The notes beneath the pieces are model-generated. The model ran no database searches and was not told the origin of the DNA. It was given only the letters and a program-made list of their open reading frames with translations. A stretch of DNA of 64,000 nt from Actinokineospora auranticolor (GTDB taxonomy: Bacteria; Actinomycetota; Actinomycetes; Mycobacteriales; Pseudonocardiaceae), in the NCBI RefSeq assembly GCF_002934265.1, contig NZ_PTIX01000001.1, positions 558,001 through 622,000 of the forward strand, written 5' to 3'. Shown in pieces: positions 1 to 64,000 of this stretch. Within the stretch, counting starts at the first letter, position 1. The number at the start of each line of letters is the position of its first letter. The position numbers and the translations under genes are program-made.

Positions 1-274
1 TCCACACGTCCCGCGGGTTCTCGGCGGCGATCAGGTCCTCCGCGCCGTCGGCCAGCCACCGCGCCCACTCGGCGGGTGGGCCGGGCTCGGCGGGCGGTTC
101 CTGGGTGAACTGCCCGGTGCGCACGATCCCGGCCGCCCGGCGGTGGGCCTGGCCGACGTGCGCGACGAGGTCGCGCACCCGCCACTCGGGGCAGGTCGGG
201 ACGGGGGCGTCGGGGTCGACGGCCGCCGCGGCGAGGGCGGCGGTCTGGTCGCGCAGGGCTGTGGCGAGGTCCAT
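1..274 (-). CDS. Mycothiol-dependent maleylpyruvate isomerase-like protein (partial)
   Basis: The first 91 residues are visible and the C-terminus lies beyond the window edge. The protein begins MDLATALRDQTAALAAAA and carries the CPEWRVRDLVAHVG segment typical of the N-terminal DinB-like helical domain of the mycothiol-dependent maleylpyruvate isomerase family; the His in LVAHVG is a usual metal ligand. These are small cytoplasmic thiol-transferase-like enzymes of actinobacteria, mostly of unknown substrate. The ATG at 274-272 is preceded by a strong GGGAGGAG ribosome site. It is divergent from the MerR gene and shares its operator region, so MerR control is likely. Confidence 0.75.
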   Translation of the reverse strand, partial: MDLATALRDQTAALAAAAVDPDAPVPTCPEWRVRDLVAHVGQAHRRAAGIVRTGQFTQEPPAEPGPPAEWARWLADGAEDLIAAENPRDVW

Positions 275-310
275 GGTGGTGCTCCTCCCGGTTCGGTTTC
301 CCCTACCGTA

Positions 311-335
311 GGAACTCCACCGGGGTGGAGGTTCC
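311..335. promoter_or_regulatory. Putative MerR operator between divergent genes
   Basis: An inverted repeat with arms 311-320 (GGAACTCCAC) and 325-335 (GTGGAGGTTCC) is perfect except for one extra G. It lies between the divergent isomerase-like and MerR genes. MerR-family regulators bind such repeats inside promoters. The right arm also contains the GGAGG ribosome site for the start at 337, so bound regulator would cover the translation signal region. Confidence 0.5.
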
Positions 336-336
336 A

Positions 337-1275
337 GTGACTGTGATCGGCGACACGTTGGGCATCGGTGACCTGGCGCGCCGCACGGGCGTGCCCGTCC
401 GCACCATCCGCTTCTACTGCGACGAGGGCGTCTTGGCGCCGGTGCGCAGCGCGGGCGGCCACCGCCGCTTCGCCCCGGACGCCGTCGGCAGGCTGGACCT
501 GGTCCGCCGCTTGCGGGCACTGGGCCTCGGCCTCCCGGTCATCACCGCGGTGCTGGCGGGGGAGCGGTCCCTGGCGGAGGCCATCGCCGCCGAACGGGCC
601 GGGCTGGACGTGGAGTTGGCGGCGATGGCCTGGCGCCGGGCGTCGTTGCGCGCGGTCGAGCAGGCGAGCCCCACCGAGCGCGCCGCCCGGTTGGCACTGC
701 TGGCCGCCGCCCACGACGGCCCCGCCGCGCACGACACCCTGGTCACCTTCTGGCGCGACCGCTTCACCAACCCCCTGCCGAGCGCCGCCATCGAGATGTT
801 CCTCGACGCGAGCGCCCCACCCCCGCCGCCGGAGCCGACCCCGGATCAGGTCGTCGCCTACGCGGGCATGGTCGCGGTAGTCGGCGACCACGCCCTGTCG
901 GCGGAACTGCGCTCCAGCGCCCACGCCAACCGCATGGTCATCACCGACGAGGCCGCGCTCCAGGACGGCGTCGGCCTGGCCTGCAAATCCGCCCTGCCCC
1001 GCGTCGTGGCGGGCGAGGCGCCGGGGCCGAGCCCGGAACTGGACCTGTTCATCGCCACCCACGCCGCCACCCGCCGCCGCCGCGACACGGAGTCCTTCCG
1101 CCGGGAACTGCTCGCCGATGTCGCGGTGGACCGCCACCCCCGGATGCGCCGCTACTGGGCGAACGTCCGAGTGGTCACCGAGGTCCCCGCCGCCCTCGGC
1201 GAGGCCCACACCTGGCTGCTGGACTCCCTGGCCCACACCCTGGAGGGCGACCCGCGCCAACGGGAAGCCAGGTAG
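337..1275 (+). CDS. MerR-family transcriptional regulator
   Basis: This 312-residue protein opens with a MerR winged helix-turn-helix (IGDLARRTGVPVRTIRFYCD, then the second wing HRRFAPDAV) followed by the usual RLRALGLGL dimerisation start. The remaining two thirds is a long helical Ala/Arg-rich effector domain that I cannot assign to a ligand; it is much longer than in minimal metal-sensing MerRs and has no cysteine cluster, so a small organic ligand is more likely than a metal. I chose GTG 337, which has GGAGG five bases upstream, over GTG 325, which lies inside the operator. Confidence 0.8.
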   Translation: MTVIGDTLGIGDLARRTGVPVRTIRFYCDEGVLAPVRSAGGHRRFAPDAVGRLDLVRRLRALGLGLPVITAVLAGERSLAEAIAAERAGLDVELAAMAWRRASLRAVEQASPTERAARLALLAAAHDGPAAHDTLVTFWRDRFTNPLPSAAIEMFLDASAPPPPPEPTPDQVVAYAGMVAVVGDHALSAELRSSAHANRMVITDEAALQDGVGLACKSALPRVVAGEAPGPSPELDLFIATHAATRRRRDTESFRRELLADVAVDRHPRMRRYWANVRVVTEVPAALGEAHTWLLDSLAHTLEGDPRQREAR

Positions 1276-1303
1276 TCCCACCGCGACCGGGCTACCACTG
1301 TCC

Positions 1304-1771
1304 CTAGTGGACTCGTGTTTGTTCGGTCCGGTGGCGCATGATCTCGTTGGCCCGGCGGGCGAAGTCGAGCAGCAACGCCTGTTGTTCGACCGGGTACCCC
1401 GCCACCAGCGCCGCGTAGGCGGTCCCGAGTTCGTCGAAGACCGCCCGCAGGTGCGCGTACGCGCCGTCGGGGACGAGTTCGACGAGTACCTTCCGTCGGT
1501 CCGCGGTGTCCCGTTGGCGTCGGACGAAGCCCGCCTTCTCCATCCGGTCGACCACCGCCGTGATGGCCCCGCCCCGGGACAGGCCCATCCGGGTCGCGAG
1601 GTGGCCCGCCGGCATCGGTCCCTCGTTGTCCAACACCGCCAGGCAGTGCACGTCCGTGACGTGGATGCCCGCTCGGCTCGCGACAGCGGCGTGGAACAGC
1701 ACCGCGTGGTTGGCGGCCAGGCGGTGCTCGGCGCGTAACGCGTCGACCAGGTCGGTGGGTGATGTGAGCAT
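1304..1771 (-). CDS. MarR-family transcriptional regulator
   Basis: This 155-residue protein has the MarR layout: an N-terminal dimer helix, then a winged helix (HLATRMGLSRGGAITAVVDR as recognition region, then EKAGFVRRQRDTADRRKVLVEL as wing). It lies 88 bases downstream of, and in the same direction as, the MFS exporter that ends the peptide-ligase operon. An inverted repeat sits directly upstream of its start, so it probably autoregulates and may also control the exporter operon. The Ser-Arg-Gly-Gly-Ala recognition helix lacks cysteine, so oxidant sensing through the helix is unlikely. Confidence 0.85.
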   Translation of the reverse strand: MLTSPTDLVDALRAEHRLAANHAVLFHAAVASRAGIHVTDVHCLAVLDNEGPMPAGHLATRMGLSRGGAITAVVDRMEKAGFVRRQRDTADRRKVLVELVPDGAYAHLRAVFDELGTAYAALVAGYPVEQQALLLDFARRANEIMRHRTEQTRVH

Positions 1772-1779
1772 CCCAACCC

Positions 1780-1794
1780 TCTCTGAGATAGAGA
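1780..1794. promoter_or_regulatory. Putative MarR operator
   Basis: TCTCT-GAGAT-AGAGA is a perfect 5-bp-arm inverted repeat with a 5-base spacer, 8 bases upstream of the MarR ATG. Position and symmetry suit autoregulation. Confidence 0.4.
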
Positions 1795-1859
1795 GAGTAC
1801 AAGGTCGTTCTACTCCCTCGCGGTGACACCGCTCGGCAGCGTAACTCGCGGGTGGGTGC

Positions 1860-3092
1860 TCAGACGAGCACCGCCTGCCGCGCCGACCCGGCTCGGCGGC
1901 GGATGGTCGGGCGGAGCAGCAGCTGCCCGGTGGCGCCCGCCAGGCCCGTGCCGAGGCAGGTCAACCACAGGGTGGTGCTGCCGAAGTCGTGCAGCAGCCA
2001 GGTGCCCGCCAGCGGTCCCAGCATGTTGGCCGCCGACCACGCGACACCGTGCACGCCGTTGTAGCGGCCGCGCAGTTCGGGCGGTGACAGGTCGGCCACG
2101 ATGGTCTGGGCGACGGTCATGAACACCACCTCGCCGACCGTCCACACCGCGACGGACGCCATGTACTGCCACGTCACCCCGGCCAGGGTGGCCAAGCCGA
2201 AACCCGCGCCCAGCAGCGCCATCCCGACGGCCACGACCCGGCTGTGGTCGCGGGCGGCGAGGGGGCCGACGATGAGGGGTTGCAGGACCAGGACGATCAC
2301 GCCGTTGATGCCGATCGCGAGTCCGTAGTCCGAAGGGGACAGACCCGTGGCGCCCATGGCCAGGGGCAGGGTCGTGATGGACTGCACGTGGACCGCCGCG
2401 AACGCGAACACCACCAGCGTGTACGCGACCATCGTGCCGTCCTTCAGCACGGTCAGGTACGAGCCGGTGTGCGCGGGGGGCCGCGCCGCGGTCTTCGGCA
2501 CCGCCCGCCAGATCAACACCGCGAACACCAGGCAGGTGAGCGCGTTGGCCAGGAACAGCAGGTAGAAGCCCTCCCTGGCCAGCGCGCCGCCGATCACCAT
2601 GGCGATGGCGAAGCCCATGTTGACCGCCCAGTAGAGCAACCCGAACGCGCGCGGCTGGTCCCTCGACGGGACGACGTCCGACACCGCCGCGGCCGACGCG
2701 GGCCGGTACATGTCCATCGTCGCCCCGACCGCGAACACCGCGACCACGATGCCCGCCAACGACTCCGCGTAGCCGAGCGCGACCAGCGACAGCGCCGCCG
2801 CGACCATGCCGCCGGTCAGCGTCGCCCGCCGCCCGATCCGGTCGGCCAACCAGCCGCCGAGCAGGTGCGAGACGAACGACCCGCAGCCGAACACGACCAG
2901 CACCACGCCGACGGTGATCAGCGGGAGGTGGCGGACCCCGGTCAGGTAGAGCGCCAGGAACGGCTCCACCATGGTGCCCAGGCGGTTCACCAGCGTCCCG
3001 CCCCACAACACCCAGAACTGCCGGGGCAGCCCGCCGACCTGCGCGACCACCCACCCCCGAACACCACGACGCCGCGTGGATTCCCCCGACAT
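1860..3092 (-). CDS. MFS drug/metabolite exporter
   Basis: This 410-residue integral membrane protein has about 12 hydrophobic segments and the MFS motif A in the loop after helix 2 (GGWLADRIGRRATLTGG). It fits the DHA-type proton antiporters, which export small molecules from the cytoplasmic membrane. It starts 17 bases after the methyltransferase stop, so it is the fourth gene of the operon beginning at 6497. The natural inference is that it exports the product made by the ligase, aminotransferase and methyltransferase. The C-terminus is short and basic. The substrate cannot be read from sequence. Confidence 0.88.
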   Translation of the reverse strand: MSGESTRRRGVRGWVVAQVGGLPRQFWVLWGGTLVNRLGTMVEPFLALYLTGVRHLPLITVGVVLVVFGCGSFVSHLLGGWLADRIGRRATLTGGMVAAALSLVALGYAESLAGIVVAVFAVGATMDMYRPASAAAVSDVVPSRDQPRAFGLLYWAVNMGFAIAMVIGGALAREGFYLLFLANALTCLVFAVLIWRAVPKTAARPPAHTGSYLTVLKDGTMVAYTLVVFAFAAVHVQSITTLPLAMGATGLSPSDYGLAIGINGVIVLVLQPLIVGPLAARDHSRVVAVGMALLGAGFGLATLAGVTWQYMASVAVWTVGEVVFMTVAQTIVADLSPPELRGRYNGVHGVAWSAANMLGPLAGTWLLHDFGSTTLWLTCLGTGLAGATGQLLLRPTIRRRAGSARQAVLV

Positions 3093-3109
3093 CCGCCCCT
3101 ACTCCCCGG

Positions 3110-4165
3110 TCACGCGGGCGAACCACTGCCCGCGGTCCGCGAGTGCGGCAGGCGCGGGGCGGTGGTCAGTTCGAAGATCGCGCTGTAGGCGATGTCGAGC
3201 GGGTGGAAACCGGTGAGGTTCCAGGGAGTCTTGGCGAACAGGGTGCGCCATTCCTCGATCGACGGGATGTGCTGGCCCATCATGGCGTGGGTGTACTCGA
3301 AGCCGAGGGTGAAGATCGGCGTGTCCGGGTGCGTCAGGCGCTCGGAGCGGTAGGTGTCGGCCAGCAGGAACGTCCGGGCGTCCGGGAACGCGGCCCGGAT
3401 GCCGGTCAGCGCGCGGACGCAGTCGTCCGCGGGCCACAGGTCGTGGCCGAGGAAGAACGAGAACACCAGGTCGTACCCGGCGAACCGGTCCGCGGCCAGC
3501 CGGGAGATGTCCTCGTGGACGATCTCGACGCGGTCCTCGACGCCCGCCGCGCGCACCGCGGCGCGGGCGACCTCCACCGCCGCCGGGTTGACCTCGACAC
3601 CGAGGTACCGGCCCGCGGGCCGGGCCAGCGCCAGGCGGATCAGCCGGTTCGCGCTGCCGCAGCCGAGGTCGGCGGCGGTGGTGAACTCGCACTCGTCCAG
3701 CACGGCGTCGAACCGCGGGTCGACGAACTGCGCGCCGTAGTCCTTGCCCGCCCTGGCGATGACCCCGCCGTCGCGCACCGACGTCGACGGGTCCGCCGCG
3801 GCCAGGACACCCGCCTCGGACAGCATCCGCCCGTAGCCGCCGACCAGCCACAAGAAGTAGCCCTTGTTCTCCCACACGTCCTCGAACGCCGGTCCGCGCG
3901 ACACCTGGGTGTCCATACAGGACACAGCGTCGAGGTGGGCCAGCGCGGCGACGATGGCGCGCACCGGAGCCACCCGCACCCCGTGCCGCGCGGCGAACTC
4001 CTCGACCTCCACGAACGGGCCGTCCGCCAACTCGCGCAACAGCCCCAGGTCGAAGGCCGCCGCGATCGCCGACGACGCGACGGCGCCGTTGAACGCCTCC
4101 CGCGCGGTCAGCCGACTGCCGCGCGCATCGGCGGTGGTATGCGAAAAACTGGTCTGGGTACTCAC
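3110..4165 (-). CDS. SAM-dependent methyltransferase, keto-acid C-methyltransferase-like
   Basis: This 351-residue class I methyltransferase has an N-terminal helical dimerisation region (about 20-85) followed by a Rossmann domain with motif I AADLGCGSANRLI around residues 164-176 and the acidic residue after strand 2 (GVEVNPAA). The C-terminal part, with H241, H293 and H299 and an EYTHAMMGQHIPSIEEW block, resembles the alpha-keto acid C-methyltransferases (MrsA, SgvM and DptI type), in which histidines help hold the keto acid; this assignment is from memory of family features. The GTG start overlaps the aminotransferase stop as GTGA, so the two are translationally coupled. An O-methyltransferase function remains possible. 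Confidence 0.72.
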   Translation of the reverse strand: MSTQTSFSHTTADARGSRLTAREAFNGAVASSAIAAAFDLGLLRELADGPFVEVEEFAARHGVRVAPVRAIVAALAHLDAVSCMDTQVSRGPAFEDVWENKGYFLWLVGGYGRMLSEAGVLAAADPSTSVRDGGVIARAGKDYGAQFVDPRFDAVLDECEFTTAADLGCGSANRLIRLALARPAGRYLGVEVNPAAVEVARAAVRAAGVEDRVEIVHEDISRLAADRFAGYDLVFSFFLGHDLWPADDCVRALTGIRAAFPDARTFLLADTYRSERLTHPDTPIFTLGFEYTHAMMGQHIPSIEEWRTLFAKTPWNLTGFHPLDIAYSAIFELTTAPRLPHSRTAGSGSPA

Positions 4166-5211
4166 CGTTCTCCCACTCCACGAAGAATCGTCTCGAGGTC
4201 GCGCAGGAACGCGCGCACCTGCTCCACCCGGCCGACCGACACCCGCAGGTGGTCCGCGAGCCCCAGGTCGGCGGTGTCCCGCACCAACACCCCGAGCGCC
4301 CGCAGGGCCACCGCGACCCGGGACGCGACCCCGGGCAGCCGGATCAGCACGAAGTTGGTCCGGGACGGCACGTACGCCACCCCCAGGGCGTCCAGGCCCG
4401 CGCACAGCACCGCGCGCGTCGAGTCGTTCTCGCGCCTGCTCAGCTCGACGAACTCCTGGTCGGCCAACGCGCGCACGGCCGCCGCCTGCGCGAACCGGTT
4501 GACGTGGAACGGGAACGCGCCCTGCAACGCGGTCACCCGCGCCACGACCGCCGGGTCGCCGACCAGGTACCCGACCCGCAGGGCGCCCAGCCCGTACGCC
4601 TTGGAGAACGTCCGCAGCACGCACACGTTGTGCCCCGACGCCGCGTGCGGCAGCGCCGACTCGAACTCCCCGGGCGGCACGTACTCCCCGTACGCCTCGT
4701 CGAACACCACGACCGCGTCGTACCGCCGAGCCGCCTTGCACAGGGACCGCACCGACGCGGCCGACAGCACGGTCCCGGTCGGGTTGAGCGGGTTGCACAC
4801 GAAGGCCAACCCGACCCCGTCGGCGAACGACTCGGCCATCCGGTCGGCGTCGAGGTCGTAGCCGCGCAGCGGTTGCGCCACGTACGGGACCCCGGCGGCC
4901 CGCAGGCTCCGCGCGTAGCTCTGGAACGTCCGCGCGCTGACCGCCGCCGGACGGGGATCGGCGCGCCACGCCAGCGCCAGCATCAGGATGACCTCGTCGA
5001 CCCCGTTGCCGACCGCCACCCGGTCCGGTCCGACCACGGCGTGCCGCGCGATCGCCCCGATGAGGTCGGTGTGCGCGGGGTCGGGGTACCGGTTGACCGA
5101 CCGCAGTTCCGCTTCCACCGCGGCCACGGCCTGCGGGCTCGCCCCCAGCGGGTTCTCGTTGTAGTGCAGGCGGACCGGCTCGGCCGTGACCGCCGGGGAC
5201 TCGACCGGCAT
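4162..5211 (-). CDS. HisC-like class I/II PLP aminotransferase
   Basis: This 349-residue fold-type I aminotransferase shows the histidinol-phosphate aminotransferase signature set: LHYNENPLGASP near the N-terminus, NPLNPTGT at 140-147, FDEAYGEY at 170-177, and the PLP lysine K204 in RTFSKAYGLGALRVGY with R212 for phosphate. Its neighbours are an ATP-grasp ligase and a methyltransferase rather than his genes, so it probably interconverts an amino acid and its keto acid for modification instead of making histidine. The ATG overlaps the ligase stop (TGATG), and its own stop overlaps the methyltransferase start. Confidence 0.82.
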   Translation of the reverse strand: MPVESPAVTAEPVRLHYNENPLGASPQAVAAVEAELRSVNRYPDPAHTDLIGAIARHAVVGPDRVAVGNGVDEVILMLALAWRADPRPAAVSARTFQSYARSLRAAGVPYVAQPLRGYDLDADRMAESFADGVGLAFVCNPLNPTGTVLSAASVRSLCKAARRYDAVVVFDEAYGEYVPPGEFESALPHAASGHNVCVLRTFSKAYGLGALRVGYLVGDPAVVARVTALQGAFPFHVNRFAQAAAVRALADQEFVELSRRENDSTRAVLCAGLDALGVAYVPSRTNFVLIRLPGVASRVAVALRALGVLVRDTADLGLADHLRVSVGRVEQVRAFLRDLETILRGVGER

Positions 5212-6497
5212 CACGGCTCCATGACCGCGCGCAGGGTCTGCTGGGCGCGCGTCAGGGTGTCCGCCAGGCCCGCGTGGGTGGGGCCGGTGGCGAGGATGTG
5301 CGCGAACATCACGCTGGGGTTGCGCGGGAAACCCTCCGGCACGTACTGGCCCTCGCGCATCACCCACCTGATGTCCCGCACCCCGGGCATGGCCCGGACC
5401 TCGGCCTCCCCCTCGAAGCGGGCGATCCGGCCGGTCCCGACGACCGGGACGCTGGTGAACCCGGCGTGGCCCGTGGTGGTCGGGTGGGTGGGCGCGGTGA
5501 TGCCGCGACCGGTCACCGCGCTGAAGTACTGCTCCGGCCCCCACACCCCGCCCGCCAGGTGCAGGGACTCCTGCACGAACAGGCTCGGCCCGCCGATCCG
5601 CCCGTTCACCTCGATGATCTTCGGACCGGCCGGCGAGATCCGGAACTCCACGTGCGCCGCGCCGACCGTGGCGCCGCTCGCGCGCAGGGCGCGGACGGTG
5701 ATGTCCTCCAACTCCCGCTGCGTCGCCGCGGGCAGGTGCGTGGGGCTGACGAACACCGTCTCGGCGAAGTACGGCTCGGCCCAGACCTGCGGCTTGTCGA
5801 TGTAGCCGAGGAAGGTGTGCGCGTCTTCGGTGTAGACGACGTCGAGGGACAGCTCGAAGCCCTCGACGTACTCCTGCAGCAGCACGCCGTGCGCGCCCGG
5901 GTAGAACAGCAGCGAGCCGACGTTGGGCACGGCGGTGTCGCCCGCGCCGAAGGTGGCCTCGGTGAACAGGCCCGCGATCATCCGGTACCCGGCGACCAGG
6001 GCGTCCCGGTCGTTGACCTTGACCACACCCTGGCTGGCCGCGCTGGCCTGCGGTTTCATCACCAGCGGGTACCCGATGCGCTCGCCCGCGGCGACGGCTT
6101 CGGCCTCGCTGGTGGCCAACGCGGTCAGCGGCACGGGCAGACCCGCGGCGGAGAGGACCTGCCAGCTGCGGTACTTGTCGCGCATGTTCCGCACGGCCTC
6201 GCGGGAGTTGCCGGGCAGGCCCAGCTCGTCGCACACCGCGGCGGCGGCGTGGATGCTGCCGTCGAACACGCACGCGACGGCGTCCACCCGGCCACCGTCG
6301 TCGAGGTACCGCTTGACCGCGTGCACCACGGCGTCCTCGTCGGTGGCGGACGCGGGGAGGAAGTCGTCGTACAGCGCACCGTCGGCGGGTGGGCGCTCGT
6401 CCACCAGGGCCACGCGCAGGCCCATCTTCCTGGGTGTCTCCAGCAGTTCCGGGCGGAACCCGGCGGAGACGACGAGCACGTTGCTGCTTTCCTGCAT
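5211..6497 (-). CDS. ATP-grasp amino acid/dipeptide ligase
   Basis: This 428-residue ATP-grasp enzyme has a preATP-grasp domain (1-105), K108 and K148 as nucleotide-binding lysines, a flexible small-residue loop ASAASQG (151-157), the hinge LLQEYVEGFELSLD (206-219), and magnesium ligands E284 and E296/N298 in VEFRISPAG...IIEVNGRIGG. This layout fits L-amino acid ligases and carnosine synthase or BacD-like enzymes, which join two amino acids through an acyl phosphate. I chose ATG 6497 because GGGGGA lies just upstream. It is the first gene of a coupled four-gene operon with an aminotransferase, a methyltransferase and an exporter. The substrates are unknown. Confidence 0.82.
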   Translation of the reverse strand: MQESSNVLVVSAGFRPELLETPRKMGLRVALVDERPPADGALYDDFLPASATDEDAVVHAVKRYLDDGGRVDAVACVFDGSIHAAAAVCDELGLPGNSREAVRNMRDKYRSWQVLSAAGLPVPLTALATSEAEAVAAGERIGYPLVMKPQASAASQGVVKVNDRDALVAGYRMIAGLFTEATFGAGDTAVPNVGSLLFYPGAHGVLLQEYVEGFELSLDVVYTEDAHTFLGYIDKPQVWAEPYFAETVFVSPTHLPAATQRELEDITVRALRASGATVGAAHVEFRISPAGPKIIEVNGRIGGPSLFVQESLHLAGGVWGPEQYFSAVTGRGITAPTHPTTTGHAGFTSVPVVGTGRIARFEGEAEVRAMPGVRDIRWVMREGQYVPEGFPRNPSVMFAHILATGPTHAGLADTLTRAQQTLRAVMEP

Positions 6498-6572
6498 CAA
6501 TCCCCCAACATGGTGAACGGTCCATTTTGGACAGATGGCCTCGGCGCGGGAATCCACGCGGCCCCCGGGGAA

Positions 6573-6601
6573 TTCCTACGCCCGGTCCGGTGGGGAGTCA
6601 A
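6573..6601 (-). promoter_or_regulatory. Putative promoter of the ATP-grasp operon
   Basis: Read on the minus strand, TTGACT (6601-6596) and TAGGAA (6578-6573) are separated by exactly 17 bases, giving a leader of about 70 bases before the ligase ATG. This is pattern evidence only. Confidence 0.4.
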
Positions 6602-6872
6602 GCAGTCGTGAAGCAACGCCTTAATCGTCCGATGGTATGAACGATCGGCGCTGGTCACGTCGCCGGTGCTGGAGTATGGCCGTCCGAAAATCGCGAGGTC
6701 GAACCCTTTTCGCTGGCCGTGCCCCGGCCGTCGACGTTCCCGAATGGGCAACCCTCGATGTCCATTCCGGCGTCCGGTCGTCGGTATTTGCGGGAATGGA
6801 CGATCGAATTTGCGCTGACGGGTGAACCCGGTTTGGGCGCACCGCCGGGCGCCGGTGGGGCATGATGCCCGG
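6602..6872. other. Intergenic stretch, less GC-rich, no convincing gene
   Basis: With the promoter and leader next to it, 6498-6872 is a 375-base gene-free stretch between divergent transcription units. This part is visibly richer in A and T than its surroundings (for example around 6610-6640 and 6780-6815), as expected of a regulatory region. A 62-codon open frame starting at 6637 has no family resemblance, so I do not call it. Confidence 0.4.
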
Positions 6873-7220
6873 GTGACCGTGCGCCGAGTCGTCCCCGACC
6901 TCGCCAGCGCCTCCCTGGCCGAGGCGACCCGCTTCTACACCCGCGTGCTGGGCATGGAGGTGGTCATGGACCACGGTTGGATCGTGACCATGGCCCAACC
7001 GGACAACCCGGAGGTCCAACTGAGCCTGATGACCCACGACGCCACCGCCGGGGTCATCCCCGTGGCCTCCATCCAGGTCGACGACGTGGACGCCGCCTAC
7101 CGCGAAGCCGTGGCCTCCGGCGCCGAGATCGTCCACCCGCTGACCGACGAGCCCTGGGGCGTCCGCCGCTTCTTCGTCCGCGACCCGGACGGCAACGTCG
7201 TCAACGTCCTCAGCCACTGA
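6873..7220 (+). CDS. VOC-family (glyoxalase/bleomycin-resistance-like) protein
   Basis: This 115-residue single-domain vicinal oxygen chelate protein runs from MTVRRVVPDLASASL, through FYTRVLGMEVV and a VASIQVDDVDAAYREAVASG segment, to the characteristic end RFFVRDPDGNVVNVLSH. Family members are lyases, dioxygenases or binding-type resistance proteins that work as dimers of beta-alpha-beta-beta-beta modules. The short length is normal. I start at GTG 6873 because it gives the standard N-terminus; no strong ribosome site is seen. It probably stands alone, with its own promoter in the A/T-rich gap upstream. Confidence 0.8.
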   Translation: MTVRRVVPDLASASLAEATRFYTRVLGMEVVMDHGWIVTMAQPDNPEVQLSLMTHDATAGVIPVASIQVDDVDAAYREAVASGAEIVHPLTDEPWGVRRFFVRDPDGNVVNVLSH

Positions 7221-7310
7221 CCACTCGGGCCACCTCGGGCTTGCCGGATCGGCAAGAAGGTTTGCGCTCGTCGCCGGGTGTGCCGCACGGTGGTCGCGGA
7301 GGTGGTCAAG

Positions 7311-8231
7311 GTGACCGAGTTCGAGGTCGTTGTGGTCGGCGGCGGCGCCGCGGGTCTGAGCGGGGCGTTGATGTTGGCGCGGGCCAGGCGCTCGGTGGTG
7401 GTCGTGGACGCGGGGGAGCCGCGGAACGCGCCCGCGTCCGGCGTGCACGGGTTGCTGGGATTCGACGGGATCGCACCCGGCGAGCTGCTGGCGCGCGGTC
7501 GCGCGGAGGTCCGGCGCTACGGCGGCCTGCTGGAGCGCGGGTTGGTGGAGAGCGCGGTCCGGGACGCCGACGGGTTCGCGGTCGGGTTGGCCGACGGGCG
7601 CGTGCTGCGGGCCCGTCGGCTGCTGGTGACCACCGGCCTGGTCGACGAGCTCCCCGACATCCCCGGTCTGCGCGCGCGGTGGGGGCGGGACGTGGTGCAC
7701 TGCCCGTACTGCCACGGCTGGGAGATCCGCGACCAGGCGGTCGGCGTGCTCGCGACCGGTCCGATGTCGGCGCACCAGGCGCTGCTGTTCTCCCAGTGGT
7801 CCGGCGATGTCCGGTACTTCACCCGGGACCAGGCCCTGACCGACGAGCAGGCCCGGCAGTTGGCGGTCCGGGGAGTCCAGGTTGTCGAAGGCGAGGTTGC
7901 CGGTCTGGAGGTCGTCGGCGACCGGCTGACCGGTGTCCGGCTGGCGGACGGCACGGTCGTCGCGCGGGACGCCGTGGCCGTGGCGTCGCGGATGGTGGCG
8001 CGGGCCGGGTTCCTCGCCGGTCTCGGCCTGCGCGCCACCGAGCACCCGATGGGCGAGCGGGTGGCGGCCGACCAGGTCGGGCGCACGGCCGTGCCCGGGG
8101 TGTGGGTCGCGGGCAACGTCACCGACCCGTCCGCCCAGGTCGGCGCCGCCGCGGCGGCGGGCGCGCTGGCCGCCGCGCACCTCAACGCCGACCTGATCAC
8201 CGCCGACCTGGTCGCGGCGGGCGTCGGCTGA
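7311..8231 (+). CDS. Thioredoxin-reductase-like NAD(P)/FAD oxidoreductase
   Basis: This 306-residue flavoprotein has the FAD-binding VVVGGGAAGLSGAL near residues 7-20, the redox pair CPYC at 131-134, and a C-terminal FAD closing motif GVWVAGNVTD. It matches the short pyridine nucleotide-disulfide reductases related to TrxB, or to the dithiol oxidases of natural-product pathways (HlmI/GliT type). The expected second glycine motif for NADPH reads GVLATGPMSAHQA and is degenerate, which favours an oxygen-using dithiol oxidase over a true thioredoxin reductase; this is inference. GTG 7311 has GGAGGT upstream. No thioredoxin gene is adjacent. Confidence 0.82.
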   Translation: MTEFEVVVVGGGAAGLSGALMLARARRSVVVVDAGEPRNAPASGVHGLLGFDGIAPGELLARGRAEVRRYGGLLERGLVESAVRDADGFAVGLADGRVLRARRLLVTTGLVDELPDIPGLRARWGRDVVHCPYCHGWEIRDQAVGVLATGPMSAHQALLFSQWSGDVRYFTRDQALTDEQARQLAVRGVQVVEGEVAGLEVVGDRLTGVRLADGTVVARDAVAVASRMVARAGFLAGLGLRATEHPMGERVAADQVGRTAVPGVWVAGNVTDPSAQVGAAAAAGALAAAHLNADLITADLVAAGVG

Positions 8232-8234
8232 GGC

Positions 8235-8873
8235 TCAGACCGTGCGCAGGACCGAGACGACCGTGCCGAGGATGACGGCGTTGTCACCGTCGATGACGTC
8301 GTACGCCGGGTTGCGCGGCTCCAGGTACACGTGGCCGCCGCGGCGGCGGTACACCTTGACCGTCGCCTCCTCGTCGATCATCGCCGCGACGATCTGCCCG
8401 GAGTGCGCCTCCGGGCCCTGCCGCACGACCACCATGTCGCCGTCGCAGATGGCCGCGTCGACCATCGAGTCGCCGCGCACCCGCAGCGCGAACACGGTGC
8501 CCCGGCCGGTCAGGTCCCTCGGCAGGGTCAGCACGTCGTCCACGTGCTCCTCCGCCGCGATCGGCACCCCCGCCGCGATGTCACCGACGACCGGCACGCT
8601 CACCGAGTCCCCGGACGACGGCTCGGCGGCCTGCCCGAGGAACCCCCGCACGTCGATCGGCCGGGCCACCCCGGCGCCGCGCCGCAGGAACCCCTTCTCC
8701 TCCAGGCTGGCCAGGTGCCTGCCCACGGCGGAGGCGGACAGCCCGACGGCCTCCGCGAGCTGCCGCGTGGTCGGGGAGTAGCCGTACTGCACGGCCCAGT
8801 CCCGGATGGCCACCAGGATCCCCTGCTGCCGCAACGGCAGCCCGGCCGCGTCCTCGAACTCCTCAGCGATCAC
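8235..8873 (-). CDS. LexA-like self-cleaving repressor (probable paralogue)
   Basis: This 212-residue protein has a LexA-type winged helix (ILVAIRDWAVQYGYSPTTRQ, then LAEAVGLSASAVGRHLASLE) and an S24 autoprotease domain with the A101-G102 cleavage pair (GDIAAGVPI), nucleophile S136 (RGDSMVDAAI) and K173 (EATVKVY). The recognition helix lacks the TSTSSV block of the housekeeping actinobacterial LexA, so it probably reads a different operator and is a paralogue. Its GTG start lies 11 bases inside the end of the caspase-helicase gene, implying one transcript and coupled translation. RecA-stimulated cleavage is expected from the family but not shown. Confidence 0.82.
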   Translation of the reverse strand: MIAEEFEDAAGLPLRQQGILVAIRDWAVQYGYSPTTRQLAEAVGLSASAVGRHLASLEEKGFLRRGAGVARPIDVRGFLGQAAEPSSGDSVSVPVVGDIAAGVPIAAEEHVDDVLTLPRDLTGRGTVFALRVRGDSMVDAAICDGDMVVVRQGPEAHSGQIVAAMIDEEATVKVYRRRGGHVYLEPRNPAYDVIDGDNAVILGTVVSVLRTV

Positions 8874-11800
8874 CGCGCGATCCTACGGTGTCGTCACCGC
8901 CGGTCACCGGGCGCGTCGCGGTGTCCGAAGTGGAGGCTGCGTCGAGGAGCCGGTCCAGCACGTCGAAGTGGCGCTGGCCCGTCCACAGCTCGCGGTTGCC
9001 GATGACGTACAACCGGCGCTTGGCACGGCTGGCGGCCACGTTGAGCAGGTTGGGCTTGCTCGCGGCCCACCGCCGGGAGCCCGCGCGGCGCGGGTCGCTG
9101 CCGAGCACCAGGACCACGATGTCGGCCTGCTTGCCCTGGGCCACGTGGACGGTGCCCGCGACCAGCCCGGGGAAGCGGCGGGCCCGGGTGCGGACCTCGT
9201 CGGCCACCGCGAGGAACGGCGCGATGACCATGACCTGGCCCATGTCCACGCCCAGCTTGTCCAGCGCGGCCAGCACCTGGTCCAGCTTGGCGCCCTCCTC
9301 GGGCACCCAGTGCCCGGCCGACCGCTCCGCGCGCACGTCCAGCCACTTCGACTCGGGCAGGGTCGGGAACCGCTGCGCGTAGGCGGCGCCCCCGCGCGCG
9401 CCGGTGGCGTGGATCATGAAGCCGTCGTAGGCGATCTCGTTGGCGATGCCGAACATCGGCTCGTCGCAGCGGCGGTGCACGCTCAGCGGCGTGCCCACCC
9501 AGATCCGGCCGTCGTCGGTGGGCAGCGACGTGCCCATGGGCGTGAGCCGGTCGGCCAGCCGCTGCACCGAGGTGCGGCGGGTGAGCCACTGCTCGTCGAC
9601 GCCGACCTCCCGCCGGATCGCCTGCTCGACCCGCAGCGGCACGGTCGTGATCGGCTCCAGTTGCAGCGGGTCGCCCACGATCACCGCGCGCCGCGCCCGC
9701 CACAGCGCGCCGACCACGCTCTGCGGTGTCGCCTGGCCCGCCTCGTCGACCAGCAGCCAGCCCAGCGACTCGCGGCCCAGGTGGCTGAACATCCGGGCGA
9801 ACGACGAGAAGGTGGTCGACACCACCGGGACGACCAGGAACAGCGACTGCCACGCCGCCCGCGCCGCCGCCTCGTCCAGGTTCGACGGCGCGGTCCCGGA
9901 CAGGATGTCCATCGCGCCCCGCAACGACTGCCGCAACTGCCGCGCGGTGTGGTGGATGAACACCTTGTGCAGCCGCAGCGCGGCCAGGAACAGCTCGGTG
10001 CGCGCCCGGTTCCACTCCGCGTCCGTCCACAGCGCGGTCAACTCGCGCCGCGACCGGTCGGTGAACCAGGTGGGGTCGGGGAAGTGCTTGCCGAGCAACT
10101 CGTGTCCCCGGGCCAGGACCGCGACCAAGGCGTTCAGCTTGTCGTCGGCGCGCCGCGCTTCCTCGTGGGCGGCGTGGGCGCTCGCGTCGGCGGTGGACGC
10201 CTCGTGGGAGAGGCGCCCGGCGGTGGTGCGCGCCGCGTGCAGTTCCCGCTCCGCCGTGGAGATCCCGCTCGCGAGGTGGTCGTCGCGCTCGCGCCAAGCG
10301 CGCGTGGCCTTGCCGAACGAGGTCAGCCAGGCCCAGAACCCGGGCTTGAAGCGGAGGTTCTCGGTGCGGTGGCGGGTCCGGGTCGCGTGCTCGCCGGTCC
10401 AGCCCCGCACGTGGCCGTCGGCCTCGGCGAACCGGGCCCGGGCGGCGTCCCGGGCCCGCGCGGCCCGGTCCGCCTCCTGGGCGCACCGCCGAGCGTGTTC
10501 CTCGGCCCGGGGCTTGGCGAGCAGCGTCCGGTGCAGTTCGTCCCGCTCGGCGCCCAGCGCCCGCGCCTTGGCCAGCGCTCGGTTGAACTCGACGATCGCG
10601 CCCGTCCACGAGGGCGGTGTGGATTTTTCGTAGTCCTTGAGGATCGCCATCAACCCGGAGCGGTCGTGCCGCGCCTTGCGGTCCCCGGTCGCGGGGCCGC
10701 GCGGCGGTGTGCGGAACCAGAACGCGTCGATGAACCGGGAGCGGTTGGCCTTGTTGCCCAGCCGCGCGGCCAGCAGCGCCCACGCGGTGTCCACCTCGTC
10801 GCCGCCCGGCTCGCCCGCCAGCAGCGCGGACCCGACGCCCGCGAAGTAGTCCACCGCGGCGGCGGGTGCCCGCCACCACTCGTCGATGGCGCCGCGGTCG
10901 GGGATCTCGTCGGTGACGTTCTCGACCGCGCCGTTGTTGGCCGACGCGACCACCACCTCGAACCCGGCCAGCTCCGGCCGCGGTCCGCGAACCCGCCGGA
11001 CGTAGTCCTCGACCTTCCACACGTGCGCGTCATCGGTGAACGCGTCACCCGGCACGACCAACGCGGCCAGCGCGCGACCCCGTTCCACCAGCAGCCCCGC
11101 GATCAGGTCGCGCAGCATCGTCGTCTTGCCGGTGCCGGGCGGGCCGTTCACGGCCAGCACGGTCCGGTCCGTGCCGCGCGCGGCCAGCGCGTTGTTGACC
11201 GCGAGCTGCTGCCCGAGCGCCAGCGGGTGTTCCGGGTCGCTCGGCCACCGGCCCAGCGGCACCCGGTTCGGGGCGGCGGCTTCGAGCACCGCGTCCAACC
11301 GGTCCCGGACGTCCACGCGTCCGAGGACGTCCAGCTCGGCGTCGTGGCGCAGGTAGTCGCGCAGCCCGGAGCCCACGTTGGCCGCCCTGACCTCGTCGGC
11401 GACCGCGGTCAGGGCGGCGGAGATCATGCTGTTGACGAAGTCCGCGCCGTCGGTGTTGTTGGCGTTGCGCGCGGCCACGATCTGGCTGTGGACCCGGATC
11501 TCACCGCGCGGAACCGCGGTGCCCAGCCGCACGACGTCGTTGGCGAGGCGGAAGCAGGCGGCCAGCGCCCGCTCGTCGAGCACCTCCGTCAGCTCGTGCA
11601 GCGTGCCGTTCTCCCTGGCCTCCTGCACGGACTCGTCATCCGGGCCGAGCAACGCCTCGAACCGGCCCTGGAACTCGTCGTTCGCCACGTCGAACCCCGT
11701 GAGCCACCCGGGCTCGTCCGGTCCGGGGCTCACCACGCGGCTGGTCGCCCACGCGCAGCCGGAGAGCACCTGGGAGTCCAGCAGCGGTCGGCCCTCGGCG

Positions 11801-13008
11801 TTGACGGTGAACGCGGCGAGGGTGCCGTCGCCCGCCGGGCGCTGGTCGTAGCTGTCCTCGTCGGAGGGGAACACCTGGTGCAGCAGGTCGAACACCGACT
11901 TCAGCGGGTGCGCGCCGAGGTAGACCACGTGCCGCCAGGCCTGCTTCGGGCCGAGTTCCCGCCGCGCCAGCGGGTGCCCGGGCTCCCAGGGCAGCGGTTT
12001 GCCCGGCTCCACCGTGCACACCTGCTTGCGCGGGTCCGCCTTCGGCGCGGACTGCGGGCTGAACAGCTCGACCATGTTCCAGAACTCGACGACCCGCGCG
12101 CGGTCCTCCTCGGGGCCCCGGCTCGCGGTCGCGGTGTCCGGTCGGGCGGCGCGGGTCGGGAAGGTGACCGGGTGCACGACGTTCGCGTCGGCGAGCGCTT
12201 GGGCCAGCGGTCCGACCCGGCTGCTCTTCGGGCGCGGCGGGGGCGGGGCGAGGTCCGCGACGGTCGTCGGGTCGACCGCGCCGCCCATGAGGACGAGGTG
12301 GTTGGCGGTGTCGGTCGCCCGGCGGTGGGGTTCGGGCAGGCCGAGCCCGCGCAGGTGCTCGCGCACGTGTTCGTGGATGCCGTCCAGCGTCAGCGGTGTG
12401 GGGCTGGCGAAGGCGCGGAGCAGGGCGTCGGTGAACGCGGTCAGCCCGGCGTCGGGCGGGGCGAATGACGGCTCGGTGGCCGAGCTGGAGGTCAGGGTGT
12501 AGGTGCCGGTGACGTCCAGCTGGCCCGCCACCAGGGCGTCCGGGGCGGACATGGCGGCGATGGCGCGGCCGGAGAAGCAGCAGTCCAGGATCAGCACCCT
12601 GGCCCGGGCGCGGGCCTGGCCGAGGTCCTGCTTGATCCGCGAGATCGCGATGCCGGTGTAGCCGACGTTGGCCTGCTCGGTCTCGGACAGCGCCAGGTGC
12701 AGGCTGCCGTCGTCGTCGAGCAGACCGTGGCCGGAGTAGTAGACGAGCAGCACGTCCGCGGCCTCGGTGGCGGCGCGGCTGAGCGCGGTGCCGAAGCCCG
12801 CCATGGTCGCCGGGTGCGCGCCGTCGCCGACCACCAGGCAGTGCTCGGGCGCGAAAAGACCTGCCCCGGGTGCGGAAAGCGCTTTTCGCATTGCGGTGAC
12901 GTTGCCCGCGACCGCCGGAATCGACGCCAGCTCGGTCGACCGGTATTCGCTCGCACCGATCAGCACGGCCCGCGACGCGCCGCGCTCCGGGAACCACCGC
13001 TCGGTCAT
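8863..13008 (-). CDS. Caspase-like peptidase fused to SF1 helicase
   Basis: This 1381-residue protein has three parts. Residues 1-245 are a C14 caspase-like domain with the catalytic dyad H94 (YYSGHG) and C144 (LDCCFSG). Residues 300-580 form a middle domain I do not recognise. From about 596 runs an SF1 (Upf1/Dna2-like) helicase: Q-motif LALGQQLAVNNAL, Walker A GPPGTGKTT (622-630), a long Ala/Arg/Glu-rich coiled insert, Walker B LLVDEAGQATPQ, motif III GDPLQLEP, then HVAQGKQAD and NVAASRAKRRLY as motifs V and VI. All key residues look intact. It is followed by the overlapping LexA-like gene. A nucleic-acid-sensing or remodelling module that activates a protease is the natural reading, as in prokaryotic conflict systems. 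ATG 13008 follows AAGGTGGG. Confidence 0.85.
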   Translation of the reverse strand: MTERWFPERGASRAVLIGASEYRSTELASIPAVAGNVTAMRKALSAPGAGLFAPEHCLVVGDGAHPATMAGFGTALSRAATEAADVLLVYYSGHGLLDDDGSLHLALSETEQANVGYTGIAISRIKQDLGQARARARVLILDCCFSGRAIAAMSAPDALVAGQLDVTGTYTLTSSSATEPSFAPPDAGLTAFTDALLRAFASPTPLTLDGIHEHVREHLRGLGLPEPHRRATDTANHLVLMGGAVDPTTVADLAPPPPRPKSSRVGPLAQALADANVVHPVTFPTRAARPDTATASRGPEEDRARVVEFWNMVELFSPQSAPKADPRKQVCTVEPGKPLPWEPGHPLARRELGPKQAWRHVVYLGAHPLKSVFDLLHQVFPSDEDSYDQRPAGDGTLAAFTVNAEGRPLLDSQVLSGCAWATSRVVSPGPDEPGWLTGFDVANDEFQGRFEALLGPDDESVQEARENGTLHELTEVLDERALAACFRLANDVVRLGTAVPRGEIRVHSQIVAARNANNTDGADFVNSMISAALTAVADEVRAANVGSGLRDYLRHDAELDVLGRVDVRDRLDAVLEAAAPNRVPLGRWPSDPEHPLALGQQLAVNNALAARGTDRTVLAVNGPPGTGKTTMLRDLIAGLLVERGRALAALVVPGDAFTDDAHVWKVEDYVRRVRGPRPELAGFEVVVASANNGAVENVTDEIPDRGAIDEWWRAPAAAVDYFAGVGSALLAGEPGGDEVDTAWALLAARLGNKANRSRFIDAFWFRTPPRGPATGDRKARHDRSGLMAILKDYEKSTPPSWTGAIVEFNRALAKARALGAERDELHRTLLAKPRAEEHARRCAQEADRAARARDAARARFAEADGHVRGWTGEHATRTRHRTENLRFKPGFWAWLTSFGKATRAWRERDDHLASGISTAERELHAARTTAGRLSHEASTADASAHAAHEEARRADDKLNALVAVLARGHELLGKHFPDPTWFTDRSRRELTALWTDAEWNRARTELFLAALRLHKVFIHHTARQLRQSLRGAMDILSGTAPSNLDEAAARAAWQSLFLVVPVVSTTFSSFARMFSHLGRESLGWLLVDEAGQATPQSVVGALWRARRAVIVGDPLQLEPITTVPLRVEQAIRREVGVDEQWLTRRTSVQRLADRLTPMGTSLPTDDGRIWVGTPLSVHRRCDEPMFGIANEIAYDGFMIHATGARGGAAYAQRFPTLPESKWLDVRAERSAGHWVPEEGAKLDQVLAALDKLGVDMGQVMVIAPFLAVADEVRTRARRFPGLVAGTVHVAQGKQADIVVLVLGSDPRRAGSRRWAASKPNLLNVAASRAKRRLYVIGNRELWTGQRHFDVLDRLLDAASTSDTATRPVTGGDDTVGSRGDR

Positions 13009-13420
13009 CCGCCCACCTTCCCGGGGTGCGGCAGGCGGGTCCATCGGCAGGTCGGGCTCGTGATCAACACAGTCGGCATTATGCAGGTGGGACGGTTGGC
13101 CCGTGGCCGGAGGGCACAATGCGAATACTTCTCCGCACATCTGGAACAGTCGACGAACAATCCGCTGGGCCACTCGGGGCAATCGGTCGAACAAATGAGC
13201 GGTGCGGAGTCGGGAATCGGAGGGCGGTGTCCGTGAACGGGCGCGTGTCGGGGTTGGACCGCGGGGCGGCGCGCACTCGGACAAAGCGCCTGAACCGGCC
13301 GGGGGTGATCCCGTTCGGGGCGTGGTCCGGATCACCGGGCACCGGAAACCCCCTCCCCTCCAAGGCCGGTGTTCACTACTCTCCCCGGGGAAACCAGTCG
13401 CGAGTAGAGGGGAACGGGCC
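13009..13420. other. 412-base intergenic region between divergent units
   Basis: No open frame here has coding character or family resemblance. Two GTCGAACAAA/GACGAACAAT-like GAAC half-sites occur near 13152 and 13188, but neither completes a standard actinobacterial SOS box. The right half must hold the promoter for the leader peptide and EF-G paralogue, the left half that of the caspase-helicase operon. Confidence 0.4.
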
Positions 13421-13519
13421 ATGCGCCAGCACCGCGCCGTTGTTCCCGCCTCGCGCTTCGAGGTGATCCTCGTGTCTTCGCCGCGTCCGGTGTGTGCCGC
13501 GCGGCTGCACCGGTCGTAG
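13421..13519 (+). CDS. Putative 32-residue leader peptide upstream of EF-G paralogue
   Basis: An ATG preceded by GAGGGGAACG opens a 32-codon frame (MRQHRAVVPASRFEVILV..., ending CAARLHRS), which stops 82 bases before the EF-G-like gene. Short basic leader peptides ahead of translation-related and resistance genes often mediate ribosome-dependent attenuation. A small CCCT/AGGG hairpin lies just before the downstream start. The frame is short, so it could be chance, but the ribosome site and position favour a real uORF. Confidence 0.45.
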   Translation: MRQHRAVVPASRFEVILVSSPRPVCAARLHRS

Positions 13520-13601
13520 CGCCGAACTCCCGTAGTCCCGGGTCGTTCGACGCCGGAATCGCGCTGTCCACGACTCCGGACCACCCTCGAAGGGTTCCAC
13601 C

Positions 13602-15638
13602 ATGCGCACCGACCTGGCCGCTGTTCGCAACCGCGGCATCCTCGCCCACGTGGACGCGGGCAAGACCACCGTCACCGAGCGGATCCTCTACGCCACCGGC
13701 ACGACCCACAAGCGCGGTGAGGTCCACGACGGCACCACCGTCACCGACTTCGACTCGCAGGAGCGTGACCGCGGCATCACCATCTTCGCCGCCGCGGTGA
13801 GCTGCGCGTGGCGCGGGCACCGCGTCAACCTCATCGACACGCCCGGCCACGTCGATTTCGCCGACGAGGTCGAGCGGTCGCTGCGGGTGCTCGACGGCGC
13901 GGTCGCGGTGTTCGACGCCGTGGCCGGTGTCGAGCCGCAGAGCGAATCCGTGTGGCGGCAGGCGGATCGGCACGGTGTGCCGCGGATCGCGTTCGTCAAC
14001 AAGCTCGACCGGCTCGGCGCCGACCTCGACACCGCGGTCGAGTCGATCCGGCGGCGGCTGCACCCGGTGCCGCTGGTCGTCCAGCTGCCCATCGGGCGGG
14101 AGGACGCTTTCACCGGCCTGGTCGACCTCGTCCACATGACGGCGTTGACCTGGGTGGACGACACCGTCCACGTGGGACGGATCCCGGACGACCTCGTGGC
14201 CGAGGCGCGGCGGCGGCGCGGCCTGCTCGACGAGGCCGTCGCCGAGTCGCACCCCGCCGCGCTGGAGGAGTTCTGCGCGACGGCGACGATCTCCGCCGGG
14301 ACCATGGAGACCGCGCTGCGGGACCTGACCCGCAGTGGGGACGGACTCGTCGTGCTGTGTGGTTCGGCCTATCGCAACCGCGGTATCGAACCGCTGCTGG
14401 ACGCGGTCGCCGCGTACCTGCCGTCGCCGCTGGACGTGCCGCCGGTTCGGGGCACGGTCGACGGCGTCGAGCGGGAGCGCCCGGCGGACCCGACCGCGCC
14501 GTTCGCGGCGCTGGTCTTCAAGGTCGTCGCGGCGCCGACGGGCCGGATGACGTACCTGCGCGTCTACTCGGGCACGCTGCGCAAGGGGGAGGAGGTGCGG
14601 GACGTGGGCGCCCGTCGGAACGAACGCGTCGCGCGGATCCTCCGGATCCAGGCCGACCGCCACTCCGAAGTGGACGAAGCCGTCGCCGGTGACATCGTCG
14701 CGGTGTCCGGGCCGAAGTCCGCCCGGGTCGGCGCGACGCTGTGCGCGCCGGGTGCCCCGCTGCTCCTCGAACCACCGGTCGCGGGCGACCCCGTGGTCGC
14801 CGTGTCCGTCGAACCGCGTCGGGCGGCCGACAGCGGCAAGGTCACCGCGGCCCTGGCCGCGCTGGTCGAGGAGGACCCGTCGCTGGTGCTGCGGACGGAC
14901 CCGGAGACCGGGCAGACCGTGCTGTCCGGCCTCGGCGAGCTGCACCTGGAGGTGGCGGTGGAGAAGGTGCGCCGCGCCCGGGGGCTGGAGATCGCCGTCG
15001 GTCGGCCGAAGGTGGCCTACCGGGAGACCGTCGAGCGCGGTGTGACGGGCCTCCGTTACCGGCACGTCAAGCAGGACGGCGGCGCCGGCCAGTTCGCCCA
15101 CGTCGTGCTCGACGTCGAGCCGCTGGCGCCCGGCGAGTTCGAGTTCCGGTCCACTGTGGTCGGTGGCGCCGTGCCGCGCGAGTTCGTGCGCGCGGCCGAG
15201 ACGGGCTGCCGGGACGCGCTGGCCGACGGCCCGCTCGGCGGCCACCCGGTGACCGGCCTGCGGGTGACGCTCACCGACGGCGCCACCCACGTCAAGGACT
15301 CCTCGGAGTTGGCGTTCCGCGCCGCCGGTCGGTTCGGTCTGCGGGAGGCGCTGCGCGCGAGCGCGATGCGCTTGCTGGAGCCCGTGGTCGAGGTCGTGGT
15401 GACGGTCCCGGACGACGCCGTCGGCACGGTCCTCGGCGACCTCGCCGCCCGGCGCGGCAAGGTCGTGGCGTCGGCGGTCCGCGCGGGCACCGCGGTGGTC
15501 ACGGCCACCGTCCCCCTGGCGGAGCTGTTCGGCTACGCGAACCGGCTCCGCGGCCGCACCCACGGCCGCGGCACCTTCACCACCCGCCCGACCGGCTACG
15601 CCCCCGTCCCCGACGCGGTCGTGGCCACGACGGTCTGA
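13602..15638 (+). CDS. Elongation factor G paralogue (EF-G2-like GTPase)
   Basis: This 678-residue translational GTPase has G1 AHVDAGKT (15-22), switch I RDRGIT ending at T60, G3 DTPGH (79-83) and G4 NKLD (133-136), followed by EF-G domains II-V, including KQDGGAGQFAHVV, DSSELAFRAAG and the end region PLAELFGYANRLRGRTHGRG. The length and domain V ending fit EF-G rather than TetM-type ribosomal protection proteins, although it is shorter than housekeeping EF-G (about 700) and stands away from str-operon genes such as rpsL, rpsG and tuf. It is therefore a second EF-G, possibly stress- or antibiotic-responsive given the leader peptide and the ABC exporter downstream. Confidence 0.85.
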   Translation: MRTDLAAVRNRGILAHVDAGKTTVTERILYATGTTHKRGEVHDGTTVTDFDSQERDRGITIFAAAVSCAWRGHRVNLIDTPGHVDFADEVERSLRVLDGAVAVFDAVAGVEPQSESVWRQADRHGVPRIAFVNKLDRLGADLDTAVESIRRRLHPVPLVVQLPIGREDAFTGLVDLVHMTALTWVDDTVHVGRIPDDLVAEARRRRGLLDEAVAESHPAALEEFCATATISAGTMETALRDLTRSGDGLVVLCGSAYRNRGIEPLLDAVAAYLPSPLDVPPVRGTVDGVERERPADPTAPFAALVFKVVAAPTGRMTYLRVYSGTLRKGEEVRDVGARRNERVARILRIQADRHSEVDEAVAGDIVAVSGPKSARVGATLCAPGAPLLLEPPVAGDPVVAVSVEPRRAADSGKVTAALAALVEEDPSLVLRTDPETGQTVLSGLGELHLEVAVEKVRRARGLEIAVGRPKVAYRETVERGVTGLRYRHVKQDGGAGQFAHVVLDVEPLAPGEFEFRSTVVGGAVPREFVRAAETGCRDALADGPLGGHPVTGLRVTLTDGATHVKDSSELAFRAAGRFGLREALRASAMRLLEPVVEVVVTVPDDAVGTVLGDLAARRGKVVASAVRAGTAVVTATVPLAELFGYANRLRGRTHGRGTFTTRPTGYAPVPDAVVATTV

Positions 15639-15642
15639 CCCA

Positions 15643-15682
15643 CGCGGATGGCCCCGCCCACCCGGGCAGGGCCATCCCCGCG
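15643..15682 (+). terminator. Hairpin terminator after EF-G paralogue
   Basis: Arms CGCGGATGGCCC (15643-15654) and GGGCCATCC plus CCGCG (15669-15682) pair with a small bulge just after the stop codon. No T-run follows, as is common in these genomes. Confidence 0.6.
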
Positions 15683-15794
15683 GTCGGCCGGCCGACAACC
15701 TTGGTTGTGCGAATCCACCACCAACGCCGCTAGTGGGGGCACCCGTCCCGCCGGTTAGCTGGTGCCACGTGACACCGGAGCGAAGTGGGTAGTG

Positions 15795-16745
15795 GTGATC
15801 GAAGCGAGTGGGCTGTCCAAGAGGTACGGGTCGACGGTGGCCGTTGACAACCTGACCTTCACCGTGAAGCCGGGAATCGTGACGGGCTTCCTGGGCCCCA
15901 ACGGGTCGGGCAAGTCCACCACCATGCGGATGGTCCTCGGCCTGGACACGCCGACCAAGGGCACCATCACCGTCGGTGGCAAGGATTACCGGTCGTTGTC
16001 CGCGCCGGTCCACGAGGTCGGCGCGCTGCTCGACGCCCGAGCCGTGCACGGCGGCCGGTCGGCGTACAACCACCTGCTGTGGGTGGCGCAGGCCGCGGGC
16101 CTCGGGCGGGACCGGGTGGAGCAGGTGCTCGGCGAGGTGGGGCTGGCGGAGGTGGCGGGCAAGCGGGTCGGCGGGTTCTCCCTCGGCATGCAGCAGCGCC
16201 TGGGGATCGCGACCGCGCTGCTCGGCGACCCGCCGACGCTGCTGTTCGACGAACCCCTCAACGGCCTCGACCCCGACGGCATCCGCTGGGTGCGCGAGCT
16301 GGTCAAGCGGCTGGCGGCCGAGGGGCGGACGGTGTTCGTCTCCAGCCACCTGATGAACGAGATGCAGCAGACCGCCGAGCACGTCGTCGTCATCGGGCGC
16401 GGCAAGCTCGTCGCCGACGCGCCGATCGCGGAGCTGACCAAGGCCAACGCCCGCAGCCACGTGCGCGTGGTGACGCCGAGCCCGGGCGACCTGGCGCGGG
16501 CGCTGACCCGCGGCGGCGCGACCGTGTCCACCGCGGCGGACGGCTCGCTCGTCGTCGTCGGCCTGGAGGCGGCCCGGATCGGGGACATCGCGCTGGAGCA
16601 GCGGATCGGCGTGCACGAACTCACCCCCAAACTCGCCAGCCTCGAGGCGGCGTTCATGGACCTGACCCACGACAGCGTCCAGTACCGCGCCACCGAGGAC
16701 ACCCACGACCGCGCCTTCGCCGGGAAACGGAGCGACACCGCATGA
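15795..16745 (+). CDS. ABC transporter ATP-binding protein, DrrA-like
   Basis: This protein of about 316 residues has a single nucleotide-binding domain: Walker A GPNGSGKSTT, a LSLGMQQR-type signature reading FSLGMQQRLGIA, Walker B LLFDEPLNGLDPDG and H-loop VSSHLMNEM, followed by an about 80-residue C-terminal extension typical of DrrA or antibiotic exporter ATPases. The stop overlaps the permease start (ATGA), so they form an exporter pair. GTG 15795 gives MIEASGLSKRYG; GTG 15792 and an upstream ATG-less extension are alternatives. It is probably a drug or lipid exporter; substrate unknown. Confidence 0.88.
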   Translation: MIEASGLSKRYGSTVAVDNLTFTVKPGIVTGFLGPNGSGKSTTMRMVLGLDTPTKGTITVGGKDYRSLSAPVHEVGALLDARAVHGGRSAYNHLLWVAQAAGLGRDRVEQVLGEVGLAEVAGKRVGGFSLGMQQRLGIATALLGDPPTLLFDEPLNGLDPDGIRWVRELVKRLAAEGRTVFVSSHLMNEMQQTAEHVVVIGRGKLVADAPIAELTKANARSHVRVVTPSPGDLARALTRGGATVSTAADGSLVVVGLEAARIGDIALEQRIGVHELTPKLASLEAAFMDLTHDSVQYRATEDTHDRAFAGKRSDTA

Positions 16746-17566
16746 CCACCGCACTCGACGCGCCCGCGACCGCGCCCTCGCTGCGGGAGACCACGCGGTC
16801 GGAGTGGACGAAGCTCCGGTCGGTGCGGTCCACCTGGCTGCTCCTGCTGATCGCCGCGGTGGTGGCGATCGGGCTGTCGTTGCTGTTCACCTTCGCCGCC
16901 ACCACCACGTTCGACACCATGACGCCCGAGGCCAGGGCCCAGTTCGACGCCGCGGGCACCACCCGGGTCGGGGTCGACCTGAGCCTGATCCTGTTCGTGG
17001 TGTTCGGTTCGCTCGCCGCGTCGACGGAGTTCAGCAGCGGCATGGTGCGGCTGACCCTCACCGTCACCCCCAACCGCCTGCGGGTGGTGCTGGCCAAGGC
17101 CATCGTCGTCGCCCTGCCTTGCTACCTGGCGGGCGCGCTGTTCGCCACGGTCGCGTTCCTCGGCGGCCAGGCGATCATCCGGGGCGCCGACCCGACGCTG
17201 GCGCTGGACCTGGGCAGCCAGAACGTGGTGACCAGCCTGCTCAACTGGGGCAGCGAGGCCGCGGCGTTCGCGCTCATCGCCCTGTGCCTGACGCTCTTGC
17301 TGCGCAGCGCGGCGGGCGCCATCGCGGTGTCGATGGGCGTCATCTTCGGCCCGCTCCTGATCGGCGGTCTGCTGCCGCTGTGGGTCAAGCAGAACGTCCT
17401 GGCCTACCTGCCCGCCTCGGCGGCGGAGAACCTCACCAACGTCCGCCGCGACCCGACCGTCGCCACCTACCTCGACCCGCAACTGGCCAGCTGGGTACTC
17501 GGCGCGTGGATGCTCGCCTTCCTCGCCACCGCCTACCTGGTCCTGGGGAAGCGGGACTCCGGCTGA
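16742..17566 (+). CDS. ABC-2 type transporter permease
   Basis: This 274-residue membrane protein begins with a cytoplasmic segment SEWTKLRSVRSTW, the usual start of actinobacterial ABC-2 permeases, and then has six hydrophobic segments in which an N-terminal TM is followed by a large loop containing FDTMTPEARAQFDAAG. It overlaps the ATPase gene by four bases (ATGA) and should assemble with it as a dimeric exporter in the cytoplasmic membrane. It ends at a bidirectional terminator shared with the converging glycosyltransferase gene. Confidence 0.85.
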   Translation: MTTALDAPATAPSLRETTRSEWTKLRSVRSTWLLLLIAAVVAIGLSLLFTFAATTTFDTMTPEARAQFDAAGTTRVGVDLSLILFVVFGSLAASTEFSSGMVRLTLTVTPNRLRVVLAKAIVVALPCYLAGALFATVAFLGGQAIIRGADPTLALDLGSQNVVTSLLNWGSEAAAFALIALCLTLLLRSAAGAIAVSMGVIFGPLLIGGLLPLWVKQNVLAYLPASAAENLTNVRRDPTVATYLDPQLASWVLGAWMLAFLATAYLVLGKRDSG

Positions 17567-17613
17567 CCCACAGGAGAGCAGCGCGGCGGGCACACCCCCA
17601 CCCGCCCATCCCG

Positions 17614-17655
17614 GCGACGCCCGTCGCGCCACCCCCAGGGTGCGGCGGGCGTCGC
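17614..17655. terminator. Bidirectional terminator hairpin
   Basis: Arms GCGACGCCCG (17614-17623) and CGGGCGTCGC (17646-17655) enclose a second, smaller CACCC/GGGTG stem, between the converging ABC permease and glycosyltransferase genes. Confidence 0.65.
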
Positions 17656-17660
17656 GCTGC

Positions 17661-18806
17661 TCACGGCAGGGTCGACAAGATCTCCTTGGCGGCGCGCTGG
17701 TGGCCGCCCGCCGTCTGGCAGTGGGTGCTCATCGCCCGGACCCGCGCGGCTGTGGCCGGGTCGGTGGCGACGGTGAGGACCGCGTCGCGGATGGTTTCCG
17801 GGGTGAGGTCGTCGCGGGACAGCCGGGAACCCAAGCCGAGTTCCACGACCCGCTCGGCGTTGACCTCTTGTTCGCCGTGCTGGGGGACCACCACCATCGG
17901 GGTCGAGCAGGACAGCGACTCCATGATGGACCCCATGCCGCCGGGGCAGACGAACGCCGCCGCGTGCGCGAGGACGGCCGGGTGCGGCAGCCAGCGGTGC
18001 GCGGTGACGTTGGGGGGCAGGGGTTCCAGCTCCGCCGGGTCGGTGCCGCTGCCCAGCGTCAGCACCAGGTTCCACGGCAGCCCCTCGAACGCCCGCGCGC
18101 AGGCCCGGAAGAACGCGGGCTGGTCGTTGAACGACGAGGTGCCCAGCGACACCAGCAGCACCGGGTTGCCGTCGGCGGGCGGTGCCCAGCTCCCCGCGAG
18201 CCTGCGCGGGCCCAGGCAGGGGCCGACGAAGGTGTGGCGGTCGTCGAAGGTGTCGCCCGCGAACTGGAACTCCCGGGGCAGGAAGACCACCTTGCGATCC
18301 CGGGAGTCACTCAGGACCGCGCCCAGGTCCCCGACCACGCCCAACCGCGCGAGCACAGCCACCATGTCCACCTCGACCGGTTCCCCCGCCGACACGTGCG
18401 CGGCCACCCGGCCCGGCAGTGAGAAGTCCGCATTGGACACGAAACAGGGGCTCAATTGCACGGTGGGGCAGGGGAACAGGTGCGCCAGCACCCGCCCGGC
18501 GAGCCACATCGTCGCGTCGAACCCCAGGACGTCCGGCGGGTCGTCGGCCAGCCGCGCCAGGACCGGGCCGAGCGGGTCCCCGAAGTCGGTGACGCCGGTC
18601 AACGCGGCGGCCACGGCGTGCGCGTCCGCCGGGCCCTCGTACTCGACCGTGGCCGCGCCCGCGTCGGCCAGCATCGGGGCGAACCCCGTCCCGCAGGCCG
18701 CGGTCACCCGCACGCCTTGGGCGACGAGTTCCCCGACCACGTCCAGCAGTGGCGTGACGTGCCCGTACCCGGGGACGGTGGCGAGCACGACGTGCGGGAT
18801 TGTCAT
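17661..18806 (-). CDS. MGT-family glycosyltransferase with altered donor motif
   Basis: This 381-residue GT-B fold protein of the macrolide glycosyltransferase type has an acceptor domain starting HVVLATVPGYGHVTPLL, with the usual catalytic-type His in GHVTP, then the VLLVSLGTSSFND linker and a donor domain. The donor pyrophosphate-binding HAG/HGG motif reads CPGGMGS, with P288 in place of His, while the later GEQEVNAERV sugar-binding EQ is kept. Activity may be lost or changed. It is divergent from the glycosyltransferase-P450 fusion across 92 bases. I take ATG 18806; GTG 18821 is an alternative start. It shares close resemblance with the other three local glycosyltransferases. Confidence 0.85.
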   Translation of the reverse strand: MTIPHVVLATVPGYGHVTPLLDVVGELVAQGVRVTAACGTGFAPMLADAGAATVEYEGPADAHAVAAALTGVTDFGDPLGPVLARLADDPPDVLGFDATMWLAGRVLAHLFPCPTVQLSPCFVSNADFSLPGRVAAHVSAGEPVEVDMVAVLARLGVVGDLGAVLSDSRDRKVVFLPREFQFAGDTFDDRHTFVGPCLGPRRLAGSWAPPADGNPVLLVSLGTSSFNDQPAFFRACARAFEGLPWNLVLTLGSGTDPAELEPLPPNVTAHRWLPHPAVLAHAAAFVCPGGMGSIMESLSCSTPMVVVPQHGEQEVNAERVVELGLGSRLSRDDLTPETIRDAVLTVATDPATAARVRAMSTHCQTAGGHQRAAKEILSTLP

Positions 18807-18816
18807 GCCAGGAGCA

Positions 18817-18901
18817 CACACGATGACCTTGTGAGGGATTTCCTAGACCTCCCGCCCGGCCCCGGCCACCCCGACCGCGCGGGGCACACGATGCACTTGT
18901 G
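18817..18901. repeat. Duplicated promoter-like motif in divergent intergenic region
   Basis: CACACGATGACCTTGTG (18817-18833) and CACACGATGCACTTGTG (18885-18901) match at 15 of 17 positions, 68 bases apart. In the second copy CACGAT sits like a -10 box 6 bases before the GTG start of the fusion gene, implying a leaderless transcript. The first copy may be a second start site or an operator. Confidence 0.4.
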
Positions 18902-21265
18902 GTCACACCAACCCGTGCGCCCAAACACGTCGTGTTCCTGCCGTACCCGTCGGCCGGGCACGTCACGCCGACGCTCGCCGTCGCCGAGGAGCTGATCCGC
19001 CGCGGCCACCGGGTGACCTACGCGGTGACCCCCGCCGTGGCCGCGACGGCGGCGGGGACCGGCGCGGCGGTGATCGAGTACGACACCGCGCTGATGTCGA
19101 CGGTCACCCCGCCCGCCAAGTGGTCCGACGACGAGGTGGGCCGCGCGTTCCTCCAGTACGTCTCCGAGATCATCGGCACGACCGCCGCCATCGAGCGGCA
19201 GCTCGCGGACCGCGCCGACGCCATCGCCTACGACTCCACGGTCTGGGCGCCCGGCCGCGTGCTCGGCCGCAAGTGGGGTGTGCCGACCTGCCAGCTCCTG
19301 CCCGTCTTCGCCTCCAACGAGACCTACTCGCTCATGCGCGCCCAGGTCGACCACGCGGGCCACCCCGAACTCGCCGCCGACCACCCGGCTGTCCTCGCCT
19401 TCGGCGAGCTGATGCGCCGGTTCCTCGCCGACAACGGCCTCGACCCGGACGACGCCGACGAGATCACCACCGGGAAGGGTGAGCGGAGCCTGGTCTTCCT
19501 GCCCCGCTCCCTCCAGCCGCACGGCGACACCTTCGGCCCGGACCACCTCTTCGTCGGCCCCTGCCCCCGGCCCGGCCGCGCGCCCACCTGGGCCCCGCCC
19601 GGCGACGGCCGACCGGTCGCGTTCGTCTCGCTCGGCACCGTGGTCAACGACCAGCCGGAGTTCTTCCGCGTCTGCGCCGACGCCCTGGGCGACCTGCCGT
19701 GGCACGTCGTCCTCGCGACCGGCGACGCGGAGGTCCCGCCGCTGCCCGCGAACTTCGAGGCGCACCCCTGGGTCCCCTACGACGACGTCCTCCCGCACGC
19801 CGATGTCTTCGTGACGCAGGCGGGCATGGGCGGGATCCTCGCCGCGGGCCGCCACGCCACGCCGCTGGTCGTCGCCCCGTTCCAGCCGGAGCAGCGGATC
19901 AACGCGGCCCGCCTCGTGGAGCTGGGACTCGGGCGGCGCGTCGACCCGAGCGGCCTCACCGCCGCCGACCTCCGCGACGCCGTGCGCGCGGCGGTGGCCG
20001 GCGGGCGGGCTCATTTGGGGGCCTTCCGAGCTGACATCGCCGCAGCGGGGGGCGCGCCGAGGGCCGCGGACTTCCTCGAGTCCGGCCTCGACGACACCGC
20101 CATCGACCTGCCACGACGCCGTGCCTGTCCCTTCGACCCGCCCACCGGCTACCGCGATCTCGCCGCGGAGCGGCCCAGGCGGTTGAGCTTCCCCGGTGGC
20201 GGTGAGGGCTGGTTGGTCACCCGGTACGAACACGCCAAGGCCGTGCTCTCCGACGCGCGGTTCAGCCACCGCAGCGAACTCCTCGCGTCGCCGCTGCCCC
20301 CACCGTTCGAACTCCCGCCCGGCGACCACCGTCCGCCTGCCGCCGAACCGGGCGCGTTCAACAAGATGGACCCGCCTGACCACACGCACTACCGGCGGGT
20401 GATCGGTCACCTGTTCAGCCCGCGCGCCGCGACGGACCTGCGTCCCGCCATCGAGGCCGTCGCCAGTGAACTCCTCGATGCCATGGCCGTCCAGGGGGCC
20501 GCCGACCTGGTGCGTGACTTCGCCCGTCCGCTGCCCGCCCGGGTCATCTTCGACCTGCTCGGCGTGCCGGTCGAGATCCGGGATCCGTTGCAGGACAACC
20601 TCGACACCATCATGCGCCTCCAGATGACTCTTGAGGAACTCATCGACGCGGTGACCGTCGTGGGCCAGCTCCTTGATGACATGGTCGCGAACGGACTGTC
20701 GACTGGAGCGCTCGCGGACCTGGCTGCCCGGGGCGACCTCAGCGCGGTCGAACTCCGCAACCTGGCCTGGGCGCTGCTCGGCGGCGGCACCGACACGACG
20801 TCCAACATGATCTCGCTCGGCACGTTCGCCCTATTGGTGGATCCGGCTCGGCGCGCGGGCTTGTTGTCCGATGTGGACAATACGGTGGAAGAACTGTTGC
20901 GGTACCTCACGATCTCCCAGTTCGGCGCCAGCCGGTGCGCGCTGGAGGACGTCCAGGTCGGCGGGGTCCTCGTGCGAGCGGGGGAGACCGTGGTGGTGTC
21001 GCTGCCCGCCGCCAACCGCGACGCGGCGCGCTTCCCCGAGCCGGACCGCCTCGACCTCGCGCGGGACGTGCGGGGTCACCTGGCGTTCGGGCACGGCGTG
21101 CACAAGTGCGTCGGCCAGTACCTGGCCCGCGAAACGCTGCGCGTCGCGTACCCGGCGCTGTTCACCCGGTTCCCCGATCTGCGCCTGGCCGTCGAGCCGG
21201 AGGAGTTGCGATTGCGCGACGACATGGACCACTACGGCGTGCACGAGATGCCGGTGACCTGGTGA
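18899..21265 (+). CDS. Glycosyltransferase-cytochrome P450 fusion protein
   Basis: This 788-residue uninterrupted frame joins two enzymes. Residues 1-390 are an MGT-type GT-B glycosyltransferase (VVFLPYPSAGHVTPTL with acceptor-side His; VAFVSLGTVVND linker; EQ in PEQRINAARL), but the donor HAG motif reads TQAGMGG, with Q307 instead of His. From about 406 (RRRACPFDPPTGYRDL) to the end is a complete bacterial P450: I-helix GGGTDTTSN, ExxR in EELLRYL, and heme motif FGHGVHKCVG with C737. In macrolide pathways glycosyltransferases such as DesVII/EryCIII need a separate P450-like helper (DesVIII/EryCII) that has lost its cysteine; here the P450 keeps its cysteine and is fused. It overlaps the next ABC gene (GTGA). 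Confidence 0.87.
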   Translation: MVTPTRAPKHVVFLPYPSAGHVTPTLAVAEELIRRGHRVTYAVTPAVAATAAGTGAAVIEYDTALMSTVTPPAKWSDDEVGRAFLQYVSEIIGTTAAIERQLADRADAIAYDSTVWAPGRVLGRKWGVPTCQLLPVFASNETYSLMRAQVDHAGHPELAADHPAVLAFGELMRRFLADNGLDPDDADEITTGKGERSLVFLPRSLQPHGDTFGPDHLFVGPCPRPGRAPTWAPPGDGRPVAFVSLGTVVNDQPEFFRVCADALGDLPWHVVLATGDAEVPPLPANFEAHPWVPYDDVLPHADVFVTQAGMGGILAAGRHATPLVVAPFQPEQRINAARLVELGLGRRVDPSGLTAADLRDAVRAAVAGGRAHLGAFRADIAAAGGAPRAADFLESGLDDTAIDLPRRRACPFDPPTGYRDLAAERPRRLSFPGGGEGWLVTRYEHAKAVLSDARFSHRSELLASPLPPPFELPPGDHRPPAAEPGAFNKMDPPDHTHYRRVIGHLFSPRAATDLRPAIEAVASELLDAMAVQGAADLVRDFARPLPARVIFDLLGVPVEIRDPLQDNLDTIMRLQMTLEELIDAVTVVGQLLDDMVANGLSTGALADLAARGDLSAVELRNLAWALLGGGTDTTSNMISLGTFALLVDPARRAGLLSDVDNTVEELLRYLTISQFGASRCALEDVQVGGVLVRAGETVVVSLPAANRDAARFPEPDRLDLARDVRGHLAFGHGVHKCVGQYLARETLRVAYPALFTRFPDLRLAVEPEELRLRDDMDHYGVHEMPVTW

Positions 21266-22983
21266 CGCGGCACCTGGGGGACCGCGGCTCGCCCATCGCG
21301 ACCGCGTTGCGCGCCGGTCGGGGTTCGACGCTGGGGTTGGTGCTGGTGAGCGCGGTCAACACCGCGGTGATCATCGCCGTGCCCGCGCTGCTGGGCGCCG
21401 CGATCGACGCGGCGCTCGAGCGCGGCCCGGGTGATCGGCTCGTCCTCGTGGTCGTCGGGCTGCTGGTGGTGGGCCTGATCGCGGAGAGCCTGACCGAGGT
21501 CGCGGACTTCTCCGCCCGCACCCGCGCCCTGCGGCACCTGCGGCTCGGCCTGCTGGGCCACGTGTTCACCCTCGGTTTCCGCGGCCAGCGCGGGTTCACC
21601 CAGGGCGACCTGCTCAACCGGCTGACCGACTCGACCGACCAGACCGCCCAGTCGGCCAACCTGGTCACCCGCGTCCTCGTGCCGCTGCTGACCTCGCTCG
21701 GTGGCATCGTCGCGCTGTTCGTCATCGACTTCCGCATCGGTCTGGCGTTCCTGCTGCTGGGCCCGGTGTTCGTGCTGCTGACCCTGCGCCACATCAAGCG
21801 GATCACCACCCTCAGCGCCGAGGCCGCCGTCGCCCAGGCGGACGTCGCGACCCGGCTCACCGACGCGATCCGGGGCCTGCGCACCATCCGCGCGAGCGGC
21901 ACGGTCGACCAGGAGACCGAGCGCGTCCTGACGCCCGCCCGCGACCTGCGCGGGCTGTCGCTGAGCATCTGGCGGCGGCAGCGGCGGGTCAGTTGGGAGA
22001 CGGCGATCCTGGCGCCGCTGCTGCAGGTCTCGGTGCTGGCGGTCGCCGGGTGGGGTGTGCTCGCGCACCGGATCGGGGTGGGCGAGATGCTGGCCGCGTC
22101 CGCGTACCTCGCGCACGCCATGGGCATCTTCGCCCAGGCCGGGAGCGCCCGGGAGATCGGCCAACTGCGCGCCGCGGCCCAACGGCTGCGCGCGGTCGCC
22201 GACGCGCCGGGCCTACCGGGCGGGACGCGCCCGCTCCCGGACGGCCGGGGCGCGCTCGGTTTCCGGGGAGTCGGCGCGCGGGTCGGCGGGCGGTCGATCC
22301 TGCGGGACGTCACCTTCGAGATCCCACCGGGCAGCACGGTCGCGGTCGTCGGGGAATCCGGCGTCGGCAAGACAACCCTGACCGCGCTGGCGGGCGGCCT
22401 CCTCGCCCCCGACACCGGCACCGTGACCCTCGACGGCGCCCCGATCGGCGACCTACGCCAGTCCGACCTCCGACGTGCCGTGGTTTACGCCTTCGAACGC
22501 CCGAACCTGCTCGGCCTGACCATCGCCGACGCCCTGCGCTACGGCGACCCCGACGTGCCGGACGCCCGGCTGCGGGCGGCACTGCGCTCGGCCGGTGCCG
22601 AGGAGTTCGTCGCCCGCCTACCCGCCGGCGTCGACACCCCACTCGACGGCCTGCGCCTATCCGGCGGCGAGGTGCAACGCCTGGGCCTGGCCCGAGCCGC
22701 CTGCCGATCCGCCCGCCTGATCGTCATGGACGACGCCCTGTCCAGTGTGGACACCGCGACCGAGGCGGCGATCAGCGCGGCCCTGCACGTAGCCGCCCGA
22801 GGCTGCACCCGCCTCCTCATCGCACACCGTGTGGCCACCGCTGCCCGCGCGGACTTCGTGGTGTGGCTGCACGCGGGCACGGTCGCGGGCATCGGAACCC
22901 ACCGCGAGCTGCTGAACGACCCGTTGTACCGCGCGGTGTTCGCGGTGCGCGAGCACCCCGCCCCAGCCGAGACAGGGGGCTGA
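21262..22983 (+). CDS. ABC exporter half-transporter, degenerate catalytic site partner
   Basis: This 573-residue half-exporter has six N-terminal membrane helices (to about 300) followed by a nucleotide-binding domain with Walker A GESGVGKTT, signature LSGGE, Walker B LIVMDDALSSVD and H-loop IAHRVAT. The catalytic glutamate after Walker B is Asp, as in the TM287-type subunit of heterodimeric exporters. It overlaps the glycosyltransferase-P450 stop by GTGA and is three bases from its partner, so the pair probably exports, or extracts from the membrane, the product or substrate of the neighbouring enzymes. Confidence 0.88.
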   Translation: MTRHLGDRGSPIATALRAGRGSTLGLVLVSAVNTAVIIAVPALLGAAIDAALERGPGDRLVLVVVGLLVVGLIAESLTEVADFSARTRALRHLRLGLLGHVFTLGFRGQRGFTQGDLLNRLTDSTDQTAQSANLVTRVLVPLLTSLGGIVALFVIDFRIGLAFLLLGPVFVLLTLRHIKRITTLSAEAAVAQADVATRLTDAIRGLRTIRASGTVDQETERVLTPARDLRGLSLSIWRRQRRVSWETAILAPLLQVSVLAVAGWGVLAHRIGVGEMLAASAYLAHAMGIFAQAGSAREIGQLRAAAQRLRAVADAPGLPGGTRPLPDGRGALGFRGVGARVGGRSILRDVTFEIPPGSTVAVVGESGVGKTTLTALAGGLLAPDTGTVTLDGAPIGDLRQSDLRRAVVYAFERPNLLGLTIADALRYGDPDVPDARLRAALRSAGAEEFVARLPAGVDTPLDGLRLSGGEVQRLGLARAACRSARLIVMDDALSSVDTATEAAISAALHVAARGCTRLLIAHRVATAARADFVVWLHAGTVAGIGTHRELLNDPLYRAVFAVREHPAPAETGG

Positions 22984-22986
22984 GTC

Positions 22987-24717
22987 GTGGACACCGTGAT
23001 CGCTCTGCGTCCGGCCACCGGTTGGCGGCTGTTGGCCGAGACCGCCCACCGGCACCGGCGTGACCTGGTTCGGTTGCTGCTGTGGTCGCTGCTCGAAGCC
23101 GGGCCGACGCTCGTCTCCGGTGCGCTGGTCGCGGCGGCGCTCGACCGCGGGTTCCTCGCGGGTGACCTCGCCACCGGCCTCCTCCTGCTCTGCGGTTACG
23201 CCGCGACCGTCGTGCTCGGCGGCCTCGGTGCCCGCCAGGCCGTGCTGCCGCTCGCCGGGATCGTCGAGTCCCTGCGCTACGACCTGGTCGAGCGCACGGT
23301 GCGGGCAACCCTGGCGCGCGGTGTCGTGCCGGGGGAGTCGGTCGACGGTCGCAGTGTCGAGGGGGTCACCAAGCACACCGAGGTGCTGCGGATGCTGCTG
23401 TCCCAGTTGCTGACCGTGCTGCGGACGGCCGTGTTCTCGCTCGTCTTCGTCATCGCGGGGTTGTTCTGGTTGGCTCCGCCGGTTGCCTGGGTGTCGGTGG
23501 CGGCGACCGTGGTCGTCATCGTGGTGTTGGCCACCACCGCGAGCGGGTGGCAGAGCCGGGTCCGGGAGGCCTTGTTGGCCGAGGAGCGGTTGTCCGGCAC
23601 CGCGAGCGCGACCCTGCTGGGGCTGCGGGACGTGGTGGCCGTCGGGGCCGCCGAGCGGGCGACTGCCGACCTGACCGCCGACATCGACCACCACGCCCGC
23701 GCGGTCAACCGAGTCGGTCGGGTGGTCGCGGGCCGGGTCGCGGTCCTCGCCCTGGGTGCCCGGCTGCCGTTGGTCGCGCTGCTCCTCACCGCCCCCGCCG
23801 CCGTGTCCTCCGGCGTCCTGACGCCGGGCGAGCTGCTCGGCGCGGCGACCTACCTGGTCGGCAGCCTCGACCCGGCACTGCGGGCGATCGTCCGCGTCGT
23901 CGGCGACATCGGGTTGCAGATCGGCGTGTTGCTGGCCCGCATCCAGGAATACGCCCGCCCCCCGGCCCACCCGGAGCCGGCGCCCACCGCGACCACGACC
24001 GGTGGTCGGCTGGTGCTGCGCGACGTCGAGTTCGCCTACGGCGCCTCGGCGGAGAAGATCCTCGACGGGGTGGACCTGGCGATCGCCGCGGGGGAGCGCC
24101 TGGTCATCGTGGGGCCCAGTGGCGCCGGGAAGTCCACGATGGCCAACCTGTTGGCCGGGCTCGACCGCCCATCGCGGGGCACGGTCACCCTCGACGGCGT
24201 GCCGGTCGCGGACCTCGACCGGACCTGGCCGCACCGGGCCATCACCCTGCTGCCCCAGGAGGCGTACGTGTTCTCCGGCTCGGTGCGGGAGAACCTGGCC
24301 TACCTCAACCCGGGCGTCACCGACGCCGAACTGGCGCGGGCCTGCGCGGCCGTCGGCGCCGATGAGCTGGTCGAGGCGCGCGGCGGGCTCGACGGGCGGA
24401 TCGACGCGCCGAACGAGCTGTCCGAGGGGCAGAAGCAGCTGGTCACCCTGGTCCGCGCGTACGTGTCCCCCTCACGGGTCGTCGTGTTGGACGAGGCGAC
24501 CTGCCACCTGCACCCCGAACGCGAGCGCCGCGCGGAGGACGCCTTCGCCGCCACCGGCCGCACGGTCGTGATCATCGCCCACCGGATGAGCTCCGCGATG
24601 CGCGCGGACCGGGTGGTGCTGCTGCACGCAGGCTCCCCGGACGTCGGCACCCACCAGGAACTGCGCTCGACCTCCCCGCTCTACGCCGACCTCGTCGGCT
24701 ACTGGCACGAGAGCTGA
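22987..24717 (+). CDS. ABC exporter half-transporter, consensus catalytic site partner
   Basis: This 576-residue half-exporter has six membrane helices and a nucleotide-binding domain with Walker A GPSGAGKST, signature LSEGQ (the second glycine replaced by Glu), Walker B VVVLDEATCHL with intact Glu and H-loop IAHRMSS. Its altered signature and the partner's altered Walker B would meet in the same degenerate site of the heterodimer, while the other site stays canonical, which is strong internal evidence that the two pair. The GTG start follows the previous stop by three bases. Confidence 0.88.
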   Translation: MDTVIALRPATGWRLLAETAHRHRRDLVRLLLWSLLEAGPTLVSGALVAAALDRGFLAGDLATGLLLLCGYAATVVLGGLGARQAVLPLAGIVESLRYDLVERTVRATLARGVVPGESVDGRSVEGVTKHTEVLRMLLSQLLTVLRTAVFSLVFVIAGLFWLAPPVAWVSVAATVVVIVVLATTASGWQSRVREALLAEERLSGTASATLLGLRDVVAVGAAERATADLTADIDHHARAVNRVGRVVAGRVAVLALGARLPLVALLLTAPAAVSSGVLTPGELLGAATYLVGSLDPALRAIVRVVGDIGLQIGVLLARIQEYARPPAHPEPAPTATTTGGRLVLRDVEFAYGASAEKILDGVDLAIAAGERLVIVGPSGAGKSTMANLLAGLDRPSRGTVTLDGVPVADLDRTWPHRAITLLPQEAYVFSGSVRENLAYLNPGVTDAELARACAAVGADELVEARGGLDGRIDAPNELSEGQKQLVTLVRAYVSPSRVVVLDEATCHLHPERERRAEDAFAATGRTVVIIAHRMSSAMRADRVVLLHAGSPDVGTHQELRSTSPLYADLVGYWHES

Positions 24718-24736
24718 GACCCGAGGATGGCATGAG

Positions 24737-25924
24737 ATGAGCCCTGGTCACGTCCTGTTCCTGCCCCTGCCCGCCTACGGGCACGTGATGCCCACCCTGG
24801 CCGTGGTCGCCGAACTGGTGGCGCGCGGCCACCGGGTCACCTTCGCCACCACTGCGGAGTTCGCCCCGGCCGTGGTGGCCGCGGGCGCGGAACCGTTGCT
24901 GTACGAGTCGGAACTGGCGGGCAAGGCCCAACCCGAGCGGTTCACCACCGACTACGTCTCCCGCGAGCCCCTGCGCTGCATCACGGAGAACATCGTGACC
25001 ACGCGGCTGTTCGACAAGAGCCTGCCGGAACCGCCGGACGTGTACGTGTACGACGTCAGCACCTTCCCCGCCGGTCGGGCGCTGGCGCAGAAGCACGGCG
25101 CCCGCGCCATCCAGCTGTTCCCGGTGTTCGCCTCCAACGAGCGGTTCGTGTTCGGCCACCTGCAGGCCGCGGAACTGGACGAGCCGATCTCGGCCGAGCA
25201 CCCGGCCATCGTGGACTTCCTGGCCAAGGTGGCGGAGTTCATCGACGAACACGGCCTGGGGGTCAGCGTCGAGCGGTTCCTGACCCCGTGCGACGCGACG
25301 AACCTGGTGTTCATGCCCCGGGAGTTCCAGATCAACGCGGCGGACTTCGACGCCCGGCACACGTTCGTCGGGCCGTGCCTGAACCCGTCGTCGGACGTGT
25401 CGTGGGAGCCCCCGGCCGACGGTCGGCCGGTCGTGCTGATCTCGCTGGGCACGACGTTCAACCGGAACCCGGAGTTCTTCCGCCGTTGCGCGGAGGCCTT
25501 CGCGGACCTGCCCTGGCACGTGGTGCTGACGCTGGGATCCCGGGTGGCGGTGGCGGAGCTGGGCGAACTTCCGTCCAATGTGGAGGCTCACCGGTGGCTG
25601 CCGCACGCGGCCGTGCTGCCGCACGCCTCGGTGTTCGTGTGCCACGCGGGCATGGGGACGATGATGGAGGCGCTGGCGTTCGGCGTGCCGCTGGTACTGG
25701 TGCCGCCGGACGTGACCGAGCACCGGATCAACGCCCGCCGGGCCGCGGAACTGGGCCTGGGTCGCTCGGTGGACGCGTCCGCTCCGGGGGTGCGGGACGC
25801 CGTGCTCGCGGTGGCGGCCGACAGCGCGATCCGCGAACACGTGAACCGGATGCGCGACGTACTGTCCGCTTTGGACGGACCGGCGGTCGCGGCGGACGTG
25901 GTCGCGGGCGTGCTCCAGCCGTAA
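24737..25924 (+). CDS. MGT-family glycosyltransferase
   Basis: This 395-residue GT-B protein starts HVLFLPLPAYGHVMPTLAVV with the acceptor-domain His, has the linker VVLISLGTTFNRN, and donor motif CHAGMGTMMEAL with H303 intact. The sugar-contacting Asp/Glu-Gln pair, usually EQ or DQ, reads EH (H329 in VTEHRINARR), so sugar choice may be unusual. It lies 19 bases downstream of the ABC pair in the same direction and is close in sequence to the two upstream glycosyltransferases, which suggests local duplication. An acceptor cannot be named; macrolide-like or other polyketide aglycones are typical for the family. Confidence 0.88.
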   Translation: MSPGHVLFLPLPAYGHVMPTLAVVAELVARGHRVTFATTAEFAPAVVAAGAEPLLYESELAGKAQPERFTTDYVSREPLRCITENIVTTRLFDKSLPEPPDVYVYDVSTFPAGRALAQKHGARAIQLFPVFASNERFVFGHLQAAELDEPISAEHPAIVDFLAKVAEFIDEHGLGVSVERFLTPCDATNLVFMPREFQINAADFDARHTFVGPCLNPSSDVSWEPPADGRPVVLISLGTTFNRNPEFFRRCAEAFADLPWHVVLTLGSRVAVAELGELPSNVEAHRWLPHAAVLPHASVFVCHAGMGTMMEALAFGVPLVLVPPDVTEHRINARRAAELGLGRSVDASAPGVRDAVLAVAADSAIREHVNRMRDVLSALDGPAVAADVVAGVLQP

Positions 25925-25965
25925 TTCGCTTGCGGGGTGCCCCGGCCGTCGAAACGATCAAGGCC

Positions 25966-27063
25966 ATGGGGCCCCTGCTGTTCGTCACGCTGTTCGGCCA
26001 CGGCCACGTCACACCGACGTTGGCGCTGGTGGCGGAGCTGGTCCGGCGCGGCCACCGGGTCGAGTACGCGACCGGTGCCGAACACGCCGAGGCGGTGGTC
26101 GGCGCCGGGGCGCGCTGGGTCGAGCTGCCCCGGCTCCCGGACTTCCGCCCCGGGGGACCGAACCCGGCCGAGTCGTGGTTCCGGCACTACTTCGCCGCGA
26201 TCCGGGCCGCGCACCCGGTGCTGCTGCGGCACTGCCGGGCCAACCGACCCCGCCTGCTCTGCTACGACGCGACGAACTGGCAGGGTCGCGTCGTGGCACG
26301 GCAGTGGGAGATCCCGGCCCTGCGCTACCTGCCGCACCTGGCGTCGAACGCGTCGTTCCAGCTCATGGACCTGACCCCGGTGCGGGTGCTGGCTCCGGAG
26401 TGCGCGCGGTTCGCCCGGGAGCACGGGGTCGACCTGGACGTGACGACCGTGGTCGAGGCACCCGAACGGCAGAGCCTGGTATTCGTCCCCGCCGAGTTCC
26501 AACCCGCCGCCGAGAGCTTCGACGACACCTTCCACTTCGTCGGCCCCATGCTGGGTCGGCGGGCGGAGGAGGAGTGGTCACCCCGGCACGGGGACCAGCC
26601 GCTGCTGTACGTGGCACTGGGCTCGATGATGTCGGACCCGGCCCTCTACCGGACCTGCGCCACCGACTTCACCGACGGCGCGTGGCAGGTGGCGATGAAC
26701 GCCCGCGACACCGGCCCGGTACCACCGAACTTCGACGTCCGCCCCTGGTTCCCCCAACCCGCCGTCCTCCGCCACGCCAGGGCCTTCGTCACCCACGCCG
26801 GGATGAACTCCACCATGGAAGCCCTCACCCACGGCGTCCCCCTGATCGCGGTACCCCAGACACCGGAACAAGCCATCAACGCCGACCGCGTCGAGGAGCT
26901 CGGTTTGGGTGTGCGGCTGAAGGACCTTTCCGCCCTCCGGGAGGTCGTGGACCACGTCGCCAACGACCGGACCATCCGCCACAACCTCGCCGAGATGCGT
27001 GCGGCGATCGAAACCTCGGGTGGCGCCACCCGCGCGGCGGACATCATCGAGGCGTGTTGCTGA
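25966..27063 (+). CDS. MGT-family glycosyltransferase, canonical donor site
   Basis: This 365-residue GT-B protein has the acceptor-side His in LFGHGHVTPTLALV, linker LLYVALGSMMSD, donor motif THAGMNSTMEAL (H277) and intact PEQAINADRV. Of the four clustered glycosyltransferases it alone keeps every expected donor-site residue, so it is the best candidate for an active transferase. ATG 25966 follows AAGG and lies 41 bases after the previous gene, so it is probably the last gene of the transcript starting at 18899. Confidence 0.87.
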   Translation: MGPLLFVTLFGHGHVTPTLALVAELVRRGHRVEYATGAEHAEAVVGAGARWVELPRLPDFRPGGPNPAESWFRHYFAAIRAAHPVLLRHCRANRPRLLCYDATNWQGRVVARQWEIPALRYLPHLASNASFQLMDLTPVRVLAPECARFAREHGVDLDVTTVVEAPERQSLVFVPAEFQPAAESFDDTFHFVGPMLGRRAEEEWSPRHGDQPLLYVALGSMMSDPALYRTCATDFTDGAWQVAMNARDTGPVPPNFDVRPWFPQPAVLRHARAFVTHAGMNSTMEALTHGVPLIAVPQTPEQAINADRVEELGLGVRLKDLSALREVVDHVANDRTIRHNLAEMRAAIETSGGATRAADIIEACC

Positions 27064-27065
27064 GT

Positions 27066-27389
27066 TCACGACGAACCGGTCTGGTTCCACCCACGCACCG
27101 GCAACCAGCCCGATGCCTGTAGGACCAGAATGGTCGTCAGACCGGTGGTCACGAGACCGCCGACCCGCAGGAGAGCCAGACTGGTCCGGGCGAGGCTGGC
27201 GATGACGAAACCGACGGTCCAGCCGATCACGACAAAGAGGTGCCGTTGAGCCCGGATTCGCTCGAGGATCTCTTCCCGCAGTGCGGCCCCTGGTGCGTGC
27301 CAGGGCCGAGGTCGTGGCGGCCCGGCGAGCGACCGGCCGGGCCACCGCCCGGCGCAGGGTGTGGTGGTTGCGGGCGCGGGGGCGTTCAC
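27066..27389 (-). CDS. Possible small two-helix membrane protein
   Basis: A minus-strand frame contains EEILERIRAQRH followed by two hydrophobic stretches (LFVVIGWTVGFVIASLA and LLRVGGLVTTGLTTILVLQ). The last 75 residues look protein-like, but the N-terminal third (proline/arginine-rich) does not, and no good start or ribosome site is seen. It may be a shortened remnant. On the plus strand a short hydrophobic frame ends at 27429, equally unsupported. Confidence 0.3.
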   Translation of the reverse strand: MNAPAPATTTPCAGRWPGRSLAGPPRPRPWHAPGAALREEILERIRAQRHLFVVIGWTVGFVIASLARTSLALLRVGGLVTTGLTTILVLQASGWLPVRGWNQTGSS

Positions 27390-27425
27390 CGTCGCCTGGG
27401 TGGTCTACCTCGTGCAGATGCTCCC

Positions 27426-28046
27426 CTAGAGCAGACCGCGGTCCCGCGCGTGGATGGCGGCCTGGGTGCGGTCGCGCAGGTTGAGCCTGGTCAGGATCCG
27501 GGAGATGTGGTTCTTCACCGTCCCCTCGCTCAGGTAGAGCGCGGCGGCGATCTCCCGGTTCGTCGCGCCCCGCGCGATGTGGCGCAGGATCTCGGTCTCC
27601 CGAGCCGTCACCTCACCCGTGTGCCCCGACGACAGCGCCGCCGTCACGTGCCGGGCCGCCGCGGCGTCGAGTTGGGTGACGCCCGCGTGCGCCAACCGCA
27701 CGGCTTCGGCGAGGTCGGCGGCCGGGAGGTCCTTGAGCAGGTAGCCCACCGCGCCCGCGCGCAGGGCCTGCACGACGTACTCCTCGTCGTCGAAGGTCGA
27801 CAGCATGAGCACCCGGCTCGCGGGCGCGCGGTCGCGCAGCACGGCCACCGCCGCCACGCCGTCCATCTCCGGCATGCGGACGTCCATCAGCACCAGGTCC
27901 GGTGCCAGGGCGAGGGTCCGCTCGATGGCCTCCTTCCCGTTGGCCGCCGTCCCCACGACCTCGATGCCCTCCCGCAACCCCAGCAGCGACGCGATGCCCT
28001 CCCGGATCAGGCGCTGGTCGTCCACCACCAGCACCCGCACGCTCAC
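27426..28046 (-). CDS. NarL/LuxR-family response regulator
   Basis: This 206-residue protein has a receiver domain with acidic pair DD9-10, phosphorylation site D55 (LVLMDVRMPEMDG) and a switch lysine in LLKDLPAADL, then a LuxR-type helix-turn-helix (TARETEILRHIARGATNREI, then AAALYLSEGTVKNHISRIL). It overlaps the kinase stop by GTGA, so the two are a coupled pair. The regulon is not evident; the membrane protein at 29252, divergent from the kinase, is a possible target. Confidence 0.92.
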   Translation of the reverse strand: MSVRVLVVDDQRLIREGIASLLGLREGIEVVGTAANGKEAIERTLALAPDLVLMDVRMPEMDGVAAVAVLRDRAPASRVLMLSTFDDEEYVVQALRAGAVGYLLKDLPAADLAEAVRLAHAGVTQLDAAAARHVTAALSSGHTGEVTARETEILRHIARGATNREIAAALYLSEGTVKNHISRILTRLNLRDRTQAAIHARDRGLL

Positions 28047-29095
28047 GCCCCCACCGCCAGACGCACCGTGGTGCCCGCCCCCGGCGCGCTCTCCACCGCC
28101 ACCACCCCGCCCACCAACGCCGCCCGTTCCCGTAGACCCACCAGACCGAAACCGTCCACCTGCTCTGCCACCACGAACCCGCGCCCGTTGTCGCGCACCG
28201 TCAGTCGAACTTCGTCCGCGGTGTACTCGACGGAAACCCGCACCTCGTCGGCCGCGCTGTGGCGGTGGGCGTTGGTCAGCGCTTCCTGTGCCGCGCGGTA
28301 GAGAGTGGTCACCGCGGCCTGGCCGATCGGCCGCTCCGTGCCGACCACCCGCAACGTCACCTTCTCACCGTCGACCAGATCACCCAGCGCGGCGACCAGC
28401 GAGACCGGGGCACGCAGGGCGCCGACCGACGCGCGGACGTCCTCCAGCGCCAGCCGGGCCGACCGACGCGCGTCGGTGAGCGCGCGGTCGGCGACGGACG
28501 GATCGTGCGCGCGGAACGCCTCCGCCTTCTCCAACTGCACCGAGATCGCCGTCAGGTGGTGGCCGAGGCTGTCGTGGATGTCGCGCGCCAACCGGTTGCG
28601 CTCCACCGCCGCCGACAGCTCACCCACCCGCGCCGCCGACCGGCGCTCACGCAGCACGACCTCGGCCATCGCGACCGCCAGCACCAGGCCGAGGCCGAAC
28701 ATCAGCAGGTCCGAGACGACCGCCGCCTGCCGGTACCACTCCGGCACCCACACGGCGAACCCGCCGACGAGCAGCCCCAGGCAGACCGCGCCCAGCGCCG
28801 ACCCGGCGGCGCGCCCGAAGCCCAGGTACGCCAGGAACGGCAGCAGCACGAACAGCGCCCGCGACAGCCCGGACCCGTCCAGCAGCGCCACGGCGACGAA
28901 CAGCGCCAGCCGCGCCGCCAGGAAGGCCGCCGCGTGCTCGTGGCGCGCCGCGAACCACTCCAGCGCGAACAACGCGGCGACGCCCGCGCCGAACCCGATC
29001 GTCCTCAGTGGATCGTTCGGCCCCAGTCCGGCGAACACCCAGTACAGCCCGGCGACCAGCACGATTCCGTACACCGCACTCGTCACCCACGGCAT
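28043..29095 (-). CDS. NarL-type sensor histidine kinase
   Basis: This 350-residue HisKA_3 kinase has about five to six N-terminal hydrophobic segments (residues 5-145) with very short loops, a dimerisation helix with H174 (LARDIHDSLGHHL), and an ATPase domain with ALTNAHRHSA (N box), DNGRGF and GLVGLRERAALVGG (G boxes). The lack of an extracytoplasmic domain suggests sensing within or at the membrane, as in DesK/LiaS-like kinases. I chose ATG 29095, after GCAGG; an upstream GTG at 29236 would add 47 basic residues that do not look like membrane protein. Confidence 0.88.
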   Translation of the reverse strand: MPWVTSAVYGIVLVAGLYWVFAGLGPNDPLRTIGFGAGVAALFALEWFAARHEHAAAFLAARLALFVAVALLDGSGLSRALFVLLPFLAYLGFGRAAGSALGAVCLGLLVGGFAVWVPEWYRQAAVVSDLLMFGLGLVLAVAMAEVVLRERRSAARVGELSAAVERNRLARDIHDSLGHHLTAISVQLEKAEAFRAHDPSVADRALTDARRSARLALEDVRASVGALRAPVSLVAALGDLVDGEKVTLRVVGTERPIGQAAVTTLYRAAQEALTNAHRHSAADEVRVSVEYTADEVRLTVRDNGRGFVVAEQVDGFGLVGLRERAALVGGVVAVESAPGAGTTVRLAVGA

Positions 29096-29251
29096 CCTGC
29101 GCACTGGCCGAACACTACGCGCCACCGCGGCACCACGGGAATTCCTTGGCCGAAAGGCACATGACCTCCGGCCACCGCCTTGGCCGCGCGGCACTTCCGC
29201 CGGTACCGCCCGCGCTCCTACCTTTCCGGCGATCACAAGGGAGGAACCGGA

Positions 29252-29833
29252 ATGAACACGACCAGACTGGGCGCCTGGTGCGGTATCGCGGCGGGCGCGC
29301 TCATCGCGCTACCGGCCGCCGTCGAGACCGTCACCGGCGAGACCGCCGCCACCAGCTTCCTGCTCGGCCTGTCACCGGCGCTGGCGGTCCCGCTGCTCAT
29401 CGCCCTGCACCAACGCCAACAAGCCGCGACCGGCCCGTTCGGCGCCACCGCCTTCACCCTCAACACCATCGGCCTCGGCCTCTTCGGTGGCGCGGCGTTC
29501 ATGCTCAACATGGGCATCTTCTACCTCCCCGAACCCACGGCGAAGACGCTGCTGCAAGGTCCGACCATGTACGCGCTGTTGGGCAGCGCCCTGGTCTTCA
29601 CCGTGGGAACCGTCCTCTTCGGCATCACGATGGCCCGCGCGGGCGTCCTCCCGCGCGTCCCCTCGATCGCCTACACCCTCGCCCTGCCCGCCCTGGCCCT
29701 CGCCGCTCCGCTCCCCGACACCCTGTTGACCAGCTCCTTCCACATCGTCTCCGGCGCCGCCCTCGTCTGGCTGGCCGTGGCGCTGACCCGGTCGACGGCG
29801 CGCGAGGGCGGACGGAGCGCCGCGCGGTCGTGA
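29252..29833 (+). CDS. Conserved hypothetical six-helix membrane protein
   Basis: This 193-residue, strongly hydrophobic protein has about six membrane segments, an N-terminal MNTTRLGAWCGIAAGALIALPAA that could be a first helix, and a basic C-terminus. ATG 29252 has an excellent AAGGGAGGAA site. It lies divergent from the histidine kinase 157 bases away, so it may be controlled by that two-component system. I do not recognise a family with a known function. Confidence 0.7.
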   Translation: MNTTRLGAWCGIAAGALIALPAAVETVTGETAATSFLLGLSPALAVPLLIALHQRQQAATGPFGATAFTLNTIGLGLFGGAAFMLNMGIFYLPEPTAKTLLQGPTMYALLGSALVFTVGTVLFGITMARAGVLPRVPSIAYTLALPALALAAPLPDTLLTSSFHIVSGAALVWLAVALTRSTAREGGRSAARS

Positions 29834-29957
29834 CGGGGCGTATCCGGGCAGGCTCCTGAGGAGGCCCTATATCGTTTGCCCGCCAAGGGACCATGGAGGA
29901 ACCCGCCGCGGCTCCGCGAGCCCGGTGGGTCACTCCACATCGGACACGGGGAAGGCG

Positions 29958-32132
29958 ATGCGCACCCAGGCGATCATCCGCAGGACACTGCGCGTACCGC
30001 GCGTCGACGGCGAGCCGGGAGACGGTGCCGCCGTCGCCCGGCAACTGGACATCGCGCTGGTCAAGGTGGGGTTCACCGCCGCGCGGGACCTGCTGGAACA
30101 CGTCAGCGGCCTGGCGCCCGCCGCCGCGACCGGGCTCGCCCGGGAGGTCGTCGACGCGGTCCGCGAGCTGGTCGGAGCGCACGTCGAGCACAACTCGTAC
30201 TTCATCAACTTCCCGAACCGGGTGCCCGACACCGTCGAGTTCTGGGCGAAGTGCCTGCGGGAGGCCCTGGCCCCCGCCGAGCGCGGCCGGTGGCGCAAGC
30301 GCGTGCCGACCGACGACGAGCTGCGCGCCCGCCTCGGCGCGGGCGTCGACCTGCTCAGCCTGCCCCGCTACGGCCGCTACCAGCACACCTTCGCCGAACT
30401 GCTCGCCGCGCACGACGAGCTGGTCGCGCTCGGCGCGGAGCGGATCACGGTCGTGCACCTCGGCGACTCCCTCGACGCCGAGACCAGCGCGCTGTACGTG
30501 GCGCTCGCCGGGTCCACCACCCCGCTCGGCGAGGTCGACCTCGAGCTGCTCGCCGAGCTGGCCCGGCTGTGCCCGAGCACCGAACTGCCGGACGTCCCGG
30601 TGCGGGAGAACAAGGCCGTGATCAACGCGGTCCGGCTCGCGGGCGGACGCCCCCTGATCGGCGTCGACACCGTCGCGGACGTGCTGCGGGTCGCCTGCCA
30701 GGCCAGTGGCGGCGACGTGACCTTGCAGCAGACCAGCAGGTTCCGCCGCTTCCGCAGGCCGGAGCGGCGCGTGCTCATGGCCGCGCTGAACTCGGTGACC
30801 GGGGGCAAGCTCGGTGACGTCGCCCGCCACCGCGAGCCGCTCAAGCGGCTGGGGGAGGGGCTGCACCCGCACGAGTACCCGGCCTACCCGCACGCCCAAG
30901 AGGTCTTCGCCGTCGCGCGCGGAGAGCGCACCGTCCGGTCGCTCGCCGCCCGGGCCGAGCTGGCGTTCGCGGCGGGGGACGTGGTGCGCGCGGCCGAAGT
31001 GCTCGGCAGTGCGCCGGCGATGTTCATGCGCTCCCTGGACCGGCTGCTGCGCTCGTGCGCCACGGAGTCCGAAGTGGACTCGGTGGCGGACGTCGCGGCG
31101 CTGGTGCTCGACTCCGTGTCCGGCCGCGTGCTGTGCTCGGTGCGCGAACACCTGGCCACCCGCACCGGCACCGGCGGCGCGCGGGTCTTCCCGACCCGGT
31201 CGCGCCGCGCGTGGGTCACCCAGGACACCCGCGACCCGCTGCCGCGCGCCGCGGTCGACCGGATCACCTCGCTCATCGACGCCGAGCTGATCGATCGCCT
31301 GCCCGCGTACGAACACCTCGTGGTCGACCCGGCCGTGCTCGACGTGGCGATCCCGTTGTCCGGCAAGGCGACCGAGGACGGTTTCGCCGTGCTGCCGCGC
31401 GGGTCGCGGACCCGGGTGGACGGCTCGGTGCTGCGGATGTTCACGTACTGGCGCCAAACCCGCGAACGCACGGACTTCGACCTGGGCGCGCTGCTGCTCG
31501 ACGACCACTTCGGCTACCTGGGCCACGTGTCGTGGACCAACACCAAGGACGGCCTCATCACCTACTCCGGCGACGTCACCGAGGCGCCGTCCGGGGCCAC
31601 GGAGTTCATCGACATCCCGCTGGGCTCAGTCTCCGCCGCGCACATCGTCCCCCAGGTCTCGGTCTACGCGGGCGAGGGCTTCGACGAGGTCGCGGAGTCG
31701 ATGTTCGGCTGGATGACGCGGGAACCCGCGCAGCGCGGCGCCCCGTTCGAGCCCCGCACCGTGCGCACCCGCTCGGGGATGCGCGGCGCGGGCCGGGTCG
31801 CCCTGCCCGTGATGTTCTCCCGCGACGCGTCCGGCGCGTGGACCGCGACCTGGCTGCACCTGTACCTGAACGGCTCGCCCACCTTCCGGCAACTGGAGTC
31901 CAACCGGATGAGCACCGCGCTGCTGGTCCGCAACCTGCTGCGGCGCCGGTACTTCACGATCGGCTACCTGGTCACCCTGCTGCGGGCCAAGGCGGGCAAG
32001 GTCACGCTGTGGCGCGACCAGGACCGGTTCGACGCGCCGGTGGTGTTCCTCGGCCTGCACCGCCCCGACGGCCTGCCCGCGGGGTCGACGGCGATCACCA
32101 CCGAGAACCTAAACCTGTTGGTGCCGCGCTGA
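29958..32132 (+). CDS. TerD-like stress protein with large N-terminal region
   Basis: In this 724-residue protein, residues about 480-640 carry a TerD-like pattern: DFDLGALLLDD, GHVSWTN, YSGDVTEAPSG, then EFIDIPL and QVSVYAGEGFDEVAESMFGW. TerD domains bind calcium and belong to tellurite/phage-inhibition stress modules. The first 450 residues are helical, with RFRRFRRPERRVLMAAL and RLGEGLHPHEYPAYPHA blocks that I recall from actinobacterial TerD-associated proteins, but no named domain. No other ter genes are adjacent. ATG 29958 follows GGGGAAGG; a GTG at 29925 is an alternative. A possible -10 box (TATATC) lies near 29868. Confidence 0.65.
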   Translation: MRTQAIIRRTLRVPRVDGEPGDGAAVARQLDIALVKVGFTAARDLLEHVSGLAPAAATGLAREVVDAVRELVGAHVEHNSYFINFPNRVPDTVEFWAKCLREALAPAERGRWRKRVPTDDELRARLGAGVDLLSLPRYGRYQHTFAELLAAHDELVALGAERITVVHLGDSLDAETSALYVALAGSTTPLGEVDLELLAELARLCPSTELPDVPVRENKAVINAVRLAGGRPLIGVDTVADVLRVACQASGGDVTLQQTSRFRRFRRPERRVLMAALNSVTGGKLGDVARHREPLKRLGEGLHPHEYPAYPHAQEVFAVARGERTVRSLAARAELAFAAGDVVRAAEVLGSAPAMFMRSLDRLLRSCATESEVDSVADVAALVLDSVSGRVLCSVREHLATRTGTGGARVFPTRSRRAWVTQDTRDPLPRAAVDRITSLIDAELIDRLPAYEHLVVDPAVLDVAIPLSGKATEDGFAVLPRGSRTRVDGSVLRMFTYWRQTRERTDFDLGALLLDDHFGYLGHVSWTNTKDGLITYSGDVTEAPSGATEFIDIPLGSVSAAHIVPQVSVYAGEGFDEVAESMFGWMTREPAQRGAPFEPRTVRTRSGMRGAGRVALPVMFSRDASGAWTATWLHLYLNGSPTFRQLESNRMSTALLVRNLLRRRYFTIGYLVTLLRAKAGKVTLWRDQDRFDAPVVFLGLHRPDGLPAGSTAITTENLNLLVPR

Positions 32133-32146
32133 TCCGGGAGTAGACT
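32118..32146 (+). promoter_or_regulatory. Promoter of candidate small RNA
   Basis: TTGGTG (32118-32123) and TAGACT (32141-32146) are separated by exactly 17 bases and lie across the end of the TerD-like gene, predicting a start near 32154. TAGACTCGGCGAC is nearly identical to the element at 46521-46533. Confidence 0.5.
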
Positions 32147-32153
32147 CGGCGAC

Positions 32154-32253
32154 GCGAGGCAATGCGGGGACTTCCTTCTCCATCGTTGATGAACAGGCTT
32201 AGTCCCCGCGCTCTCCTCGCCGAAGGGGCCCGCGCACCGCGCGGGCCCCTTTC
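32154..32253 (+). ncRNA. Candidate structured small RNA
   Basis: The predicted transcript of about 100 bases folds into a two-part hairpin, GCGAGG (32154-32159) with CCTCGC (32215-32220) enclosing GCGGGGACT (32164-32172) with AGTCCCCGC (32201-32209), around a 28-base less GC-rich loop containing CATCGTTGATGAAC. A textbook intrinsic terminator follows. It has its own promoter and no plausible reading frame. It does not show the two C-rich loops of the 6C RNA family. The family is unknown. Confidence 0.5.
32223..32252. terminator. Strong intrinsic terminator
   Basis: GGGGCCCGCGC (32225-32235), loop ACC, GCGCGGGCCCC (32239-32249), flanked by AA and TTT. It ends the small RNA and, in the other direction, the DUF4253 gene. 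Confidence 0.8.
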
Positions 32254-32265
32254 ACCTCGTGCGGA

Positions 32266-33120
32266 TCAGTCCCACCAGAACGCCCACGAGTGGTCGTCGA
32301 CGAGCCGCTCGGCGTAGGCGGTCAGCGTTTCGGTGTCCTGCCACACGTTGTCCGGGCAGAAGGCGAAGTGCTCGGCGGCCACGACCAGCGCCTCGGCCAG
32401 GGTCGCGGGCGGGGCGGCGACGCTGAGCAGCAGGGTGTCGAAGCCTACGGCGACGACCCGCGCGCCGAACCGGTCCTCCCAGTCGCGCAGCACGGCCGAC
32501 AACTCCGCGGTGTCCTCGGTGTAGTTGGCCGGGCCGGTCCACCCCGCCACCGCCACCGCGTCGGCACCCCGCTCGGCGGCCACCAGGCCCAGCCGCATCG
32601 ACGGGTGCCCGTCGAGAACGTGCTCCGCCAGGTCGTCGGCGGCGCGGTCCGCGTCGACGCGCGCGGCGGGCGCGGGAGCCGGACCGGGCCAGTCGCGGCC
32701 GTATGGCGCGGTGACCGCGGCCCGCTCCGCCGGTGAGAGGTCGTCGTCGCCGTTGTCGCCGATGCCGGTGTGCTCCGCCCACCACCCCGCCAACACCGCG
32801 GCCGCGTCGTGCCCGCCGGGCGCGGACATGGCGCCGGGGCACACCTCGCCGCTGCCCCACGGCCGGTACTCCGCCGCGTCGTCGTCCAGGGCGTCGAGCA
32901 GCAGCGGCCACAGGCCGGAGCGGGCGTGCTCGGCGCGCAGCCGCGCCCACAGCCCCTCGGGCGCGGACCCGTCGCTGAACCAGAACGCGGGTCGGTCGCC
33001 GACCTCCTCCTCGGAGCGCACGGCCCGGCCGGGCGGCAGCGGGACGGACAGGACGCGGGACGCGGCGCCGTCGGCGAACAGGGCTCGCAGGTCGGCGGGT
33101 AACGGCTGTTGGTCGGTCAC
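32266..33120 (-). CDS. DUF4253 domain protein
   Basis: This 284-residue acidic, cysteine-poor cytoplasmic protein has the C-terminal half (from about 175) of the DUF4253 pattern: GWTGPANYTEDTAELSAVLR, WEDRFGARVVAVGFDTLLLS, and the end HFAFCPDNVW followed by AYAERLVDDHSWAFWWD. The family is widespread in actinobacteria and sometimes sits with toxin-immunity genes, but has no proven function. The GTG start is 6 bases after a TACGAT -10-like box, suggesting a leaderless transcript; no ribosome site is present. There is no obvious partner gene. Confidence 0.8.
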   Translation of the reverse strand: MTDQQPLPADLRALFADGAASRVLSVPLPPGRAVRSEEEVGDRPAFWFSDGSAPEGLWARLRAEHARSGLWPLLLDALDDDAAEYRPWGSGEVCPGAMSAPGGHDAAAVLAGWWAEHTGIGDNGDDDLSPAERAAVTAPYGRDWPGPAPAPAARVDADRAADDLAEHVLDGHPSMRLGLVAAERGADAVAVAGWTGPANYTEDTAELSAVLRDWEDRFGARVVAVGFDTLLLSVAAPPATLAEALVVAAEHFAFCPDNVWQDTETLTAYAERLVDDHSWAFWWD

Positions 33121-33352
33121 GCGCGGATCGTAGCCGGCCGTACCGACACCGCGTGGTCCGTTCCCGAATCCACGGAGGGTGAGCCCGCGCACCGGCCCCG
33201 CCACCGACGGGGCAGGCCGATCCGGTGCGACGACACGCAGCGGACCCCTCCCGACCGCGCGGCCACACGATGGGGGGCTGACACGTTCGAGAGCTGGTTT
33301 CCCGGGCAACTTCCCCTGTGTCCGAACCGGAAGCACCGAAGGAGGAATCGCC

Positions 33353-33814
33353 ATGGCTCGCCTCACGCGCGTCCTCGCGGGCACCGCGCTCGCGGTCGCC
33401 GCGACCGCCATCGTCACCCCCGCCGCCGCGGCCGACGGCCCGAGGTCCGGGGAAACCACCAACACCCGTCCCGCCGAGACGTGCGTGCGCGCGGGTGTGG
33501 TGTACGGCCAGAGAGCCACCGCGCCGGTCGCCTACCCGGTCGACGGGTGCGCGGGCGACGTCGCCCGGCTCGCGGAGACACCGAGCTTCACCTACAGCGG
33601 CCCGGCGGGCGTGGTCCGCGTCGGCGACGTGCCGGACCGGCAGTGCGTGACCACCCAGGGCGGGGCCCCGGGTACCCGCGCCGTCAACGGGTCCGACCGG
33701 ATCGTGCTGCTCTACAACGGAACCAACTGCCGGGGCGTCGCCAAGGTCGTCTTCCCGGACGGCGAGTTCGCGGGCGCGTTCCAGTCGCTGCTGTTCCTGA
33801 GCATCCCTCGGTGA
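33353..33814 (+). CDS. Small secreted protein, I36-inhibitor-like
   Basis: This 153-residue precursor has a clear Sec signal peptide (MARLTRVLAGTALAVAATAI, cleavage after about AAAA near residue 27). The mature part has four cysteines (in ETCVRAG, DGCAGD, DRQCVTT and TNCRG), so two disulfides are likely. The pattern DRIVLLYNGTNCRGVAKVVFPDGEF and the end FQSLLFLSIP resemble small extracellular beta-rich proteins of the peptidase-inhibitor I36/crystallin type, but the match is weak. It has a strong GGAGGAA ribosome site. Confidence 0.7.
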   Translation: MARLTRVLAGTALAVAATAIVTPAAAADGPRSGETTNTRPAETCVRAGVVYGQRATAPVAYPVDGCAGDVARLAETPSFTYSGPAGVVRVGDVPDRQCVTTQGGAPGTRAVNGSDRIVLLYNGTNCRGVAKVVFPDGEFAGAFQSLLFLSIPR

Positions 33815-33818
33815 AAGC

Positions 33819-33854
33819 CCTGGGGCAGGGCGGTTTCCACCGCCCTGCCCCAGG
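33819..33854. terminator. Bidirectional terminator
   Basis: A perfect 16-bp stem (CCTGGGGCAGGGCGGT with its complement, loop TTCC) between the converging secreted protein and methyltransferase genes. Confidence 0.8.
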
Positions 33855-33875
33855 TGTCCGCACGGGGGAGGCGCG

Positions 33876-34901
33876 TCAGCGGAGGTAGCGGCGGAGGCGG
33901 GACAGTCCCGACCGCCCGGCCTGCCCGGCGAGGTGCCGGAACCGGTCCCACGGCAGGGCCCGCCGGTCCACCTCGGCCTCTGGGTCGGCCAGTTCCGCCT
34001 TCAACCGGTTGATTTCCCGCTGCTGCGAGGTGATCGTGTCCACCAGGGCCGCCCGGTCCGCCTCGTTCGCCGCCGCGTCGTACTGCTGCTGCAGGACGCG
34101 GGTGTACAGGGCGATCCGGTTGTTCTCCATCGTCGCCAGCAGTTCCGACCCGGTGTACGGGCGCAGCGCCTCGGCCAGGTCCTCGGCGTACGGGGCACCA
34201 CCGGGGACCAGGATGCCGAGCCCGAAGACGGCCGGGACCACGCTGAAGGTCCAGCCGGGGTTGAGCACCAAGGCGTCCTCGACCGCCGTCAGGACACCGT
34301 TGCGCTCGCCACCCGCGCGCTCGGCCACGGTGTACGCGCCCGCGCCGATGAAGCCCGCCGGGCTCAGCCCGTCGTGCCACGCGCTCGGGCCGTCGTGGCT
34401 GGCGGGGTGCTTGTCGCCGCCGCGCAGGGGCGAGGGCTCGTAGTACATGTCGCGGCGCGCGGCGGGCCACAGGACGTCGTGCATCAGGATGACCGCGTCC
34501 GGCGCGTGGGTCATGATCCAGCGCAGCTCCTCGCGGACCACCGCGTAGTTGTGGTCGCCGTCGAGGACGTACACGTCGGCGAGCGGCAGGTCGGCCAGTG
34601 CCTCCGGCGACGGCCGCTCGACCAACCGCAACGCGGGGTTGGCGGCGAACGTGTCACGCACCCGCGCGTCCGGGCTCGGCTCGACCCCGTACACCGCGGT
34701 CGCGCCCAGCTCGGCGTAGACGCCGCTGACGTGACCCGACTCCACGCCGACCTCGACCACCGTGGACACGCCGCGGTGCGCGAAGACGACGGCGAAGATC
34801 TCGCGGAACACCGCCATGGAGTGCAGCAGCACGGGGAGCTGCCGGGCGTGCCGGGCCTGGGCGTGCGGGTCGGTGCGGCTGCCGGTGGTCACGCTGTTCA
34901 T
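33876..34901 (-). CDS. Class I SAM methyltransferase with C-terminal coiled coil
   Basis: This 341-residue protein has a Methyltransf_24-like fold: STVVEVGVESGHVSGVYAE as SAM motif I (residues about 46-64), GVEPSPDAR after strand 2, YVLDGDHNYAVVREEL and ILMHDVLWPAARRD as the later strands. From about 280 there is a helical heptad region (ANEADRAALVDTITSQQREI, then NRLKAELAD) and a basic tail. Such enzymes modify cell-surface glycans or secondary metabolites. The ATG overlaps the HAD-like gene's stop (TGATG), so the two are translationally coupled and probably act together. Confidence 0.75.
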   Translation of the reverse strand: MNSVTTGSRTDPHAQARHARQLPVLLHSMAVFREIFAVVFAHRGVSTVVEVGVESGHVSGVYAELGATAVYGVEPSPDARVRDTFAANPALRLVERPSPEALADLPLADVYVLDGDHNYAVVREELRWIMTHAPDAVILMHDVLWPAARRDMYYEPSPLRGGDKHPASHDGPSAWHDGLSPAGFIGAGAYTVAERAGGERNGVLTAVEDALVLNPGWTFSVVPAVFGLGILVPGGAPYAEDLAEALRPYTGSELLATMENNRIALYTRVLQQQYDAAANEADRAALVDTITSQQREINRLKAELADPEAEVDRRALPWDRFRHLAGQAGRSGLSRLRRYLR

Positions 34902-37561
34902 CAGTCTCCTGTCAGCTTCCTGGCCGCCACCCTGGCGGCACCGGCGATCACCCCGACCGGCCCGCGGGCGCGGTACTCCTCGACGACCCGCGTGGACAGC
35001 GCCACCTGCGCGGGGATCGGCGCCGGGTCGCGCTCCTCCGGCATCCGGGGACCGGGCAGCGACCACGACTGCGGCAGCATCGCGAACGCGACCGTGACCT
35101 GCCCGGACGACACCGCCGCCCCACAGCGCGCGGCCAGCGGGAGCCACACCGCCGCGTGCGGGTGCTCGAACTCCACCAGGTTGCCGCCCAGCCACCGGCA
35201 GTCGACGAAGGTCAACTCGGCGAACTCGTCCGGCTGCTCCCAGCGCAGCGCGCACGCCCGCCCCTCGCGGCCGGTGACGACCCGCGCCTCGATCCAGTCC
35301 ACCCGCACGATCGCCGGTCTGCCCGGGATGGCCAGCGACACGTCCACGACGTCCGGGCCGCGGAAGTCGACGCGGGCGAAGGACAGCCCGTTGTGGTTGA
35401 TCCGGACCCGGCGGCGCGGGGTGTCGTGCCAGGTGTCGTCCGCCAGCCGGTACCGCAGCAGGGTGCCGAACGGCTCCCCGCTCGGCTCGAACACCGCCCG
35501 GTCGACCGCGCCCTCGGCGACCGCCCGGGTGGCCGCGGCCAGCCCCGGGTCGGACGCGGCCAGCAGTGCGGGCCAGAAGCAGTCGCGCATGTCCAGGTCG
35601 TCGAGGTCGTTGGGGGACAGGTACGGGATGGCTGCGGCCAGGTCGTCGGGCACCACCGGGGTGACGACCGCGGAGCCGAAGTTGTCCTCGTGCGCCCAGT
35701 CGCCCAGGAACGCGGCCTCCCGCGCGTCCGGTGCCTGGAGCGCGCGGGTGAGCACGGTGGCCAGCCGCGGCGCCGCGGTGGTGCCGAGCAGCGGCCAGTT
35801 CTTGTCGGTGCCGACGTAGCGGGCCCAATTCGCCTGGAACGCGCGGATACCGGCCTTCGCGGCGGCCCGCTCCGCCTGCTGCGCCGCACTGCCCTCCACG
35901 GGCCCGAGCACCGGCGCGCCGTCCTCGTCGAAGGCCAGCAGCGACCCGCAGAGCGCGTTGACGCACTGCTCGACCACCTCGGGGCTGCGGCTGACCGCGC
36001 GGACCACCTCGCGGGGGTGGTCCACCTGCCCGAGGTAGCCCTCCACGCGCAGGCCGTCGAGCAGCACCCCGGCGGCGCGCTCGTCGGCGACCAGGTAGAG
36101 CCCGGCGGGCGCGATGTCCACGCCCGCGTCGCGCAGCGCCTTGGCCAGCTGGTGCTGGATCGTGCCGCCCCAGCCGAGGTCGACCAGGGTCAGGTCCTCG
36201 GCGTCGAGGGCGCCCGCCGCGCGCAGCGACCGCACCAGCCGCTCGCGCGCGGTGTCGACCACCTTGGACAGCCGGGTGCGCAGGTGCTCGGTCTCGGTGA
36301 GCGCCCGCCCGACGGAGTCCACGAGCTGCTCGTCGTCGAGCAGGGAGTCCAGCGAGCCGACCAGCCCGGGCACGTCGCCGGGGCGCAGGCGCAGCATCTC
36401 CAGCAGCTGCCGCGCGCTGAGCCGGTACCGCTTGCGGATGAAGGCGCGCACGGCTCCCGGGTCCAGCGGGTCGAGCGCGGCCACCGAGGTCACCTGGCGC
36501 GAGAGCCACACCGGCTCGGCCCGCACGGCCCAGCCGCGGGCCTCGGCGGCGGCGTTGACCATGGCGGCGAGCAGCTCGCCCTCGCGCATCGGGCACCACA
36601 GCACGGATGTCCCCGCCTCGTGCGCCCGGTGCGCGGCCCACTCGGCGAAGCCGGTGAGCACGGGGCCGAGCACGGCGGCGCCGTAGCGCCAGGCCGCGGT
36701 GCGGGACGCGGTCGCGGCGGGGGCGTGCGCGCCCAGGGTCCGGGCGCGCAGGGTGGTCATGCCGAAGTCGCCGTGCGCCGGGTCGACCAGCGCGCCGAAC
36801 GGGCCGAACGGGTCCGTCGTCTCCGACTCGCGCTCGATCACGCGGGTGAAGTCGGCGTCGACGCGCTCGTAGTGCAGGGTGCGCACGCCGAGCGCGGCGG
36901 GCACCTCGTGGTCGGCGACGCGGTTGTCGCCGATGTGCAGGACCTGCCGCGGCGCGCGGTCGAGGGCGCCGAGCACGATCGGCCAGAGCCCACCCGCCTT
37001 GTCCGCGCCGTGTTCGTGGGAGCGGAACACCGCGATGTCGTCGAGGGGACCGATCTCGGGGCGGTCCAGCAGCGCGGCCAGCTGCTCGGCGGTGAAGTAC
37101 GTGTCGGACACCAGCACCACGGGCACGCCGTGCGCCCGGGCGACGCCGATCAGCGCGGCGACGTCGAGGTCGACCACGGTGCACGACCGCTCGACCCGCA
37201 CCTCGGCGGCGACGAGCGCGTCCAGCCCGACCGGGTCCACCACGGCCTCCGGCATCGCCCGCCAGATGTCGAACAGCGACACCTCCGGGCCGAGCGCGCC
37301 GCGCCCCGCGCGGGCCCGCTGCTCGGCGCCGATGCGCATCCGGCGGAACGCGGCGTCGCCGATCCAGCCGGGGAGCTGACCCGTGGCCCGCAGGTGCGCG
37401 GCCAGCACGGTGAACACGTCGGTCGGCCGCGGTACCCGCCGCCACAGCAAGGTGTCGAACACGTCGAGCGAGAGCACGGCGCACGAGCGGTCGGCGATCA
37501 TGCCGACGACGGGACCCAGTTGCGCGTGCTCGGCTATGTCAGGCACTCCGGCGCCGGTCAT
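34901..37561 (-). CDS. Large HAD-superfamily hydrolase-like protein
   Basis: In this 886-residue protein the first about 230 residues are a HAD domain with D33/D36 in LSLDVFDTLLWRR, motif II VLVSDTYFT, a lysine in EHGADKAGG and motif IV LHIGDNRVADHEVP. The rest holds a second alpha/beta region (TSVLWCPMREGELLAAMV, LTLVDLGWGGTIQ) and a C-terminal beta-rich part. This long HAD architecture occurs in polysaccharide and cell-envelope loci, often beside methyl- and glycosyltransferases, but its reaction is not known to me. The coupled downstream methyltransferase supports a surface-glycan role. ATG 37561 has GGGGAGA upstream. Confidence 0.72.
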   Translation of the reverse strand: MTGAGVPDIAEHAQLGPVVGMIADRSCAVLSLDVFDTLLWRRVPRPTDVFTVLAAHLRATGQLPGWIGDAAFRRMRIGAEQRARAGRGALGPEVSLFDIWRAMPEAVVDPVGLDALVAAEVRVERSCTVVDLDVAALIGVARAHGVPVVLVSDTYFTAEQLAALLDRPEIGPLDDIAVFRSHEHGADKAGGLWPIVLGALDRAPRQVLHIGDNRVADHEVPAALGVRTLHYERVDADFTRVIERESETTDPFGPFGALVDPAHGDFGMTTLRARTLGAHAPAATASRTAAWRYGAAVLGPVLTGFAEWAAHRAHEAGTSVLWCPMREGELLAAMVNAAAEARGWAVRAEPVWLSRQVTSVAALDPLDPGAVRAFIRKRYRLSARQLLEMLRLRPGDVPGLVGSLDSLLDDEQLVDSVGRALTETEHLRTRLSKVVDTARERLVRSLRAAGALDAEDLTLVDLGWGGTIQHQLAKALRDAGVDIAPAGLYLVADERAAGVLLDGLRVEGYLGQVDHPREVVRAVSRSPEVVEQCVNALCGSLLAFDEDGAPVLGPVEGSAAQQAERAAAKAGIRAFQANWARYVGTDKNWPLLGTTAAPRLATVLTRALQAPDAREAAFLGDWAHEDNFGSAVVTPVVPDDLAAAIPYLSPNDLDDLDMRDCFWPALLAASDPGLAAATRAVAEGAVDRAVFEPSGEPFGTLLRYRLADDTWHDTPRRRVRINHNGLSFARVDFRGPDVVDVSLAIPGRPAIVRVDWIEARVVTGREGRACALRWEQPDEFAELTFVDCRWLGGNLVEFEHPHAAVWLPLAARCGAAVSSGQVTVAFAMLPQSWSLPGPRMPEERDPAPIPAQVALSTRVVEEYRARGPVGVIAGAARVAARKLTGD

Positions 37562-37807
37562 CTGTCTCCCCTGTGGTATCGCGCTCACGGCTTGCGGGGA
37601 TGCTCAGTTTATGGACGGCCCGGACAATTCCCCGGACGGCGCACGGGGAATGCGAAGACTCTTTTCGGTAATGCCGGATCGAGTGAATACGGCGCGGAAT
37701 TGCCTACGACCGGTAGCGGATTGGCACGGCCCTTCCCGGTGGCGCGCCGGGTCTCCCGATCGGAAGTCCTGAGTGGACGGTGAAGGTCCGTTCGCGTCAC
37801 GGGCGGG

Positions 37808-37845
37808 CCGGGTTGCCCGGTGCCGCGCGGCACCGGGCAACCCGG
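37808..37845 (-). terminator. Terminator of the secreted esterase gene
   Basis: A perfect 17-bp stem (37808-37824 with 37829-37845, loop GCGC) directly follows the minus-strand esterase gene. Confidence 0.75.
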
Positions 37846-37857
37846 TCGTGGTGCGGG

Positions 37858-38817
37858 TCAGGGGCCGGTGACCAGCGGGTGGTCGTTGAAGAACTCCCAG
37901 AACGTGTCAGTGGCCTTGATCTGCGCGGTCACCTTGCCGTTGCCGCTGGAGCCCGGCGCCGCGCCGGGCCAGGTGTGCGCACCGGTGATGATCTTGTAGT
38001 GCACGATGTCCCGGTTCTGCGGGCAGAGGTCACGGGTGATCCGGACGACCTCGGAGCTCAGCGGGGTGGACACGATCGTGGACGAGCAGAGGTTGCGGGT
38101 GGCCCAGGTCTGGGTCCAGTCCGCGATCGAGGGCAGCACCTCGTGGTGGTTGTCGTCGTCGCCGTTGTACTTGATGACCTGGTCGTCGTCGCCGTGGAAC
38201 TCGACGATCGGCGCGCGCTGCTCGACGCAGTCCGACCGCGTGCCGGGGTAGAAGGCCCCCGCGACGATGCCGAACGCGGCGATCCGCAGCGGCAGCCTGC
38301 ACGCCAGCAGCGCGACGAACCCGCCGCCGTTGGACTTGCCCGCCGCGAAGATCCGGTCCGGCTGCACGCACAGCGTCTGCTGGAGGTGGTCGAGCAGGTC
38401 GGCGACGAACTGCACGTCGTCGAACGGCGCCGCGTAGAGCGGGCCCTGCCAGGCGCGCTCGTTGTCCTGGTCCGGGAGGCCACGCGGGTAGACGGCGATG
38501 GCGTCCAGGTCGTCGATCTTGGAGTAGGCCTCGATCTCAGCGCTGTCGCTCTTGCGGCCGTGGAAGGCCAGGATCAGCGGCTTCTGGTGCCCGGGCTGGT
38601 AGGTGGTGGGCAGGTGGATCAGGTACTCGCGGGTGAGGCCACCGGACTGGACGGAGCCCGGCGCGGTCACCCCCGGGGTCAGCGTGGTGGACGTGAGCTG
38701 GCACCCGGTCGACGCGACGGGGTAGTTGTGCGCGGGCGGTGTCGCCCCCGCCACCTGCGGGGTGACCACGGTGGCGGCGACGGCGGCGGTGACGACGGCG
38801 AGCTCGGCGAATCTCAT
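37858..38817 (-). CDS. Secreted PHB-depolymerase/feruloyl-esterase-like hydrolase
   Basis: This 319-residue precursor has a signal peptide (MRFAELAVVTAAVAATVVTP, cleavage near AGA at 23-25) and a LpqC-type alpha/beta hydrolase: oxyanion region LILAFHGRKSD, nucleophile S162 in AAGKSNGGGFVALLAC, Asp in EFHGDDDQVIKYNG and His in ITGAHTWPGA. The GAHTWPG ending is typical of esterase PHB depolymerases and feruloyl or acetylxylan esterases; the His can also be read from the polyhydroxybutyrate family. It probably acts outside the cell on plant or storage polyesters. The start has GAGGTG upstream, and a strong terminator follows. Confidence 0.83.
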   Translation of the reverse strand: MRFAELAVVTAAVAATVVTPQVAGATPPAHNYPVASTGCQLTSTTLTPGVTAPGSVQSGGLTREYLIHLPTTYQPGHQKPLILAFHGRKSDSAEIEAYSKIDDLDAIAVYPRGLPDQDNERAWQGPLYAAPFDDVQFVADLLDHLQQTLCVQPDRIFAAGKSNGGGFVALLACRLPLRIAAFGIVAGAFYPGTRSDCVEQRAPIVEFHGDDDQVIKYNGDDDNHHEVLPSIADWTQTWATRNLCSSTIVSTPLSSEVVRITRDLCPQNRDIVHYKIITGAHTWPGAAPGSSGNGKVTAQIKATDTFWEFFNDHPLVTGP

Positions 38818-38973
38818 TGACACCTCGGGTGGAGGAGGGTTCACGGCTGGTCGTTGACGCTCGTGCCCCTCCACTGCTCGGCGGGAGCACATCCCGTCAC
38901 ACGGGGGACCCCCGCGGCCGGTTGCCCCGAATCCTGATCTTCATCCCGAGGTCGCTTCGGGGCACTGTCGCCC

Positions 38974-39010
38974 TTGACGACGAGGAAGTCTATATAGATA
39001 GACTTCCTCG
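38974..39010 (+). promoter_or_regulatory. PadR promoter-operator palindrome
   Basis: CGAGGAAGTCTA (38981-38992), spacer TATAGA, TAGACTTCCTCG (38999-39010) is a perfect 12-bp-arm palindrome. It overlaps a probable promoter (TTGACG at 38974, TAGACT at 38999) and ends one base before the PadR ATG, so the transcript is probably leaderless and autorepressed. Confidence 0.65.
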
Positions 39011-39011
39011 C

Positions 39012-39314
39012 ATGGCACGTCGACCCTCGGCCCAGACCCTGGCGGTGCTGGAGCTGCTGGCCCGCGACCCGGACACCCCGCGCCACGGCTACGAGCTGGG
39101 CAAGGAGCTGGGGCTGAAGGCGGGCACGCTGTACCCGATCCTGATCCGGTTGTGCGAGCGGGGTCATCTCGCCGCGTCCTGGGAGTCCGACCCACCCGCC
39201 GGGCGCCCGCCCCGGCACCTGTACCGCCTGCTCGGCACCGGCCTGCGCCTGCTCGACCAGGCGCGGGAAGCGGCTCCGGCGACCACCAGCCCGGCCCTGG
39301 GCGGCGCGTTGTGA
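39012..39314 (+). CDS. PadR-family transcriptional regulator
   Basis: This 100-residue protein has the PadR winged helix (TLAVLELLARDPDTPRHGYE, LGKELGLKAGTLYPILIRLC, ERGHLAASWE...YRLLGTGLRLL). It is short, with only a minimal dimerisation helix (PadR-s2 class). It overlaps the following membrane-protein gene by GTGA; such PadR-membrane protein pairs commonly control an antimicrobial stress response, with the regulator repressing its own operon through the upstream palindrome. No ribosome site is needed if the transcript is leaderless. Confidence 0.87.
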   Translation: MARRPSAQTLAVLELLARDPDTPRHGYELGKELGLKAGTLYPILIRLCERGHLAASWESDPPAGRPPRHLYRLLGTGLRLLDQAREAAPATTSPALGGAL

Positions 39315-40264
39315 CCACCGACTTCGCCGACCGGCTGCTGGCGGTCGCGGTCCGCGCGCTCCCCGCGCACCGCCGCGACTGGGGTCGGGCCATGGTCGCG
39401 GAACTGGCCGCGTTGACCGACCGCGCCGAGCGGCGCCGGTTCGCCCGGGGCTGCGTGCGCGCGGTCGCGTTCAGCGGCCCGGCCCTGCGCGCCACCACCC
39501 GGGTGCTGGTCCTGCTGGCGCTGTCGGCGGTGATCGTGGTCGAGGCGACCCGCCTGCGGTCGGTCGGCGTCGCGGTCGAGGCGGTCGGGTTGGCGGTGGC
39601 CGTCCTCGGGCTGGTGTGGCGGGACTCCCGCCGGGACGCCGTCGGCCCGGTCGGCGGTCGGGTCGCCCGCCAGTGGGGGTACGCCGTGGTGCTGGCGACC
39701 GTCGCGGTGCTGCTGACCACCGGCGTCAACGACCCGAGCGGGTGGTGGCTGGCCGCGGCGGCCGTGGTCGTCTACCTGGCGGCCCTGCTCCGGATCACCA
39801 CGCGCCGGGCGGACGGGATCGTGTCGTTCCCGCTCGTCGGCGCGCTGACCGCGGCGGGCCTGGCCGTGTGGTGGGTGCCGATGCTGCTGCTCGCGGCGGT
39901 GCGCGCGGCGCCCGCGCTGACCTTCCCGGTGGCCTTCGCGGTCGTGCTCGCGGGCGCGGTCCTCGGTCCCCGGGTCGGCTCGCGGATCCGGGGCCTGATC
40001 AGCGGCCTGGTGGCCGCGGGCGCGCTGTTGCTGCTGGTGTTCCTCGCCGCGGTGGTCACCTACCGCGTCGCCCCAGGACTTGCTCCTGACCTCTTCGGCG
40101 CCGACTGGGGCGCGTTCCCCAAGGCCACCCGGCTGGAGATGAACAGCGTGGAGGCCGTCGACCCGTACGTCGCCGACTTCCTCCTCGGCGCCCTGGTCGG
40201 CGCCGGTCTGATCATCATCACCGAGCGGTTGGTCGGCCGGACGGGACCCGCCCACCCCCGGTAG
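39311..40264 (+). CDS. Membrane protein co-transcribed with PadR
   Basis: In this 317-residue protein the N-terminal 55 residues are cytoplasmic (DRLLAVAVRALPAHRRDWGR, AMVAELAAL, then ERRRFARGCVRAVAF), resembling the start of actinobacterial proteins paired with PadR regulators that carry a similar RRxWGxAMxAEL block. About eight hydrophobic segments follow, plus an extracellular loop near DLFGADWGAFPKATRLEMN. The function is unknown; regulation by the overlapping PadR is inferred from coupling. Confidence 0.75.
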   Translation: MTTDFADRLLAVAVRALPAHRRDWGRAMVAELAALTDRAERRRFARGCVRAVAFSGPALRATTRVLVLLALSAVIVVEATRLRSVGVAVEAVGLAVAVLGLVWRDSRRDAVGPVGGRVARQWGYAVVLATVAVLLTTGVNDPSGWWLAAAAVVVYLAALLRITTRRADGIVSFPLVGALTAAGLAVWWVPMLLLAAVRAAPALTFPVAFAVVLAGAVLGPRVGSRIRGLISGLVAAGALLLLVFLAAVVTYRVAPGLAPDLFGADWGAFPKATRLEMNSVEAVDPYVADFLLGALVGAGLIIITERLVGRTGPAHPR

Positions 40265-40298
40265 GAGGTGGGCGGGCGTCCGATCGTCCTGGCAGGGA

Positions 40299-41228
40299 TC
40301 AGGGCGTCGGGGTGGGGCTGGTGGTCGGTGGTCGCGTGGTGGGCGGGGGACCGGTCGGCGGGGTGGGCGGCTGCCCGGTGCCGGGCGGCTGTCCGGGTCC
40401 ACCCGGGCCACCAGGTCCGCCGGGACCGCCCGGGCCACCGGGGCCTTGGCTGTCGTCGTCGCCGACCTCGGTGTCGGACAGGTCCAGCGCGATGCTGAAC
40501 TCCGCGGTGTGACCCTGGTGGGTGCGGCGCGGCTGGAGCGTGAGCTGGTCGCCGCCCTGCAGGTAGATGAAGTCCTTGGCGTTGGTGGTGTCCGGGGTGC
40601 CCTTGGCCTTGTACGGGTCCTTGGCCAGGTAGCCCGCCTTGAACTCCTCGGTGAAGTAGAGCTGCGAGGTGAACTCGTAGGGCTTGCCGTCGGTGCCGGT
40701 GGTCTGGATCTTGATGTGGATGTGCACCGTGCGGCCCCGGTACCAACCGGGCAGGACCGTGGTGAACCGGACCCGGCCCGCGCGGTCGGACTTCTGGTAG
40801 CCGCGCAGGAACTTCTTGCCGGACGACCCCTCGCTCGCGATGTCGGAGTAGACCCCCGCCGCGTCGCAGTGCCAGATGTCCACCACCGCGTCGCGCAGCG
40901 GCAGGCAGCGCTTGTCGCGGATCTGCAGGACGGTCAGCTCGAGGGCCAGCGGCGCGCCGGGGGACCGGACGCCGGTGGTCGGGTCCGAGCGGATGTCGGA
41001 CCGGTTGAGCCCCTCGTCGACGAAGTACGGGCCCTCGACCTGTTCCGGTTTGGCCACGCAGTTCACGTCGCAGTCCGGTCCGCCACCCGGTCCGCCGTCA
41101 CCCGATCCGGTGGCCGCGAGGGCCACCCCCGATCCGGTGACGGTCAGCGCGGCACCCGCGAAGCCGAGCAGGGTCAGCGCCTGCCGCCTGCCCAGGACGC
41201 GGCCGACCGGCTCGTCGTCATCGTGCAT
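40299..41228 (-). CDS. Exported intradiol dioxygenase-like protein with collagen-like tail
   Basis: In this 309-residue protein the N-terminus has a twin-arginine-like LGRRQALTLLGFAGAALTVT signal. The catalytic domain (55-240) has the intradiol ring-cleavage markers EGPYFVDEGLNRSDIR, VDIWHCDAAGVYSD, WYRGRTVHIHIK and FYLQ-type end FIYLQGGDQ; iron ligands are the Tyr in GVYSD, the Tyr in GWYRGR and the two His in HIHIK. The C-terminal about 60 residues are low-complexity: repeated GPGG units and then a proline/threonine-rich stretch, suggesting a cell-wall-spanning or extracellular spacer. It would act on catechol-type aromatics outside the cytoplasm. Confidence 0.83.
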   Translation of the reverse strand: MHDDDEPVGRVLGRRQALTLLGFAGAALTVTGSGVALAATGSGDGGPGGGPDCDVNCVAKPEQVEGPYFVDEGLNRSDIRSDPTTGVRSPGAPLALELTVLQIRDKRCLPLRDAVVDIWHCDAAGVYSDIASEGSSGKKFLRGYQKSDRAGRVRFTTVLPGWYRGRTVHIHIKIQTTGTDGKPYEFTSQLYFTEEFKAGYLAKDPYKAKGTPDTTNAKDFIYLQGGDQLTLQPRRTHQGHTAEFSIALDLSDTEVGDDDSQGPGGPGGPGGPGGPGGPGQPPGTGQPPTPPTGPPPTTRPPTTSPTPTP

Positions 41229-41389
41229 CGTTGAAGCTCCTCACTCACTGTGCCAGTTCGGATACCAGCGGTGAGGAAGCTAGGTGCGGTTCCTGGGCGC
41301 GCGGTGTGCGCCACCTGTGCGGTAGTTGTGTGAACGCCGTCCCCACTTGCCAAACGGCGCGGGGACGGCGTTCTCGGGTTGCGCGCCGT

Positions 41390-42724
41390 CTACCGCTCGA
41401 AGACGATTCGGCCGTCCACCACGGTCATCGCCACCCCGACGTTCGGCAGGTCGGCCGGGGCCAGCTCCAGCGGGTTGGCCTCCAGGACGGTCAGGTCCGC
41501 GACCTTGCCGACCTCCAGCGTGCCCTTCCACGACTCCGCGCCGTCCTGCCGCGCGGCGTTGACGGTGTAGGCGCCCAGCAGCTGCCGCATCAGGGCCGGG
41601 CTCGGCTCGGCGCCCATCCACTGCGCGGCGGCGGCGATCCACTGCCGCCAGTCCGGCTCGATGACCGGCGCGTCGGAGCTCAGGCACACCGGGATGCCCA
41701 GGTCGAAGGCCTCGCGCAGCGGCCACGCGGTGCGCGCGGCGTCCTCGTCGAGCGCGGCGGCCAGCCACGGCGCGGTCATCACCGCGATGCCCGGCTGGGT
41801 GTTGAGGCCGATGCCCAGCTCGGCGGCCCTGGCCAGCACCGCGCGGTCGACCAGGTCGCCGTGGATGAGGTAGTGCCTGCCCTTGGGGCCGTGCGCGGCG
41901 ATGGCGTCGGCCATGGCCGAGACGGTGACCTCGATCGAGCGGTCGCCGGTGGCGTGCACGCCGATCTGCGCGCCCGCCTGGTGCGCCAGGTCGACCATGC
42001 GGCGCAGGTTGGCCTCGCGGTCGGCCAGGTCGGCGCCGTCGACCAGCAGGTGGCCGGAGCTGCCGTCGGCGTAGCAGCGGTGCGTCCAGGCCGAGCGCAT
42101 CGGCGGGATGCCGTCGGCGAAGATCTTCACGCCCGCGATGTTGAACCAGCGCGGGTCGCCGTCGGGCTGCGGCGAGACCAGGCCGCGCTCGAAGTCGGCC
42201 AGCGTGCTGGGGCCGTCGAGCTGGCCGAACAGGCGCAGCACCGTCACCCGGGCGCGCAGCTTGCCCTCGGCGGCCACGGCGGCGTACTCGCGCAGCACGT
42301 CGGTGGAGAAGCACCCGGTCGAACCCTCGTCCTCACCCGGGCCGAGGCCGGGCTCGGTGTAGCTGGTGATGCCGAGTTCGGCGGCGATGTCACCCGCCTT
42401 GATGATGGCCGCGCGGCGCTCGGCCGCGTTCTTCAGCAGCGGCTCGCCGTCGCCCGCGGCCTCCAGGCCGCCGCCGAGCAGCGTCTTGGGCCACATCGCG
42501 CCCAGCCAGGCGCCGTGCAGGTGCGAGTCGTTGATGCCGGGCAGCGCGGTGCGGCCGTAGAGGTCCACGACGTGGGTCTTGGGGCCGATGAGGTGGTCGA
42601 CCTCGCCGACGGCGGTGATCAGCCCGTCGGTCACGGCGACCGCGCTCGCGACGGTGTCGGCGCCGTCGAAGGTGAGCACCGTGCCGCCGGTGAGCACGAG
42701 GTCGGCGGGCTGCGCACTGGTCAC
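41390..42724 (-). CDS. YtcJ-like amidohydrolase
   Basis: This 444-residue metal-dependent hydrolase of the amidohydrolase superfamily has an N-terminal ADLVLTGGTVLTFDG beta domain, ALPGINDSHLHGAW with the HxH metal pair, central His in GVHATGDRSIEV and YLIHGDLVDR, Asp in CLSSDAPVIEPDWRQWIAAA, and a C-terminal GKVADLTVLEANPLE. This is the YtcJ/AepA type, which cleaves N-substituted amides or related bonds. GTG 42724 follows GGAGGAACACC. It is divergent from the aldo-keto reductase-like gene and shares the operator at 42800. Confidence 0.85.
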   Translation of the reverse strand: MTSAQPADLVLTGGTVLTFDGADTVASAVAVTDGLITAVGEVDHLIGPKTHVVDLYGRTALPGINDSHLHGAWLGAMWPKTLLGGGLEAAGDGEPLLKNAAERRAAIIKAGDIAAELGITSYTEPGLGPGEDEGSTGCFSTDVLREYAAVAAEGKLRARVTVLRLFGQLDGPSTLADFERGLVSPQPDGDPRWFNIAGVKIFADGIPPMRSAWTHRCYADGSSGHLLVDGADLADREANLRRMVDLAHQAGAQIGVHATGDRSIEVTVSAMADAIAAHGPKGRHYLIHGDLVDRAVLARAAELGIGLNTQPGIAVMTAPWLAAALDEDAARTAWPLREAFDLGIPVCLSSDAPVIEPDWRQWIAAAAQWMGAEPSPALMRQLLGAYTVNAARQDGAESWKGTLEVGKVADLTVLEANPLELAPADLPNVGVAMTVVDGRIVFER

Positions 42725-42799
42725 GGTGTTCCTCCGGTCAACAAACGTAGAAGATGCGGCCTCAGTATAGGGGCCAACGGGATGTTCTCCCGGTTTTTC

Positions 42800-42815
42800 G
42801 TCTATGTATGTAGAC
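42800..42815. promoter_or_regulatory. Putative TetR operator
   Basis: GTCTA-TGTATG-TAGAC is a perfect inverted repeat between the divergent amidohydrolase and aldo-keto reductase-like genes, 33 bases before the latter. The TetR gene at 44037 is the likely regulator by proximity. Confidence 0.4.
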
Positions 42816-42848
42816 TAAACCAACCACTCTCGGCAAGGAGGGCCACTC

Positions 42849-43820
42849 ATGGGCGACGCCCAGCGCATCCCGGTCAGGCAGCTCGGACCCGGCGGTCCGG
42901 ACGTGCCGCTGTTCGGCCTCGGCTCCTGGAACACCTGGGACCGGATGGAGTTCGACGACGCGGTCGCCCTGGCGCGCCGCGCGGCGGCCGCGGGTGCGAC
43001 GCTGTTCGACGTCGCGCACTACAACTTCGGCCCGCACGCCGAGCAGGCCCGCACCGACATCATCTTCGGCGAGGTCGTGCGCGCGGCGGGCATCGCCCGC
43101 GAGGACTACCACCTGTGCGGCAAGCTGTGGCTGTGGGAGTACCCCACGACCACCTTCGACTCGCAGATGACCACCTCGCTGGAGCGCATCGGCGTCGAGC
43201 GGGCCGACAGCGTCGTGGTCGGCGACTACATGTCGCCGCCGGACATCCCCGCGGTGGTCACCGACGTCAACGAGCAGATCGCCAAGGGGCGCTTCGCCGT
43301 CTGGGGCGTCAACAACTGGATCGCGTCCGACCTCGAGGCGGCGCTGGCCTTCGCCGACCGCGAGGGCCTGGTCGGCCCCACCTTCGCCCAGCTGAAGTAC
43401 AGCATCGCCCGGCGCACCATGGCCGAGGGCCCGTTCTACGCCCCGTACTTCGCCGACGGCCGCCTCGCGCTGCAGGCCTCCGACGTGTTCGAGGGCGGCA
43501 TCCTCGCGGGCCGCAAGTTCCCCGAGCGCAAGATCGGCGCCGACCCGGGCGGCATCCGCGACACCATCCGCGAGGCCGCCGACGCGGTCGCCGAGATCGC
43601 CGCCCGCTACGGCGCGACCGCGGCCCAGGTCGCCATCGCGTTCTGCCTGACCAACCCGGCGGTGGCCAACGTGCTCTTCGGCGTCAGCCGGATCGAGCAG
43701 CTGGAGGACAACCTCGGCGCGATCGAGCTGGCCGCCGAGCACGGCGCCGAGCTGCACGCCGCGCTGGACCCGCTGTGGTCGGACAAGGCGGTCAACGCCG
43801 ACGGTTCCTGGTCGCTGTAG
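42849..43820 (+). CDS. Aldo/keto reductase-like protein lacking the active-site His
   Basis: This 323-residue TIM-barrel protein of the aldo/keto reductase superfamily keeps D54 and Y58 (FDVAHYNFG) and the Lys in LCGKLWLWE. However, the segment that normally reads as a strand ending in the catalytic His (as in LxLHxPD) here is SVVVGDYMSPPD, with no His. The C-terminal part (AQVAIAFCLTNPAVANVLFGVSR) keeps the usual cofactor-site layout. It may be an isomerase- or lyase-like derivative, or reduce an unusual carbonyl. It has an AGGAGG site and follows the operator at 42800. Confidence 0.78.
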   Translation: MGDAQRIPVRQLGPGGPDVPLFGLGSWNTWDRMEFDDAVALARRAAAAGATLFDVAHYNFGPHAEQARTDIIFGEVVRAAGIAREDYHLCGKLWLWEYPTTTFDSQMTTSLERIGVERADSVVVGDYMSPPDIPAVVTDVNEQIAKGRFAVWGVNNWIASDLEAALAFADREGLVGPTFAQLKYSIARRTMAEGPFYAPYFADGRLALQASDVFEGGILAGRKFPERKIGADPGGIRDTIREAADAVAEIAARYGATAAQVAIAFCLTNPAVANVLFGVSRIEQLEDNLGAIELAAEHGAELHAALDPLWSDKAVNADGSWSL

Positions 43821-43992
43821 GTCGGTCGCCCCGGAGTCCCCGCCCGCCATGCCCCGACGGGCGGGGAAGCGGGCCCCCGCACGCAGGAGTCGGTGCGCGG
43901 TAGTCGGGTCTCCCGGGGCGCGCATACCGGCGGTGTCGCTTTCTCGAACGGTGTGCTGTGGTGGGGGTCGCCTCCTGGGAGGCGGAAACGAC

Positions 43993-44030
43993 AACGGGGG
44001 CGGTCCGGGAAATCCCGGACCGCCCCCGTT
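43993..44030. terminator. Bidirectional terminator
   Basis: A 17-bp perfect stem (43993-44009 with 44014-44030, loop AAAT), then TT, between the converging aldo-keto reductase-like and TetR genes. Confidence 0.85.
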
Positions 44031-44036
44031 TTCCGT

Positions 44037-44630
44037 TTACGGGCGCGCGATGCGCTCGAAGAAGGAGTCCAGGTGCTGGCGCTGCAACTTCCGCGTCGAG
44101 TACCGCGGCCCGACCAGGCTCATCACGTTCGAACCCGCGTTGATCAGCACGATCTCGTCCACCAACTGCTCGTCGGGCAGCTCGGTGCGGATATCGCCTT
44201 CCGCGCGGCCTTCGCGCAGGTAGCGGTGCAGCAGCGAACGCCACGACTTGAGGTGCGCCAGGTAGCGGTTGTGCAGCCGCTTGTTCGACAGCGACATCTC
44301 CCAGAACGCGAACAGGACCCGGCCCGCGGTGACCCGTTTGGCGTCCAGGGGCATCGTCGCCGTGCACATGATGCGCAGCGCGTCGAGCCCGGTGTGGTCG
44401 GCCACGACGGCCGTGATGTGCTCGTGCATCATCGCCAGCGCCCGCTCGAACGTCGCCTCGACCAGCACGTCCTTGCTCGGGAAGTACCTTTTCAGCGCCC
44501 CGTTGGCGAACCCGGCGGCCTCGGCGATCTCCCGCATCGTGGCGGCTTCCAGCCCACCTCGAACAATCAGCCCCCACGTCACCTCCACGATATGCGCCCG
44601 ACGCTCGTCGTGGTCGATGACCTTGGGCAT
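44037..44630 (-). CDS. TetR-family transcriptional regulator
   Basis: This 197-residue protein has a TetR DNA-binding domain (DERRAHIVEVTWGLIVRGGL, EAATMREIAEAAGFANGALK, RYFPSKDVLVEATF) and an all-helical ligand domain rich in Leu and Arg (WEMSLSNKRLHNRYLAHLKS). The proteins it most resembles respond to aromatic or fatty effectors, but none can be named. ATG 44630 is preceded by GAGGAGA; an in-frame ATG at 44642 is an alternative. It probably represses the amidohydrolase and aldo-keto reductase-like genes through 42800-42815. Confidence 0.88.
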   Translation of the reverse strand: MPKVIDHDERRAHIVEVTWGLIVRGGLEAATMREIAEAAGFANGALKRYFPSKDVLVEATFERALAMMHEHITAVVADHTGLDALRIMCTATMPLDAKRVTAGRVLFAFWEMSLSNKRLHNRYLAHLKSWRSLLHRYLREGRAEGDIRTELPDEQLVDEIVLINAGSNVMSLVGPRYSTRKLQRQHLDSFFERIARP

Positions 44631-45294
44631 CTTTCTCCTCAAGCACTGGTTAGAGCGTTACGACTACCGAGGAAGTGTAACGGAGCAACGCGCCTGTTCC
44701 ACCACCAATCCGCACCATTCTTTTGCACCACGGTTGCCGGGATCTGTACCATGGACGTGAGTGATGGTCATGATGGGCGCGTTGTGTGTCCCCACCTGGG
44801 AACCTGGGCCGTTCGGCCACTCGATGTGATCGTCGCGGTCACGCTGGGGACATGTGGTGTTCGGATCTTTCGCCGCTCAAGACACGGTTCTCCATACCCG
44901 GTGAACGATATTTCACCGATCACCGGCGATTGGGCGGACTCGCTTTGTGTGAATGCCGCGATCGGTTGCCGCGGTAGGTCACCCGGATAAATCGGGTCCG
45001 CCCAATCACGCGTCAGACCAGGGTGCGCCGGGTCCTTGGCGGGCACGGCTCGCGGGCGTGGGGGATTGCGGCCGGTGCGGTTTCTCGACGGCTCGGGGGA
45101 TTGTCGAGGGGCGCAAGCGGGCGAACTCGGTCGCGGGCTGCCCTCGGGTCAGCGCCGTGGTCGACCTTGTGGACGAACAGCGGAATCGGGATCCGCGGAC
45201 GCCGCGGGGGCTGGTGCGGGCGTGGGTCCGCGTCTGTTTCCCTCGACAGCGGAGACGGTCGTGAGCGCAGGGCGCGTGAGGTGCGCCTGGGTCG
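44631..45294. other. About 660-base region without a supported gene
   Basis: The part near 44640-44720 is relatively A/T-rich and must carry the TetR promoter. From 44750 to 45290 several frames of 60-100 codons exist on both strands, none with a ribosome site, coding-like composition or a recognisable family. I see no RNA-like stem beyond the terminator at its end. Confidence 0.4.
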
Positions 45295-45295
45295 G

Positions 45296-45328
45296 CCGCG
45301 GTGCCCCGGCAGCACCGGGGCACCGCGG
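45296..45328 (-). terminator. Terminator downstream of 45341 gene
   Basis: A 14-bp perfect stem CCGCGGTGCCCCGG / CCGGGGCACCGCGG with loop CAGCA, 13 bases past the stop of the minus-strand gene. Confidence 0.75.
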
Positions 45329-45340
45329 GCGGCATTCGGC

Positions 45341-45745
45341 CTAGCCCACCGGTCGGATGCCGATGACGACGCGTTCGCCGCCGGTGTCGGGGTCGGTGTG
45401 GACGTCGACGTGCACCCGGTCGGCGTAGACGGGGTGGGTGACCACGATGGCGCCGTCCGAGTCGGTGACGCGCAGTTCCCGGGTCGGGGTGTCGAGGGCG
45501 CCGGAATGCAGGTGCGCCAAACCCTTCAGGGTCGACGCGGATGGGGGTGCGCGGTACAGCTCGACCGTCGCCGGGCCGTCCGCCGCTCCTCGGACGCAGA
45601 TCCAGAGCGAGTCGTTGTCGGCGTGCACCCAGTCGGTGACCGGGTTCCAACCCGCGTGGCGGGCGGTGGTGGCGGTGTCGTCGACGAAGAGCAGTCCGCG
45701 GGTGAACGGCAGGGTGAAGGCGGCGATGAGGTCGTCGGTGTCCAC
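45341..45745 (-). CDS. Conserved hypothetical acidic protein
   Basis: This 134-residue soluble, acidic protein has the segments MDTDDLIAAFTLPFTRGLLF, HAGWNPVTDWVHADNDSLWI, ELYRAPPSA and RVHVDVHTDPDTGGERVVIG. I do not recognise it. The alternating strand-like pattern suggests a small beta-rich fold. It lies 33 bases downstream of the secreted cyclophilin gene in the same direction, so may be co-transcribed, although it has no signal peptide. I start at GTG 45745, which has AAAGGG upstream; GTG 45760 would add five residues. Confidence 0.55.
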   Translation of the reverse strand: MDTDDLIAAFTLPFTRGLLFVDDTATTARHAGWNPVTDWVHADNDSLWICVRGAADGPATVELYRAPPSASTLKGLAHLHSGALDTPTRELRVTDSDGAIVVTHPVYADRVHVDVHTDPDTGGERVVIGIRPVG

Positions 45746-45778
45746 ACTGCCCTTTCCCACGTCGTGGTCCGGTCGAGA

Positions 45779-46438
45779 CTAGTCGCAGACCCGGACGTCG
45801 AGGATCCGCACGGGCTTCTTCGGCGCGCCGTCGGTGGCGCCGTCCGGGGTGATCCCGGCGGCGACGATCCGGTCGAGGACGGTGAGGCCGCGCGTGACCC
45901 GGCCCAGGACGGTGTAGACGGGGCTGATCTTGGCGACCGAGTGCACGATGAACCACTCGCTGCCGTTGGTCCCCGGGCCCTGGTTGCCCATGGCGATGGT
46001 GCCGCGCGGGTAGGTCTCCTTGCCGGTGACCTCGTCGGGGAACCTGTAGCCGGGCCCGCCCTCCTCGGCACGGTAGATGTCGCCGCACTGCAGGACCCCG
46101 AGCCGTTCGCTGTTGGTCAGCCGCCAGCACTGGGACCGGTCGTAGAAGTCGGAGCGGGCCAGGTGCACCAGGTTGTGCACGGCGCACGGCGCGTTGTCGC
46201 GGTCCAACAGCAGTTCGATGGACCCGTAGTTGGTGCGGATCGTCACCTCGACCTCGCCGTGCGCCTTGGCCTTCGAGCCGGGGACGCGCACGGGCCGGGC
46301 CGCCGGGTTCTCCGGCGTCGGGGTGAACTGGCAGCGGACGGTTTTGTGCCGCGCGGTGGTGGGTTCGGCGCTCGCGGGGCTGGTGAGCAGCAGGGACGCG
46401 CCAAGCGACAGGGCGAGGGTGACCAGTGTTCGCTTCAT
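45779..46438 (-). CDS. Secreted cyclophilin-type peptidyl-prolyl isomerase
   Basis: This 219-residue precursor has a signal peptide MKRTLVTLALSLGASLLLTS (cleavage after ASA, about residue 24) followed by a compact cyclophilin domain: VTIRTNYGSIELLLD, APCAVHNLVHLARSDFYDR, GGPGYRFPDEV, TIAMGNQGPGTNGSEWFIVH, YTVLGRVTRGLTVLDRI. Four cysteines, in RCQF, APCAV, SQCWR and LQCGD, could form disulfides. The usual FHR motif of active cyclophilins is CWRLT-like here, with the catalytic Arg kept. It probably assists folding of exported proteins. Confidence 0.87.
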   Translation of the reverse strand: MKRTLVTLALSLGASLLLTSPASAEPTTARHKTVRCQFTPTPENPAARPVRVPGSKAKAHGEVEVTIRTNYGSIELLLDRDNAPCAVHNLVHLARSDFYDRSQCWRLTNSERLGVLQCGDIYRAEEGGPGYRFPDEVTGKETYPRGTIAMGNQGPGTNGSEWFIVHSVAKISPVYTVLGRVTRGLTVLDRIVAAGITPDGATDGAPKKPVRILDVRVCD

Positions 46439-46496
46439 CCACCGGACGCTAGTGGCTGCGGCGTACCCGGTCGATCCCCCGTTCTCCGGTAGTCGG

Positions 46497-46526
46497 TTGC
46501 CGCTGCCGCGCCCGGCCCGCTAGAGT
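46497..46526 (+). promoter_or_regulatory. Probable promoter of the Ddn-hemerythrin leader transcript
   Basis: TTGCCG (46497-46502) and TAGAGT (46521-46526) are 18 bases apart; 7 bases after the -10 box is a GTG (46534), placing the start codon of the leader peptide at the predicted transcript start. Confidence 0.45.
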
Positions 46527-46533
46527 CGGCGAC

Positions 46534-46590
46534 GTGACTGCCGGGTCTGCCGTGAGGCAAGAGCGAGTGGGGTCCCCGGCCGGGGCGTGA
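46534..46590 (+). CDS. Putative 18-residue leaderless leader peptide
   Basis: The frame MTAGSAVRQERVGSPAGA starts at the predicted transcription start and stops 78 bases before the Ddn-hemerythrin gene. Its composition shows no single repeated regulatory codon. Its reality depends on the promoter call; short frames arise by chance, but position and promoter spacing agree. Confidence 0.35.
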   Translation: MTAGSAVRQERVGSPAGA

Positions 46591-46622
46591 CCGGCGTTCG
46601 GGCCGCCCGAGGGCCGCCCGTC

Positions 46623-46667
46623 GACTTTCCTTCCTCAGCCAACCATCCCGCTGACCCGAGGAAAGTC
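46623..46667 (+). promoter_or_regulatory. Hairpin sequestering the ribosome site of the Ddn-hemerythrin gene
   Basis: GACTTTCCT (46623-46631) is the exact complement of AGGAAAGTC (46659-46667), which includes the GAGGAAAG ribosome site of the TTG start at 46669. The 27-base loop is free of strong structure. This is the layout of a translational on/off switch. Confidence 0.5.
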
Positions 46668-46668
46668 C

Positions 46669-47484
46669 TTGCCCAACGATTTCAACGACGCCGTCATCGC
46701 CGAGTTCCGCGCGAACTCCGGCCAGGTGGGCGGTTTCTTCGAAGGTGCCCGTCTACTGCTGTTGACCACCACCGGTGCCCGCACCGGCAACCCGCACACC
46801 ACCCCGCTCGGCTACCTGCCCGACGGCGACGGCCGGGTCCTGGTGATCGGCAGCGCGGGCGGCTCGCCCCGGCATCCCCAGTGGTACCGCAACATCCAGG
46901 CCAACCCCCTGGCCACCGTAGAGGACGGCGTGTTCACCTACGAGGCCAAAGCGACCATTGTGGACGGTCCAACCCGAGACGCCGCCTTCGCCCGAGCCGT
47001 GGAAGCCGACCCCGGCTGGGCCGACTACCAGGAGAAGGCGGCGGGCCGCGTGATCCCGGTCGTCGCCCTGGAACCGGCGGTGGCGGGACCACCCCCGTTC
47101 CGCTCGCTGGCCGATGCCCTCCTCCAGGTGCACGGCGCCTTCCGCCGCGAACTGCGCCTGATCCGCGCGGAGATCGCGCGGTCGGGGTCGGGGATCGGGG
47201 CGCAGTTGCGGATCACGTGCCTGTCGCTGTGCGCGGGCCTGCGCAACCACCACGTGGGGGAGGACACGATGGTGTTTCCCATGCTGGCCAAGCGGTACCC
47301 GGAACTCGCGGACGTGCTGGACCGGCTGGGCCGGGAGCACGAGCAGGTGGCGGCCTCGGTCGAGCGGCTGAAGGCGCTGCTCGAGGGGAACGGCGAGACC
47401 CTGCTCCCCGAGTTCGACCGCATCGCGGCGGAGCTGGAGGCACATCTGTCCTATGAGGAGGAACAGCTGCTGCCGCTGCTCTAG
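46669..47484 (+). CDS. Ddn-type deazaflavin oxidoreductase fused to hemerythrin-like domain
   Basis: In this 271-residue protein, residues 1-135 match the F420-dependent Ddn/nitroreductase family (GARLLLLTTTGARTGNPHTT, PLGYLPDGDGRVLVIGSAGG, HPQWYRNIQANP). Residues 145-271 form a hemerythrin-like four-helix bundle with metal-type ligands LQVHGAFRRE, GLRNHHVGEDTMVFP, GREHEQV and EAHLSYEEEQLLPLL, so a di-iron site is expected. The fusion joins a quinone or F420 redox module to an oxygen/nitric-oxide- or redox-sensing domain. TTG is the start; GAGGAAAG precedes it, within the leader hairpin. Confidence 0.83.
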   Translation: MPNDFNDAVIAEFRANSGQVGGFFEGARLLLLTTTGARTGNPHTTPLGYLPDGDGRVLVIGSAGGSPRHPQWYRNIQANPLATVEDGVFTYEAKATIVDGPTRDAAFARAVEADPGWADYQEKAAGRVIPVVALEPAVAGPPPFRSLADALLQVHGAFRRELRLIRAEIARSGSGIGAQLRITCLSLCAGLRNHHVGEDTMVFPMLAKRYPELADVLDRLGREHEQVAASVERLKALLEGNGETLLPEFDRIAAELEAHLSYEEEQLLPLL

Positions 47485-47567
47485 CCGGAGCCCCGGTCGC
47501 GGACGCCTGCCGGGTGGCGCGCTAGCGGAACAATCCATTCGACGCCAGGGCCACCGGCCGGACGGCT

Positions 47568-48044
47568 ATGGCTGGCGCATTACCAGGGTGTGTCGCAGCG
47601 ACCATTTGGGTCTTGGCTGTCACAGTGGAATTTCGCGGCGTAGCCCTGAATGGGCTAAACATCCCGGTTTTGCGACTGGAATCCTGCCGCCGCTCGAACG
47701 CCGAGGCCGACGCGGCGCTCGGGTTCAAGGCGCCCGCAAACGCCTTCGGCACCAACGGGATCCTCGTCTGCTCGGATGGCCTGCTGTGCCTCTTCGAGCA
47801 CGTCAACGGCGGCGGCAGGCGGCTGCTGTTCAGCGACGAGTACTGGCACAACCTCTCCACCTGGACCTTCGACGAGCAGACTTCGTCGTGGTTCACCATG
47901 CAGGACGGTCCGCCGCTGTGCACCTCCGCCGCGGACCCCGGTGATCTGCAGGACTGGCAGTACTACAGCATCACCCTGAGCGCGTGCAGCGGTCAGAACT
48001 CCATGGGCGCGTGGAACGATCGCGCCACCAAGGTGCACGGCTGA
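47568..48044 (+). CDS. I36-type peptidase inhibitor/beta-gamma-crystallin-like protein
   Basis: This 158-residue frame is followed by a very strong terminator. From about residue 60 it has the I36-like pattern CSDGLLCLFEHVNGGGRRLLF, SDEYWHNLSTWTFDEQTSSW and the end GAWNDRATKVHG, with paired cysteines. Such proteins are usually secreted inhibitors of metallopeptidases. The N-terminus (MAGALPGCVAATIWVLAVTV, then EFRG) is only weakly signal-like, so either the start is misplaced or the signal has decayed. No convincing ribosome site is seen. Confidence 0.6.
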   Translation: MAGALPGCVAATIWVLAVTVEFRGVALNGLNIPVLRLESCRRSNAEADAALGFKAPANAFGTNGILVCSDGLLCLFEHVNGGGRRLLFSDEYWHNLSTWTFDEQTSSWFTMQDGPPLCTSAADPGDLQDWQYYSITLSACSGQNSMGAWNDRATKVHG

Positions 48045-48045
48045 T

Positions 48046-48094
48046 GATGACCGGTTGGTGGCGCCGCGGACCGCGGCGCCACCAACCGGTCATC
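48046..48094. terminator. 49-bp near-perfect palindrome, bidirectional terminator
   Basis: Bases 48046-48069 are fully complementary to 48071-48094, with a single central base (48070). It starts two bases after the stop at 48044 and overlaps the stop codon of the converging gene. Confidence 0.75.
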
Positions 48095-49020
48095 GGAAAT
48101 CGGCGTGGACGTAGGTCTCGTATTCGATCACCGCGGGAACCGTCACGTTGAGCGAGCCCGCCGACGTGGTCAACAGCTGCTCGTTCCCGAGGAACTCGCC
48201 CGAATCCGGGGACACCAGAAGGGTGTACCGAGTCGGTAGTCCGGCACAGGCGGAGTCCATCGAGAAAGCCTCGGCGGCCCGGCCGATCCGGTCCGTTGTC
48301 GCGCCCTGGTAGCGGACGTCGGGTAGCCGCCCCAACAACTCCAGGGTGGCTGCCCGTTCGGGTGGGGTGAGGACGCGTTCGCGGAGGAGGTCGGTGACGG
48401 CGACGAGGGTTTTGATCGGGCCGATGTCGTCCGGGGGGTTCGGCCTGCGCGGGTACCGGTCCAGTTCCGCGACCGTCGACGGTGGCCTGCGGTCGCCGAA
48501 CGACGTGGCTCGGCCGCCCGGCTGCCAGTTCTCGGAGCCGGTGCCCGCCCGGGGCGACGCCCAACCGCCGGGGTCCGTCCCGTTCTCGAACTCCGGTTCG
48601 GCCCACTCCACCTCCGTGCGACCGGAGCCGTCCGCCTCCCGCCAGGTGCGGTGGACCCGCGGCACCACGGCCGACAGCGTGAACCCGCCGGACACCTGGC
48701 TGTTCAGGTACCAGGCCCGCGTCTCCAGGTACTCGGTGCGCCCGCTCGTCGCGGGGGTGCCAGTTCGGTGCTGTGGGCGCGCTGACCACAAGCGGCGGGG
48801 GAGTCGCCCGCGAGCCCAGGGCGCGGTCGGGCTCGCGGCCTGCCCACAGCAGCAGACCGGTGGCGGCGACGATCACCGTGGCGCCCGCCAGGGACCAGCG
48901 TCCCGCCACCGGTGGCCGCGTGGGCTCGAAGACGAGGTGCGGCGGGTGCGGGCGGGCGCACCGCGGGCTCGTCGCGCATCGGGTCCAGGGGCTCAGCAGC
49001 TCGCGGATCAGGGTTCGCAT
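48090..49020 (-). pseudogene. Frameshifted CU044_5270-family membrane-anchored protein
   Basis: Two overlapping minus-strand frames together make one protein. The upstream frame (ATG 49020) gives MRTLIRELLSP, then later a membrane helix ATVIVAATGLLLWAGREPD and SAPTAPNWHP. The downstream frame (to 48090) gives TSGRTEYLETRAWYLNSQVS, LPTRYTLLVSPDSGEFLGNE and VPAVIEYETYV, as in the CU044_5270 family often encoded beside ECF sigma factors. They join if one G of the GGGGG run at 48753-48757 is dropped. A second frame break near 48995, LDPMRDEPAVRPPAPAA in another frame, suggests a further lesion. It could be a sequencing error or true decay. No sigma factor gene is adjacent. Confidence 0.6.
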
Positions 49021-49290
49021 CAGTGCACTTCCGGCGCGAACGACCCGTGATCGTTGATACCGACGTGTTCCAGCGCTCCGCACGGCCGCTGTCGTCCGCG
49101 CGTCGCAGAGGCGCACGGCGTAGGTCGGCTGCTCCTACGCGACCAGCCGAAGGACCTCTTGGTCGTGTTCGGCCGAGGACCAACCGGTCAACCGCCGTCT
49201 GCCTGGCCGCGAAACTGCCCATCCCCAGCACGAGCAGGCGGTGTCCGCTGCTCCAGCTGATTCGCGGTATCCGCTTGGCGGCGGGACATG
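49021..49290. other. Gene-free segment left of the IS
   Basis: Together with the repeat and flank up to 49442, this 420-base stretch holds no frame with recognisable similarity. It may contain the degraded upstream partner of the frameshifted gene, but I cannot identify a remnant. Confidence 0.35.
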
Positions 49291-49358
49291 CCTCCGCCCC
49301 CGGTATCCATTCCACCGAGGAGCACCGTCGCTTCCCGGCGAAGATGATCAAGCCTGTG
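49291..49358 (+). repeat. Left copy of a 68-bp inverted dispersed repeat
   Basis: This sequence, beginning CCTCCGCCCCCGGTATCCAT and containing GAGCACCG and GAAGATGATCAAGCCTGTGG, reappears reverse-complemented at 50304-50372, with roughly 80% identity by eye. The copies lie outside the IS ends and are not its terminal repeats. Confidence 0.65.
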
Positions 49359-49442
49359 GACTACCTCGCCGTGTGTCGTTCGTTCGGGTGACCGTTTCGC
49401 CGAGAGCGGAGAAGGTGGGGCTCTCCGGGCGCGTTGTCCACA

Positions 49443-50304
49443 GAGGCTTATTCACAACCCCGGGGTGAGTACCCGAAAGTAAGAGGTGGCGGCCCGTTTG
49501 AGAGAATTCAGTTACCACACCTGGTTCTCGAAAACGGACCGCCTCCATGTATCACACCACCGGCCTCGTGTGAGACCGTGCCGAAGAATTATGTGCTCTG
49601 ATCCGCGAAGCCACCAGCGAATCGATTCGCCGGTGGCCGCCGGTTCTGGGTTTATACCGCTCCGTGGTGGTCACGTTGGCGTACTTGCGGCGGAATCGGG
49701 TTCAAGCGGAGTCGGCGGAAGCGTTCGAGGTGTCGCAGTCGACGATCGGTCGGGCGATCGCGGCGGTGACACCATTGTTGGCCGGCGTGCTCGAACAGTG
49801 CGTTCCCGCGGCTGACGATCTCGACGACCGCAACTCCCCCATAGTGGACGGGACACTGCTGCCGTGCTGGTCCTGGGCGTCCCGCCCCGAGTTGTTCTCC
49901 GGGACACACCGCACGACCGGGCTCACCGTCCAGGTCGCGTACACGCCGGACGGACGTCCGAGATGGGTGCTGGATCCTAGGCCGGGATCCCGTAACGACA
50001 TCGTCGGCCTGAACGCCTCGCGGGTTCTCGACGGACGAGAGCCCAGCACCTGGCTCGGCGACAAGGGCTACATCGGCAGCGGCATCCTGACCCCGATCAG
50101 AAAACCCAGAAACCGCGAACAACCCGACTGGGAAGTAGAGTTCAACCGACACCACAACTCCATCCGTGTCGTGGTCGAACGCGCCATCGCCCAACTCAAA
50201 ACATGGCGTGTTCTCCACACCGACTACCGGCGTCCCATCGACACTTTCACCGACACCATATCGGCCGTTATCGCCCTCTACTTCTACTCCGCTGAATAAG
50301 CCTC
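49443..50304 (+). mobile_element. IS5-family insertion sequence, 862 bp
   Basis: Perfect 12-bp terminal inverted repeats GAGGCTTATTCA (49443-49454) and TGAATAAGCCTC (50293-50304) bound the element, and the 3-bp flank ACA (49440-49442, 50305-50307) fits a target duplication. Size and transposase fit the small IS5-family groups common in actinomycetes. Confidence 0.8.
49547..50299 (+). pseudogene. DDE transposase with in-frame stop at codon 9
   Basis: A 250-codon frame starts MYHTTGLV, then TGA (49571-49573), then DRAEELCALIREATSESIRR, WPPVLGLYRSVVVTLAYLRR and on to the end. DDE residues are visible in IVDGTLLPCW, LGDKGYIGSG and VVVERAIAQLK. The helix-turn-helix AESAEAFEVSQSTIGRAIAA is intact. 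The stop early in the frame probably silences the gene, unless translation restarts, for example at GTG 49664. Read-through or a frameshift mechanism is possible but unsupported. Confidence 0.75.
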
Positions 50305-50372
50305 ACAGGGTTGATCATCTTCAGCCGGAACTGTCGGTGCTCGCCACTAGAATGGATACCGGGGGCCGGAGG
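50304..50372 (-). repeat. Right copy of the 68-bp inverted repeat
   Basis: This is the reverse complement of the left copy at 49291, with GATCATCTTC, CGGTGCTC and GGATACCGGGGG in the same order. It abuts the right end of the IS. Confidence 0.65.
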
Positions 50373-50399
50373 CGCGCGCCAGGGTCAGCTCGGCCAAGG

Positions 50400-51443
50400 T
50401 CAGCTCGGCCACGGCGGGTTCGGGATCTCGCGGTCGAGGGTCGGGGCGATCGCCGACTGGAACAGCTCCAAGGTGTCCCGGTGCTGCTTCCGCGTCAGGC
50501 CTTCCCGGTCCGCGCCCAGGTGCAGGACCTGGTGCCCGAACTCCTTGTGGTACCGACCGACCTTGTCGATGATCTGCTCCGGGCTCCCCACCAGCGCCGA
50601 ACTGCGCTCGACGAAGTCCGCCAGCGAGTGGAACGCCGGCTCCACCCCGAGCCGCGTGAACAGGGCCAGCCGGGCCTCGAAGATCGGTCGGTACACGTCC
50701 AGCGCGTCCTGCGACCGCGCCGCCGCGTAGTACCCGGCCGTGCCCGCGCCGACGATCGCCTTCGACGGGTTGTGCCCGTGGTGCGCCCACCGCTCGCGGT
50801 AGTGGCGGATCAGGTCCGCGTACGGCTCGATCGGGTTCGTCACGTTCGCCGAGAACAGCGGATCCCCGTACCTCGCCGCCAGCTCCACCGACTCCCGGCT
50901 CGTCGCGCTGCCGTGCCAGACGCGGATGGGGTGCTGGAAGGGTTTCGGCCACACCTCCGCGTCGACCAGGGGTGGCCGGAACTTGCCCGACCACGTGACC
51001 TTGTCCTCCCGCCACAGGCGGCGGAACAGCTCGTACCCCTCGGCGTTGCGCTCCCACTGGTCTTCCGGGGTCACGTGGAACAGCTCGCGCTGGGCGTTGC
51101 CGTTGCCCTTGCCGATGATCAGTTCCAGCCTGCCGCCCGACAGGTTGTCCAGGGTGGCGTAGTCCTCGTAGGCGCGCACCGGGTCCAGCAGGCTCAGCGT
51201 CGTCACGGCGGTGAACAGGCGGATGCGGGAGGTGCGGGCGGCGATGTGGCTGAGCACCACCGGCGGCGACGACGAGATGAACGGCCGCTCGTGCCGTTCA
51301 CCCACGCCGTAGCCGTCGAAACCCAGTTCCTCGGCCAGCACGGCGTTGTCGACGACGTCGCGCAGCCGTTCGGCGGGGCTGGGCTGGATGCCCGTGACCG
51401 GGTCCGCCGTGTAGGTGATCAGCGTGATCAGCAGGTACTTCAT
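50400..51443 (-). CDS. LLM class flavin-dependent monooxygenase (luciferase-like)
   Basis: This 347-residue TIM-barrel flavoenzyme of the bacterial luciferase family has LAEELGFDGYGVGERHERPF, SRIRLFTAVTTLSLLDPVRA, YATLDNLSGGRLELIIGKGN and SATSRESVELAARYGDP. It is the last of three consecutive luciferase-like genes, 6 bases after the previous stop. Relatives use FMNH2 and oxygen to cleave C-S or C-N bonds or hydroxylate. A separate flavin reductase is needed, and none is nearby. Confidence 0.87.
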   Translation of the reverse strand: MKYLLITLITYTADPVTGIQPSPAERLRDVVDNAVLAEELGFDGYGVGERHERPFISSSPPVVLSHIAARTSRIRLFTAVTTLSLLDPVRAYEDYATLDNLSGGRLELIIGKGNGNAQRELFHVTPEDQWERNAEGYELFRRLWREDKVTWSGKFRPPLVDAEVWPKPFQHPIRVWHGSATSRESVELAARYGDPLFSANVTNPIEPYADLIRHYRERWAHHGHNPSKAIVGAGTAGYYAAARSQDALDVYRPIFEARLALFTRLGVEPAFHSLADFVERSSALVGSPEQIIDKVGRYHKEFGHQVLHLGADREGLTRKQHRDTLELFQSAIAPTLDREIPNPPWPS

Positions 51444-51449
51444 GCCGGG

Positions 51450-52775
51450 TCAGACCCCCAGGTGGTCTCGCAGCGTGTCGCCGCCGTACTCGGTGCGGAA
51501 CACGCCCCGCTCCTGCAGCAGCGGGACGACGGTGTCGGCGAACTCGTCGAGCCCGCCCGGTGTGACGTGCGGTACCAGGATGAACCCGTCCGCCGCGTCC
51601 GCCTGAACCAGTTCGTTTATCCGCTCGGCGACCGTGGCCGCGGACCCGATGAAGTTCTGCCGACCGGTGACCTGGATGACCAGCTCGCGGATCGACAGGT
51701 TCTTCGACTCCGCGATGCCCCGCCACTCCTGCGCGGTGGCCAGCGGGTCGCGGTGCATCCGCACGCTGGCGCGGCCCCGCGCGATGGTGTTCTCGCCGTC
51801 CACCGGGTCGAAGTCGGGCAGCGGGCCGTCGGGGTCGTACCCGCTCAGGTCCGCGTTCCACAGTTGCTCCAGCAGCTTGATCGCGGTGGCCCCGCTGACC
51901 TGCTGGTGGCGCACCACGTCCGCGCGCTCCTGCGCGTCCGCGTCGGTGTCGCCGAGCACGAAGGTCGCGGCGGGCAGCACCTTGAGCTGCTCGTGGGTGC
52001 GGCCGTACTTCGCCAACCGCCCCTTGACGTCGGCGTAGAACGCCTGGCCCGCCTCCAGCGTGCCGTGCCGGGAGAAGATCGCGTCGGCCGACGACGCGGC
52101 GAACTCGCGGCCCTCGTCGGAATCGCCTGCCTGCAGGATCACCGGCCGCCCCTGCGGGCTGCGCGGCACCGGGAACCGGCCCGAGATGTGGAAGTGGTCG
52201 TCGCGGTGGGCGAACGACCCGGCGTCCGGGTCGCGCAGGAAGACCCCGTGCGCCTTGTCCACCGCGAGTTCGTCGCCGCGCCACGAGTCGATCAGCTCCA
52301 GCGCGGTCGACAAGAACGTCTTGGCCCGCGCGTAGCGCTGGTCCTGCGGCAGGAACCCGCCGCGGCGGAAGTTCTCGCCGGTGAACGCGTCCCACGACGT
52401 CACCACGTTCCACGCGGCCCGCCCGGCGGAGAGGTGGTCCAGCGACGCGAACTGCCGCGCCACCTCGAACGGCTCGTTGAACGTCGAGTTGATGGTCCCG
52501 GCCAGCCCCAGCTTCGAGGTGACCGCGGCCAGCGCGGCCAGCACGGTGAACGTGTCCGGTCGCCCGACGACGTCCAGGTCGTAGATCTCCCCGCCCTGCT
52601 CGCGCAGCCGCAGGCCCTCGGCGAGGAAGAAGAAGTCGAACTTCGCCCGCTCGGCTGTCCGCGCCAGCTTGACGAACGAGCTGAACTCGATGTGCGAGCC
52701 CGCCTCCGGGTCGCTCCACACCGTGGTGTTGTTCACGCCCGGGAAGTGCGCGGCCAGGTGGATCTGCTTGGTCAT
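51450..52775 (-). CDS. NtaA/SnaA/DszA-type FMNH2-dependent monooxygenase
   Basis: This 441-residue enzyme has the NtaA-family features: MTKQIHLAAHFPGVNNTTVW, FDFFFLAEGLRLREQGG, GLAGTINSTFNEPFEVARQF, SLDHLSAGRAAWNVVTSWD and GRFPVPRSPQGRPVILQAGD. Family members oxidise nitrilotriacetate, dibenzothiophene sulfone or pristinamycin precursors. It is the middle gene of the three-gene operon, starting 10 bases after the preceding stop. Because no sulfonate transporter or desulfurisation gene is present, the substrate stays open. Confidence 0.87.
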   Translation of the reverse strand: MTKQIHLAAHFPGVNNTTVWSDPEAGSHIEFSSFVKLARTAERAKFDFFFLAEGLRLREQGGEIYDLDVVGRPDTFTVLAALAAVTSKLGLAGTINSTFNEPFEVARQFASLDHLSAGRAAWNVVTSWDAFTGENFRRGGFLPQDQRYARAKTFLSTALELIDSWRGDELAVDKAHGVFLRDPDAGSFAHRDDHFHISGRFPVPRSPQGRPVILQAGDSDEGREFAASSADAIFSRHGTLEAGQAFYADVKGRLAKYGRTHEQLKVLPAATFVLGDTDADAQERADVVRHQQVSGATAIKLLEQLWNADLSGYDPDGPLPDFDPVDGENTIARGRASVRMHRDPLATAQEWRGIAESKNLSIRELVIQVTGRQNFIGSAATVAERINELVQADAADGFILVPHVTPGGLDEFADTVVPLLQERGVFRTEYGGDTLRDHLGV

Positions 52776-52785
52776 GTCAGCTCCT

Positions 52786-53979
52786 CTAAGCCGCGTAGCG
52801 GTTGGCGGGACGGGACAGGCCGAGCAGCCCGCGCAGGGTGTCGGCCTCGTAGGCGTTGCGGAACAGGCCCCGCGACCGCAGTTCCCCGGCCACGCCGCGG
52901 GTGATGCCGGTGAGGTCGTGCGGCACCGCGCCCGGCCGCAGCCGGAACCCGCTCAGCCCGGCAGCGTGCCAGTCGAGCAACAGGTCCACCAGGTCGCCGG
53001 GGGTGCCGGTGAAGACGTGGGCGTCGGAGCGGTACTCCGCGCCCGCCAGGTCGTCGAGCCGCTTCTTGTGGTCGCGCGCGGTGGCGGTCGTGCCGTCCAG
53101 GAACACCACGACGTCGCCGAACACGTGCAGGGTCTCCTGCTCGCGGCCCGCCTTGGCCTGCTCGTCGCGGATCTCGGCGACGGTGCGGGCGGCGTCGGCG
53201 CGGTCGGTCGGGGTCACGAACACCACGTCGGCGGACCGGGCCGCCAGCCGGTTCGGCACGATCGCGTGCGACAGCGTCGCCACCACGGGCTGCCCCTGCG
53301 GCGGTCGCGGCGTGATCGACGGGCCCTTGACCGAGAACCAGCGGCCCTCGAAGTCGATGTAGTGCAGCCTGTCCCGGTCGACGAACCGCCCGGTGGCCAC
53401 GTCGCGGATCTCCGCGTCGTCCTCCCAGCTGTCCCACAGCCTGCGCAGCACTTCGACGTAGTCGGCCGTCTCGTCGAAGAGGTCGGCGATGTCGCTGCGC
53501 TGATCGCCGAGGTGCGCGTCGGCCAACCGGGGGGTCCCGATGTCGCGCCTGCCGAAGTGCGCGTTCTCCTGCGGGGTCCACCCGATCCGCACCCGCACGC
53601 CCGCGCGCCCGGTGCTCACGTAGTCCAGGGTGGCGATCGCCTTGGACAGGTGGAACGGCTCGGTGTGCGTCGCCACCGCGGTCGGGATGATCCCGATGTG
53701 CTCGGTGGCGGGCGCGATCCGGGCCGCGACCAGGACCGAGTCCAGCCTGCCCTGGACCCGGTCGGTGCCGTCGGTGGACGGGTTGAACGGGTCGTCCTGG
53801 AGGGCGAGCGTGTCCTCGAGGGTCACGAAGTCCAGCAGCCCGCGCTGGGCCTCGACGGCCTGGTCGAGCCAGAAGCCCGCGGTGAGCACCTGCTCCGGCC
53901 GGGCCTCCGGCAGCCGCCACGCCGCCGGGTGCCACCCGACCCCGTCCAACGCCACGGCGAGATGCGGTCCGCTCGTCAC
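52786..53979 (-). CDS. LLM class flavin-dependent monooxygenase
   Basis: This 397-residue enzyme is the first gene of the operon. Its barrel begins HLAVALDGVGWHPAAWRLPE, with GLLDFVTLEDTLALQDDPFN, RIAPATEHIGIIPTAVATHT, AIATLDYVSTGRAGVRVRIG and the C-terminal WHAAGLSGFRLRPGAVPHDL. It resembles NtaA-type and sulfur-metabolism monooxygenases. I chose GTG 53979 because GGGAG lies 8 bases upstream and 26 further residues from 54057 are not barrel-like. The three enzymes probably act in sequence on one substrate class. Confidence 0.85.
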   Translation of the reverse strand: MTSGPHLAVALDGVGWHPAAWRLPEARPEQVLTAGFWLDQAVEAQRGLLDFVTLEDTLALQDDPFNPSTDGTDRVQGRLDSVLVAARIAPATEHIGIIPTAVATHTEPFHLSKAIATLDYVSTGRAGVRVRIGWTPQENAHFGRRDIGTPRLADAHLGDQRSDIADLFDETADYVEVLRRLWDSWEDDAEIRDVATGRFVDRDRLHYIDFEGRWFSVKGPSITPRPPQGQPVVATLSHAIVPNRLAARSADVVFVTPTDRADAARTVAEIRDEQAKAGREQETLHVFGDVVVFLDGTTATARDHKKRLDDLAGAEYRSDAHVFTGTPGDLVDLLLDWHAAGLSGFRLRPGAVPHDLTGITRGVAGELRSRGLFRNAYEADTLRGLLGLSRPANRYAA

Positions 53980-54159
53980 CGGCGGGCTCCCTTCCCAGAG
54001 TGTTCCCTGATCAACCTGACCGGATTGTGCGCCGGTCCGGGGACACCGGGCACGCACGGCCAGGTGGTGGGACGCCTGCCGGGGGCGGGAATAAAGGCGG
54101 GGCGCAAACGAAAGTCGGGTGGTCGCGCACGCGCGACCACCCGACTCGTCCGGCTTCTC

Positions 54160-54534
54160 CTACAGTGACAGACCCGCGTAGAGGTAGGTACCCGGGTTCT
54201 CGGGGTCGTCGACCAGCACGACGCCCTCACCGGGGCGCGGCACCGAGATCCGGGGCACGATGGTGCGCAGCCCGATCGGCCTGTCGTGGCCGTCGACGGA
54301 CAGCAGCAGGTCGACGACCGGGTCGTGGTGCACCTGCGCGCCGGTGTCCACGACCGACTCCACCCGCCCGTACGTGCCCGGCACGCCCGTGGACAGCAAC
54401 TGCTGCGCGGTCGGGCCGGACCGGGCGATGGTGACCGCCTGGCGCGCCGCGGCCATCTCCCACCCGGCCGCGTGGCCGCCCCCGCCGCTGAGGACCTTCT
54501 CCCGCCGCTCCTTGCCCTTGCCGAACCACCCCAT
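54160..54534 (-). CDS. Small conserved hypothetical protein
   Basis: This 124-residue protein begins MGWFGKGKERREKVLSGGGG, with a basic start, then AAARQAVTIARSGPTAQQLL, TGAQVHHDPVVDLLLSVDG and VPRPGEGVVLVDDPENPGTY. The last 60 residues look like a small beta-rich domain; I recall similar orphan actinobacterial proteins but no function. It lies between the monooxygenase operon and the ABC importer, separated from both by about 170 bases. Confidence 0.6.
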   Translation of the reverse strand: MGWFGKGKERREKVLSGGGGHAAGWEMAAARQAVTIARSGPTAQQLLSTGVPGTYGRVESVVDTGAQVHHDPVVDLLLSVDGHDRPIGLRTIVPRISVPRPGEGVVLVDDPENPGTYLYAGLSL

Positions 54535-54701
54535 GGGGCTCTTCCTCTTCCGCTCTCCACCCGACCGGTGTGGACACCTGGTCACTGTCGGAACAAAGCG
54601 TACGGTTACCTCTCCACGGCGGGATCCGGGGGGATACCGTTGTGGTGTACGACATATGGCCGGGTGGTGAACAGTGCTCGGTTTGTCCTGTGTGGAACCC
54701 G

Positions 54702-55604
54702 TTAACCCTTCACCGCGCCCGCCAGCCCGCTGACCAGCCGCCGCTGCACGAACACGAAGAACACCAGCACCGGGATGGTCATCAGGGTGGAGCCCGCCAT
54801 GATCGCGCCCCAGTCGTTCTGGTCCGGTTTGACGAACACCTGCAGCGCCAGCGGCAGCGTCTGGTTCTCCGCCGCGGAGATGATGAACGTCTTGGCGAAC
54901 AGGAAGTCGTTCCACGCGTGGATGAACGACAGCACGCTGGTCGCCACCAACCCGGGCGCCACCAGCGGGAACAGCACCCGCCACAGGAACCCGAACCGGC
55001 TCGCCCCGTCCAGGGTCGCCGCCTCCTCCAGCTCCACCGGCACCGCCGCGACGAACCCGCGCAGCATCCAGATCGAGAACGGCAGGCTGAACGCCAGGTG
55101 CACCAGCACCAGCGAGCCCAGGTGGTTGAGCCCGAACGCGGGCACCGACTGGCCGACCGAGCGCATCAGGAAGAACAGCGGCACCGTCAGCGCCTCCACC
55201 GGCACCATCTGCACCACCAGCAGCATGATGAGCATGGTCGTGCGGCCCTTGAACCGGAACCGGGTCAGCGCCGCCGCGGCGAGGAACGCGATGGCCATGC
55301 TCAGCACGACCACCGCCAGCGCCACGACCACGCTGTTGACGAAGTAGCGGCCGAAGTTCTGTACGGTCAGCGCCCGCACGAAGCTGTCGAACGTGGGGCG
55401 CAGCGTCCACGGCCGCGGTTGCGCGGAGATGATCTCGTCCTCGGGCTTGAACGCGGTCAGCACCATCCAGAACAGCGGGAACGCCACCACCCCCGCGACC
55501 ACCACGGTGACCACCTCGGCCACCCCGCGGCCGCTGCCCCCGGTCCGCTTGACCGGTCGCCGCTCGACCCGGGCCGGGGCCGGTACCGCCGTGTCCACGC
55601 TCAC
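54702..55604 (-). CDS. Carbohydrate ABC transporter permease, MalG type
   Basis: This 300-residue protein has six membrane segments and the permease signature with the EAA loop (VELEEAATLDGASRFGFLWR, then VLFPLVAPG) that docks the ATPase. It is the inner membrane partner of the next gene, which it overlaps by GTGA, and it has a GGGGGAGG ribosome site. No ATPase gene follows, so it probably uses a shared MsiK-type ATPase as is usual in actinobacterial sugar importers. Confidence 0.9.
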   Translation of the reverse strand: MSVDTAVPAPARVERRPVKRTGGSGRGVAEVVTVVVAGVVAFPLFWMVLTAFKPEDEIISAQPRPWTLRPTFDSFVRALTVQNFGRYFVNSVVVALAVVVLSMAIAFLAAAALTRFRFKGRTTMLIMLLVVQMVPVEALTVPLFFLMRSVGQSVPAFGLNHLGSLVLVHLAFSLPFSIWMLRGFVAAVPVELEEAATLDGASRFGFLWRVLFPLVAPGLVATSVLSFIHAWNDFLFAKTFIISAAENQTLPLALQVFVKPDQNDWGAIMAGSTLMTIPVLVFFVFVQRRLVSGLAGAVKG

Positions 55605-56497
55605 AGTTCCTCCCCCGACCGGCGCAGCGCGCGCAGGTAGAACAGGGTGACGGCCAGCAGCACCACGGTCATCACCACGCCGATCGCCGCGCCCAGCCCG
55701 TACTCCGAGGCCGCGAAGGCCTGCTGGTAGGCGAACACGTTGAGCACCAGGTTCTGCCCGGCGATGCCGCCGCCACCGGTCATCACGTAGATCTGGGTGA
55801 ACACCTTGAAGTCCCAGATCACCGACTGGATGGTCACCACGACCAGGATCGGCCGCAGCAGCGGCAGGACCACCGACCGCGCGGTGCGCCAGGTCGACGC
55901 GCCGTCGAGCGCGGCGGCCTCCAGCACCTCGCCGGGGATGGCCCGGATGCCCGCGTACAGGGTGATCATCACGAACGGGAACGAGCACCAGACGACCTGG
56001 GCGGCGACCAGCCCGAAGGCCGTCCACTTGCCGTAGGTCCAGGAGAAGCCGTCCAGCCCGAGCAGGTGGTTGACCAGGCCGAAGTTGGCGTCGAAGAGGA
56101 ACAGCCAGATCGTCGAGCCCGCCACCGCGGGCGTCGCCCACGCGCCCAGCGCGGCCAGGAACAGGCACATCCGGGCCCACGGCCGCACCCTGGTGGCCAG
56201 GACCGCGAGCGCGGCACCGACCACCAGGGTGGTGACGACGCAGACGGCCGCGAACCCGACCGTCTGCGCCAGCACTTCCCAGAACCGCGCGCTGCCCAGC
56301 AGCTCCTCGTAATTGCCCGCGCCGAGGAACTCCAGCGGCGCGCCGCCGCTGACCTGCTCCTGCCCGTAGTCGAAGAGCGAGATGACCACGAGCTGGTACA
56401 CCGGGTACGCCAGCAGAGCGCCCAGCACGAGCAGGGCGGGCGCCAGGTAGCCCAGCGCGGTCCGGCCCTGCCCGCGCGCGGCGGGCCCCGCGGTCAC
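55601..56497 (-). CDS. Carbohydrate ABC transporter permease, MalF type
   Basis: This 298-residue protein has six membrane segments, the EAA loop (PGEVLEAAALDGASTWRTAR, SVVLPLLRP) and the usual N-terminal GYLAPALLVLGALLAYPVYQ. It overlaps the solute-binding protein stop and the MalG-type start by four bases each, so the three are translationally coupled. Confidence 0.9.
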   Translation of the reverse strand: MTAGPAARGQGRTALGYLAPALLVLGALLAYPVYQLVVISLFDYGQEQVSGGAPLEFLGAGNYEELLGSARFWEVLAQTVGFAAVCVVTTLVVGAALAVLATRVRPWARMCLFLAALGAWATPAVAGSTIWLFLFDANFGLVNHLLGLDGFSWTYGKWTAFGLVAAQVVWCSFPFVMITLYAGIRAIPGEVLEAAALDGASTWRTARSVVLPLLRPILVVVTIQSVIWDFKVFTQIYVMTGGGGIAGQNLVLNVFAYQQAFAASEYGLGAAIGVVMTVVLLAVTLFYLRALRRSGEEL

Positions 56498-57780
56498 GAG
56501 CCGAAGGCCGCGTTCATGGCGTCGGCGGCCGACTTCGTCGCGGCGTCGACGTCCTTAGTGCCGCGCGCGACCTCCTGGAGCATGGTCGGGACCACCGCCT
56601 GCGCGTCGATCTTCGCCCAGGCCGGGGTGTTCGGCACGAACTTGACCCCGGAGGCCAGCGTGTCGGTGAACGGCTTGATCGCGGGCACCGAGTCGGCCAA
56701 CTCGCGCTGCAGACCCGAGAAGGTGGGCAAGTTGCCCATGGCGTCGAACATCTTGCGCTGGTACTGCTTGCCCGCCAGCAGTTGCGTGAACTCGAAGGCG
56801 AGCGACCGGTGCTTGGTACCCGAGAGCAGGCCGAGCAGGTTGCCGCCGCCGAACGCGGGGGCGATGACGCCGGGGGCCTTGCCGGGCAGCGGGACCACGG
56901 CGTACTTGCCCGCCGCGGCGCTGGCGTCGACCGACCTGCGGTTGAAGTCGCCGCCGATGGTCATCGCGGCCTTGCCCGCGCGGAACGCCTCCACGCTGGC
57001 GTCGCCGCCGTTCCCCGCGCACTGGGCGGGCGGGCAGATGTCGTCGCGCAGCAGCTCGGTGTACTTGGCCACGCCCGCCTTCGCCTGCGGGGAATCGATG
57101 GCGGCGGTGAACTTGCCGTTGAGGCTGGTGGCGAGCTCGCCGCCCTCACCCCACACGAACGGCAGCGCGCCGTAGGTGTACTTGCCGCCGACGGAGATGC
57201 CGAGCAGGTCGGGCTTGGCGGCCCGGATCCGGCGGGCCAGCGGGGCGATCTCGTCCAGTGTGGACGGTGGTTTGACGCCGAGTTCGGTGAAGACGTCGGT
57301 GCGGTAGTAGAGCGCGCGCACGCCGATGTACCACGGGATGGCGTAGACCTTCTTGTCCACCTTGGTGGCGTCGAGCGCGGCGGGGAGCACGTCGTGCACG
57401 TCCTCCCAGTTCAGCGCCTCGCCGCTGATGTCGGCGAGGCCGCCCGCGGACACGTACCCGGCGAGGTCGGTGTTGCCGAACTCGGCCACGTCCGGCGCGC
57501 TCGCCGGGTCGCTGAACGCGGCCTTGAACCGCTCGGCGCGGGACTGGACCTGGATGTACTGCACGTCCACGGTCACGCCCTGGTGCTTGCCCTGGAACTC
57601 CGCGACCGCCTCCTGGACCACCTTCTCCTTGGCGGCGCGGTTCACCTCGTCGAACAGCCAGACCCGGAGCTGGCCGGTCCGCTCGTCGCCCGCGGGCTGG
57701 GCGGGACCGGACTGCACGGGCGCGCAGGCCGCCAACGAGACGGCCGCCGCGATCCCGGCTAACCACCGTGACTTCCGCAT
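56494..57780 (-). CDS. Sugar ABC transporter solute-binding lipoprotein
   Basis: This 428-residue precursor has a lipoprotein signal ending LAAC (C19), then a family 1 solute-binding fold: GQLRVWLFDEVNRAAKEKVV, PASAPDVAEFGNTDLAGYVS, YAIPWYIGVRALYYRTDVFT, LGISVGGKYTYGALPFVWGE and NLPTFSGLQRELADSVPAI. The disulfide pair in CPPAQC is typical. It feeds oligosaccharide or disaccharide to the two permeases; the sugar is not readable. An inverted repeat lies 21 bases upstream of the start. Confidence 0.9.
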   Translation of the reverse strand: MRKSRWLAGIAAAVSLAACAPVQSGPAQPAGDERTGQLRVWLFDEVNRAAKEKVVQEAVAEFQGKHQGVTVDVQYIQVQSRAERFKAAFSDPASAPDVAEFGNTDLAGYVSAGGLADISGEALNWEDVHDVLPAALDATKVDKKVYAIPWYIGVRALYYRTDVFTELGVKPPSTLDEIAPLARRIRAAKPDLLGISVGGKYTYGALPFVWGEGGELATSLNGKFTAAIDSPQAKAGVAKYTELLRDDICPPAQCAGNGGDASVEAFRAGKAAMTIGGDFNRRSVDASAAAGKYAVVPLPGKAPGVIAPAFGGGNLLGLLSGTKHRSLAFEFTQLLAGKQYQRKMFDAMGNLPTFSGLQRELADSVPAIKPFTDTLASGVKFVPNTPAWAKIDAQAVVPTMLQEVARGTKDVDAATKSAADAMNAAFGS

Positions 57781-57800
57781 CTCTCGACCCCGTCCTGAGT

Positions 57801-57817
57801 GTTGCGCTGCACGCAAC
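57801..57817. promoter_or_regulatory. Putative operator of the sugar importer operon
   Basis: GTTGCG-CTGCA-CGCAAC is a perfect 6-bp-arm repeat just upstream of the solute-binding protein ATG, with a second GTTGCT-like half nearby at 57833-57838. This is the layout of LacI/GntR-type sugar operators. No regulator gene is adjacent. Confidence 0.5.
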
Positions 57818-57993
57818 ATTCGTTTCATAGAGAGCAACGTGTGGGCGATGGTAGAAGCGCGGTGCGGCCGTGGCAAGGTCTGAACCATTCGGACCAGTGG
57901 CCGGTGATTCCCCACCGGTCCTTTCCGGACGGTGCGGGCGGTATCGCGGGCCGCGCGCGGGCACGCGGCCCGGCGAACGGGTGGGAACGCGAA

Positions 57994-58023
57994 GAACACC
58001 ACCCGCCGCGGCGGGTGGTGTTC
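57994..58023 (-). terminator. Terminator of the MHYT gene
   Basis: GAACACCACCCGCC (57994-58007) with GGCGGGTGGTGTTC (58010-58023), 18 bases past the stop of the minus-strand gene. Confidence 0.75.
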
Positions 58024-58041
58024 CGGTGGGGCGGGTGGTGA

Positions 58042-58839
58042 CTAGTTCTTGGCGCGGTCGCCCATCAGGCTCCGCAGCTGCTCCTCGGCCCACTGGTCCT
58101 CGGCGATCTCGCGCTCGGTGGCCCCGATCCCCACGGCCAGCAGGGAGAGCGCGGAGAGCACGCCGAGCACCATGGCCAGCGGTCCGAAGAAGGAGAACGC
58201 CTCGAGGCCCTGCACGTCCGAGGCACGCGCGCCGGTGACCTGCCCGACCTCCATGGCGGCCATGCCGACGTAGTGCATGCCCGACACCGCCACGCCCATG
58301 ATCAGCGCGGCCCCGGCGGTGGCCACGATGCCCCGCACGTTGGAGGTGGCCCACAGCGCGGCGGTCGCGGCGACCACGGCGATCACGACGGACAGCACCA
58401 CCAGACCCGTGTCGTAGCCGACGTGGGCGTTCATCGCCATCGCGGAGATGCCCAGGTAGTGCATCGAGGCCACGCCGACGCCGGTGATCGCGCCCGCGCC
58501 GATCAGCCGCGGCCAGGTCGCCTTGCCGCGCGCCACCGACCAGAGGCCGATCCACACGATCCCCACGGCCACCGCGAGGCTGATCATCGTCCGGAACAGG
58601 TCGTAGCGGATCGGGGTGCCGTCGACGGAGAAGCCCATCATCGCGACGAAGTGCATGGTCCAGATGCCGGTGCCGCCGATGGACACCGCGCCGAGCGCGA
58701 GCCAGGCCTGCTTGGGCAGCCCGATCTGGGCCCGGGCGCGCTGCATGCTGAAGAGGCCGAGGGTGCAGCCGAGGCAGGCGATGAGGTACGACAGGACGGG
58801 TGTGACCGCCCCGACGGAGAAGTGGTGAACGTGGTCCAT
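58042..58839 (-). CDS. MHYT-domain integral membrane sensor
   Basis: This 265-residue protein has seven membrane segments with three copies of the MHYT-type motif: TMHFVAMM, SMHYLGISAMAM and GMHYVGMAAMEV, whose Met, His and Tyr can bind copper and are thought to sense oxygen, CO or NO. The C-terminus is a short charged tail with no GGDEF/EAL or kinase output, so the protein is either a stand-alone sensor or signals through partners. It is a single-gene unit. Confidence 0.87.
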   Translation of the reverse strand: MDHVHHFSVGAVTPVLSYLIACLGCTLGLFSMQRARAQIGLPKQAWLALGAVSIGGTGIWTMHFVAMMGFSVDGTPIRYDLFRTMISLAVAVGIVWIGLWSVARGKATWPRLIGAGAITGVGVASMHYLGISAMAMNAHVGYDTGLVVLSVVIAVVAATAALWATSNVRGIVATAGAALIMGVAVSGMHYVGMAAMEVGQVTGARASDVQGLEAFSFFGPLAMVLGVLSALSLLAVGIGATEREIAEDQWAEEQLRSLMGDRAKN

Positions 58840-59122
58840 CAGCCATCTCTCCTGTTTCGACCCTCAAGGCAACTTCGGGTGAGCACATCACGCTGCGTGC
58901 CTGTTGACCAAGGCGCGCGGGTGCGAGATGAGTCATGTTGATTGTGGTCTGAACAGGGATTATTGCGCCGCGCGCGGGATGGTTGAGCTTGGTCGCTGAC
59001 CCGACGTGACATTGCGGAGGGTGATGAACCGTCGAGAGTGTCTCACTGTTCGCAATTCTTGCCCGCCAGGAAGGTTCCGGTTTCGCCGAAACGGTCGAGT
59101 GTGGCCATGTCCTGGCGACACG
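58840..59122. other. Divergent intergenic region upstream of nrdAB
   Basis: No coding frame has support here. The region carries the MHYT promoter on one side and must contain the -35 area of the nrdAB promoter on the other. Confidence 0.4.
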
Positions 59123-59171
59123 CCCACAAGATGTGGGTGCGCTGGCGGGCCGGCACCCCTATGTATTGTGT
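59123..59171 (+). promoter_or_regulatory. Probable NrdR box pair
   Basis: CCCACA-AGA-TGTGGG (59123-59137) and CCCCTATGTATTGTGT (59156-59171) have centres about 33 bases apart, close to three helical turns. The second matches the NrdR consensus ACACWATATATWGTGT at 13 of 16 positions. NrdR represses ribonucleotide reductase genes when dATP is plentiful. Confidence 0.6.
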
Positions 59172-59356
59172 CCCGCAGCTGGTTCGACCGGTCCGCCAGA
59201 TCGGTCGTCGCAAGAGGGAACCCGGTGTGAGTCCGGGACTGCCCCGCAGCGGTGAGTGGGAACGGAAGCCGTCACGAAGCACTGGACCCCGGGTCCGGGA
59301 AGCGATGGCCGGTAGGCGCCGATCGGCACGCCCACGAGTCCGAAGACCTGCCAGCA
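59172..59356 (+). ncRNA. Cobalamin riboswitch
   Basis: The leader has the conserved cobalamin-aptamer core: AAGAGGGAACCCGGTGTGAG, then TCCGGGACTGCCCCGCAGCG and, downstream, the closing GTCCGAAGACCTGCC. In Streptomyces coelicolor an adenosylcobalamin riboswitch turns off class Ia nrdAB when cobalamin is available for the class II enzyme. Exact ends are approximate. Confidence 0.9.
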
Positions 59357-59382
59357 CCCCGGCGCGCGTCCGCGCGCGGGTG
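59355..59382 (+). terminator. Expression-platform hairpin of the riboswitch
   Basis: CACCCCGGCGCGCG (59355-59368) can pair with CGCGCGCGGGTG (59371-59382) with a small bulge directly after the aptamer. It is likely the attenuator stem. Confidence 0.5.
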
Positions 59383-59483
59383 TCCGCGGCCCCGAGGGAG
59401 GGTGGGAGGACGTGGCGGTCGCGCGCGCCCGTTCGCTCCCCGCTGTCCCCGGCAGGCCGCCCGGCTCGCGAGGAGACAGTTCT

Positions 59484-61847
59484 GTGACGGTCGTCGACTC
59501 AGTCGTGACCACCATGCGGGTGCGCAAACGAGATGGCGCGCTCGAACCCGTCGACGTCAACCGGATCGTGCGCGCCGTGGCGCGCCGCGCGGTCGGCCTC
59601 ACCGAGGTCGACCCGCTGCGGGTCGCCACCAAGACGATCAGCGGCCTCTACGACGGCGCCACCACCGAGGAACTGGACAAGCTGTCCATCCAGACCGCCG
59701 CCGCGCTCGTCGCCGAGGAGCCCGAGTACTCCAGGCTCGCCGCGGGCCTGCTCAGCGCCTTCATCGACAAGGAGGTGCGTAGGCACGGCGTCGGCTCGTT
59801 CAGCGAGAGCATCGCGCTCGGCCACGCGGAAGGGCTCATCGGCGACACCACCGCCGCGTTCGTCGCGGCCAACGCCATCGACCTCGACGACGCCATCGAC
59901 CTCGACGCCGACCGCCGGTTCGAGTACTTCGGCCTGCGCACCGTCTACGACCGCTACCTGCTGCGCCACCCCGCGCGGCGCACGGTCATCGAGGCGCCGC
60001 AGTACTGGCTGCTGCGCGTGGCCTGCGGTCTCTCGCGCACCGCCGCGGAGGCCGTCGGCTTCTACCGGCTCATGTCGTCGCTGGCCTACCTGCCCAGCTC
60101 GCCGACGCTGTTCAACTCCGGCACCGTCCACACCCAGATGTCCTCCTGCTACCTGCTCGACTCGCCCCGCGACGAACTGGAGTCGATCTACGAGCGGTAC
60201 GCGCAGATCGCCCGGCTCTCCAAGTTCGCGGGCGGCATCGGCGTGCAGTGGTCCCGCGTGCGCTCCCGCGGCGCCCTGATCCGCGGCACCAACGGCCACT
60301 CCAACGGCATCGTGCCCTGGCTGCGCACCCTCGACGCCTCCGTCGCCGCGGTCAACCAGGGCGGCCGGCGCAAGGGCGCGGCCTGCGTCTACCTGGAGAC
60401 CTGGCACCCGGACGTCGAGGAGTTCCTCGAGCTGCGCGACAACACCGGTGAGGACGCCCGCCGCACGCACAACCTCAACCTGGCCAACTGGATCCCGGAC
60501 GAGTTCATGCGCCGCGTCGAGGCCGACTCCGACTGGTCGCTGTTCGACCCCGACGAGGTGCCCGGGCTGGTCGACCTGTGGGGCGACGACTTCGACCGCG
60601 CCTACCGCGCCGCCGAGGAGGCGGGCCGCGCCGTGCGCACCGTCCGGGCCCGCGACCTCTACGGCCGCATGATCCGCACTCTGGCGCAGACCGGCAACGG
60701 CTGGATGACGTTCAAGGACACCGCCAACCGCACCTGCAACCAGACCGCCGAACCCGGGAACGTGGTGCACCTGTCCAACCTGTGCACCGAGATCCTCGAG
60801 GTCACCAGCGACGACGAGACCGCGGTCTGCAACCTCGGGTCGGTCAACCTGGGCGCGCACGTGCTGGTGGATGGCGCCGGGGGCGACGCTTCCGGTGGAA
60901 TCGACTGGGAACGCCTGCGGGCCACGGTCCGGACCGCGGTCGTCTTCCTCGACCGCGTGATCGACATCAACTACTACCCGACCGCCCAGGCCGCGGCGAG
61001 CAACCCGCGCTGGCGGCCGGTCGGCCTCGGCGTCATGGGCTTGCAGGACGTGTTCTTCAAGCTCCGCCTGCCCTTCGACTCACCCGCCGCGCGCGAGCTG
61101 TCGACTCGGATCGCGGAAGAGATCTACCTGACGGCGTTGGAGTCCTCCGCCGAACTGGCCGCGTCGGCGGGTGCGCACCCCGCGTACGCGCGGACCCGCG
61201 CCGCGCGGGGTGACCTGCAACCGGACCTCTGGGGTGTGACGCCGACGCAGACCGAGCGGTGGGCCCGGGTGCGGGCGCGGATCGCCGAGCACGGGCTGCG
61301 CAACTCGCTGCTCGTCGCCATCGCGCCGACCGCGACCATCGCCTCCATCGCGGGCTGCTTCGAGTGCGTCGAACCGCAGGTGTCGAACACCTTCAAGCGC
61401 GAGACGCTGTCGGGGGAGTTCCTGCAGATCAACTCCTACCTGGTGCGCGAGCTGAAGGCGCGCGGCCTGTGGACCGACGAGATCCGGTCCCGGCTCAAGC
61501 GCGACGACGGGTCCGCGCAGGGGGTCACCGAACTGCCCGCCGACGTCCGCGAGCTGTACCGCACCGCGTGGGAGCTGCCGCAGAAGGCGCTGATCGAGCT
61601 GGCCGCCGCGCGCGGGCCGTACGTCGACCAGAGCCAGTCGCTGAACCTGTTCGTGGCCGCGCCGACCATCGGCAAGCTGTCCTCGATGTACCTCTACGCC
61701 TGGAAAGCCGGGCTCAAGACCACGTACTACCTGCGCTCCCGCCCGGCGACGCGCATCCAGCAGGCGACCGTGGCCGTGCCCGAGGCCACCGTCGACGCCA
61801 TCGCCTGCTCCCTGGAGAACCCCGAGTCCTGCGAGGCCTGCCAGTGA
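59484..61847 (+). CDS. nrdA: Ribonucleotide reductase class Ia large subunit
   Basis: This 787-residue protein opens with an ATP-cone (MRVRKRDGALEPVDVNRIVR), the allosteric domain. Active-site residues are visible: first redox Cys in MSSCYLLDSP, the Asn and Cys of LSNLCTEI, second redox Cys in VCNLGSVNL, and the C-terminal shuttle pair C783/C786 (ESCEACQ). The glutamate near the thiyl radical lies in the same LSNLCTEI loop. It makes dNDPs from NDPs with the radical supplied by NrdB, whose start overlaps its stop. GTG 59484 has AGGAGA upstream. Regulation: NrdR-type boxes and a cobalamin riboswitch in the leader. Confidence 0.93.
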   Translation: MTVVDSVVTTMRVRKRDGALEPVDVNRIVRAVARRAVGLTEVDPLRVATKTISGLYDGATTEELDKLSIQTAAALVAEEPEYSRLAAGLLSAFIDKEVRRHGVGSFSESIALGHAEGLIGDTTAAFVAANAIDLDDAIDLDADRRFEYFGLRTVYDRYLLRHPARRTVIEAPQYWLLRVACGLSRTAAEAVGFYRLMSSLAYLPSSPTLFNSGTVHTQMSSCYLLDSPRDELESIYERYAQIARLSKFAGGIGVQWSRVRSRGALIRGTNGHSNGIVPWLRTLDASVAAVNQGGRRKGAACVYLETWHPDVEEFLELRDNTGEDARRTHNLNLANWIPDEFMRRVEADSDWSLFDPDEVPGLVDLWGDDFDRAYRAAEEAGRAVRTVRARDLYGRMIRTLAQTGNGWMTFKDTANRTCNQTAEPGNVVHLSNLCTEILEVTSDDETAVCNLGSVNLGAHVLVDGAGGDASGGIDWERLRATVRTAVVFLDRVIDINYYPTAQAAASNPRWRPVGLGVMGLQDVFFKLRLPFDSPAARELSTRIAEEIYLTALESSAELAASAGAHPAYARTRAARGDLQPDLWGVTPTQTERWARVRARIAEHGLRNSLLVAIAPTATIASIAGCFECVEPQVSNTFKRETLSGEFLQINSYLVRELKARGLWTDEIRSRLKRDDGSAQGVTELPADVRELYRTAWELPQKALIELAAARGPYVDQSQSLNLFVAAPTIGKLSSMYLYAWKAGLKTTYYLRSRPATRIQQATVAVPEATVDAIACSLENPESCEACQ

Positions 61848-62902
61848 CCACCCTGAACGACGACGCGACGCACAACAGCGCTCTGCGCAACACCGCCCGC
61901 AAGCACGCCCTGCTCGACCCGGGCATGGACCTGACGCTGCGGCCCATGCGCTACCCGCTGTTCTACGACCGCTTCCGCGACGCCATCAAGAACACGTGGA
62001 CGGTGGAGGAGGTCGACCTGCACACCGACCTCGCCGACCTGGGCAAGCTGTCCCCGGCCGAACGGCACCTGGTCAACCGGCTCGTCGCGTTCTTCGCCAC
62101 CGGCGACACCATCGTCGCCAACAACCTGGTGCTCAACCTCTACGAGCACGTCAACGCGCCGGAAGCCCGGCTCTACCTGTCCCGGCAGCTGTTCGAGGAG
62201 GCCGTGCACGTCCAGTTCTACCTGACGCTGCTCGACACCTACCTCCCCGACGAGGACGACCGCGCCGAGGCGTTCGCCGCCGTCGAGACCATCCCGTCGA
62301 TCCGGGCCAAGGCCGAGTTCTGCTACAAGTGGATCGACTCGATCTCCGCGTTGACCCGCCTGGAGACCCGCGCGGACCGCCGGTCGTTCCTGCTGAACCT
62401 GATCTGCTTCGCCGCCTGCATCGAGGGCCTGTTCTTCTACGGGGCCTTCGCCTACGTGTACTTCCTGCGCTCGCGCGGCCTGCTCAACGGCCTGGCCTCC
62501 GGCACCAACTGGGTGTTCCGCGACGAGTCGATGCACATGGCGTTCGCGTTCGACGTGGTGGACACCGTCCGCCGCGAGGAACCGGACCTGTTCGACGACG
62601 ACCTGCGCGACCAGGTCCGCGAGATGCTCCGCGAGGCCGTGGAGGCCGAGACGCAGTTCGCCCACGACCTGCTCGACCTCGGCGTCGCGGGCATGTCGGT
62701 GACGGACATGCGGGCCTACCTGGAACACGTCGCCGACCGGCGGTTGCAGGTACTCGGCATCGAACCGATCTACGGCAGCAAGAACCCGTTCCCGTTCATG
62801 GAGTTGCAGGACGTGCAGGAACTGTCCAACTTCTTCGAACGCCGCGTCTCGGCTTACCAGGTCGCGGTCAGCGGCACGGTCACCTTCGACGAGGACTTCT
62901 GA
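61844..62902 (+). CDS. nrdB: Ribonucleotide reductase class Ia small subunit
   Basis: This 352-residue all-helical ferritin-like protein has di-iron ligands D88 (FFATGDTIV), E119 and H122 (FEEAVHVQFY), and the later Glu/His in DESMHMAF with its partner glutamate in CIEGLFFYG. Y126 is four residues after the His, the place of the radical tyrosine, so it is a standard Tyr-radical enzyme and not the tyrosine-less class Ic type. It overlaps nrdA by GTGA and ends at the hairpin at 62907. Confidence 0.93.
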   Translation: MTTLNDDATHNSALRNTARKHALLDPGMDLTLRPMRYPLFYDRFRDAIKNTWTVEEVDLHTDLADLGKLSPAERHLVNRLVAFFATGDTIVANNLVLNLYEHVNAPEARLYLSRQLFEEAVHVQFYLTLLDTYLPDEDDRAEAFAAVETIPSIRAKAEFCYKWIDSISALTRLETRADRRSFLLNLICFAACIEGLFFYGAFAYVYFLRSRGLLNGLASGTNWVFRDESMHMAFAFDVVDTVRREEPDLFDDDLRDQVREMLREAVEAETQFAHDLLDLGVAGMSVTDMRAYLEHVADRRLQVLGIEPIYGSKNPFPFMELQDVQELSNFFERRVSAYQVAVSGTVTFDEDF

Positions 62903-62906
62903 GGAC

Positions 62907-62944
62907 ACGGCGCGGTCGCTCGGATTCCCTGGCGACCGCGCCGT
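62907..62944 (+). terminator. nrdAB terminator
   Basis: A 13-bp stem, ACGGCGCGGTCGC (62907-62919) and GCGACCGCGCCGT (62932-62944), just after nrdB. Confidence 0.75.
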
Positions 62945-62956
62945 AGTTTGTGCGCC

Positions 62957-63919
62957 ATGCGCGTGATGTTCGTGAGCCTTGCGTCGGTCGGGCACGCCTA
63001 CCCGATGGTCCCGTTCGCCGCGGCGGTGCGGGCGGCTGGGCACGAGGTGCGGTTCGCGGTGGGGGAGGAAGTGCACGCGCCGCTGGCCTCGGTCGGGCTG
63101 CGGCCGTTCCGACCGGCGGACGTGTTCTACGAGGTGTACGCGGAGGACCTGGAACCGGAACTCGACCGGTGGCGACCGGACGCGGTGGTGCACGGGTGGG
63201 GTGTGCCGGAGGCCGGGGTCGCCGCGCGTCGGGCCGGGGTGCCTGGCCTGTGGCACGGGTTCGGGCGGATGTTTCCCGAGGGGATCGGGCTGGTGCGCCC
63301 GGTCGGTGGCACGCACCTTGACATTTGTCCGCCTTCATTGCAGGACAAGGGTTTTGAGGCGGAGCGGGTGTTGGTGCGGCCGGTGCCGTTCGCGCCGGGG
63401 GAGTTCTCGGTCGAGGTGCCCGGTCGGCCGCTGGTGTACGTGACGTTGGGGACGGCGTTCGGGACGGCCGATGTGCTTCGGGTGGTTGTGGCGGGGTTGG
63501 GGCGGGTTGACGCTCAGGTCGTGGTCGCTACGGGGCGGGTGCCGGTCGCGGAGGTGGGGCCGTTGCCGGGGAACGTGATCGCGCGGTCGTGGGTGGGGCA
63601 GGCTGAGGTGCTTCGGCACGCGTCGGCGGTGGTTCACCACGCGGGTAGTGGCACGACTTTGGGGGCGCTGGCGGTGGGGGTACCGCAGGTGGTGCTTCCG
63701 CAGGGGGCGGACCAGTTCGCCAACGCGGAGGCCTTGGTGGCCGCGGGGGTGGCGGTGCGACCTGGTGAGGTGACCGCGGAAGCTGTTGCGGATGCGGTGG
63801 CCGCGGTGTTGACCAGTCCGGATCTTCGTGCGGCCGCGGGTGGGATCGCGGAAGAGATCCGCCGGATGCCGGGGCCGGAGGAGATCGCCCGACGGCTCCC
63901 GGACCTCATCGCCGACTAG
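62957..63919 (+). CDS. MGT/EryCIII-like glycosyltransferase
   Basis: This 320-residue GT-B protein begins MRVMFVSLASVGHAYPMVPF with the acceptor His, and its donor half has VYVTLGTAFG, HHAGSGTTLGALAVGVPQVV and ADQFANAEAL with the canonical DQ pair. It is shorter and clearly different from the four clustered glycosyltransferases and closer to the nucleotide-disphospho-sugar-binding group of actinomycete glycosyltransferases. A TAGTTT box 7 bases before the ATG suggests a leaderless transcript. It stands alone, downstream of nrdAB. Confidence 0.85.
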   Translation: MRVMFVSLASVGHAYPMVPFAAAVRAAGHEVRFAVGEEVHAPLASVGLRPFRPADVFYEVYAEDLEPELDRWRPDAVVHGWGVPEAGVAARRAGVPGLWHGFGRMFPEGIGLVRPVGGTHLDICPPSLQDKGFEAERVLVRPVPFAPGEFSVEVPGRPLVYVTLGTAFGTADVLRVVVAGLGRVDAQVVVATGRVPVAEVGPLPGNVIARSWVGQAEVLRHASAVVHHAGSGTTLGALAVGVPQVVLPQGADQFANAEALVAAGVAVRPGEVTAEAVADAVAAVLTSPDLRAAAGGIAEEIRRMPGPEEIARRLPDLIAD

Positions 63920-64000
63920 CTTGAGTTTTAACCTGTGCGGCGGGGTCGTGGGGTGTTGGACTGGGTCTTGCTGTTGCGGGTCTTGTGTGTGTCGGCGCTG
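63920..64000. other. Right edge, no assignable gene
   Basis: This 81-base tail has no supported feature. A minus-strand frame ending TAA near 63930 could be the end of the next gene, but it is too short to judge. Confidence 0.3.

Follow-up and report, generated by a model that had tools for sequence, protein, structure and literature searches.

The window, i.e. the whole 64,000-nucleotide stretch of Actinokineospora auranticolor DNA analysed here, holds a gene in which a caspase-like protease and an SF1 helicase share one chain, and the end of this gene overlaps the start of a gene for a LexA-type repressor. A preliminary description took these parts together as a suicide module triggered by DNA damage or phage. 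The locus thus raises two questions: which of the parts are kept together in other genomes, and what might the resulting protein do?

One chain with a caspase and a helicase

The gene and its parts can be laid out as follows, with the basis of each assignment in brackets.

8863..13008 (−): caspase–helicase gene, one 1381-aa open frame with its ATG at 13008 and its stop at 8863
12349..12975 (−): EACC1-associated-type caspase domain, residues 12–220, with H94 and C144 (NF047832)
12109..12273 (−): Pro-rich variable linker, residues 246–300 (identity per segment)
11179..12108 (−): N-terminal part of the helicase module, residues 301–610 (stand-alone relatives and structure model)
10639..11178 (−): helicase segment 1 with Walker A at 622–629 (alignment, motifs and structure model)
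10084..10608 (−): two long helices, residues 801–886 and 900–975 (structure model and identity per segment)
8959..10053 (−): remaining SF1B helicase core, residues 986–1350, containing Walker B plus motifs III, V and VI (alignment, motifs and model)
13061..13084 (−): candidate promoter block of the caspase–helicase, GCATAATG ... TTGATCA (comparison of four upstream sequences)

The preliminary description had reported a single protein with an H94/C144 caspase and a complete SF1 helicase, and this is borne out by the frame, the motifs located in it and family scores above cut-off. The caspase domain reaches 211.5 bits against NF047832 caspase_w_EACC1 (cut-off 140; residues 12–220) and carries the motifs SGHG (92–95, containing H94) and DCCFSG (142–147, containing C144); Pfam Peptidase_C14, AAA_11 and AAA_12 are each above cut-off. 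SF1 motifs I, II, III, V and VI are all present – GPPGTGKT at 622–629, DEAGQ from 1088, GDPLQLEP from 1112, HVAQGKQAD from 1288 and NVAASRAK from 1323. Because H94 and C144 are invariant in all four orthologues (the window protein included), while the preceding Cys143 is replaced by Ser in one of them, the nucleophile is probably C144.

Conservation within the protein is highest in the caspase and the helicase core; mean pairwise identity is 64% in the caspase vs 42% in the linker, and the least conserved large segment, residues 791–985, stands at 35%. All four genes are preceded by a similar block of the form GCATRRTG, 9–12 nt, TGATC (compared by eye), and the corresponding stretch of the window, 13061..13084, is a candidate for the gene’s own promoter.

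The helicase module and its fold

By profile, the closest solved relatives of the helicase are SMUBP-2/IGHMBP2, UPF1 and DNA2, and among defence proteins it scores 202 bits against the PADLOC model of MkoC from Mokosh, a partial match whose best stretch covers positions 422–952 of the 1136 in the profile. A structure model of the helicase module, with the caspase outside it, has a mean pLDDT of 88.7 and a UPF1-type fold. Full-model alignments to UPF1 and IGHMBP2 start at model residue 43–47, that is, window residue 297–301 (positions that refer to the ends of the aligned ranges only), and residues 301–610 taken alone gave no structural match. Residues 301–610 open with an FWxxVExFSPQ-like motif, and the majority of the stand-alone relatives start close to this motif as well. 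What had been called an unrecognised middle domain, residues ~301–610, belongs integrally to the helicase family as its N-terminal portion and is found as such in the stand-alone relatives. Between Walker A and Walker B, the model places helices of 86 and 76 residues (801–886 and 900–975), which may pair as an antiparallel coiled-coil hairpin.

Orthologues and relatives

Full-length orthologues were found in three other genomes of the genus (G005, G006 and G012), at 55–59% identity to the window protein and with H94, C144, Walker A, Walker B and motif VI kept. Since all three match over the full length at this identity, the fusion is not a matter of chance. With four of 16 genus genomes carrying it, the caspase–helicase is accessory in its distribution; other caspases of the genus sit in different open frames of different lengths. 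No called gene besides the caspase–helicase itself is common to all four loci.

To find relatives of the helicase, two patterns derived from its middle region were run against genome_contigs (84,980 species). The scan yielded 47 relatives, two with the caspase, both from Actinokineospora, and 45 lacking it. Of the latter, 42 have room in the open frame for no more than 69 residues N-terminal to the module; in the other three (L074, L082 and L108), the open frame extends further upstream, again with no caspase match. Saccharopolyspora spinosa has one of the stand-alone relatives (L068). One stand-alone helicase is flanked by a separate caspase gene (L111). Frames are interrupted in six of the 47 (L067, L082, L098, L100, L105 and L109; sequencing errors are possible), and one more (L102) stops at a contig end. 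A quick-method tree of 44 module sequences groups the four caspase-fused proteins in a single clade with a support of 100, so that one fusion event suffices.

Searches at other levels extend this picture. Class-wide, 14 of 394 genomes were matched at E 1e-60, caspase-only matches counted. Family-wide, the figure was 40 of 249, made up of four full-length matches, 26 to the helicase part only and 10 to the caspase part only (a count of rows, with two candidates scored per genome); stops lie inside the matches in eight of these genomes, all in stand-alone relatives and possibly due to sequencing errors. Plasmid relatives amount to 745 records, partial matches counted, which are mostly near-copies in Klebsiella (547/745), and viral contigs contributed 16 loci. 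Stand-alone helicases on Pseudomonas, Klebsiella and Delftia plasmids (L133, L134 and L135) lie close to transfer or mobilisation genes, the Pseudomonas one adjoining umuD and a Y-family polymerase gene. On three IMG/VR contigs (L140, L141 and L142), helicase relatives sit at or near the extreme ends, which fits cargo at a prophage border.

PADLOC, run with no control set, returned no clear defence system either for 142 proteins encoded around 41 helicase loci or for 10 neighbours in the window. One gene of the window, divergent to the caspase–helicase, encodes an elongation factor G paralogue (13602–15638, +; TIGR00484 749 bits, cut-off 659) whose scores against the listed models of tetracycline ribosomal protection stay below cut-off. 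Further along, a 777-aa frame (18932–21265, +), close to other MGT-type and ABC exporter genes, starts with an MGT-type glycosyltransferase (residues 5–384; TIGR01426 302 bits, cut-off 260) and continues with a cytochrome P450-like half (best match at residues 408–777), which also matches P450-derived glycosyltransferase activators more weakly; it is possibly a fused pair of enzyme and activator.

The LexA-type neighbour

Two further features concern the gene that follows on the same strand.

8235..8873 (−): LexA-type repressor, 212 aa, GTG start (TIGR00498, PF01726, PF00717 and motifs)
8880..8885 (−): TAGGAT, a −10-like element placed 6 nt ahead of the GTG of LexA, inside the 3′ end of the caspase–helicase gene (TAnnnT comparison)

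The overlap between the caspase–helicase stop and the LexA-like GTG start was noted correctly in the preliminary description and measures 11 nt. The family assignment is likewise sound: TIGR00498 lexA gives 192 bits (cut-off 111), PF01726 48 bits and PF00717 107 bits, and solved LexA chains are matched. With an AAG at 100–102 (likely the Ala–Gly cleavage site), Ser136 in GDSM and Lys173 in TVK all intact, the protein is cleavage-competent by motif, as its description as self-cleaving had implied.

The link between the two genes fared differently. The window genome has two LexA matches, the second copy being 56% identical to the LexA next to the caspase–helicase. Each of the 15 other genus genomes searched has an orthologue of this neighbour, at 71–85% identity (in G008 as two pieces); in the three other genomes with a caspase–helicase, it lies on a different contig or ~550 kb away. 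No caspase–helicase was found at any of 20 fetched LexA loci of 17–20 kb (tblastn 1e-20, at least 40% of the query), and no LexA near any of the three full-length orthologues or the 47 helicase relatives. Homologues without a LexA partner, which the preliminary description had named as evidence against itself, are thus what these loci contain, and a LexA-linked caspase–helicase as a conserved system is refuted by the counts of 0/3, 0/47 and 0/20. The surroundings of LexA vary: of the genes within 4.5 kb, none has counterparts at more than 8 of the 20 loci, although some loci share a few.

Co-expression with a DNA-damage repressor, also claimed, finds no more favour. A TAnnnT element precedes the LexA start codon in 21 of 21 sequences, the window included, at 6 nt in 12 and at 7 nt in nine, set against a background at 6 nt of 21 in 10,998 GTG/ATG codons (true sites counted; spacings of 5–8 were tried after 6 alone had failed). 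The element looks like a leaderless promoter; in the window, it falls within the last codons of the caspase–helicase, and LexA appears as a separate conserved gene with a promoter of its own. For this second LexA (L045–L064; window 8880–8885), the putative leaderless promoter is kept while the neighbours vary between genomes. A CGAACN4GTTCG box with at most one mismatch was found near the start of neither LexA nor the caspase–helicase. We judge LexA to be a neighbour outside the caspase–helicase system, and the 11-nt overlap is best read as the junction of two independent genes, between which read-through is possible.

EACC1 and a second caspase–helicase type

The caspase domain points to another candidate partner. 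In the two-gene conflict system described as System 4 by Kaur et al. 2020 (PMC7159879), a caspase is paired with EACC1; EACC1 systems are credited there with up to 50 variable domains, and autoproteolysis by the caspase is proposed to deploy variable C-terminal effectors. Beside the four caspase–helicases, however, no EACC1 was found with PF19953, which located 28 places in the 16 genus genomes; the nearest on the same contig is ~34 kb away (in G012). The window-type caspase–helicase has neither EACC1 nor LexA as a conserved partner across these 16 genomes.

A second type of caspase–helicase behaves otherwise. Its EACC1-type caspase scores 164 and 152 bits in two representatives (L038 and L042, respectively), and its helicase is about equally close to MkoC (213 and 199 bits) and MkoA (190 and 191 bits). 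At E 1e-50, 14 of 150 genomes of the family gave a match, which in 12 of them includes the caspase wholly or in part (L162–L173). Ten of these 12 loci have an EACC1 gene immediately upstream (the exceptions being L167 and L169), and LexA was seen in none of the 12 within about 1.5 kb on each side; therefore, the common partner is EACC1, not LexA. The EACC1 of L038 is supported by PF19953 (38 bits, cut-off 23.6), and for L042, which comes from the window’s genus, none was found on the contig. The 12 loci represent a separate caspase–helicase system with a common EACC1 partner in the window’s own family.

Proposed function and its alternatives

We take the window protein, with a probability of roughly 0.5, to be a one-gene accessory conflict protein, most likely directed against phage, whose helicase senses nucleic acid and thereby gates the caspase. 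The UPF1/MkoC-type helicase (residues ~301–1350) would bind and translocate on abnormal or invader RNA or DNA; the two-helix finger and the N-terminal part might then signal ligand binding or oligomerisation to the EACC1-type caspase, by a proposed contact that lies outside the structure model, which covered the helicase module; the activated caspase would cut itself and/or cellular targets, and the outcome would be growth stop or cell death. This reading is preferred because helicase gating and caspases in defence have precedents in print (Hachiman and Canu, respectively) and because the distribution is accessory. It draws on the domain content, the catalytic motifs intact in four orthologues, the kinship of the helicase, the predicted fold, the single-event fusion clade, the patchy distribution and the absence of an adjacent EACC1 and, in the relatives, of an adjacent LexA; against it stand the lack of a clear PADLOC signal, the partial MkoC coverage and the missing PLD nuclease and EACC1. 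The defence module first suggested is supported in part: the protein couples a death-type protease with a nucleic-acid-handling helicase, has an accessory distribution (4/16) and is akin to helicases and caspases of known or proposed conflict systems. The LexA link is not supported. Mokosh-type helicases are known from defence. Somewhat more doubtfully, the protein may be a one-chain nucleic-acid receptor, its UPF1/MkoC-type helicase gating the caspase without EACC1 and the caspase taking the place of the Mokosh PLD nuclease. A caspase on the helicase chain in the nuclease’s place, together with close relatives that have no effector, offers a clean set for separating sensing from killing.

The roles could also be reversed, with an upstream stimulus prompting the caspase to cut the linker and so free the helicase as an effector onto nucleic acid. 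This order is the one that Kaur et al. propose for EACC1 systems (PMC7159879), and the variable, Pro-rich linker and the existence of caspase-less stand-alone helicases suit it; yet all four copies lack an adjacent EACC1 gene, the sensor from which the stimulus would come, and we consider the reversal, though the main rival, unlikely. An accessory enzyme of RNA or DNA quality control or recombination, its turnover tuned by the caspase, would accord with the UPF1/IGHMBP2 fold and with stand-alone relatives in chromosomal surroundings lacking a clear defence signal, but patchiness within the genus and relatives on conjugative plasmids and viral contigs fit conflict or mobile cargo better, making a role outside defence improbable.

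Repression of the caspase–helicase by LexA, with release upon DNA damage, has the 11-nt overlap in the window genome and the intact LexA cleavage motifs on its side; given that the pairing is unconserved in all three sets of loci, that LexA seems to have its own promoter and that the operator-like box is absent near both gene starts, we hold it to be very improbable. Setting this tempting but false operon apart from the conserved unit is one use of the comparison. Least credible is a functionless fusion, decaying or due to chance: stand-alone relatives are indeed interrupted (stops in eight genomes, six broken frames among 47, sequencing errors being possible), whereas the four fusions are all open at full length, with catalytic motifs invariant at 55–59% identity to the window protein.

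Relation to known systems

The pairing of caspase and helicase in general is already in print: Asplund-Samuelsson et al. 2012 (PMC3501461) list 12 of 671 bacterial metacaspases with helicase activity. The window protein shares this general pairing with such prokaryotic caspase homologues, whereas the relevant passages of that paper do not describe its helicase family, a mechanism or a role in defence. The link to an MkoC-like helicase, the fusion at genus level and the missing EACC1 were not met in the literature searched.

Like the EACC1–caspase system, the window protein is actinobacterial and has an EACC1-associated-type caspase at the N-terminus and a variable domain – here the helicase module – at the C-terminus; unlike it, all four copies lack the adjacent 5′ EACC1 gene. 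A helicase is not named among the variable domains in the section on System 4 (PMC7159879), and the second type described here combines EACC1 with a caspase–helicase. Mokosh type II consists of MkoC, an SF1 helicase with a C-terminal PLD nuclease (PMC11672841). The window protein resembles it in its SF1 helicase (202 bits to MkoC, with partial coverage) and differs in having an N-terminal caspase and no C-terminal PLD nuclease: Pfam gave no PLD match at E ≤0.1, and 34 residues are left past the last MkoC match. Compared with the SF1B helicases UPF1 and IGHMBP2, it has a larger N-terminal part, carries the pair of long helices between the two Walker motifs and is fused to a caspase.

With the anti-phage systems Canu (PMC12799240), where a caspase acts as a defence protease, and Hachiman (PMC12278908), where a sensor helicase gates an effector, the window protein has these two elements in common. 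These systems differ in using separate genes and nuclease effectors, and on our own reading their caspase and helicase families probably differ from those of the window protein. If the helicase does gate the caspase, the window protein would be a functional counterpart of signalling from sensor helicase to caspase, compressed into a single protein.
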